Shown here one piece after another: positions 1 to 32,700 of a DNA stretch of 32,700 nt. The notes under the pieces were generated by a model that worked only from the letters and a program-made list of their open reading frames with translations, was not told where the DNA came from and made no database searches. Source of the DNA: Comamonadaceae bacterium (GTDB lineage Bacteria; Pseudomonadota; Gammaproteobacteria; Burkholderiales; Burkholderiaceae_C); NCBI GenBank assembly GCA_013823485.1, contig PNMF01000020.1, positions 1 to 32,700 of the forward strand, written 5' to 3'. The first letter of the stretch is position 1, and every line of letters starts with the position of its first letter. Both the position numbers and the translations under genes were made by a program.

Positions 1-339
1 GGCTGCGGCTACTGCTCGTACGCCTGCCCGTTCGGCGCACCCCAGTTCCCGTCGCAAGGCACCTTCGGTGTGCGCGGCAAGATGGACAAGTGCACCTTCT
101 GCGCCGGCGGCCCCGAGGCCCATGGCAGCCAGACCGAGTTCGAGAAGTACGGTCGCAACCGCCTGGCCGAAGGCAAGCTGCCCGCCTGCGCCGAGATGTG
201 CTCGACCAAGGCACTGCTCGCCGGTGACGGCGACGTCGTGGCCGACATCTTCCGCACCCGCGTCCTGACCCGTGGCAAGGGTGCCGAGGTCTGGGGCTGG
301 GGCACCGCTTACGGCACCGCACAAGGACAGAAATCGTGA
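1..339 (+). CDS. Formate dehydrogenase, iron-sulfur (beta) subunit, 3' part
   Basis: This is the C-terminal 112 residues of an electron-transfer subunit of a respiratory formate dehydrogenase; the 5' end lies outside the window. In the reading frame starting at base 1, a ferredoxin-type Cys cluster is visible (GCGYCSYACPFG, Cys 2, 5 and 9 of the visible part), followed by KCTFC (Cys 31 and 34) and ACAEMC (Cys 63 and 67). This order is typical of the four-cluster FdhB/FdxH family, which passes electrons from the molybdenum or tungsten catalytic subunit to the membrane cytochrome. The stop codon overlaps the GTG start of the following lipoprotein gene, so the two are translationally coupled. 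A cytochrome b subunit downstream and fdhD beyond it support formate rather than another substrate. The last cluster has CS where many relatives have CP. Confidence 0.93.
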   Translation, partial: GCGYCSYACPFGAPQFPSQGTFGVRGKMDKCTFCAGGPEAHGSQTEFEKYGRNRLAEGKLPACAEMCSTKALLAGDGDVVADIFRTRVLTRGKGAEVWGWGTAYGTAQGQKS

Positions 340-590
340 TCAAGCGCCTGACCCTCACCTCCGCAGCGCTGGTTGCCCTGCTGTCCCTGGCTGCCTGCGG
401 CGATGCGCCGCAGGAGATCTCCGGCTCCGGCGTCAAGCAGGACGGCGCGCCGTACACCGGCGTCGGCAAGAGCCAGTACGCCCAGGGCGGCTGGACCACC
501 GGCGACAAGACCAGCTGGGAACAGCAGCTCAAGAGCCGCGCCCAGTACGGCCAGAACGACTACGTGCGCGTCGGCGCCCAGCCCAAGTAA
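336..590 (+). CDS. Small lipoprotein of the formate dehydrogenase operon
   Basis: An 84-residue protein with a hydrophobic N-terminus ending in the lipobox LAAC (Cys 21), so it should be lipid-anchored. The remaining roughly 60 residues are polar and Gly/Gln/Tyr-rich, with no domain I recognise. The GTG start at 336 overlaps the upstream stop codon (GTGA), and the next operon gene begins 10 bases after its stop. Its position between the beta and gamma subunits suggests a role in assembly or anchoring of the periplasmic formate dehydrogenase, but that is inference from position only. Confidence 0.8.
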   Translation: MIKRLTLTSAALVALLSLAACGDAPQEISGSGVKQDGAPYTGVGKSQYAQGGWTTGDKTSWEQQLKSRAQYGQNDYVRVGAQPK

Positions 591-599
591 GGTAGCCCC

Positions 600-1796
600 A
601 TGCCCATCTCCATGACCTCCCTCTGGCGGTCCCTGCTGGTGGCGTCTGCGCTGTTGATCGGCGCGGGCGGTGCATCGGCCCAGACGCTGAAGGTGGAACC
701 GGCCGACGCTGCACCCGCAGCGGCGCCGGCGCCGGCTCAGCAGGGCGGCATCAAGGGTGCGAACATCTTCGAGATCGCCCCCGACGCCGACAAGGACCCC
801 AACTACGCCAACCAGACCAACGCCGAGCGCAAGCAGGTGCAGCCGGGCAACAACGCACCCATGTGGCGCGATGTCGGCCAGGGCGGCGTGACCGGCACCA
901 CCAGCCTGCCCTACCTCGAGTACGGCAACCTGGTGCAGGGTTTCGTTCAGTATCCGGGTTCGGCCTTCACCACCGCCGGTGAAGCCTGGCGCCAGGTGCG
1001 CAACAACTGGATCATTCCCTACGGCGGCTCGCTGCTGCTGATTGCCGGTGTGGCGCTCGCGCTGTTCTACTTCGGCAAGGGCACCATCCAGCTGCACGGC
1101 AAGGAAACCGGCCGCGTGATCGAGCGCTTCACCTACGTGGAACGCGCCGCTCACTGGGTGAATGCCATCGCCTTCGTGGTGCTGGCCATCTCCGGCATCG
1201 TCATGGCGTTCGGCAAGTTCTTCCTGCTGCCGGTCATGGGCTCGACCCTGTTCGGCTGGCTGACCTACGCGCTGAAGAACGTCCACAACTTCGTGGGCCC
1301 GGTGTTCGCCGTGTCGCTGGCCGTGGTGTTTTTCACCTTCCTCAAGGACAACTGGCCTTCCAAGGAAGACGTTCAGTGGGTGCTGAAGGCCGGTGGCCTG
1401 TTCGGCAAGGAAGAGGTGCCTTCGCACCGGTTCAACGCCGGCGAGAAGGTGGTGTTCTGGGGCGGCGTGTTCTTCCTGGGCATCATCGTGGTGGCCTCGG
1501 GCGTGTTCCTGGACAAGATCGTTCCGGGCGTCGAGTACACCCGCGCCAACATGCAGATCGCCCACATGTTCCACGGCGTGGCCACGGTGCTGATGATGGC
1601 CATGTTCATGGGTCACATCTACATGGGCACGGTCGGCATGTCCGGCGCCTACAAGGCCATGAAGACCGGCTATGTGGATGAGACCTGGGCCAAGGAACAC
1701 CACGAGCTCTGGTACAACGACATCAAGGCCGGCAAGATTCCCGCACAGCGCACCGCCAAGGCGGCCGCCGATGCGGCCCAGCCCGCCAAAGCCTGA
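600..1796 (+). CDS. Formate dehydrogenase, cytochrome b556 (gamma) subunit
   Basis: A 398-residue membrane cytochrome that takes electrons from the Fe-S subunit and reduces quinone. A signal-like segment (residues 5-28, ending ASAQ) is followed by an Ala/Pro-rich linker and about 100 exported residues, then a transmembrane segment near 143-158. The cytochrome core carries candidate haem b ligands His185 (AAHW), His229 (VHNF), His322 or His325 (AHMFH) and His339 (GHIYMG), the pattern of the FdnI/FdoI family. It is about 180 residues longer than E. coli FdnI; the extra length is the N-terminal exported extension, which also occurs in other FDH gamma subunits of this type. It is part of the operon with the beta subunit upstream and the small exported protein 18 bases downstream. 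Confidence 0.93.
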   Translation: MPISMTSLWRSLLVASALLIGAGGASAQTLKVEPADAAPAAAPAPAQQGGIKGANIFEIAPDADKDPNYANQTNAERKQVQPGNNAPMWRDVGQGGVTGTTSLPYLEYGNLVQGFVQYPGSAFTTAGEAWRQVRNNWIIPYGGSLLLIAGVALALFYFGKGTIQLHGKETGRVIERFTYVERAAHWVNAIAFVVLAISGIVMAFGKFFLLPVMGSTLFGWLTYALKNVHNFVGPVFAVSLAVVFFTFLKDNWPSKEDVQWVLKAGGLFGKEEVPSHRFNAGEKVVFWGGVFFLGIIVVASGVFLDKIVPGVEYTRANMQIAHMFHGVATVLMMAMFMGHIYMGTVGMSGAYKAMKTGYVDETWAKEHHELWYNDIKAGKIPAQRTAKAAADAAQPAKA

Positions 1797-1814
1797 TCTT
1801 CGGAGACGATTCAC

Positions 1815-2135
1815 ATGAAACGCAGCATTCTTCTGCTCTCCCTGCTGGTGTCGACGGCCGCTTTCGCCAAGCTGCCGGCCCCGGTGCTGACCGACGAAGC
1901 CAAGGCCAAGGCGGCCGAAGCCGCCGCCAAGACCGCCCATGGCAACAAGGTCGCGGCCTTCCAGGTGTGCAAGTCCATGGACAAGGCAGCGGCCAACCAC
2001 TTCAAGACCACCGCCGGCCAGGGCAAGGCGGCCACGCCGGGCGCCCCCGCCTGTGTGGACCCGGGCCCGTTCGTGTACACCCCGGCGCCGGCTGCACCGG
2101 CTGCCCCGGCTGCGGCCCCGGCCAAGAAGAGCTGA
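1815..2135 (+). CDS. Small exported protein at the end of the FDH operon
   Basis: A 106-residue protein with a clear signal peptide (MKRSILLLSLLVSTAAFA, cleavage before Lys19), a Lys/Ala-rich helical stretch, two cysteines (KVAAFQVC and GAPAC) that could form a disulfide, and a Pro/Ala-rich C-terminal tail. I recognise no family. It starts 18 bases after the gamma subunit stop, with GGAGAC as a plausible ribosome binding site, and is followed by a strong terminator, making it the last gene of the formate dehydrogenase operon. Function is unknown; a periplasmic accessory role for the dehydrogenase is only an inference from position. Confidence 0.75.
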   Translation: MKRSILLLSLLVSTAAFAKLPAPVLTDEAKAKAAEAAAKTAHGNKVAAFQVCKSMDKAAANHFKTTAGQGKAATPGAPACVDPGPFVYTPAPAAPAAPAAAPAKKS

Positions 2136-2155
2136 TCTTCCTGTGCCCCTCGCAG

Positions 2156-2179
2156 AAAAGGCCCCCCGGGGCCTTTTTT
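2156..2179 (+). terminator. Rho-independent terminator of the FDH operon
   Basis: A near-perfect GC-rich inverted repeat (AAAAGGCCCC and GGGGCCTTTT around a two-base centre, so effectively a slightly shorter stem with a 4-6 base loop), running into TTTTTT. It lies 20 bases after the last operon stop and 30 bases before fdhD. The A-tract on the left means it could also terminate minus-strand transcripts. Confidence 0.88.
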
Positions 2180-2208
2180 GCTGTCTGTCTGGCGATACTC
2201 TCACCCCC

Positions 2209-3108
2209 ATGACGAAGACCACTGCCCCGGCGGCGCTGCCGCAACTCTCGAACGCCCAGGCCCCGCTGACCCGTTCGGTCGAGGTCATCAACGAGTTTGG
2301 CGCGCGCAGCGAGGTGTCGATCCCCGCCGAACGCGACCTGACCGTCTATGTGGACAAGCGCGAGCTGGTCACGCTGATGACGCTGGGCGCCCACCCCGAA
2401 TGGCTGGTGCTGGGTTACCTGCTGAACCAGCGGCTGGTGGGTTCGGTGGACGAGATCGCCTCGATCCAGGTCGACTGGGATGTGTCGGCCGCGGTGGTCA
2501 CCACCCGCCAGGGCATCGACCGCATCGAGGAGCGGACCGCCCGCAAGGTGGTCACCACCGGCTGCGGCCAGGGCAGCGTGTTCGGCGGCCTGATGGACGA
2601 GATCGACCGCATCCAGCTGCCCGAGGGCGTGCTGCGGCAGTCGCAGCTGTACGCCATCGTCAATGCCATCCGCCTCAAGGAGAGCACCTACAAGTCGGCC
2701 GGTTCGGTGCACGCCTGCGCGCTGTTCCGGGGCGACCAGCTCCAGCTCTTCGTGGAGGATGTGGGCCGGCACAACGCGGTGGACACGATTGCCGGCTGGC
2801 TGGCCCTGCAGGACCCGGCCGCCGGCGCACCGACCGGTGCCGCCCTGAACCCGCCCGCGCTGGACAAGATCTTCTACACCACCGGCCGCCTGACCAGCGA
2901 GATGGTGATCAAGAGCGCACAGATGGGGGTGGCCGCCGTCATCTCGCGCAGCGGCATCACCCAGATGGGCCTTGAGGTCGCGCAGCGCGTGGGCCTGTGC
3001 GCGGTGGGGCGGGCCACCAACCGGCACTTCCTTTGTTACGCGCACCCGCAGCGCCTGCTGCTCGATGCGGTACCTTCCACCCCTTTGACCCCCGAGAAAA
3101 CGCCATGA
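2209..3108 (+). CDS. fdhD: Formate dehydrogenase accessory sulfurtransferase FdhD
   Basis: A 299-residue protein of the FdhD family, which transfers sulfur from the cysteine desulfurase IscS to the molybdenum cofactor and so activates formate dehydrogenases in the cytoplasm. Family hallmarks seen are [30 protein letters not shown] (Cys119), [34 protein letters not shown] and ISRSGIT. The ATG at 2209 is chosen because it follows the terminator directly; the frame stays open further upstream only across the previous gene. E. coli FdhD has a conserved CxxC at the equivalent loop (Cys121/Cys124), whereas here the second position is Gly, leaving one Cys. The stop overlaps the start of upp. Its position directly downstream of the FDH subunits supports the assignment. 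Confidence 0.95.
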
Positions 3109-3737
3109 GCCGCGACGTCCACATCATCGACCATCCCCTGGTGCAGCACAAACTCACGCTGATGCGCCGCAAGGACACCAGCACCAAGAGCTTCAGGGAA
3201 CTGGTGCACGAGCTCAGCGCCCTGCTGGCCTACGAGCTGACCCGCGACATGCCGATGCAGGAGATCGAGATCGAGACCCCGCTGGAGAAAATGACCTCCC
3301 GCGTGATCGACGGCAAGAAGATCGTGCTGGCCTCCATCCTGCGCGCCGGCAACGGCTTCCTGGACGGCATGCTGCAGGTGCTGCCGGGTGCCCGCGTGGG
3401 CCACATCGGCCTGTACCGTGACCCCGCCACGTTGAAGGCGGTGGAGTACTACTTCAAGATGCCGCAGGACATGCACGAGCGCGACGTGATCGTGCTCGAC
3501 CCGATGCTGGCCACCGGCAACTCGGCCGTGGCCGCGGTCGACCGGCTCAAGCAGACGAACCCGCGTTCCATCCGCTTCGTGTGCCTGGTGACCTGCCCCG
3601 AAGGCATCCGCACCTTCCACGACCACCACCCCGACGTGCCGGTCTACACCCCGGCGGTGGACCGAGGCCTGAACGAACATGGCTACATCGTCCCCGGCCT
3701 GGGCGATGCGGGCGACCGGATCTTCGGCACGAAGTGA
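3105..3737 (+). CDS. upp: Uracil phosphoribosyltransferase
   Basis: A 210-residue cytoplasmic enzyme that makes UMP from uracil and PRPP (pyrimidine salvage). The PRPP-binding loop is DPMLATGNS (residues 132-140) and the uracil-binding C-terminal signature is [17 protein letters not shown] (194-209); the length equals that of E. coli Upp. The ATG overlaps the fdhD stop as ATGA, so it is probably translated by coupling with fdhD although the functions are unrelated. The frame is open further upstream, but the [17 protein letters not shown] start matches the family N-terminus. Confidence 0.97.
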
Positions 3738-3768
3738 CGGGGTTTTCCCGATGCGATAAGGTCGGCGC

Positions 3769-6309
3769 ATGGCCCCATCTTCCGCATCCTTGCCCATCCG
3801 TTTCTGGACCCTGGGCTGGTCTTCCCTGATCCGCGACTGGCGCGCCGGCGAGCTGCGCCTGCTGGTGCTGGCCGTCACCCTGGCGGTGGCCGCACTCACC
3901 GCGGTGGGCTTCTTTGCCGACCGGCTTCAGGGGGGTCTGGCGCGTGACGCCCGGGCGCTGATCGGCGGTGACGCGGTGCTCTCCAGCGACAACGCGCCGC
4001 CCCCCGAATTCGAGGCCCGCGCCCGCGAACTGGGCCTCACCACCGCCCGGACCCTCGGCTTCCCGACCATGGGCCGGGCCAGCGACGAAGACGGCGGCGC
4101 AGCCCGTCTGGTGGCCCTGAAAGCGGTCTCCGACAGCTACCCCCTGCGCGGCACCCTGCGGGTGGCCACCGGCCCCGATGCCCCGGACGAAGCGGTGAAG
4201 TCCATTCCGCCGGCGGGCTCGGTGTGGGTCGACGCCGCCCTGCTGGTCGCCCTGGACCTCAAGATGGGCCAGACCCTGCTGCTGGGCGACGCCCGCTTCA
4301 CCATCGACCGGGTGCTGGTGGTGGAGCCCGACCGGGGCGCCGGCTTCATGAGCTTTGCGCCGCGCGTCATGCTCAACGAGGCCGATCTGCCCGCCACCGG
4401 CCTGGTGCAACCGGCCAGCCGCCTGACCTACCGGGTGGCCGTGGCCGGCCCGGACAACGCCGTCTCGACCTTCAGCCGCTGGGCACAGGAGCGCATCGAC
4501 AGCTCCGGTGTGCGGGGTACCCGGCTGGAGTCGCTGGAGGGTGGTCGACCCGAAATGGAGCGCACGCTGGAGCGGGCCGAGAAGTTCCTGAACCTGGTGG
4601 CCCTGCTGGCGGCGCTGCTGTGCGCGGTGGCGGTGGCCATTGCGGCGCGCGGGTTTGCCCAGCGCCACCTCGACGACTGCGCCATGCTGCGGGTGCTGGG
4701 CCTGTCGCAAGGCACGATGGCGCGGGCCTACACGCTGGAATTCGCGCTGGTGGGCCTGTTCGCCAGCAGCCTGGGCGTGCTGCTGGGTTTTCTGGTGCAC
4801 CACGTCTTCGTGCTGCTGCTGGCCGGCCTGGTGGAAGCCAGCTTGCCGGCGCCGGGCATCACGCCGGTGCTGCTGGGGCTGGGCATGGGCCTGACGCTGA
4901 TGATGGCTTTCGGCCTGCCGCCGGTGCTGCAGCTGGCCCAGGTGCCCCCGCTGCGGGTGATCCGCCGCGACGTCGGCCAGCTCAAGCCCGCCACCCTGGG
5001 CGTGCTCGGCCTGGGTGTGCTGGGTTTTGCCGCCTTGCTGCTGGCGGCCAGCCGCGACCTGCTGCTGGGGTCGATTGCGGTCGGCGGCTTTGCAGCCGCC
5101 ATCGCCGTGTTTGCCGTGGTGAGCTGGCTGGCGGTCCGCCTGCTGCGGGCCAGCGTGAACGAGGCCACCGCGCCGCGTGCGCTCGTCATGGCCACGCGCC
5201 AGCTCTCGGCCCGGCCGGTGTTCGCGGTGGTGCAGGTCAGTGCCCTGTCGGTCGGCCTGCTGGCGCTGGTGCTGCTGGTGCTGCTGCGCACCGACCTGAT
5301 CGCCAGCTGGCGCAATGCCACGCCGCCGGACGCGCCGGACCGGTTCGTCATCAATGTGCAGCCCGACCAGGCCGAGCCGTTCCAGCAGGCGTTGCGCACC
5401 GCCGGGGTGAGCGACTTCGACTGGTACCCCATGATCCGTGGCCGGCTGGTCAGCATCAATGGCCGCAACGTGCTGCCCGAGGACTTCAGCACCGACCGGG
5501 CCCAGCGCCTGGTGGAACGCGAGTTCAACCTCTCCAACACGCCGGTCCTGCCCGACCACAATCCGGTGGTGGCCGGCCGCTGGACCGACAACGAGGCCGG
5601 CGCCATCAGCGTCGAGGAAGGGCTGGCCGAAGAGCTCGGCCTCAAGCTGGGCGACACGGTCGGGTTCGACATGGCCGGCATCGTCACCGAGGCGCGTATC
5701 ACCAGCCTGCGCAAGGTCGACTGGGGTTCGCTGCGGGTCAACTTCTTCGTGGTCTTCCCGGTGGCCGAGGTGCCCGACGTGCCGGTGACCTACATCAGCG
5801 CGTTCCGGGCGCCGCCCACGCGGGGTTTCGACAACACCCTGGTGCGGCAGTTTCCGAACATCACCAACGTCGACATGAGCCAGACCATTGCCCAGGTGCA
5901 GCGGGTGCTGGGGCAGGTGATCGCGGCGGTCGAATTCCTGTTTGCCTTCACGCTGGCGGCCGGCCTGGTGGTGCTGCTGGCGGCCGTGACCGCCACCCGG
6001 GGCGAGCGAGAGCGCGAATTCGCCATCCTGCGGGCGGTGGGCGCCGGCTCCGGCCTGCTGCGGCAGGTGCAGCGCATCGAGCTGCTGGGGGTGGGCCTGC
6101 TGGCCGGTTTCCTGGCTTCGGTGGTGGCGGTGGCCGTGGGCTGGGCGCTGGCCAAATACGCCTTCCAGTTCAGCTGGACCGCATCGCCCTGGGTGCCGCT
6201 GGGCGGTGCCCTGGCCGGCGCGCTGCTGGCCCTGATGGCCGGCTGGTGGGGCCTGCGCAGCGTGCTGCGCACCCCGGTGGTGGAAACCTTGCGCAAGGCC
6301 GCAACCTGA
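3769..6309 (+). CDS. FtsX-family ABC transporter permease, YbbP-like
   Basis: An 846-residue inner-membrane protein with the architecture of YbbP-type permeases: an N-terminal membrane segment (about residues 29-48), a periplasmic domain, a cluster of membrane segments (about 270-450), a second periplasmic domain, and three C-terminal membrane segments (about 715-830) with the FtsX/MacB signature ATRGEREREFAILRAVGAG just after the first of these. In E. coli YbbP works with the ATPase YbbA and the esterase TesA. No ATPase gene is adjacent here, so the partner must be elsewhere or the protein acts with a shared ATPase. The gene begins 31 bases after upp and ends one base before the globin gene, so upp, this gene and the globin may be one transcript. 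Confidence 0.88.
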   Translation: MAPSSASLPIRFWTLGWSSLIRDWRAGELRLLVLAVTLAVAALTAVGFFADRLQGGLARDARALIGGDAVLSSDNAPPPEFEARARELGLTTARTLGFPTMGRASDEDGGAARLVALKAVSDSYPLRGTLRVATGPDAPDEAVKSIPPAGSVWVDAALLVALDLKMGQTLLLGDARFTIDRVLVVEPDRGAGFMSFAPRVMLNEADLPATGLVQPASRLTYRVAVAGPDNAVSTFSRWAQERIDSSGVRGTRLESLEGGRPEMERTLERAEKFLNLVALLAALLCAVAVAIAARGFAQRHLDDCAMLRVLGLSQGTMARAYTLEFALVGLFASSLGVLLGFLVHHVFVLLLAGLVEASLPAPGITPVLLGLGMGLTLMMAFGLPPVLQLAQVPPLRVIRRDVGQLKPATLGVLGLGVLGFAALLLAASRDLLLGSIAVGGFAAAIAVFAVVSWLAVRLLRASVNEATAPRALVMATRQLSARPVFAVVQVSALSVGLLALVLLVLLRTDLIASWRNATPPDAPDRFVINVQPDQAEPFQQALRTAGVSDFDWYPMIRGRLVSINGRNVLPEDFSTDRAQRLVEREFNLSNTPVLPDHNPVVAGRWTDNEAGAISVEEGLAEELGLKLGDTVGFDMAGIVTEARITSLRKVDWGSLRVNFFVVFPVAEVPDVPVTYISAFRAPPTRGFDNTLVRQFPNITNVDMSQTIAQVQRVLGQVIAAVEFLFAFTLAAGLVVLLAAVTATRGEREREFAILRAVGAGSGLLRQVQRIELLGVGLLAGFLASVVAVAVGWALAKYAFQFSWTASPWVPLGGALAGALLALMAGWWGLRSVLRTPVVETLRKAAT

Positions 6310-6310
6310 C

Positions 6311-6724
6311 ATGACCGATCTGCACATCCCCCAGGAAAAACCGCCCTTCGACACCCCCTTCGAGTGGGTCGGCGGTGAAGAACGCGTGCGCGCCCTGGTC
6401 GACCGTTTCTACGACCTCATGGACATCGAGCCCGGTTATGCCGAGCTGCGCCATGCCCACGGCAACACGCTGGAAGGCGCGCGCGACAAGCTGTTCTGGT
6501 TCCTGTGCGGCTGGCTCGGCGGCCCGCAGCACTACACCGGCCGATTCGGCCACCCGCGACTGCGCATGCGGCACATGCCTTTTGCCATCGGCATCCAGGA
6601 GCGCGACCAGTGGCTGGCCTGCATGGACCAGGCCATGGGCGAGGTGGGCCTCGACCCGGTGCTTCGCCAGCGCCTGAACCAGAGCTTCTTCCAGACCGCC
6701 GACTGGATGCGCAACACCCCCTGA
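6311..6724 (+). CDS. Group II truncated haemoglobin
   Basis: A 137-residue globin of the trHb2 class, which binds O2 or NO and is thought to take part in NO or redox detoxification in the cytoplasm. Features seen: Tyr34 at the B10 position (RFYDLM), the LFWFLCGWLGGP E-helix, the HPRLRMRHMPFAIG loop with proximal His88, and Trp101 at G8 (RDQWL), which is diagnostic for groups II and III. Its ATG lies one base after the TGA of the permease gene, indicating tight coupling, and a multicopper oxidase gene follows after 17 bases. Confidence 0.93.
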   Translation: MTDLHIPQEKPPFDTPFEWVGGEERVRALVDRFYDLMDIEPGYAELRHAHGNTLEGARDKLFWFLCGWLGGPQHYTGRFGHPRLRMRHMPFAIGIQERDQWLACMDQAMGEVGLDPVLRQRLNQSFFQTADWMRNTP

Positions 6725-6741
6725 CCACCCCGCCGTTCCCG

Positions 6742-8163
6742 ATGAACCCGACCCGTCGACAGTGGCTGCAGGCCGCCGCCGCCGTGCCCTTGCTCAGTGC
6801 CTGCGGCGCCATTCCGAACCCCTCCGCTCCCGGTGCGCCCCGCGTGCTGGGCGCCGCCCCGGCGCGCCTGCCGGTGGCCGGGCAGGCCGGGCTGGATGTC
6901 TGGGCCTACGACACCAGCGTGCCCGGGCCGGTGCTGCGGTTCAGGCGCGGCGACTGGCTCGACCTCGAGCTGCACAACCGCCTGCCCGACGCCACCACCA
7001 TCCACTGGCACGGCATCCGCCTGCCCAACGCCATGGACGGGGTGCCGCACCTCACGCAGGCGCCGATCGAGCCGGGCGCGCGGTTTCGTTACCGCTTCCG
7101 CCTGCCGGACGCCGGCACCTTCTGGTACCACCCGCATCTGGGTACGGCCGAGCAGGTGGAGCGCGGTCTGGCAGCGGCGCTGGTGGTGGAGGAAGAGCGC
7201 CCGTACCCGGTCGATCAGGACATCGTCTGGCTGCTGGACGACTGGCGGCTGGATGCCCAGGGCCGCATCGCGGAAGACTTCTACCGCTTCCACGATGTTG
7301 CCCACGCCGGGCGGCTGGGGCAGAAGCTCACCGTCAACGGTGTCGAGCAGCCCACCCAGGCGGTGCAGGCGGGTGAGCGCATCCGGCTGCGGCTGATCAA
7401 CGCCTCCAATGCGCGCATCTACCAGCTGGCCCTCGAAGGTCTGCCGGGCTGGCTGATCGCCCGCGACGGCGTGCCGGCCGATGCCGCCATTCCCTGGAGC
7501 GGCCCGATGCTGCTGGGCCCCGGCATGCGCGCCGACATGGTGATCGACGCCACCAGCCCCGGCGTGTTCGAGCTGCGCGACGAACAGCCGCGTGCTCCGG
7601 CCGTGCTGGCCCGCCTGGCGGTGCAGGGCAAGGCCGCCACCGCACGCCGGCCGGACCCGGTGCCACCCCCCATCGAAGGTCTGCCTGCGCCGGTGCTGGA
7701 CGGGGCCTTCGAGCAGACTGTCACCATCGGCGGCGGCGCCCGCAGCCGCGACGGCTGGCCGCAGCAGACCGAGGCCGAACGGGCCGCCCGCCGCCAGCGC
7801 CGCGAGGCCGGCGCGCGCGAGGCCGACCCGGCTTGGACCCTCAATGGCGTGGCCCACACCGACCACCATCACCACCACGAACCGCTGTTCTCGGTGCAGC
7901 GTGGCCGCACCGTGCGCCTGAGCTTTGACAACCGCACCGCCTGGTGGCACCCGATGCACCTGCACGGCCACCACTTCCAGGTGCTCAGCCGCAACGGCCA
8001 GCCCCTGCCCGACAAGCCCTGGCGCGACACCGTGCTGGTGGCCCCCGGCGACCGGCTGGAGGTGGCCTTCGTGGCCGACAACCCCGGCCGCTGGCTGATC
8101 CACTGCCATGTGCTGGAGCACCATGCCGGCGGCATGGGCACGGTGTTCGAGGTGCGGGGCTAG
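6742..8163 (+). CDS. Multicopper oxidase, lipoprotein or Tat-exported, CueO/CopA-like
   Basis: A 473-residue oxidase with all four copper-binding motifs: IHWHG (His88, His90), WYHPH (His130, His132), HPMHLHGHHF (403-412) and HCHVLEHHAGGM (454-465, with Cys455 as the type 1 ligand and Met465 as a likely axial ligand). The N-terminus has TRRQWLQ followed by LLSAC (Cys21), suggesting Tat export combined with lipid anchoring. The family oxidises Cu(I) or phenolic substrates while reducing O2 to water. Just before the third domain there is a His-rich patch, HTDHHHHHE (372-380), that may bind metal. The ATG at 6742 is chosen because it starts the twin-arginine signal; the frame is open further upstream. 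Its stop codon interlocks with that of the convergent Smr gene. Confidence 0.92.
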   Translation: MNPTRRQWLQAAAAVPLLSACGAIPNPSAPGAPRVLGAAPARLPVAGQAGLDVWAYDTSVPGPVLRFRRGDWLDLELHNRLPDATTIHWHGIRLPNAMDGVPHLTQAPIEPGARFRYRFRLPDAGTFWYHPHLGTAEQVERGLAAALVVEEERPYPVDQDIVWLLDDWRLDAQGRIAEDFYRFHDVAHAGRLGQKLTVNGVEQPTQAVQAGERIRLRLINASNARIYQLALEGLPGWLIARDGVPADAAIPWSGPMLLGPGMRADMVIDATSPGVFELRDEQPRAPAVLARLAVQGKAATARRPDPVPPPIEGLPAPVLDGAFEQTVTIGGGARSRDGWPQQTEAERAARRQRREAGAREADPAWTLNGVAHTDHHHHHEPLFSVQRGRTVRLSFDNRTAWWHPMHLHGHHFQVLSRNGQPLPDKPWRDTVLVAPGDRLEVAFVADNPGRWLIHCHVLEHHAGGMGTVFEVRG

Positions 8164-8834
8164 TTCTGCCGATTGACCGGGTCGATCCGCCGCTCCCGGT
8201 CGGCCGGCTGCAGCAGCACCACCAGCGCCCCGGCACCGCCTTCGGCCGGGCGGGCCTGCACAAACGCCAGCACCTCGCGCTTCTGCACCAGCCAGCGCAG
8301 CACCCGGGTCTTGAGCACCGGGGTGCGCCCGGGCGATCCCAGACCCTTGCCGTGCACCACGCGCACGCAGCGCAGGCCGTGGCGGTGGCATTCGCGGATG
8401 AATTGGCCCAGCGCCTCGCGCGCTTCGTCGATGCGCAGGCCGTGCAGATCGATGTGGCGCTGGATGCTCCAGCGGCCTTCGCGCAGCTTGCGCACCACGT
8501 CCGGCCCCAGCCCGGGCCGGCGGTAGCTCAGCAGGTCGTCGGTGTGCAGCAGGGTCTCGACGTCAAAATCGTCGGATAGCGCTTCGTGCATCACCCGGGC
8601 CTCGTCGAGCTGGCGCTGCACCGGCAGGGTGGACGGGGCGGCAGGCCGCTGCTCCACCCGCCCGTGGGCGGGCAGCCGCACCACCGGGCCCACCGCCAGT
8701 TCAAACAACCGCTGTTCGCGTTCCCGGCGGCGCTCGGCTTCGCGCCGCGCCGCCTCTTCGGCTTCCAGCCGGGCCGCATGTTCGGCCATGGCGCGCCGTA
8801 TCTGCTTGAGTTCGGCGAGCGACTGGATCTTCAT
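8160..8834 (-). CDS. Smr-domain protein (putative nicking endonuclease)
   Basis: A 224-residue protein whose C-terminal half is an Smr domain, the fold found at the end of MutS2 and in stand-alone DNA/RNA nicking proteins. The diagnostic motifs are IDLHGLR (residues 128-134) and VVHGKGLGSPG (159-169). The N-terminal 50 residues are a charged helix rich in Ala, Glu and Arg, probably coiled-coil, as is usual in stand-alone proteobacterial members (SmrA/SmrB class). The gene lies 55 bases downstream of radC on the same strand, so co-transcription of two putative DNA-processing genes is likely. Its TAG overlaps the TAG of the convergent oxidase gene within CTAG. Confidence 0.9.
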   Translation of the reverse strand: MKIQSLAELKQIRRAMAEHAARLEAEEAARREAERRREREQRLFELAVGPVVRLPAHGRVEQRPAAPSTLPVQRQLDEARVMHEALSDDFDVETLLHTDDLLSYRRPGLGPDVVRKLREGRWSIQRHIDLHGLRIDEAREALGQFIRECHRHGLRCVRVVHGKGLGSPGRTPVLKTRVLRWLVQKREVLAFVQARPAEGGAGALVVLLQPADRERRIDPVNRQN

Positions 8835-8846
8835 GCCGCCGATTGT

Positions 8847-8868
8847 CGCCGCCGTCCGTCAGGCGGCG
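8847..8868 (-). other. GC-rich hairpin between radC and smr
   Basis: A 7-base inverted repeat (CGCCGCC/GGCGGCG) around an 8-base loop in the 55-base gap between the two genes. There is no T-tract on either strand, so it is not a standard terminator; it may pause transcription or protect an mRNA end. Confidence 0.3.
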
Positions 8869-8889
8869 GGCGATGGGTTCACATGCCCT

Positions 8890-9582
8890 TCAGACCAGCC
8901 CCATCTCGGCCATGGAGGCCACCCGGTGGCGGGTGACGATGAAGTGGTCCAGCACCCGCACATCCACCAGCGCCAGCGCGTTGCGCAGGGTGGCGGTGAG
9001 CGATTCGTCGGCCCGCGACGGCATGCACTGACCGCTCGGGTGGTTGTGGGCCAGCACCACGCATGCCGCCTGGTGGTGCAGGGCGCGCACCACCACTTCG
9101 CGCGGGTAGACGCTGGTCTGGTTCAGCGTGCCGCGGAACATTTCCTCGCAGGCCAGCAGGCGCAGCCCGCTGTCCAGGAACACCACCGAAAACACCTCGT
9201 GCGGCAGCGAGCCCATGCGCAGCTGCAGGTAGTCGCGGACCGCCATGGCGTTGTCCATGACCGGCGTCTGCTTCATTTCTTCATGCAGCGAACGCCGCAC
9301 CAGTTCCAGCACGGCCAGCAGTTCGGCCCGCTTGGCCGGACCCAGGCCGCGCACGCCGGTCAGTTCGGCGGAGCTGGCCTGCAGCAGGCCGCGCACGCCG
9401 CCGAAGCGGTCGAGCAGGTCCTGGGCCATCTGCAGCACATGCCGCCCCGGCAGGCCGGTGCGCAGCAGGATGGCCAGCAGCTCGGCGTCGACCAGCGAGC
9501 CCGGCCCGTGGCTCAGGAGTTTTTCGCGCGGGCGGGCCTGGCTGGGCAGGCCCTTGAAACCTTGGAAGGCGATCTCCTGCAT
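8890..9582 (-). CDS. radC: RadC-family JAB-domain protein
   Basis: A 230-residue protein of the RadC family (historically called a DNA repair protein, but that role is disputed). The N-terminal part has a helix-hairpin-helix-like segment ([15 protein letters not shown], about 74-88). The C-terminal JAB/JAMM metalloprotease-like domain has the full metal-binding motif [14 protein letters not shown] (His179, His181, Asp192). Length and motif spacing are normal for the family. It is transcribed away from fkpB; the 96 bases between them must hold both promoters. Confidence 0.93.
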
Positions 9583-9613
9583 GGCGGCTCCGGGAAGATG
9601 GGAGCGGGCTTTT

Positions 9614-9619
9614 TACAAT
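9614..9619 (+). promoter_or_regulatory. Possible -10 element for fkpB-ispH
   Basis: TACAAT sits in the only AT-rich patch (CTTTTTACAATACAGG) of the 96-base radC/fkpB divergent region, 60 bases before the fkpB ATG. I see no good -35 at 16-18 bases upstream, so confidence is low. Confidence 0.35.
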
Positions 9620-9678
9620 ACAGGCTTTGTCGGTACACCCCGACGTTCCCCACCGGTCTCCCATCAGGCCCCACCACC

Positions 9679-10125
9679 ATGCCCCAGGTCCAAGACGGCT
9701 CCTTCCTCACGCTGCACTACCGCATGTCCGATCTGCAGGGCCGGGCCTACATCGACACCTTCTCCGGTGCGCCGGCCACCCTCAGCCTGGGCTCCGGCCA
9801 GTTGTCGCCGGCCATCGAGCAGCGCCTGCTCGGCCTGGAGGAGGGCACGCAGACCGTGATCGAGCTGGCGGCCGGCGAGGCCTTCGGCGAGCGCCAGCCG
9901 GAGATGCTGCAATGGGTGGCCCGCAAGCTGCTGAACGAGCTGGGCGACCCGCACGAGCGTTACGCGCCGGGCGATGTGGTGCAGTTCCCCACGCCCGACG
10001 GGCAGGGCACCTATGCCGGCGCGGTGCGCGAGGTGCGCGACGACGGCGCCGTTCTGTTCGACTTCAACCACCCGCTGGCCGGCCAACCGGTCCGGTTCGA
10101 GGTGCAACTCATCGGGGTGCTGTGA
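9679..10125 (+). CDS. fkpB: FKBP-type peptidyl-prolyl isomerase, SlpA/FkpB-like
   Basis: A 148-residue cytoplasmic prolyl isomerase and chaperone of the SlyD/SlpA branch of FKBPs. It begins with the FKBP strand [15 protein letters not shown], continues with the flap start ([26 protein letters not shown]) and an inserted-in-flap domain, and ends with the conserved [20 protein letters not shown] typical of SlyD/SlpA. The ATG at 9679 is chosen because the family starts here, although the frame is open far upstream. The stop TGA overlaps the ispH ATG (TGATG); the fkpB-ispH pairing is a common arrangement in proteobacteria, which strengthens both calls. Confidence 0.93.
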
Positions 10126-11072
10126 TGCTGCAGGACATCGTGCTGGCCGAACCGCGTGGCTTCTGTGCCGGCGTGGACCGGGCCATCGAGATCGTGGAAC
10201 GTGCGCTGGCCAAATTCGGCGCGCCCATCTATGTGCGCCATGAAATCGTGCACAACACCTATGTGGTCAACGACCTCAAATCCAAGGGCGCCATCTTCAT
10301 CGAGGAACTGTCCGAGGTGCCGCCCGGCGCCACGCTGGTGTTCTCGGCCCACGGCGTGAGCAAGGCCATCCAGCAGGAGGCGCAGCGCCGGGGCTTCCAT
10401 GTCTTTGACGCCACCTGCCCGCTGGTGACCAAGGTGCATGTGGAGGTGGCCAAGCTGCACCGCGAGGGCTTCGAGTTCATCATGATCGGCCACAAGGGCC
10501 ACCCCGAGGTCGAGGGCACCATGGGCCAGCTCGAGAGCGGCATCCACCTGGTCGAGGATGTGGCCGATGTGGCCCGGGTGCAGCCCCTGCAGACCGAGAA
10601 GCTGGCGGTCGTCACCCAGACCACGCTGTCGGTGGACGACGCCGCCGAAATTGCCGCTGCCGTCAAGGCCCGGTTCCCGCAGGTGCGTGAACCCAAGCAG
10701 CAGGACATCTGCTACGCCACCCAGAACCGCCAGGACGCGGTCAAGCTGCTCAGCCCGCAGGTGGACGTGGTCATCGTGGTGGGCAGCCCCACCAGCTCCA
10801 ACAGCAACCGCCTGCGCGAGGTGGCCCTGAAGCTGGGCACCCGCAGCCACATGGTCGACAGCGCCGACGAACTGCGCCCCGAATGGTTCGAGGGCGCGGT
10901 GCGCGTCGGCCTCACCGCCGGTGCATCGGCACCGGAGATCCTGGTGCAGCAGGTCATCGAACGCATCAAGGTCCTGGGCGCCATTTCGGTCCGGTCCATG
11001 GACGGACTGGTCGAGACCACCAAGTTCCCGCTGCCCAAGGGCCTGCGCATCGATGGCGCACCCGACGCCTGA
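10125..11072 (+). CDS. ispH: 4-hydroxy-3-methylbut-2-enyl diphosphate reductase
   Basis: A 315-residue [4Fe-4S] enzyme that performs the last step of the non-mevalonate isoprenoid pathway, giving IPP and DMAPP. The three cluster cysteines are present: Cys14 (GFCAGV), Cys98 (DATCPLV) and Cys196 ([10 protein letters not shown]). The substrate-binding residues His43, His76 and the HPEVEGT loop with Glu128 are also seen. The C-terminal [10 protein letters not shown] signature is present. The start overlaps the fkpB stop by one base, so it is translationally coupled. Confidence 0.98.
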
Positions 11073-12428
<1,356 letters not shown>

Positions 12429-12440
12429 GGCGGGTCGGGT

Positions 12441-12797
12441 TCAGCGCCGGCGCACCCGGTCGCTCTTGCGGGTGCGCACGAAAAAATCGTCCGGTTTGGT
12501 GCGCACCCAGGCCACGAAGGACTGCAGGGCGGGGTGGGCCAGCAGCTGCGGCACGCTGTGGTAGCTGCGGGCCAGTTCCGTCTCGGTCAGCACGGCGTGG
12601 ATCTGCCGATGGCAGATGCGGTGCAGGTCGACGGTGCCGCGCCCGCCCTTGCTCTTGGGCACCAGGTGGTGCGCGTCGCGTTGCTGCGGCGGAATCGGGC
12701 GGCCGCAGAGCGGGCAGTCGGGCAGGGTGCCACCGCTGTGGAGCGCCCGTTCGGCTTCCTCCAGCGCCGCCAGGGCCAGCGCCTTGGCCCGCCTCAT
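12441..12797 (-). CDS. Small HNH endonuclease-like protein
   Basis: A 118-residue protein with a zinc-knuckle HNH fold: CPLC (Cys28, Cys31), DAHHLVPKSKGG (His43, His44) and LHRICHRQIH (Cys62, His63, His67). This is the arrangement of small stand-alone HNH proteins; DNA or RNA cleavage is inferred from the family and not shown. The ATG overlaps the TGA of the upstream sugar dehydrogenase (ATGA on the minus strand), so it is probably translated by coupling. The frame is open upstream, but only inside the dehydrogenase gene. The C-terminus is strongly basic (FVRTRKSDRVRRR), consistent with nucleic-acid binding. Confidence 0.85.
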   Translation of the reverse strand: MRRAKALALAALEEAERALHSGGTLPDCPLCGRPIPPQQRDAHHLVPKSKGGRGTVDLHRICHRQIHAVLTETELARSYHSVPQLLAHPALQSFVAWVRTKPDDFFVRTRKSDRVRRR

Positions 12798-13927
12798 GGG
12801 GTGGCTGGCACCACCCGCAGCACACGGCCCTGCGGGCTGTCGGTCAGCAGCCAGAGCGCGCCGTCCGGGCCGGCCCGCACATCGCGGATGCGTTCGCCCA
12901 GCTCCTGGAACAGCAGCTCCTGATCGCCCGACGGGCCCTTTTGCGGGTCGGCCATGGGCACGCGGCGCACGCTGCGCTCCTTCAGGGCGGCCACGAACAG
13001 GCTGCCGCGCCAGGCCGGGAACAGCCCGCCGCCGTACCAGGTGAGGCCGGCCGGCGCGATGGAGGGCGTCCACTCCAGCAGCGGTGCTTCCATGCCCGGC
13101 AGGCTGCGGAACGGCGTGACCCGGGCATAGGTGTAGTCGACCCCGCCGGTCACGGCCGGCCAGCCGTAGTTGGCACCGGGCCGCAGGCGGTTCAGCTCGT
13201 CGCCGCCGCGCGCTCCGTGTTCGTGGGCATAGGCCACCCCGTCGACCACCACCACGCCCTGCGGGTTGCGGTGCCCGACCGACCAGATTTCAGGCCGCGC
13301 CCCGGCCCGGTTCACGAACGGGTTGTCGGCCGGCACCGAGCCGTCGGCCCGGATGCGCATGAACTTGCCCAGGTGGGTGTGCAGCCGCTGGGCGTCGGTC
13401 CGCTCCAGGTTGCCGTCGCCCATGCCCAGCAGCAGGCTGCCATCGGCCAGCCAGGCCATGCGGCCGCCGAAATGCTGGGTCTCGGTCTTGGCGGGTTGCG
13501 AGGTGAAGATGGGCCGCGCGTCCACCAGCCGGTCGCCCTCCAGCGTGGCGGCGGTCACCCGCAGGTGGTTGGCCTGGGGCTGTCCATGGGCGTACGACAG
13601 CAGGATGCGCCGATTGCGGGCAAAGTCCGGGTCGGGCAGCACCTCGAACAGACCGGACTGCCCCTGCGACAGCACCGGGGGAACGCCGGCCACCGGATCG
13701 GGTCGGAGCTGCGGGCGCCCGTCAGGGCCGGGTTCGATCAGGCGCAGCCGGCCGGGGCGCTCGGTCACCAGCATCCGCCCGTCCGGCAGGAAGGCCAGCG
13801 ACCACGGGTGGTCCAGACCGGTGGCCACCGTCTCGACGCGGTAGGCGGCCGTCTGGGCCTGCAGGGGCAGCGTGACGGCCCAGGCCAGCCAGCCCGCGAA
13901 AAACATCAGTGAATTTTTCATCGACAC
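12794..13927 (-). CDS. PQQ-dependent aldose sugar dehydrogenase, Asd/YliI-like
   Basis: A 377-residue exported enzyme of the soluble glucose dehydrogenase fold (six-bladed propeller) that oxidises aldose sugars in the periplasm with pyrroloquinoline quinone. A signal peptide (to about residue 25, LQAQ) is followed by family marks DHPWSLAFLPDGRMLVTERPGRL, the catalytic QHFGGRM (His152), GDGNLERTDAQ, GHRNPQG, HEHGARGGDELN, GANYGWP and a C-terminal propeller repeat (GPDGALWLLTD). An ATG two codons in (13921) is an equally plausible start. No PQQ biosynthesis genes are in the window. The gene is divergent from a small membrane protein gene with almost no space between them. Confidence 0.92.
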   Translation of the reverse strand: MSMKNSLMFFAGWLAWAVTLPLQAQTAAYRVETVATGLDHPWSLAFLPDGRMLVTERPGRLRLIEPGPDGRPQLRPDPVAGVPPVLSQGQSGLFEVLPDPDFARNRRILLSYAHGQPQANHLRVTAATLEGDRLVDARPIFTSQPAKTETQHFGGRMAWLADGSLLLGMGDGNLERTDAQRLHTHLGKFMRIRADGSVPADNPFVNRAGARPEIWSVGHRNPQGVVVVDGVAYAHEHGARGGDELNRLRPGANYGWPAVTGGVDYTYARVTPFRSLPGMEAPLLEWTPSIAPAGLTWYGGGLFPAWRGSLFVAALKERSVRRVPMADPQKGPSGDQELLFQELGERIRDVRAGPDGALWLLTDSPQGRVLRVVPATP

Positions 13928-13932
13928 GAATC

Positions 13933-14415
13933 ATGGAACAAAGCCGAATGACCCATGTGATGCCGCCCTTTGCCGCGCGGTTCCTGCCGCGTCGACCGGG
14001 CCTGCTGGTGCTGGCCTGGTTGCTGGCCACCGCGTGGGGTTCGGTGGTGCAGACCCAGTGGAACCTGCAGGCGCTCGTGGCCCTGGGGCTGGACCTGCCC
14101 CTGGCCCTGCGCCTGCAGACCACCGCACAGGACCTGCTGAGCTTCGGCCCCGTCTACGCCGGCATCGTGGCCGCCGGCTGGCTGCCGGCAGTGGTGGTTG
14201 CGCTTGGCCTGGGGCGGCTCTGGCCGGCCGGGCGCACGGCGCTGCTGGCTGCGGCGGGCGGTGTCGGGCTGATCGTGGCGGTGCGGGCCGTGGATGCGGT
14301 GGCGCCGATGCCGGCCTTCATCGACGCCACCCGGGGCTGGCCAGGGCTGCTGGCCATGGCGGCCGGTGCGGCGTTGGCGGCCGGGCTGTACGGGCTGCTC
14401 AGCCGGCGCGGGTGA
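13933..14415 (+). CDS. Small four-helix membrane protein, unknown
   Basis: A protein of about 160 residues with four hydrophobic segments: GLLVLAWLLATAWGSVV, GPVYAGIVAAGWLPAVVVALGLG, TALLAAAGGVGLIVAV and GLLAMAAGAALAAGLYGLL. I do not recognise the family. The start is uncertain: ATG at 13933 or 13948 are best, because an earlier ATG at 13909 would overlap the divergent dehydrogenase gene. With so little intergenic space, the promoters of this gene and the dehydrogenase must lie inside each other's coding starts. It ends 9 bases before the convergent Fic gene. Confidence 0.7.
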   Translation: MEQSRMTHVMPPFAARFLPRRPGLLVLAWLLATAWGSVVQTQWNLQALVALGLDLPLALRLQTTAQDLLSFGPVYAGIVAAGWLPAVVVALGLGRLWPAGRTALLAAAGGVGLIVAVRAVDAVAPMPAFIDATRGWPGLLAMAAGAALAAGLYGLLSRRG

Positions 14416-14424
14416 GCCGGGCTT

Positions 14425-15666
14425 TCAGCGACCCAGGGCTTCGTCTTCCTCGGCTTCGGGCCAGAGGGCGGGGAAGTAGTAGCGCAGCGCCCGGTTCGGT
14501 ATGCCGAAGCGCACCGGGCCGTAGGGCGAATCGGTCTTCAGGAAGCCTTCGCGCAGCAGGTCCGACACCAGCTGGGTGGCCTTGCGCTCGCCCAGCCCGG
14601 TCATGGCCTTGAAGTCGGCCCGCGGCAGCGGTGTCTGCGACATGAACAGGTGATGCAGCGGCAGCAGCGCGGCAGGGCCGACGCCGCGCTTGACCACCGC
14701 GTCTTCCACATGCAGACAGGCGGCGATGCGGTCGCGCACCTGGCGGGTGTCCAGCCGTGAGGCCATGAAGCGGGCCTGGTCGAGGCACACCTCCAGCACA
14801 TAGCCGATCCAGTCGATCAGCGCGGCTTGCGACAGGTTGCCCCGCCCGTCATGGTCGCCCCGGCGGTGTTCGTCGGCCGCCTGCAGCAGGGCCCGGTAGC
14901 GGTCCTGTGTCCGGGCAAAGCCGCGCAACGGGGACCACAGGCCTTTGGTGAATCCGGCCGAGAACAGGCCCAGGTGGGTGTGCAGGCGGCAGAGTCGACC
15001 GTTGCCATCCGGGTACGGGTGGATCCAGGCCAGTCGGTGATGGGACGCCGCGATCGCCACCAGCGTGGCTTCACCCCGGCGGGCCTGGCGATACACCTCG
15101 CCCCAGCGTTCCAGAAACGCTGGCACCGATGTGTGCAACGGCGCTTCGTGCCGACCCACCGCCACCTGCCGGTCGCGCAGCCGGCCGGGCACCAGGAGCG
15201 ATCCGTCCGTGAGCCGAAGGTCCTGGTCCGGCAGCCCGTCGAACAGCGCCGCATGCAGGGTGCCGAGCGCCTCGGTGCTGTAGAGCCAGGCGTCTTGCTG
15301 GCCGGGGTCGCGGGCCTGCGCTGCCAGGTGGTCTTCCAGTGTCTGCTCGGCCTGCATGTGCGCCACCGCCAGCCGCTGCTTGCGGGCGATGTCCTGGTCG
15401 ACGGAAAAATCCCGGGCCAAGGCCCGGTCGATTTCCGAGGGGCGGGTGTGTTCGCCCTCGATCAGGTTGGTGTAGAACGAATTCATCTTGCGCAGCAGCG
15501 TGCGCAATTCGGCCTGCGGGCCTTGGGCGATGGCGGCATGGACCGCCGAACAGGCTGCAATCACGTCGGCCGCACGTTCGTGCAAGGCGTCCAGCCGATG
15601 CCGTTCGGGCAACAAGGGCTCGAACTGGTGGGGGGCGTCGTAAACGTCGATCTTCGGTGCTGTCAT
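14425..15666 (-). CDS. Fic-domain protein (putative AMP-transferase)
   Basis: A 413-residue Fic protein. Fic enzymes transfer AMP (less often other groups) from a nucleotide to a target side chain. The active motif is complete: HPYPDGNGRLCR (His216, Asp220, Asn222, Arg224, Arg227). An N-terminal autoinhibitory helix of the class II type is visible, TNLIEG (Thr66 to Gly71, inhibitory Glu70), so the activity should be self-restrained. The C-terminal region (about 330-400) looks like a winged helix (RADFKAMTGLGERKATQLVSDLLREGF), which in many such proteins binds the operator of its own gene. It stands alone, with AAAGG as a ribosome binding site and an AT-rich upstream region unlike its neighbours. 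Confidence 0.92.
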   Translation of the reverse strand: MTAPKIDVYDAPHQFEPLLPERHRLDALHERAADVIAACSAVHAAIAQGPQAELRTLLRKMNSFYTNLIEGEHTRPSEIDRALARDFSVDQDIARKQRLAVAHMQAEQTLEDHLAAQARDPGQQDAWLYSTEALGTLHAALFDGLPDQDLRLTDGSLLVPGRLRDRQVAVGRHEAPLHTSVPAFLERWGEVYRQARRGEATLVAIAASHHRLAWIHPYPDGNGRLCRLHTHLGLFSAGFTKGLWSPLRGFARTQDRYRALLQAADEHRRGDHDGRGNLSQAALIDWIGYVLEVCLDQARFMASRLDTRQVRDRIAACLHVEDAVVKRGVGPAALLPLHHLFMSQTPLPRADFKAMTGLGERKATQLVSDLLREGFLKTDSPYGPVRFGIPNRALRYYFPALWPEAEEDEALGR

Positions 15667-15685
15667 CTGCGCCTTTCGGTGCGAG

Positions 15686-15714
15686 ATGTTATGCGTAATA
15701 TATGGTTCAGTAAA
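15686..15714 (-). promoter_or_regulatory. Putative sigma-70 promoter of the fic gene
   Basis: On the minus strand, TTTACT and TAACAT are separated by 17 bases, each matching four of six consensus bases, in a locally AT-rich stretch. The -10 lies about 20 bases before the ATG, giving a short leader. Confidence 0.5.
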
Positions 15715-15718
15715 CCAT
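15702..15718. promoter_or_regulatory. Inverted repeat overlapping the fic promoter (possible operator)
   Basis: ATGGTT and AACCAT form a perfect 6-base inverted repeat with a 5-base centre, sitting on the presumed -35 region of fic. Together with the winged-helix-like end of the Fic protein it suggests autoregulation; this is inference. Confidence 0.45.
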
Positions 15719-15730
15719 TGATATGAAATG

Positions 15731-15762
15731 AAAAAACCGGATCATTGCAAAATGATCCGGTT
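15731..15762 (-). terminator. Rho-independent terminator of the Bug/CMD operon
   Basis: A perfect 12-base inverted repeat (AACCGGATCATT/AATGATCCGGTT) around a 4-base loop (GCAA on the plus strand). On the minus strand it runs into TTTTTT, so it ends the transcript of the binding-protein gene, whose stop is about 47 bases upstream of it. Confidence 0.92.
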
Positions 15763-15809
15763 CTTTCGTGCGAGATTCATCGGGCCTTCTTCGCCCGGGT
15801 GTTTGCGGC

Positions 15810-16775
15810 TCAGTCCAGCTGGATGTTCAGCCCCTTGATCAGCGACTGCATCTTGCCCGACTCGGCCTTGATCAGTGCCTCGAACTGCTCGGGCGTGCCC
15901 ACCACCACCTCGGAGCCGATCTCCAGCCATTTGTCCTTGAAGGCGGGGTCGGCAAAGATGGCCTGGATCTCGCTGTTCAGGCGGGTGACGATGGGCTTGG
16001 GCGTGCCGGCGGTGGTCGAGATGCCGTGCCAGGCGTAGTACTCGAAGTCGGCCAGGCCCAGCTCGCTGATCGAGGGCACATCGGGCAGCAGGGGGGAACG
16101 GGTTTTGGTGGTCACCGCCAGCGGACGCAGCTTGCCCGCCTTGATGTGCGGCAGCGAGCTGCCCAGGATGTCGAACATGCTGGTGATCTGGCCGCCCATG
16201 AGGTCGACGATGGCCGGGCCCGCGCCCTTGTACGGGATGTGGGTGATCTCGACCTTGGCCCGCGACTTGAACAGCTCGCCGCCCAGGTGCTGCGGCGTGC
16301 CGTTGCTGGCCGAGCCGAAGGTCACGCGGCTGTCGGGGTTGCGGGCCTGCTCCAGGTAGTCCTTGAAGCTGCGGATCTTGCTGTTGTTCTCGGACACCTC
16401 CAGCACCAGCGGGAACTTCGAGATCTGGATGATGGGCGCGAGGTCCTTGACCGGATCAAAACCCAGCCTCGGGTAGAGGTACTGGTTGGCCGAGAGGTTG
16501 CCGCTGGCGGCCAGCAGGATGGTGTAGCCGTCCGGCTTGGCGCGCACCACCTGGCCGGTGCCGATGTTGCCGCTGGCGCCGGCCTTGTTCTCCACCACCA
16601 CCGGCACGTTGAGCCGTTTCGACAGGGCCGGGCCGATCAGCCGGGCCATCAGGTCGGTCGGGCCGCCGGGCGGGAAGGGCACCACAAAGGTGATGGGGCG
16701 GCTGGGCCAGGCGTCCTGGGCCAGGGCGGCCAGGGGCAGCAGCAGTGCGGCAATCAGGCTGGCTTTGAATTTCAT
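15810..16775 (-). CDS. Bug/TctC-family periplasmic solute-binding protein
   Basis: A 321-residue exported receptor of the tripartite tricarboxylate transporter type, a family greatly expanded in Burkholderiales. It has a signal peptide (MKFKASLIAALLLPLAALAQ), then WPSRPITFVVPFPPGGPTD, the typical first ligand loop, followed by NVPVVVENKAGASGNIG and ITHIPYKGAGPAIVDLMGGQI. The ligand cannot be read from the sequence; carboxylates are usual. The ATG at 16775 is preceded by GGAGA at 8 bases and starts the signal peptide. No TctA or TctB membrane component is nearby, as is common for orphan Bug proteins. It lies 53 bases downstream of the CMD-like gene on the same strand. Confidence 0.93.
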   Translation of the reverse strand: MKFKASLIAALLLPLAALAQDAWPSRPITFVVPFPPGGPTDLMARLIGPALSKRLNVPVVVENKAGASGNIGTGQVVRAKPDGYTILLAASGNLSANQYLYPRLGFDPVKDLAPIIQISKFPLVLEVSENNSKIRSFKDYLEQARNPDSRVTFGSASNGTPQHLGGELFKSRAKVEITHIPYKGAGPAIVDLMGGQITSMFDILGSSLPHIKAGKLRPLAVTTKTRSPLLPDVPSISELGLADFEYYAWHGISTTAGTPKPIVTRLNSEIQAIFADPAFKDKWLEIGSEVVVGTPEQFEALIKAESGKMQSLIKGLNIQLD

Positions 16776-16828
16776 GGGCTTGTCTCCGGGGTTGTTGTGG
16801 GGAAAGGGAGCGGTGGGGAACGGTGGCG

Positions 16829-17353
16829 TCAGCGGGCGTCGTGCGAATGGATCTGCAGCGCCTCCAGAAAGCGCGAGACCATGTTGTAGGCGGCCACCGT
16901 GGCGGTGATCTCCACCACCTCCTGCGGCGTGTGCTGGCCGGCCACGCGGGCGAACACCGCATCGGGCACCTGGACCTGGCGGGTCATGGCGTCGGTGTAG
17001 GCCAGCACGGCCTGCTGCTGTTCGTCGAACAGCGGGCTCTCGGCCCAGTGCTCCAGCGCGTCGAGCTGGGCCTGGCTGATGCCTTCGCGCAGCGCGATGG
17101 GGGCGTGCTGGTCGGCCTCGTAGGGCGCATGGTTGAGCAGCGCCACCCGCATGATGATCAGTTCGCGCAGCCCGCCGGGCAGCGAGTTCTTCTGGCGGAT
17201 CGCGGTCAGGTAGCCCAGCCAGCCTTCGGCAATCGGGCCGCTGTGCAGCAGCATCTGGTAGAGGTGCAGCAGGTTGCCGCGTTCGGCGACGATGCGCTCG
17301 GCCAGGGGGCGAACGTCGTCGCGGGTGCAGTCGGCGTAGGGAAGGCGGGCCAC
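16829..17353 (-). CDS. Carboxymuconolactone decarboxylase-like (AhpD-fold) protein
   Basis: A 174-residue all-helical protein of the CMD/AhpD superfamily. Recognisable parts are LPGGLRELIIMRVALLNHAPYEADQHAPIALREG (about 58-92) and the second helical repeat around TDAMTRQVQVPD and VVEITATVAAYNMVSRFLEAL. The position where redox-active members carry CxxC holds HAPYEADQH, so peroxidase-type chemistry is unlikely; a lactone decarboxylase or dehydratase-like function is more plausible. The start codon is GTG with AGGA 8 bases upstream. It is the first gene of a two-gene operon with the Bug protein and is divergent from the LysR regulator, which probably controls it. Confidence 0.88.
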   Translation of the reverse strand: MARLPYADCTRDDVRPLAERIVAERGNLLHLYQMLLHSGPIAEGWLGYLTAIRQKNSLPGGLRELIIMRVALLNHAPYEADQHAPIALREGISQAQLDALEHWAESPLFDEQQQAVLAYTDAMTRQVQVPDAVFARVAGQHTPQEVVEITATVAAYNMVSRFLEALQIHSHDAR

Positions 17354-17406
17354 AAAAAATGTCCTGTAGGGATCGATGAGCGCGGATTCTGTGGCTCCCC
17401 GATCTA

Positions 17407-17446
17407 TATGAGAAATTCATTTTTGGTATCGATTTATCATTGAATC
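17407..17446. promoter_or_regulatory. Putative LysR-regulator binding region
   Basis: In the AT-rich 95-base divergent region there are two imperfect dyads: ATGA-N5-TCAT (17408-17420, containing a T-N11-A match from 17407 to 17419) and GATT-N8-AATC (17431-17446). Spaced T-N11-A type dyads between a LysR gene and its divergent target are the usual arrangement of this regulator family. Confidence 0.45.
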
Positions 17447-17448
17447 AA

Positions 17449-18390
17449 ATGAATATCTCGCCCAGACAGCTGCGCATGTTTCTGGTCCTCTCGGACACGC
17501 TGAACTTCAGCAAGGCCGCCGAGCAGCTGTTCATCTCGCAGCCGGCGCTCACCAAGGCCATCCAGGACCTGGAAGGCGAACTCGGTCTCACCCTGTTCGA
17601 ACGCACCACGCGCAGCGTGCGGCTCACCCCCGGGGGCGCCCGCATGGCGGTGGTGGCCCGCTCGGTGCTGGGTGAATTCGAGGCCGGTCTGCTGCGCTTC
17701 CAGTCGTCGGCCGAGCGAGAGGCCGCGCAGGTGTCGATCGCTGCTTGGCCCTCGCTGGCCCATGTGGTGCTGCCCTCGGTCTGCGCTGCGCTGGAGCGCC
17801 AGCGGCCGGGTGTGCAGATCACGCTGCACGATGTGGCCAACAGCGCCTGCATCCAGCGCCTGCTGAACCACCAGGCCGATTTCGCCCTGGCGTCGGTCGC
17901 GCCCACCCACCCCGAACTGCGTTACGAGGAGCTGCTGCGCGACCGTTTCGTGTTGCTCGGCTGCGGCAAGTGGCGCAAGCGCCTGGCCGCGCCCCTGCGC
18001 ATGGACGAGCTGCTGGAGCTGCCCCTGATCACCCTGACCGATGCCAGCACCGCCATGCGCTACATGAGCGCGGCCTACCTGCAGCGCGGCATCGAGTACC
18101 GGCCGAAGATGCAGGTCGATCAGGTGGCCACCGTGGCCGGCCTGATCCGCAAGGAAGTGGGCATTGCGGTGCTGCCCTGGCTGGGCGTCATGCCCATCCT
18201 GGCGATGTCGGGCATCCAGACGGCCGAGATCATCGACGGCCCGCTGCGCTCGGTGGGTATCGTCACCCGTCGCCAGGGCTACCCCGGCCCGCTGGTGCAG
18301 GCCGCGATGGAAGAGGTCAGGGCGATCAGCCGGGAGCTGGTGGGCCGCTACCCCGGCCGGATGTTGCCGCCCTCGGCCCGACGGCGCTGA
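17449..18390 (+). CDS. LysR-family transcriptional regulator
   Basis: A 313-residue regulator with the N-terminal winged helix (ISPRQLRMFLVLSDTLNF and SKAAEQLFISQPALTKAIQDLE, residues 3-43; LTLFERTTRSVRLTPGG to about 65) and a periplasmic-binding-protein-like effector domain to the end. The ATG at 17449 matches the normal family start; a TTG three codons earlier (17440) is possible. Its effector is not readable. It is divergent from the CMD-Bug gene pair and is probably their activator, responding to a compound handled by those proteins. Its stop lies only 3 bases from the stop of the convergent hydrolase gene. Confidence 0.93.
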   Translation: MNISPRQLRMFLVLSDTLNFSKAAEQLFISQPALTKAIQDLEGELGLTLFERTTRSVRLTPGGARMAVVARSVLGEFEAGLLRFQSSAEREAAQVSIAAWPSLAHVVLPSVCAALERQRPGVQITLHDVANSACIQRLLNHQADFALASVAPTHPELRYEELLRDRFVLLGCGKWRKRLAAPLRMDELLELPLITLTDASTAMRYMSAAYLQRGIEYRPKMQVDQVATVAGLIRKEVGIAVLPWLGVMPILAMSGIQTAEIIDGPLRSVGIVTRRQGYPGPLVQAAMEEVRAISRELVGRYPGRMLPPSARRR

Positions 18391-18393
18391 AGC

Positions 18394-19458
18394 TCAGCGC
18401 TTGTCCGCCAGGAATTCCAGCACCGCAGCGTGGAATCGGTCCGGCGCTTCCAGGTGGGGCACATGGCCCACGTTGTCGAACTCGACCAGCTTTGCCCCGG
18501 GAATGCGCTTCTGGGCATCCTTGCCCAGCTGCGGGTAGTTGCCCAGGTTCTTCACCGCCTCGGGCGGTGCGAAGCGGCGGCCGAACACGGTGCGGTCCAA
18601 CTGGCCGATGGCCAGCAGCACCGGCACGTTCAGCTTGGGCAGCTCGTTGTAGGTGGGGCCCTCGTAGATCATCTGGTAGGTCAGCGCCGAGACCAGTGCG
18701 TAGCGCGGGTATTCGGGGCTGCGCTGCACCCGCGAGAACTGCTCCACGAAGCGCTCGAACTCGGGCCGGTAGTTGTCCTTGAAGTAGCTCTTGATGAAGG
18801 CGCGGTAGCTGGTGGTGGTCTGCGCCATCTCCAGCTTGAGCAGGTTGGCCGTCTGCTGCGGCGGAATGGCCGGCACATAGTCCTCCAGGCCCAGCGGGTT
18901 CTCCAGCACCAGGGCGGCCACCCGGTCCGGGTGACGGCGCGCAAAGTGCACGCCCAGCATGCCGCCCATGCTGTTGGCCACGATGGACACACGCCCGGCC
19001 TTCAGGTGGTCCAGCACGCGCACGGTGTTGTCCGCCAGCATGGCGAAGGTGTAGCGGATCTCCGGCTTGGACGATTTGCCGAAGCCGATCTGGTCCACGG
19101 CGATCACCCGGTAGCCCTTGGCGGGCAGCGCCCGCAAGGTGTTGGCCCAGTAGTCCGAACCGAAGTTCTTGCCATGGAACAGCACCACGGTCTGGCCGTT
19201 GGGCGCGGCGGTGGGCTGGACATCCATGTAGGCCATGCGCACCGGCCGACCTTCCAGCTCGAACTGCAGGTGCTGCACCGGGAACGGGTAGGCCCAGCCC
19301 TCCATCGCGGCGCCCAGCGGCTCGGTGTGGTCGTAGGTGGGGGCCGCCGCCGCAGCGGGTGCGGCGCTGGCGGCCGGTGCCGGTGAACGGGTGGCGCAGC
19401 CGGCCAGCAGGGCGGCGGCGCACAGGAGCAGGGCAGAAGGAGCGGGGTGGAGTTTCAT
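18394..19458 (-). CDS. Lipoprotein alpha/beta hydrolase
   Basis: A 354-residue hydrolase. The N-terminus is a lipoprotein signal (LAGC, Cys21) followed by an Ala/Pro-rich linker of about 20 residues. The alpha/beta hydrolase core has the oxyanion-hole loop LFHGKNFGSDYW (about 93-104), the nucleophile elbow ANSMGG (Ser163), an acid in IGQLDRTVFG and a C-terminal His in VGHVPHLE. Such proteins are esterases or similar enzymes held at the envelope; the substrate is unknown. It is convergent with the LysR gene (3-base gap) and divergent from the FG-GAP-like gene. Confidence 0.9.
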   Translation of the reverse strand: MKLHPAPSALLLCAAALLAGCATRSPAPAASAAPAAAAAPTYDHTEPLGAAMEGWAYPFPVQHLQFELEGRPVRMAYMDVQPTAAPNGQTVVLFHGKNFGSDYWANTLRALPAKGYRVIAVDQIGFGKSSKPEIRYTFAMLADNTVRVLDHLKAGRVSIVANSMGGMLGVHFARRHPDRVAALVLENPLGLEDYVPAIPPQQTANLLKLEMAQTTTSYRAFIKSYFKDNYRPEFERFVEQFSRVQRSPEYPRYALVSALTYQMIYEGPTYNELPKLNVPVLLAIGQLDRTVFGRRFAPPEAVKNLGNYPQLGKDAQKRIPGAKLVEFDNVGHVPHLEAPDRFHAAVLEFLADKR

Positions 19459-19534
19459 GTCTCGGGTCTTGTGTGGGTTGTCGTGATCACGCCGTAGCGC
19501 CGGAAACTGTAACCCGCACCGGTCGTCCGCGTAA

Positions 19535-19556
19535 GGTTCGGGGACCTGCCCCGACC
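19535..19556 (+). other. Hairpin just upstream of the FG-GAP-like gene
   Basis: GGTTCGGGG and CCCCGACC form an 8-pair stem with one bulged T and a 5-base loop, ending 7 bases before the ATG at 19564. There is no T-tract and no clear ribosome binding site, so it might control translation; this is uncertain. Confidence 0.35.
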
Positions 19557-19563
19557 AAGCCGC

Positions 19564-20505
19564 ATGACCCGCCCGTTTTCATCACCCTCGGTCTGGCTGA
19601 TCCTTGCCCTGCTCATGGCCCCCGCCGCGGGTCTGGCCATGGGGCTGAAGCAGGCCCCACGCAGCCAGGCCTGCCCGGCCGCAGCGAGCCCGGTGGCCGC
19701 TCTGCAACCCTTGCCGGCGCAGGCGGCAGAGCGTCTGCCCGACAGCCAGCTGGCCGCCGGCCGGCTGGACATGGCCTGGGCCTGGCTGGGCTCGCCGACC
19801 CTGCGGTACCCGCACCGCGCGCTCGGCTCGCCCACCCACGCCGCCAGCGCCCATGCGCTGGTCCGGACACGGTCCGGGGCTTGGCAGGCGGTGGAGCTGC
19901 GCCTGCCGCTGAACCGCGTTTATGAAGACCGGGTGCCGCGCATCGTCGATCTGGACCGCGACGGCAGCGAGGAGCTGATCCTGGTCGAGGCCGACCTGCT
20001 GCGCGGAGCCGCCCTGGTGGTGCTGGGCATCGACCATACCGCCGCCGGGCCGACGCTGGTCGAGCGGGCGCGCAGCAGCTTTGCCGGTTCTGCCTTCCGC
20101 TGGCTCAACCCGGTGGGCGTGGCCGACTTCGATGCCGATGGCCAGCTCGATCTGGCCATGGTGCGCACGCCCCACATCGGCGGGGAGCTGCAGTTGCTGC
20201 ACTACCGCCCGCCGACCCTGGTGCCGTATGCCCATGCGCTGGATGTGTCCAACCACCGCATGGGCGCGCTGGAGCAGGACCTGGCGGTCATTGTTCAGGC
20301 GCCCGGCCAGCGACCGACCATCGTGCTGCCCGACATGGGCCTGCGCGCCCTGCATGCGCTGCGCTGGGACGCCCCCGGCCGCTGGACCGAACTCTCCGAA
20401 GCCGTGCCCCTGCCCGGCCGCATCGAGCGGATGTCCGCTGCGCCCGGCGGTGCCTGTGTGACGCTGGACGACGGTCCCGCGCAGCAGGTCAGCCTGATTT
20501 CTTGA
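19564..20505 (+). CDS. Exported FG-GAP/VCBS-like repeat protein
   Basis: A 313-residue protein with an N-terminal hydrophobic signal segment (residues 10-27) and two calcium-binding-like motifs typical of FG-GAP/VCBS beta-propeller repeats: VDLDRDGSEELI (128-139) and ADFDADGQLDLAMV (187-200). The rest is low-complexity between strands. Only two clear repeats can be read by eye; a full propeller would need more divergent ones. Function is unknown. No ribosome binding site is obvious and a hairpin lies just upstream, so the start could be the internal ATG at 19615. It is followed after 11 bases by the peroxiredoxin-like gene. Confidence 0.75.
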   Translation: MTRPFSSPSVWLILALLMAPAAGLAMGLKQAPRSQACPAAASPVAALQPLPAQAAERLPDSQLAAGRLDMAWAWLGSPTLRYPHRALGSPTHAASAHALVRTRSGAWQAVELRLPLNRVYEDRVPRIVDLDRDGSEELILVEADLLRGAALVVLGIDHTAAGPTLVERARSSFAGSAFRWLNPVGVADFDADGQLDLAMVRTPHIGGELQLLHYRPPTLVPYAHALDVSNHRMGALEQDLAVIVQAPGQRPTIVLPDMGLRALHALRWDAPGRWTELSEAVPLPGRIERMSAAPGGACVTLDDGPAQQVSLIS

Positions 20506-20516
20506 AAGGAACCCGC

Positions 20517-21065
20517 ATGAGCATCGCTGCACTGACACCCCGCCAGCCCGTCCCGGCGCTGAGTGTTCCGCTGGTCAACGGTGAACGTTTCGTTCTGGGC
20601 GCATCGCCTGCGCCCACCTTCGACCTGGTGGTGTTTTACCGGGGGCTGCACTGCCCCATCTGTGCCAAGTACCTGATGGAGCTTGAGCGTCTGATGCCCG
20701 AGTTCGAGAAACGGGGCGTGCGCGTCACGGCCGTGAGCAGCGACACCGCAGAGCGCGCCCAGGCCATGGCCGAGAAGATCAAGGCGGTGCACCTGAACAT
20801 CGGCCACGGACTCGGCCTGCCGTCCGCGCGGCAGTGGGGTCTGTACATCAGTACGTCGCGTGGCCAGACCTCCATCGGCATCGAGGAGCCCGCGCTCTTC
20901 AGCGAGCCGGGGGTGTTCCTGGTCCGACCCGACGGCACGCTGTACTACGGCTCCACCCAGACCATGCCCTTTGCGCGCCCCGCGTTCCAGGATCTGCTGG
21001 GCGCCATCGATTTCGCCGTCGCCAAGGACTACCCGGCGCGCGGCGAATACACCGGTCCGCTCTGA
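20517..21065 (+). CDS. Peroxiredoxin-like (AhpC/TSA) protein
   Basis: A 182-residue thioredoxin-fold protein of the peroxiredoxin-like branch. The active site is YRGLHCPICAKYL, a CxxC (Cys46, Cys49) in place of the usual single peroxidatic Cys in PxxxTxxC, so it may act as a thiol-disulfide reductase as much as a peroxidase. Other family features are VRVTAVSSDTAERA, the YISTSRGQTSIGIEEPALFSEPGVFLVRPDG core and a C-terminal helix. The start is fixed by GAAAGGA 6 bases before the ATG. No signal peptide is seen, so it is cytoplasmic. It is convergent with cusA across 15 bases. Confidence 0.9.
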   Translation: MSIAALTPRQPVPALSVPLVNGERFVLGASPAPTFDLVVFYRGLHCPICAKYLMELERLMPEFEKRGVRVTAVSSDTAERAQAMAEKIKAVHLNIGHGLGLPSARQWGLYISTSRGQTSIGIEEPALFSEPGVFLVRPDGTLYYGSTQTMPFARPAFQDLLGAIDFAVAKDYPARGEYTGPL

Positions 21066-21080
21066 CCGGCGCGGTGCCGG

Positions 21081-24000
21081 TCACGGCGGGCCGCCGCGCG
21101 GCCGGCGCATCAGCCGGTACATCACCGGCACCACCAGCAACGACAGCAGCGGGGCGCTGATCATCCCGCCGACCATGGGCGCGGCGATGCGTTGCATCAC
21201 CTCGCTGCCGGTGCCGCTGCCCCAGAACAGCGGCAGCAATCCGGCCACGATGGTGGCCACCGTCATGGCCTTGGGCCTGACCCGCAGCACCGCACCTTCC
21301 CGGATCGCTTCCAGCAGCGACGGCTCGTCGGTGCGCCCGGCATCGATCCGGTCCTGCCAGGCCTGCTTGAGGTAGATCAGCATGATCACGCCGAACTCGG
21401 CCGCCACACCGGCCAGCGCGATGAAGCCCACCACGCTGGCCACGGACAGGTTGTGCCCCAGCAGCCAGAGGAACCAGACCCCGCCCACCAGGGCGAACGG
21501 CAAGGTCGCCATGATCAGCAGCGCCTCGTCCAGCCGGCGGAAGGTCAGGTACAGCAGCACGAAGATGATCAGCAGCGTGGCCGGCACCACCAGCTGGAGC
21601 CGGGCGGTGGCCCGCTCCAGGAACTCGAACTGGCCCGACCACGCCACCGAATACCCGGCGGGCAGGGTCACGCGGTCGTTGACGGCCTTCTGCATGTCCA
21701 GCACCGCGCCGCGCAGGTCGCGCCCCCGGATGTCCACATACACAAAGCCCGCGAGCCGGGCGTTCTCGCTGCGCAGCATGGGCGGGCCGTCGGTGATCCG
21801 CAGATCGGCCACGTCGCCCAGCACCAGCCGCTGTCCGCCCGGCGCCACCACCGGCAAGTCGCGCAGGCGCGCCAGCGAGTCCCGCAGTTCGCGCGGGTAG
21901 CGCAGGTTGATGGGGAAGCGCTGCAGACCCTCGGTGGTTTCGCCGATGTTCATGCCGCCGATGCTGCCGGCCACGATGTCCTGCACGTCGGCGATGTTCA
22001 TGCCGAAGCGGGCGGCATCGGCGCGGCGGATGTCGACATCGATGTACCGGCCCCCGGACAGGCGCTCGGCCAGCGCGCTGCTCACGCCGGGAATGTCCCG
22101 CACGGCGGCCTCGATCTCGCCGGTCAGCCGGTCGACGACGGCCAGCTCCGGGCCGGCCACCTTCACGCCCACCGGACTCTTGATGCCGGTGGCCAGCATG
22201 TCGATGCGGTTGCGGATGGGTGGCACCCAGATGTTGGACAGCCCCGGCACCCGCACCGTGCGGTCGAGCTCCTCGATCAGGTCTTCCTGCGTCAGGCCCG
22301 GGCGCCACTCGTGGCGTGGCCGGAACTGGATCGTGGTCTCGAACATTTCCAGCGGCGCGGGATCGGTCGCGGTCTCGGCCCGGCCGGCCTTGCCATAGAC
22401 GCTCTGCACCTCCGGAATGGTCTTGATGAGGCGGTCGGTCTGCTGCAGCAGCTCGGCCGCCTTGGCCACCGACAGGCCGGGCAGCGCCGTGGGCATGTAG
22501 AGCAGGTCGCCCTCGTCCAGCGACGGCATGAACTCGCTGCCCAGCTGGCGCAGCGGCCAGGCGCTGGCGACCAGCACCAGCAAGGCCACCACCAGGGTGG
22601 ACACGGGCCTTTTCAGCACGGCGTCCAGCACCGGCCGGTAGAGGGCCATCAGCCCACGGTTGAGCGGGTTGGCCGACTCGCTCGGGATGCGGCCGCGGAT
22701 CAGGTAACCCATCAGCACCGGGATCAGCGTCACCGCGAGTCCGGCCGACGCCGCCATGGCGTAGGTCTTGGTGTAGGCCAGCGGCGCGAACAGCCGGCCC
22801 TCCTGTGCTTCCAGCGTGAACACCGGCAGGAAGCTGACCGTGATGATCAGCAGCGAGAAAAACAGCGCGGGCCCGACCTCGGTCGCGGCATCCCCGATCA
22901 CCCGCCAACGCGCTTCGCCCTGCAAGGTGGCCCCCGGATGCCGGTGTGCCCAGCGTTCCAGGTGCTTGTGGGCGTTCTCGATCATGACGATGGCGGCGTC
23001 CACCATGGCCCCGATGGCAATCGCGATGCCGCCCAGCGACATCACATGGGCATTGATGCCCTGGCGCTCCATCACGATGAAGGCAGCCAGAACGCCCAGC
23101 GGCAGCGAGATGGTGGCCACCAGCGCACTGCGCAGGTGGAACAGGAAGGCCAGGCACACCAGCCCGACCACCACGAATTCCTCGATCAGCTTTTCCCCGA
23201 GGTTCTTCACCGCCCGCTCGATCAGCCCCGATCGGTCGTACACCGGGACGACCTCGACCCCGGCGGGCAGGCTGCGTTGCAGCTCGGCCAGCTTCGCCTT
23301 CACGGCCTCGATGGTCTGCAGGGCATTCTTGCCGGAGCGCATGACCACCACGCCGCCGACCGCTTCGCCCTCGCCGTCAAGCTCGCCGATGCCGCGCCGC
23401 ATCTCCGGTCCGGTCTGCACGCGCGCCACATCGCCCAGCCGGACCGACACGCCGCCGGCACCGGTGATCAGCGGAATGGCCCTGAAGTCGTCCAGCGTGC
23501 GGAGGTAGCCGCTGGCGCGCACCGCGTACTCGGTCTCGCCGAGTTCCAGTACCGAGCCTCCGGCCTCCTGGTTGCCCCGCCTGACCGCATCGGCCACCAT
23601 GGCCTGGGTCACCCGGTAGGCGGCCATCCGGTCAGGGTCGAGCACGATCTGGTACTGCTTGACCATGCCGCCCACGCTGGCCACCTCGGCCACATCGGGG
23701 ACGGTTTTCAGCTCGAAGCGCAGGAACCAGTCCTGCAGGGCCCGCAGCTGCGCCACGTCCTGCGAGCCGGTGCGGTCCACCAGCGCGTACTGGTAGATCC
23801 AGCCGACGCCGGTGGCATCCGGCCCGATGCCCGATGCCGCACCGGCCGGCAGGCGCGCCTGCACCTGGTTGAGGTATTCCAGCACCCGCGAGCGCGCCCA
23901 GTAGAGGTCGACGTCGTCCTCGAACAGCACGTAGACGAAGCTGTCGCCGAACATCGAGAAGCCCCGCACCGCCCGTGCACCTGGCACCGACAGCATCGTG

Positions 24001-24212
24001 GTCGTCATCGGGTAGGTGACCTGGTTCTCCACGATCTGCGGCGCCTGCCCGGGCCAGGTGGTCCGGATGATGACCTGGGTGTCGGACAGGTCGGGCAGGG
24101 CATCGACCGGTGTGCGCTGCAAGGCCACCAGACCCCAGGCGCTCAGCAGCAGGGTGGCCAGCAGCACCAGGAAGCGGTTGCCGATGCTCCAGCGGATCAG
24201 GCCGGCGATCAT
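21081..24212 (-). CDS. cusA: Cu(I)/Ag(I) efflux RND transporter
   Basis: A 1043-residue inner-membrane pump of the heavy-metal-efflux RND family, driven by protons, that with CusB and CusC expels metal across both membranes. Copper/silver specificity is supported by residues aligning with the three E. coli CusA metal-site methionines: [24 protein letters not shown] and [12 protein letters not shown]. The TM4 proton-relay Asp is in [22 protein letters not shown]. Two RND repeats and twelve membrane segments are implied by length and hydrophobic blocks. It starts by overlapping the cusB stop (ATGA) and is the last gene of the operon. Confidence 0.96.
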
Positions 24213-25834
24213 CGGGTCTTCTCCGGCGGCATCACCTTCAGGCCGGTGATCTGCGGCACGTCACCGTCCTGCATCTCGAACTCGATCTGCAGCCGGTCCC
24301 CCACCTCCATCCGCCGGGGCTGGCGCTCTTTCGGCGGCAACCGGAAGTCCATCTGCATCTCGGGCCACTTGAGCGCCGGGATCGGGGGATGCGTCAGCGT
24401 GACCGTGTCGCCGGCAAGCGCATCGATCACGGCATCGGTGGTGTAGCGCGGCTGGGCGGCCCCGGCCGGCGGCTCCTGGTTCAGGCGTGCTTCCAGACCC
24501 CGCAGGCTGGCCTCGGAGTCGATCAGGAACTGTCCCGACAGAACCACCCGCTGGCCCGCTTCCAGACCCGCCTTCACCTCGGTCTGCCCATTCGCTTCGT
24601 TGCCGGGCACCACCTCCACCGGCCGGAACCGACCGCCGTCCTCGGCCAGCATCACGACGCTGCGCCGCCCGGTCCGGATGATGGCGTCGCTGGGCACCAG
24701 CAGCGTGGCCGGGCCGGCGCGGGGGTCCAGCCGCATGCTGACCTGCATGCCGGGTACCAGCCGTCCTTGCGGGTTGGCCAGTTCGACACGCGCGCGCACC
24801 GTGCGGGTGACCGCATCGACCTCGGGCAACAGGGCCTGCACCCGGCCTTCGAAGCGTTCCCCCGGCGCGCCCGGGCTGGTGGTGCGCACGCGCGTGCCCG
24901 GCCCGATCAGTGCGGCCTGGCTTTCCGGCACCGCCCCTTCGGCCCACACCGTGCGGGTACCCTGCAGCCGCATGAGCGCCATGCCCGGGGCGACGGTGGC
25001 GCCCTCGCGGACCATCAGCTCGCTCACGATGCCCGCCAACGGTGCGGTCAGGGTCAGGCGGGGCTGCACCGCACCTGAACTCGCCACCCGCTGGATGTGG
25101 GCCGGGGTCATGCCGGCCTGGCGCATGCGCTGGCGCGCGGCGTCCTTCAGGGGGTCGACGCCCTCGCCGTCAAGCCGGGCCAGAGCCAGGTACTCCTCCT
25201 GTGCGGCCACCCACTCGGGCACATACAGGTCGGCCAGGGGGGCGCCGGCCGCCACCCGGTCGAAGGTGGCCTTCACATGGAGCTTCTCGACGAAGCCCAT
25301 CGCCCGCGACGACACCTCCACCCGCTCCCGCTCGTTCCAGGCCACGTTGCCCACCGCCGTCACCTCGGACGCCAGGGACCCTTCCACCACCGGCGCGGTG
25401 CGCAGCCCGAGGTTCTGCTGGATGCGCGAGCTCACCGTGACGCTGCTGGCGTCGGCCGCGTCGGTGCCGGCATAACGCGGCACCAGCATCATGTCCATGA
25501 ACGGCGATTTCGCCGGGGCATCGAAGTTTTTGCCCGGCACCATGGGGTCGTGGTAGTTCAGGATGCGTCGGCCGGTCACCGGGTCCTGGTCACCCGCCTT
25601 GAGCCCGTCGCGGATGTGCCGGCGGGTGGCTTCCTCCCCCTGGGGGATGGTCCACTGCGAAGGGTCGATGTCCGTCGGCCCTGGGCCGGCCGCAGCCTGG
25701 GCAGACGCCGGTTCGCCGGCCGCCGGCAGGGCGCCGGCCTTGCCCTGCTGGACCCCCAGCCACCAGCCGGCGCCGCTGGCGGCGGCCAGCACCGCCAGCC
25801 CGGCCAGCACGGTGGTTGCACGCTGATGTTTCAT
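24209..25834 (-). CDS. cusB: CusB membrane-fusion protein with fused C-terminal CusF domain
   Basis: A 541-residue periplasmic adaptor linking the CusA pump to the outer-membrane channel. Order of parts: an N-terminal membrane anchor (residues 8-28), a heavy-metal-binding segment [28 protein letters not shown] (94-121), barrel-sandwich and alpha-hairpin regions, and a beta-barrel ([16 protein letters not shown] near 430). Residues 464-541 are a CusF-like domain with [18 protein letters not shown]; His482, Trp490, Met493 and Met495 repeat the exact spacing of the E. coli CusF copper site (His36, Trp44, Met47, Met49). So the copper chaperone is fused to the adaptor. The ATG at 25834 begins the anchor; the frame is open upstream only across cusC. 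Confidence 0.95.
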
Positions 25835-27141
25835 GGCTTCGCCCCGGTGTGGTTGTCGGTCAGGAGGTATTCGAGCTGGGCCCAGGCGCCAGCGGTCTGC
25901 CGCTCGAGCAGCAGGCGTTCCAGCGCCAGATCCAGCACCGCTCGGCGTGCCTGAAGCACCGGGCCCAGGCCCTCGCGCCCGCCCCGGTACGCGGCCAGTG
26001 CGGCATCGACCCGCTGCGCGGACAGGGGCGCGCGCCGGGTATCCAGAAAGTCCAGCCGATCCAGACCGGACCGCCACTGCTCCCGCCACCGCTGCACCTG
26101 CAACAGCCGCTCGCGGGTCTGCTCCTCGCGTTCGGCCTGCAGTTCGTCCACCCGCGACAGACGTGCGGCCAGCTCGCGCTCCTGGCGCTGCGGCCTGTCC
26201 CATTGCAGGGGCACCGACACCGCCACCGAAGCCATGTTCGAGAACTGTCGGCCGCGCTGGCTCAGCATGAATTCCACGCTCCAGTCGGGATCGAGTTCCT
26301 GGCGGGCCACCTCGGCCTCTGCCCGGGCAGCCCGCTCCCTGGCCTGCAGCGCGGCGATGTCGGGCAGGCGCTCGGCCAGCGTCGACTCGCCCAGCGCCGC
26401 GGGACGCTGCCGCAGCGGCGGCGGGTCGGCCAGCGGCTGGTCGGGCGGGCCCCCGGTGAGGCGGGCCAGCCACAGACGTGCTTCGGCCCGGTCGGCGGTC
26501 GCGCCGATCAGGCCTTGCTCCAGCTGCGCCAGCAGCTCGCGCGCGCCCAGCGCGTCGTCGAGGGTGGCCTTGCCGCCCCGGACCGCCGACTCGGTGGTCT
26601 GGACCAGCAGGCGTGCTTCAGCCACCTGGGCCTGCAGCAAGCCGATGCGCTGCTCCTGCAGGTGCCGCTCCAGCCATGCCTGCGCCACCTCGGCCTGCAG
26701 CAGGGCGATGCGCCGATCCCGCTCGCTGAGGGCGGCATCGGCCTCGCGCTCGAAACGCTCGCTGCGCGCCTGGCGCTTGGCCGCACTCGGCCAGGTCTGC
26801 ATGACCGAGACCGAGCGCATGGTCATGAAGTCCCGGGTGGTGCTGAAGCGCTCCGGCCCGTCCACCGGCAGGTTGTCGAGCGACAGCCGCAGCACCGGGT
26901 CGGGCCGCTGCCCGGCCACCACGCCCATGTCGCGCGCACCCTGTGCCGCTGCGGACGCGGCGGCGGCGCTCTGCGAGCGTGCAACCGCCATGCCGATGGC
27001 CGCCTTCAGGCCGAGCGGCTCGGTGGCCGAGGCCGGCGAGATCGCCGCGAACGCGGCTGCCATGCCCAGCGCCGCACGGCCCGGCAGGGCAGAGCGGAGG
27101 GCGCCAAGAAAGGTCGAAAAAAGGGCTGAACGAAGTCCCAT
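25831..27141 (-). CDS. cusC: TolC-family outer-membrane channel, CusC-like
   Basis: A 436-residue outer-membrane efflux protein of the TolC fold. It has an N-terminal signal region ending near residue 40 (ASATEPL), then long amphipathic helices in two repeats (GIGMAVARSQSAAAASAAAQGARD-like and EREREADAALSERDRRIALLQAEVAQAWL), the typical RVDAALAAYRGGREGLGPVLQARRAVLDLALERLLLERQ segment at the end. The signal is long, and no lipobox Cys is seen, unlike E. coli CusC. It is the first gene of the cusCBA block; its stop overlaps the cusB start. Metal specificity is inferred from cusA and cusB. Confidence 0.92.
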   Translation of the reverse strand: MGLRSALFSTFLGALRSALPGRAALGMAAAFAAISPASATEPLGLKAAIGMAVARSQSAAAASAAAQGARDMGVVAGQRPDPVLRLSLDNLPVDGPERFSTTRDFMTMRSVSVMQTWPSAAKRQARSERFEREADAALSERDRRIALLQAEVAQAWLERHLQEQRIGLLQAQVAEARLLVQTTESAVRGGKATLDDALGARELLAQLEQGLIGATADRAEARLWLARLTGGPPDQPLADPPPLRQRPAALGESTLAERLPDIAALQARERAARAEAEVARQELDPDWSVEFMLSQRGRQFSNMASVAVSVPLQWDRPQRQERELAARLSRVDELQAEREEQTRERLLQVQRWREQWRSGLDRLDFLDTRRAPLSAQRVDAALAAYRGGREGLGPVLQARRAVLDLALERLLLERQTAGAWAQLEYLLTDNHTGAKP

Positions 27142-27197
27142 GTCTGATCTCCGGGGCGGGCAGGCCAGGGCATCGAAGCCCGTGTCGCCTGCGACAG

Positions 27198-27221
27198 CAG
27201 CACCCCCGGGGCGGGGGGCTG
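27198..27221. other. GC-rich hairpin between the small exported protein and cusC
   Basis: CAGC(A)CCCCC and GGGGGGCTG form a 9-pair stem with one bulged A and a 5-base loop, within the 94-base gap before cusC. No T-tract follows on either strand; it could act as an attenuator or RNA-stability element. Low confidence in any function. Confidence 0.35.
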
Positions 27222-27235
27222 CGCCAACAGAAGCA

Positions 27236-27598
27236 TCAGAGGGATGAAGGGGGTCGCCAGAGGCGCGTTGTTGCGCCCGGGGGCAGGCTTCGCCATCGCG
27301 GTTCGGGCGGCGTCTGCGTCAGACGGGCCGTGACGGCCAAGGTGGGGAACGATGAAATGTCGGCCACCGGCGTTGCGCCCATCGGGACACCCTTGCAGAG
27401 CTGGCCGGTGCGCTGGAAGGTGTCGAGGTCGTTGCAGCAGTCGTCCATGGCCTCGATCAGCATGTCCATGGGAATGCCGGATTCCGCGCCCATGGCCATC
27501 ATCTCCTGCATGGGGCAGGGTGGGGCAGGCGAATACCGGGCCGCCCATCCTTGCAGGGGCAGCAGCAGGCACAGCACGAGGACCCAGAAACGGCGCAT
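27236..27598 (-). CDS. Small Met/Cys-rich exported protein preceding the cus operon
   Basis: A 120-residue protein with a signal peptide (MRRFWVLVLCLLLPLQGWAA). The mature part opens with a Met- and Cys-rich block, CPMQEMMAMG (28-37), MDMLIEAMDDCCND (44-57) and QLCKG (67-70): seven methionines and four cysteines in about 45 residues. The C-terminal 40 residues are Pro/Arg-rich. I recognise no family. Met/Cys density and its position 94 bases upstream of cusC on the same strand suggest a periplasmic Cu(I)-binding helper. No ribosome binding site precedes the ATG; TAGAAT lies only 6 bases upstream, so the mRNA may be leaderless or the start may differ. Both role and start are tentative. Confidence 0.6.
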   Translation of the reverse strand: MRRFWVLVLCLLLPLQGWAARYSPAPPCPMQEMMAMGAESGIPMDMLIEAMDDCCNDLDTFQRTGQLCKGVPMGATPVADISSFPTLAVTARLTQTPPEPRWRSLPPGATTRLWRPPSSL

Positions 27599-27729
27599 CG
27601 GAAAATTCTAGGTGCTTTGGCGTGGTTTCGTGCCGTTGCGGCAATGCCCTTGTGCCGGCTGAAGTCTGGCCCCATCGGCTGGCCGCCGACCCCCGGAACG
27701 CCACCACGTTGGCGGCCCGGATGCAAGCA

Positions 27730-27758
27730 TTGACAGCGCAGCGGTGGGTTTTTATTCT
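27730..27758 (+). promoter_or_regulatory. Sigma-70 promoter of the AerR-like gene
   Basis: A perfect TTGACA -35 and TATTCT -10 (four of six) with a 17-base spacer, inside a 257-base gene-free stretch (27599-27855). The start of transcription would be near 27765, giving an untranslated leader of about 90 bases before the ATG at 27856. The rest of the gap holds nothing I recognise. Confidence 0.7.
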
Positions 27759-27855
27759 CGACCGCCATCAGTGCCGCAAGAATCCCGGGCTGCGGAGCGG
27801 AGCCTCCACAGGCCTGTCTGCATCTTCGGCAGGCCAACCGGTCGGGGGGAGTCGC

Positions 27856-28683
27856 ATGTCTCAAAGTCATCATCTGCGTGACGAGATCGGCAGTGGGCAG
27901 GGAACGCATTCGGACTGCATGAGGTCCTTGCTGTCGGTGATCGATTCGCGCATCGTTCCGCAGCTTCTGCGCGACAGCGCCCACGCCGGCACCGAGCCCG
28001 GCAGCGATGCCACCCCGTTCAGCGCCGACGCCGACCAGATCGCCGAATTTGCACGCCTGTGCTACGAGGCAGACGAGCGCGTCGGGCGCGACTACCTCGA
28101 CCGGCTGCGCCAGCAGCACCATGCGGTGGCCGATGTGCTGCTGCACCTGGTGGCGCCGGCGGCACGCTGGCTGGGATCCCGGTGGGACCAGGACCAGATC
28201 GGCTTCTCGGAGGTCACGCTGGGCCTGCTGCGGATGCAGAACATCACCCGCGACTTCGCCGCCATGGACCGGCACCCCCAACGGGAAGCGCCCGACCGGT
28301 TCAGGGCCCTGGTCGCGTCGGCGCCCGGCTCCCAGCACCTGCTCGGTCTGACCATGGTGTCGGAGCTGTTTGCGGCCGATGGCTGGGAGGTGCGCGTCGA
28401 GGTGGCCAGCACCGAAGACGCCCTTTTTGCCGCCGTGCAGGGCAGCCGCTACGACGTGCTGGGCCTGTCGGTGGGCCTGGGCGAGCAGCTGCCTACCCTG
28501 GCCGACCTGGTCGCCCGGCTCCGGGCCCGTTCGCTCAACCCGGGCATGGCCGTGCTGCTGGGCGGCGTCGCGCTCACCACCCCCGAGCCCACCACCGAGA
28601 CCTACGGGGCCGATGCGGTCTGCCACGACCCGGTCGCGGCCATCCGGGTGGCCCGCCGGTTGGCGATGCGCCTGCCGCAATGA
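27856..28683 (+). CDS. AerR/PpaA-like (SCHIC) cobalamin- or haem-binding protein
   Basis: A 275-residue protein resembling the light/redox-sensing antirepressors PpaA/AerR and the SCHIC domain of AppA. Residues 60-140 are helical and include the cap signature LGSRWDQDQIGFSEVTLGLLRMQ (106-128), whose Trp110 matches the cobalamin-capping Trp of this group. The C-terminal Rossmann-like domain (148-272) has APGSQHLLGLTMVSELFAADGWEV, where His161 is in the place of the axial ligand; the DxHxxG motif of MetH-type enzymes is absent, as expected for this branch. The cofactor may be B12 or haem. The ATG at 27856 follows GGGGGGAG. No helix-turn-helix is present, so it would act through a partner protein. 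Its stop overlaps the start of the next gene. Confidence 0.8.
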   Translation: MSQSHHLRDEIGSGQGTHSDCMRSLLSVIDSRIVPQLLRDSAHAGTEPGSDATPFSADADQIAEFARLCYEADERVGRDYLDRLRQQHHAVADVLLHLVAPAARWLGSRWDQDQIGFSEVTLGLLRMQNITRDFAAMDRHPQREAPDRFRALVASAPGSQHLLGLTMVSELFAADGWEVRVEVASTEDALFAAVQGSRYDVLGLSVGLGEQLPTLADLVARLRARSLNPGMAVLLGGVALTTPEPTTETYGADAVCHDPVAAIRVARRLAMRLPQ

Positions 28684-29891
28684 GCCGGTTCCGGGCCAGC
28701 GATCTGCGCGGCTCGGCCCGGATGGCGGTCCAGGCCACCGCCGGTGTGGCGCGTGTGGTCGAGGGGGTGCACCAGTCTGTGCTGGGCAGCATGGGGCTCC
28801 CCGGCGGTACCGAGCCCGGCCGCACCCGCGGCCTGACCGGCATGGTCTACCAGGGCATCCACGGCATCACCCGCCTGGTGGACCAGGGCCTGCAGGCCGG
28901 GCTGCTGCGGATCGAGCCCCTGCTGGACCGGGTGATGACCGGGGCCGACACAGGTACCCCGGCGGCCGAGCGCGAGGCGGTGCTCGCCGCCCTGAACGGC
29001 GTCATGGGGGATCGGCTGGCGGCCGACAACAACCCGCTGGCCATCCGCATGGCGCTGCGCCGGGGCGGCCGCCCGATCGATCTGTCATCGCCCGATGCGC
29101 TTCAGGGCGTCACCGGCCAGCTGCTGCTGCTGGTGCACGGGCTGTGCATGAACGACCTGCAGTGGGAGCGGGCTGGGCACGACCACGGCACCCACCTGGC
29201 CCATGAGCGGGGCTACACCCCGATCCATGTGCACTACAACACCGGCCTGCACACCTCGGTCAACGGGCGTGAGCTGGCCGGCCGGATCGAAGCCCTGCTG
29301 GCCGCCTGGCCGGTGCCGCTGCAGGCCTTCAGCGTGCTGGCGCACAGCATGGGCGGGCTGGTGGTGCGTGCTGCCTGCCATGAAGGCACCGAGGCGGGCC
29401 ACCGGTGGCCCGCGCAACTGCAGCGCATGGTGTTCCTGGGCTCGCCTCACCACGGAGCGCCGCTGGAGCGTGCGGGACACTGGGTCGATCTGCTGCTGGG
29501 CAGCACGCCGTTCAGCCGGCCCTTCGCCCGGCTGGCCCAGCTGCGCAGCGCCGGCATCACCGACCTGCGTTACGGCCATGTGCGGGACACCGACTGGCAA
29601 GGCCACGACCGGTTCCGCCGCCGGCCCGACCAGCGAACCCCGCTGCCCCTGCCCGCCGGCATCGACTGTTTTGCGGTGGCCGCCACGCTGGCCCCCCGAC
29701 GCAGCCGGGTCGCCGACCGGCTGCTGGGCGATGGCCTGGTGCCGCTGCACAGCGCGCTGGGCCAGCACGCCGATCCGGCCCGCACGCTCGCATTCCCCGG
29801 CCCGAACCGGCACCTGGCTTTCCGCACCGGGCACCTGGATCTCCTCAACGATGCCGGGGTGGCCCGTCAGCTGGTCCAATGGCTGGGCTGA
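28680..29891 (+). CDS. Lipase-like alpha/beta hydrolase (PGAP1/DUF676-like)
   Basis: A 403-residue hydrolase. The N-terminal 140 residues are helical, with no signal peptide, and resemble a cap or membrane-associating region (AVQATAGVARVVEGVHQSVLG, MVYQGIHGITRLVDQGLQAGL). The hydrolase domain shows LLVHGLCMNDLQW (150-162), the nucleophile AHSMGG (Ser223), GSPHHGAPLERAG, typical of lipases acting on lipid or ester substrates, then DGLVPLHSALG with a candidate acid residue and a late His (GHLDLL). The ATG overlaps the AerR-like gene stop (ATGA), so the two are translated together. The substrate is not readable; polyester depolymerases and esterases share these motifs. Confidence 0.85.
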   Translation: MSRFRASDLRGSARMAVQATAGVARVVEGVHQSVLGSMGLPGGTEPGRTRGLTGMVYQGIHGITRLVDQGLQAGLLRIEPLLDRVMTGADTGTPAAEREAVLAALNGVMGDRLAADNNPLAIRMALRRGGRPIDLSSPDALQGVTGQLLLLVHGLCMNDLQWERAGHDHGTHLAHERGYTPIHVHYNTGLHTSVNGRELAGRIEALLAAWPVPLQAFSVLAHSMGGLVVRAACHEGTEAGHRWPAQLQRMVFLGSPHHGAPLERAGHWVDLLLGSTPFSRPFARLAQLRSAGITDLRYGHVRDTDWQGHDRFRRRPDQRTPLPLPAGIDCFAVAATLAPRRSRVADRLLGDGLVPLHSALGQHADPARTLAFPGPNRHLAFRTGHLDLLNDAGVARQLVQWLG

Positions 29892-29918
29892 ACGCCCACC
29901 ATCACCATCGTCATCAAC

Positions 29919-30149
29919 ATGCCGCGCCGCAATTCACCCCAAGTCATCCAGCATCTGGATGATCTGAGCCAGATCGATGTCATCGTTGTGGACAAACGGT
30001 CCGGGCAACGCGCGTCGGCCAAGAAGAACCGGCGCAATCGCCACTATGAAAAGCAGTTCATCCGCAACAGCCTGGCCCGGCAGGTGCCGCTGGTCGACAG
30101 CGATCCTGAAGCGCAGGAACCGCAGCATCCGCTCGGCGAAGGCCGTTGA
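29919..30149 (+). CDS. Small basic protein, unknown
   Basis: A 76-residue protein with a central strongly basic patch (RSGQRASAKKNRRNRHYEKQ, about 27-46) that could contact nucleic acid, and an acidic C-terminal tail. There are no membrane segments and I recognise no family. It lies 27 bases after the hydrolase and 12 bases before the helicase, and no clear ribosome binding site precedes the ATG. It could be a helicase partner, but this is inference from position and charge. Codon use matches the neighbours, which supports it being a real gene. Confidence 0.6.
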   Translation: MPRRNSPQVIQHLDDLSQIDVIVVDKRSGQRASAKKNRRNRHYEKQFIRNSLARQVPLVDSDPEAQEPQHPLGEGR

Positions 30150-30158
30150 AGGCCTTCG
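30137..30158 (+). other. Perfect hairpin spanning the end of the small gene and helicase leader
   Basis: CGAAGGCC and GGCCTTCG, a perfect 8-base inverted repeat with a 6-base loop (GTTGAA). It includes the small gene's stop codon and ends 3 bases before the helicase GTG. With no T-tract, it looks more like a translation-control element than a terminator. Confidence 0.5.
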
Positions 30159-30161
30159 GTT

Positions 30162-32237
30162 GTGACCTACCGGGCAGGTGAACCTGCATCCCCTCTGGCG
30201 GACCTTGACTTCATTCCGAGAGACCCCGCAGCGGTCGAATCCGAGTTGCGCCATGTGCACGCCCTGATGCAGCTGGAGCAGAAGGAAGACCAGGCGCAGT
30301 TCAAGCTCAAGAGTGCCCAGGCGGGCATCCAGGAGCGCAAGCGGCGGGGCATCACCTGGCATCCGGTCGTCATCACCCGCGAAGACATCGGTTTTGGCGG
30401 CAAGCTGGTGCTGGAACTGGAGCGCCCGGCCCATCAGGAAGGCCTGCACCTGTTCCAGGTCGGCAGGAACGCGGCCCTGTTCGGCCCGGTGCAGGGGCAT
30501 GCGACGTCGGAGCAGCCCACGCTGGGGGGCGTCATCACCGGCGTGCGGCGCAACAAGCTGCTGCTGACCACCACCCGGGAAGACCTGCCCGACTGGGTGC
30601 TGGAGGGCGGCAAGCTGGGCATCGACCTCACCTTCGACGAGGTGAGCTACCGCGAGATGAACCAGGCCATGAACGAGGTGCTGCGCGCCCGCGGCAACCG
30701 GCTGGCCGAGCTGCGCGACGTGCTGCTGGGTGCCCGGCAGGCCCGCTTCGATGAGCCCAGGCCCGACGACCTGTTCTACCCCGGCCCGCTCAACGATTCG
30801 CAGCAGGCGGCGGTGCGCCATGTGATCGCGGCCCGCGACGTCGCCATCATCCACGGCCCGCCCGGCACCGGCAAGACCACCACCCTGGTGCAGGCCATCC
30901 GGGAGACCATCCGCCGCGAGCGGCGCGTGCTGGTGTGCGCGCCCTCCAACACCGCAGTCGACCTGCTGACCGAGAAGCTGGCCGGGCACGGCGTCAGGGT
31001 GATCCGCATGGGCAACCCCAGCCGCGTGTCCGACCTGCTGCTGGAGCACACGCTCGATGCCCGGGTGATGGCCCACCCCGGCCACAGCCGGATGCGTGCG
31101 CTGCGCCAGACCGCCGACCAGTACCGCCAGAGCGCCACGCAGTACCTGCGCCATTTCGGCCCTGAGGAGCGGCAGCAGCGCCAGAGGCTCAAGGAGGAGG
31201 CGCGGCAGCTGTTCCTGCAGGCCGACGATCTGGAGCGTTTCATCACCGCCGACGTGCTCGACTCGGTGCAGGTCATCACCTGCACCCTGGTCGGTGCGAG
31301 CCACCGCAACCTGCGCGACCTGAGCTTCGAGACCGTCTTCATCGACGAGGCCGCCCAGGCCATCGAACCCGGTTGCTGGATTCCGATCGCCAGGGGTCAG
31401 CGCGTGGTGCTGGCCGGCGATCACCACCAGCTGCCGCCCACCGTGAAAAGCGAGAAGGCGGCCCGCGAGGGCCTGCGCGAAACCCTGTTCGAGAAATGCA
31501 TCCAGCGGCAGCCGGCCACGGCCCGGATGCTCACCGTGCAGTACCGCATGCACGAGCAGATCATGGCGTTCAGTTCCCGGCAGTTCTATGGTGGCCAGCT
31601 GCGGGCGCATGAGTCGGTGCGCCAGGCCGGCCTGGCGGCCCACGACCCGGCCTTCGGGCCCGACCTGCCGGTGGAGTTTCTCGACACGGCGGGCTTCGGC
31701 TTTCTGGAGATCACCGTGCCCGAAAGCCGCTCCACCGCCAACCCGGAAGAGGCAGACCTGCTGCTGCGGCGCCTGACCCGGCTGCTGGCGCCCTGCGACC
31801 CCACCCGGCAAGAACATCGGCACGAAGACCGGCCGCTCACCATCGGCGTCATTGCCCCCTACCGCGCACAGATCAACTGCCTGAAGGACGCCATCGAACA
31901 GACCCCCGGGCTGGGCAGCCTGATGCAGCAACGCCTGCTCAGCGTGGGCACGGTCGACTCATTCCAGGGCCTGGAGCGCGACATCATTGCGATCTCGCTG
32001 ACGCGCAGCAACCACCTGGGCGAGATCGGTTTCCTCTCCGACATCCGTCGGATGAACGTGGGCATGACCCGCGCCCGCCGCAAGCTGTTGCTGGTCGGTG
32101 ACTCGTCCACCCTGGGTGCCAATCCGTTCTTCCAGGCGCTGCTGGCCCATGTGCAGCAGATCGGTGGCTACCGCACCGCCTGGGAGCTGACGGAAGAATG
32201 CCCGCCGGCTGCGTCCAGTTGGTGCGCCAGCGACTGA
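30162..32237 (+). CDS. SF1B DNA/RNA helicase, IGHMBP2/SMUBP-2-like
   Basis: A 691-residue superfamily 1 helicase of the Upf1-like group. All ATPase motifs are present: Walker A HGPPGTGKTTTLV (231-243), Walker B VFIDEAAQAIEP (about 392), motif III LAGDHHQLPPTVKSEK (about 417), motif IV QYRMHEQIMAFSS (about 460), motif V TVDSFQGLERDIIAIS (about 597) and motif VI GMTRARRKLLLVGD (about 633). The N-terminal 200 residues include a beta-barrel-like 1B region (HPVVITREDIGFGGKLVLELERP). The start is GTG at 30162; a later start cannot be excluded, because no ribosome binding site stands out and a hairpin precedes it. It likely unwinds nucleic acid 5'-3' in DNA repair or RNA metabolism. The preceding small basic gene may be cotranscribed. 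Confidence 0.92.
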   Translation: MTYRAGEPASPLADLDFIPRDPAAVESELRHVHALMQLEQKEDQAQFKLKSAQAGIQERKRRGITWHPVVITREDIGFGGKLVLELERPAHQEGLHLFQVGRNAALFGPVQGHATSEQPTLGGVITGVRRNKLLLTTTREDLPDWVLEGGKLGIDLTFDEVSYREMNQAMNEVLRARGNRLAELRDVLLGARQARFDEPRPDDLFYPGPLNDSQQAAVRHVIAARDVAIIHGPPGTGKTTTLVQAIRETIRRERRVLVCAPSNTAVDLLTEKLAGHGVRVIRMGNPSRVSDLLLEHTLDARVMAHPGHSRMRALRQTADQYRQSATQYLRHFGPEERQQRQRLKEEARQLFLQADDLERFITADVLDSVQVITCTLVGASHRNLRDLSFETVFIDEAAQAIEPGCWIPIARGQRVVLAGDHHQLPPTVKSEKAAREGLRETLFEKCIQRQPATARMLTVQYRMHEQIMAFSSRQFYGGQLRAHESVRQAGLAAHDPAFGPDLPVEFLDTAGFGFLEITVPESRSTANPEEADLLLRRLTRLLAPCDPTRQEHRHEDRPLTIGVIAPYRAQINCLKDAIEQTPGLGSLMQQRLLSVGTVDSFQGLERDIIAISLTRSNHLGEIGFLSDIRRMNVGMTRARRKLLLVGDSSTLGANPFFQALLAHVQQIGGYRTAWELTEECPPAASSWCASD

Positions 32238-32247
32238 TCTCGGTGCA
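32221..32247 (+). promoter_or_regulatory. Possible NtrC-type upstream sites
   Basis: Two GGTGC half-sites (32221-32225 and 32242-32247, the second GGTGCA) are exactly 21 bases apart, two helical turns. NtrC sites contain GGTGCA half-sites, and these lie about 90-115 bases upstream of the predicted start, where enhancer sites usually sit. Neither has its matching inverted half, so confidence is low. Confidence 0.25.
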
Positions 32248-32308
32248 TCCGCTCGCCCGCGCCCGCTTTTGAACAGGGCGAAACGGGCCTGGGGCGGGCC
32301 GAAACGGG

Positions 32309-32326
32309 TGGCACACATCCTGCTTT
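32309..32326 (+). promoter_or_regulatory. Sigma-54 (-24/-12) promoter for the guanidine-riboswitch transcript
   Basis: TGGCACACATCCTGCTTT fits the -24/-12 consensus TGGCAC-N5-TTGC: GG at 32310-32311 and GC at 32322-32323 with exactly ten bases between. Transcription would begin near 32335, about 50 bases before the riboswitch core. Sigma-54 promoters are typical for nitrogen-assimilation genes. Confidence 0.7.
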
Positions 32327-32380
32327 GAGGAAAGCGTGCATGGAGAGCGGTCTGCAACTGTCGGTTGCGGCAGCCAGTGC

Positions 32381-32480
32381 GTAGGTTCACTAGGGTTCCG
32401 TCTGCGGTGACGCAGGGTCTGGTCCGAGAGTGGGCCGGCCTCGCCAGAGGCTCCACGGAGGGACAAAAGCCCGGGAGAAC
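32381..32480 (+). ncRNA. Guanidine-I (ykkC) riboswitch aptamer
   Basis: The conserved blocks of the ykkC class appear in order: CTAGGGTTCCG (32390-32400), a GNRA-capped stem CTGCG-GTGA-CGCAG (32402-32415), CTGGTCCGAGAG (32419-32430), a variable stem GCCTC-GCCA-GAGGC (32438-32451), and CCACGGAGGGACAAAAGC then CCGGGAGA (32453-32478). GTTC (32385-32388) can pair with GAAC (32477-32480) to close the outer stem. The class binds guanidine and usually switches on export or degradation genes; ppGpp- and PRPP-binding variants share the scaffold, but the downstream ABC binding protein argues for guanidine. Confidence 0.93.
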
Positions 32481-32499
32481 GACATCAGATCGGTTCTCC
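32474..32499 (+). promoter_or_regulatory. Expression-platform hairpin of the riboswitch
   Basis: GGAGAAC (32474-32480) can pair with GTTCTCC (32493-32499). Since the first arm is also needed for the aptamer (the conserved GGGAGA and the closing stem), the two structures exclude each other. There is no T-tract, so it probably does not end transcription in the usual way; how the ribosome binding site at 32520-32523 (GGAG) is affected is unclear. Confidence 0.6.
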
Positions 32500-32530
32500 T
32501 GCGCGCATCCCTCACCACTGGAGCTTCATC

Positions 32531-32700
32531 ATGAAACTGGCAGGCATCTTCTCCTTCTCCTCAGGCGGTTCGGCTTCTTCCCCTGTCTCGTCCTGGCGAG
32601 CGCGGCTGCTCAAGCCCGCGCTGGGCGTGGCGCTGGCCCTGGGTGCTGCATCCAGCATGGCCGCCGGCCCCACCACCATGAAGATCGGCACCGTGGTGTG
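32531..32700 (+). CDS. ABC transporter substrate-binding protein, 5' part (guanidine-riboswitch regulated)
   Basis: The first 56 codons of a gene running off the window. A long exported leader (basic RARLLK then LGVALALGAASSMAAG) precedes KIGTVVW, the opening strand of nitrate/taurine/sulfonate-type binding proteins. Such proteins beside guanidine-I riboswitches are commonly annotated as urea- or nitrate-like transporters and sit next to guanidine (urea) carboxylase genes, which would be expected just past the window. The ATG at 32531 has GGAG 7 bases upstream. Importing guanidine or its products for nitrogen is the likely role, but only the N-terminus is visible. Confidence 0.8.
   Translation, partial: MKLAGIFSFSSGGSASSPVSSWRARLLKPALGVALALGAASSMAAGPTTMKIGTVV

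What the first reader, a model, noticed from the sequence alone, without database searches (positions are those of the whole stretch)
32309..32560. Sigma-54 promoter placed directly upstream of a guanidine-I riboswitch
A -24/-12 promoter with exact GG-N10-GC spacing (32310-32323) predicts a transcript starting near 32335, just before a clear ykkC-class aptamer and an ABC binding-protein gene. This gives two layers of control: general nitrogen status through sigma-54, then guanidine itself through the RNA. Guanidine as a nitrogen source is known, but a nitrogen-limitation promoter wired to this riboswitch is a specific, testable regulatory circuit.
Basis: partly seen in the sequence, partly recalled or inferred. 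Interest (0 to 1): 0.72.

Follow-up and report, generated by a model that had tools for sequence, protein, structure and literature searches.

The report
Nitrogen-starvation promoter feeding a guanidine riboswitch
A promoter type used when nitrogen runs short sits just in front of an RNA sensor for guanidine, and the same pairing recurs in most of the related bacteria examined, so these bacteria probably take up and use guanidine only when nitrogen is scarce and guanidine is present.

Summary
TGGCACACATCCTGCT (32309-32324) is the window's only hit with at most one mismatch to a sigma-54 consensus. It ends 54 nt before a guanidine-I aptamer at 32379-32479 (84.1 bits), itself followed by a binding-protein gene start at 32531. 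It occurs in 46 of 53 families sampled, in 0 of 30 named leaders from four other phyla, and before 1 of 30 TPP riboswitches. Features not used for selection agree: a pyrimidine-purine step at the predicted start (115 of 177), a start at or before the aptamer's first stem base in 175 of 177, and NtrC-type dyads upstream in beta- and gammaproteobacteria. A published ntrC mutant loses expression of an operon with this gene order. I found no description of the pairing in my searches, but two key papers were not held. In this window the NtrC site is weak; in alphaproteobacteria none was found. Nothing was measured.

The parts
32309..32324 (+). sigma-54 type -24/-12 promoter element TGGCACACATCCTGCT
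   Evidence: sequence; only hit with at most 1 mismatch; TGGCAC and TGC invariant in five SBP leaders of the family while flanks differ; conservation
32336..32336 (+). predicted transcription start (G after C32335)
   Evidence: inferred from the pyrimidine-purine step at this distance in 115 of 177 leaders; not mapped
32211..32225 (.). weak NtrC-like dyad GCGTCCAGTTGGTGC, 2 mismatches of 10, centred about -117
   Evidence: lies inside the upstream gene; uncertain
32173..32187 (.). weak NtrC-like dyad GCACCGCCTGGGAGC, 1 mismatch of 10, centred about -155
   Evidence: lies inside the upstream gene; uncertain
32337..32378 (+). leader between start and aptamer with a predicted hairpin, a feature of betaproteobacterial leaders
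   Evidence: fold of this leader; mean z -1.6 to -2.1 in beta groups, -0.08 in control segments
32379..32479 (+). guanidine-I riboswitch aptamer (RF00442)
   Evidence: 84.1 bits, full model 1-107
32472..32501 (+). hairpin that uses the aptamer's 3' strand; probable expression platform, no U-tract
   Evidence: fold; no terminator-like site
32520..32523 (+). GGAG, probable ribosome-binding site
   Evidence: sequence
32531..32700 (+). start of an ABC-transporter substrate-binding protein gene, cut by the contig end
   Evidence: Pfam NMT1 for the full-length relative L022
30162..32237 (+). upstream neighbour: AAA_11/AAA_12 helicase gene, not part of the circuit

Best explanation
This is a two-input control region for using guanidine as a nitrogen source. 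When nitrogen is short, phosphorylated NtrC activates sigma-54 RNA polymerase at 32309-32324 and a transcript starts at about G32336. The RNA then folds the guanidine-I aptamer. With guanidine bound, the aptamer keeps its 3' strand, the competing hairpin at 32472-32501 does not form, and the transporter gene and those behind it are expressed. Sigma-54 promoters are silent without an activator, so the output should need low nitrogen AND guanidine. Shown here: the element, the aptamer, and the conservation of their pairing, placement and start signature. Inferred: that sigma-54 and NtrC act here, the ON direction (from the known class) and that the genes handle guanidine. Unresolved: whether the platform acts on transcription or on translation.
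For: Element present in 177 of 203 non-redundant proteobacterial leaders and 46 of 53 families, against a shuffle mean of 4.9 (maximum 11) of 206, 164 of 10,539 other windows, 3 of 206 on the opposite strand, and 7 and 10 of 206 with spacing 9 or 11 instead of 10. Pyrimidine-purine step at the predicted start in 115 of 177 (15 to 64 at the other offsets examined). Predicted start at or before the first aptamer-stem base in 175 of 177, one base in for the other two, and no element starting from -14 onward into the aptamer in 155 loci. NtrC dyads with the NtrC spacing in 17 of 22 (family), 49 of 59 (other beta), 60 of 77 (gamma); other spacings 2-12, 7-19, 8-28. Own genome has RpoN, NtrC and a second guanidine-I leader with an element. 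0 of 30 leaders from other phyla; 1 of 30 TPP riboswitches. Four of four named plasmid operons fetched afterwards have aptamer and element. B. cenocepacia ntrC mutant: urea carboxylase I35_7286 log2 -6.0, I35_7283 and I35_7285 no reads (PMC5491218, table passages seen).
Against: No wet evidence in this organism. The NtrC-like sites in the window are weak and lie in the upstream gene. Alphaproteobacteria have the element but 0 of 19 have the dyad and no substitute was found. 26 of 203 leaders lack the element, several in genomes with RpoN that I cannot explain. The platform has no U-tract and a test for pairing with the ribosome site was negative, so the second layer's mechanics are open. A 2026 genome paper suggests a LysR-type regulator for one guanidine-I operon from its neighbouring gene (PMC13296017, passage seen).
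Confidence: 0.82

Rival explanations
1. The promoter is sigma-54 dependent, but the activator is not NtrC: another enhancer-binding protein answers a different signal, here or in some lineages.
For: Weak dyads in this window; 0 of 19 alphaproteobacterial leaders have the dyad, no other dyad stands out there; the own genome encodes further NtrC-like proteins below the NtrC cut-off.
Against: Dyad enrichment at exactly the NtrC spacing in family, beta and gamma groups, peaking about 60-140 nt upstream of the -12 box; published NtrC dependence in B. cenocepacia.
Confidence: 0.12
2. The element is a chance match, and the leader is transcribed from a sigma-70-type promoter or by read-through from the helicase gene.
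For: The helicase gene is on the same strand and ends 71 nt before the element; some leaders without the element have sigma-70-like sites, for example L131 and L198; one base of the -12 box departs from the consensus.
Against: No sigma-70-like site in 32150-32600; conservation far beyond chance; a relative of the same genus keeps the element with different flanks.
Confidence: 0.05
3. Control is by a locally encoded regulator (for example LysR-type), with sigma-54 adding little.
For: Proposed from a neighbouring gene for one Ectopseudomonas operon (PMC13296017, passage seen).
Against: The helicase gene, not a regulator, is the neighbour in this window; LysR-type regulators normally work with sigma-70 promoters (established knowledge), whereas the conserved element is the sigma-54 type. 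I did not survey the neighbouring regulators.
Confidence: 0.03

Closest known systems
Guanidine-I (and guanidine-II) controlled guanidine carboxylase operons of enterobacteria and others (reviewed in PMC12186494, passages seen)
   Same: Same aptamer class, same gene set (importer, carboxyguanidine deaminase, then guanidine-II before carboxylase), use as nitrogen source.
   Different: The review passages name no sigma-54 or NtrC promoter; here a sigma-54 element precedes the aptamer and is conserved across most proteobacterial families sampled.
NtrC/sigma-54 nitrogen-scavenging operons (for example the urea and nitrate genes of Burkholderia cenocepacia, PMC5491218, passages seen)
   Same: -24/-12 promoter, upstream NtrC-type dyads, nitrogen-starvation genes; its regulon includes a urea-carboxylase cluster of the same order.
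   Different: Those reports describe no RNA sensor behind the promoter ('riboswitch' does not occur in that paper's main text).
Cyanobacterial glutamine riboswitch of a gene that is also under the nitrogen regulator NtcA (recalled, from no call)
   Same: A global nitrogen regulator and a riboswitch on one transcript.
   Different: Other regulator, other RNA, other ligand, not sigma-54.

Membership tests
Guanidine-I riboswitch (RF00442) | Match to the covariance model over the curated cut-off, full length | tested here: met
   84.1 bits against 63, model positions 1-107
Guanidine-I riboswitch (RF00442) | Binds guanidine and turns expression on | not testable with these tools
   Known for the class (review passage); not measured here
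Guanidine-I riboswitch (RF00442) | Expression platform that competes with the aptamer's 3' strand | tested here: inconclusive
   Hairpin 32472-32501 predicted, fold not better than shuffles over that stretch (z -0.20), no U-tract
sigma-54 promoter | GG and GC ten bases apart in a near-consensus context | tested here: met
sigma-54 promoter | Conserved among orthologous leaders at a place that suits transcription | tested here: met
sigma-54 promoter | RpoN encoded in the genome | tested here: met
   G000:C80:11943-12413, E 2.7e-63; only part of the gene was covered by the open frame reported (201 aa)
sigma-54 promoter | Transcription lost without RpoN | not testable with these tools
   needs a mutant
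NtrC regulon | NtrC encoded in the genome | tested here: met
   G000:C6, 622.4 bits against a cut-off of 558.6
NtrC regulon | NtrC-type dyads upstream of the promoter | tested here: inconclusive
   Strong enrichment in family, beta and gamma leaders, none in 19 alpha leaders, weak sites only in this window
NtrC regulon | Induced by nitrogen starvation through NtrC | not testable with these tools
   Published only for an operon of the same gene order in B. cenocepacia

The most novel reading that the evidence does not exclude
In Proteobacteria the guanidine-I riboswitch is in effect an RNA extension of the nitrogen-starvation (sigma-54) system: nearly every leader of a guanidine-assimilation operon starts at a sigma-54 promoter, and start site and aptamer are fitted to each other (in alphaproteobacteria the RNA starts 4-9 nt before the first aptamer stem). 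The coupling is missing where it would make no sense: in ammonia oxidizers, in Rhodobacteraceae without RpoN, and before guanidine exporters.
Probability: 0.72. Interest if true: 0.68.

Novelty: new variant of a known kind. Interest (0 to 1): 0.62.

Why it matters
Why so many bacteria sense guanidine is still debated: toxin to be pumped out, or food. A starvation promoter in front of most proteobacterial guanidine-I riboswitches says that these operons serve nitrogen supply, and suggests that some clusters annotated and studied as urea carboxylase systems under nitrogen control are guanidine systems. It offers a simple, widely testable AND gate of a global activator and a riboswitch. It also gives a practical warning: tests of these riboswitches in their native context in ammonium-rich medium may show nothing because little transcript is made.

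Tried and rejected
Chance match: rejected by shuffles, other windows, opposite strand and wrong spacing.

Constant promoter-aptamer distance: not so, it varies by lineage.

Mistakes on the way: one search read minus-strand loci in the wrong orientation; one search repeated it correctly (22 of 22). In one search the position window ended at -30 and so missed elements at -20 to -27 (all alphaproteobacterial ones and some gamma ones); searches use -130 to -15.

Pairing of the aptamer's 3' half with the ribosome site: tested in 72 leaders, no better than a control segment (mean 15.3 against 15.4); left open.

NtrC-type motif in alphaproteobacteria: none found.

Guanidine-III as a further contrast: 0 of 185 genomes have it, so no test.

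Limits of the counts: only 30 of 50 TPP matches were fetched and scanned. RpoN was searched in 60 of the 111 genomes with a match. The six loci below the Rfam cut-off were left out; none has an element. One leader counted as negative has only 61 nt upstream (L125). Outside the position window, two of the 30 non-proteobacterial leaders have a lowest-score site and one a better one, at -139, -229 and -242. The score weights were set by me from a recalled consensus.

Literature searched; opened for passages: PMC12186494, PMC12508155, PMC11410670, PMC10746234, PMC11930936, PMC5491218, PMC5748707, PMC7801951, PMC7011215, PMC3766115, PMC9723704, PMC8390497, PMC13296017. Other listed papers were seen as listings only. 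Only open-licence PubMed Central papers are held; two central papers were not held, so a mention there cannot be excluded.

Full report
What is in the window. The window is a whole contig (G000:C20) of a fragmented genome, 88.8% complete. Near its right end a helicase gene stops at 32237. Then come a -24/-12 element at 32309-32324, a guanidine-I aptamer at 32379-32479 and the start of a binding-protein gene at 32531, cut by the contig end. The element has one mismatch to TGGCACNNNNNTTGCW and is the only such hit in the window; hits with up to three mismatches are no more frequent than chance. No sigma-70-like site was found between 32150 and 32600. The genome has RpoN, NtrC and a second guanidine-I leader with its own element.

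Is it more than chance? I collected guanidine-I leaders from genomes of the family (16 of 200 with a match), order (32 of 250), class (29 of 369) and phylum (43 of 398; the four samples overlap in a few genomes). With the 83 named aptamers this makes 238 records. After removing 4 duplicates, 30 non-proteobacterial records and one without upstream DNA, 203 proteobacterial leaders remain, and 177 have an element (GG-N10-GC and a score of at least 12.7 of 15.2) starting between -130 and -15 of the aptamer. In the unnamed set 46 of 53 families have it at least once and 41 at every locus. On the set before full removal of duplicates (179 of 206), dinucleotide shuffles give a mean of 4.9 and a maximum of 11, other windows of the same loci 164 of 10,539, and the opposite strand 3 of 206; changing the spacing from 10 to 9 or 11 drops the count from 179 to 7 or 10.

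Independent signs of a real promoter. Aligned on the element, the bases 26 and 27 after its start form a pyrimidine-purine step in 115 of 177 leaders, against 15 to 64 at the other 21 offsets examined. The family (16 of 22), gamma (61 of 78) and alpha groups (16 of 19) show it at one offset; other betaproteobacteria split it over two neighbouring ones (22 and 27 of 58). This was not used to select the elements. With that base as the start, the RNA begins at or before the first base of the first aptamer stem in 175 of 177 leaders and one base inside it in two; in alphaproteobacteria it begins 4-9 nt before the stem; no element starts from -14 onward into the aptamer in 155 loci. A promoter placed without regard to the RNA would not respect that border.

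The activator. GCACC-N5-GGTGC, the NtrC dyad (consensus recalled), with at most 2 mismatches of 10, occurs 45-160 nt upstream of the element in 17 of 22 family, 49 of 59 other beta and 60 of 77 gamma leaders; other spacings of the same half-sites give 2-12, 7-19 and 8-28. The sites peak about 60-140 nt upstream of the -12 box. Alphaproteobacteria have 0 of 19, and no clear substitute was found, so their activator is open. In the window the dyads are poor: one mismatch at -155 and two at -117, both inside the helicase gene.

Where the pairing is missing. None of 19 Firmicutes, 7 cyanobacterial, 3 actinobacterial and 1 Campylobacterota named leaders has the element. Within Proteobacteria, RpoN was absent from 3 of 60 genomes searched, all in one family (f263) and all without the element; one of the three has only a below-cut-off riboswitch. 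That family is Rhodobacteraceae, as a locus of it is identical to a named one (L160 and L207). A fourth f263 genome has weaker RpoN matches but no element. All 6 leaders of family f16 and all 3 named Nitrosomonas or Nitrosospira leaders lack it, although the five f16 genomes have RpoN. That f16 is the ammonia oxidizers is inferred from 83% and 68% protein identity to two of the named loci; first genes there are a permease (5 loci) and a carboxylase (1). For cells that live on ammonium a starvation promoter would be pointless; that is my inference. Other exceptions include a weak site (L167), a more distant one (L062), a sigma-70-like site (L131) and several that I cannot explain.

Controls with other riboswitches. 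In genomes with guanidine-I, 1 of 30 TPP riboswitches had a site passing the same test, at the lowest passing score. Of 17 guanidine-II loci, the 6 in front of short exporter-like proteins (named by eye from length and sequence) have none, one of them with only 67 nt upstream. Of 9 in front of a carboxylase-like protein (also by eye), one has a close site and one a distant one. Of 2 in front of a desaturase-like protein, one has it. Five of the 9 carboxylase-type loci lie 3-5 kb downstream of a guanidine-I leader on the same contig, so they need no promoter of their own. The promoter therefore goes with use of guanidine rather than with guanidine sensing as such, on small numbers.

Genes controlled. 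Taking the longest ORF that starts within 500 nt, and naming clusters by one or two representatives, the genes after guanidine-I are mainly NMT1/SsuA-type binding proteins (94 of 159), permeases (18), DUF1989 proteins (8), ABC ATPases (6), arginase-family proteins (5) and amino-acid-type permeases (5). Four named plasmid loci, fetched of 235 records with a similar binding protein, all have a guanidine-I aptamer with an element, followed by binding protein, permease, ATPase, UAAP1 and UAAP2; in the two read further on, guanidine-II and then a gene annotated urea carboxylase follow. One, Caballeronia sp. NK8, has a perfect NtrC dyad at -121.

Published expression. In PMC5491218 (table rows and passages seen) an ntrC mutant of Burkholderia cenocepacia loses expression of I35_7283 (urea carboxylase-related binding protein, no reads), I35_7285 (no reads) and I35_7286 (urea carboxylase, log2 -6.0), and 95% of the top 150 NtrC-dependent genes also depend on sigma-54. 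The authors count it under urea use; the word riboswitch does not occur. The gene order fits the loci above; I did not see the H111 sequence, so a riboswitch there is an inference.

Is it in print? Ten searches gave no paper that I could see to describe a sigma-54 or NtrC promoter in front of a guanidine riboswitch; one search matched 1,095 papers, of which 5 were listed. The 2025 review has no mention of sigma factors or NtrC. One 2026 genome paper suggests a LysR-type regulator for a guanidine-I operon. Two central papers were not held.

How it most likely works. NtrC under nitrogen starvation opens the sigma-54 promoter; the aptamer then reads guanidine and allows expression when it is bound. 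The platform is probably a hairpin at 32472-32501 that uses the aptamer's 3' strand; it has no U-tract, so an effect on transcription or on translation cannot be told apart, and a test of pairing between aptamer and ribosome site was negative. Betaproteobacterial leaders also carry an extra hairpin between start and aptamer (mean z -1.75, -2.08 and -1.57 in three groups against -0.08 for control segments; gamma groups -0.78 and -0.06), often with GAGAGG two to four bases into the RNA. Its role is unknown.

Verdict. It joins two known parts in a way I could not find described: a new variant of a known kind.

Noticed in passing
L137, L319, L324; own genome L004 (G000:C119) 798-1808: Fatty-acid-desaturase-like proteins follow a guanidine-I (L137) or guanidine-II (L319, L324) aptamer; a relative (39-47% identical) lies about 6 kb upstream of the own genome's second guanidine-I leader. 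Possibly an oxygenase acting on a guanidine compound.
   Followed up: partly
window 32337-32378 and beta leaders: Extra hairpin between predicted start and aptamer in betaproteobacterial leaders, often with GAGAGG at +2 to +4; absent in alphas, where there is no room.
   Followed up: partly
L128, L129, L161, L162: Below-cut-off guanidine-I-like RNAs in front of EamA-type transporters, without a sigma-54 element; perhaps another ykkC subtype with a different ligand.
   Followed up: no
G805 (L073): The RpoN DNA-binding domain matches as two pieces in different frames, and this genome's guanidine-I leader lacks a good element; sequencing error not excluded.
   Followed up: no
L017, L051: First gene after guanidine-I is an outer-membrane receptor with a TonB plug domain (Pfam for L017; L051 by clustering), with a sigma-54 element: a possible outer-membrane port for guanidine compounds.
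   Followed up: no
L334 (Serratia proteamaculans plasmid NZ_MT039215.1): A guanidine operon on a conjugative plasmid has two guanidine-I aptamers of equal score about 1.07 kb apart, each after a copy of the same small hypothetical gene, and a nifH-annotated gene after the carboxylase.
   Followed up: no
alphaproteobacterial leaders: They carry the sigma-54 element but no NtrC-type dyad within 45-160 nt upstream (0 of 19); their activator is unknown.
   Followed up: partly
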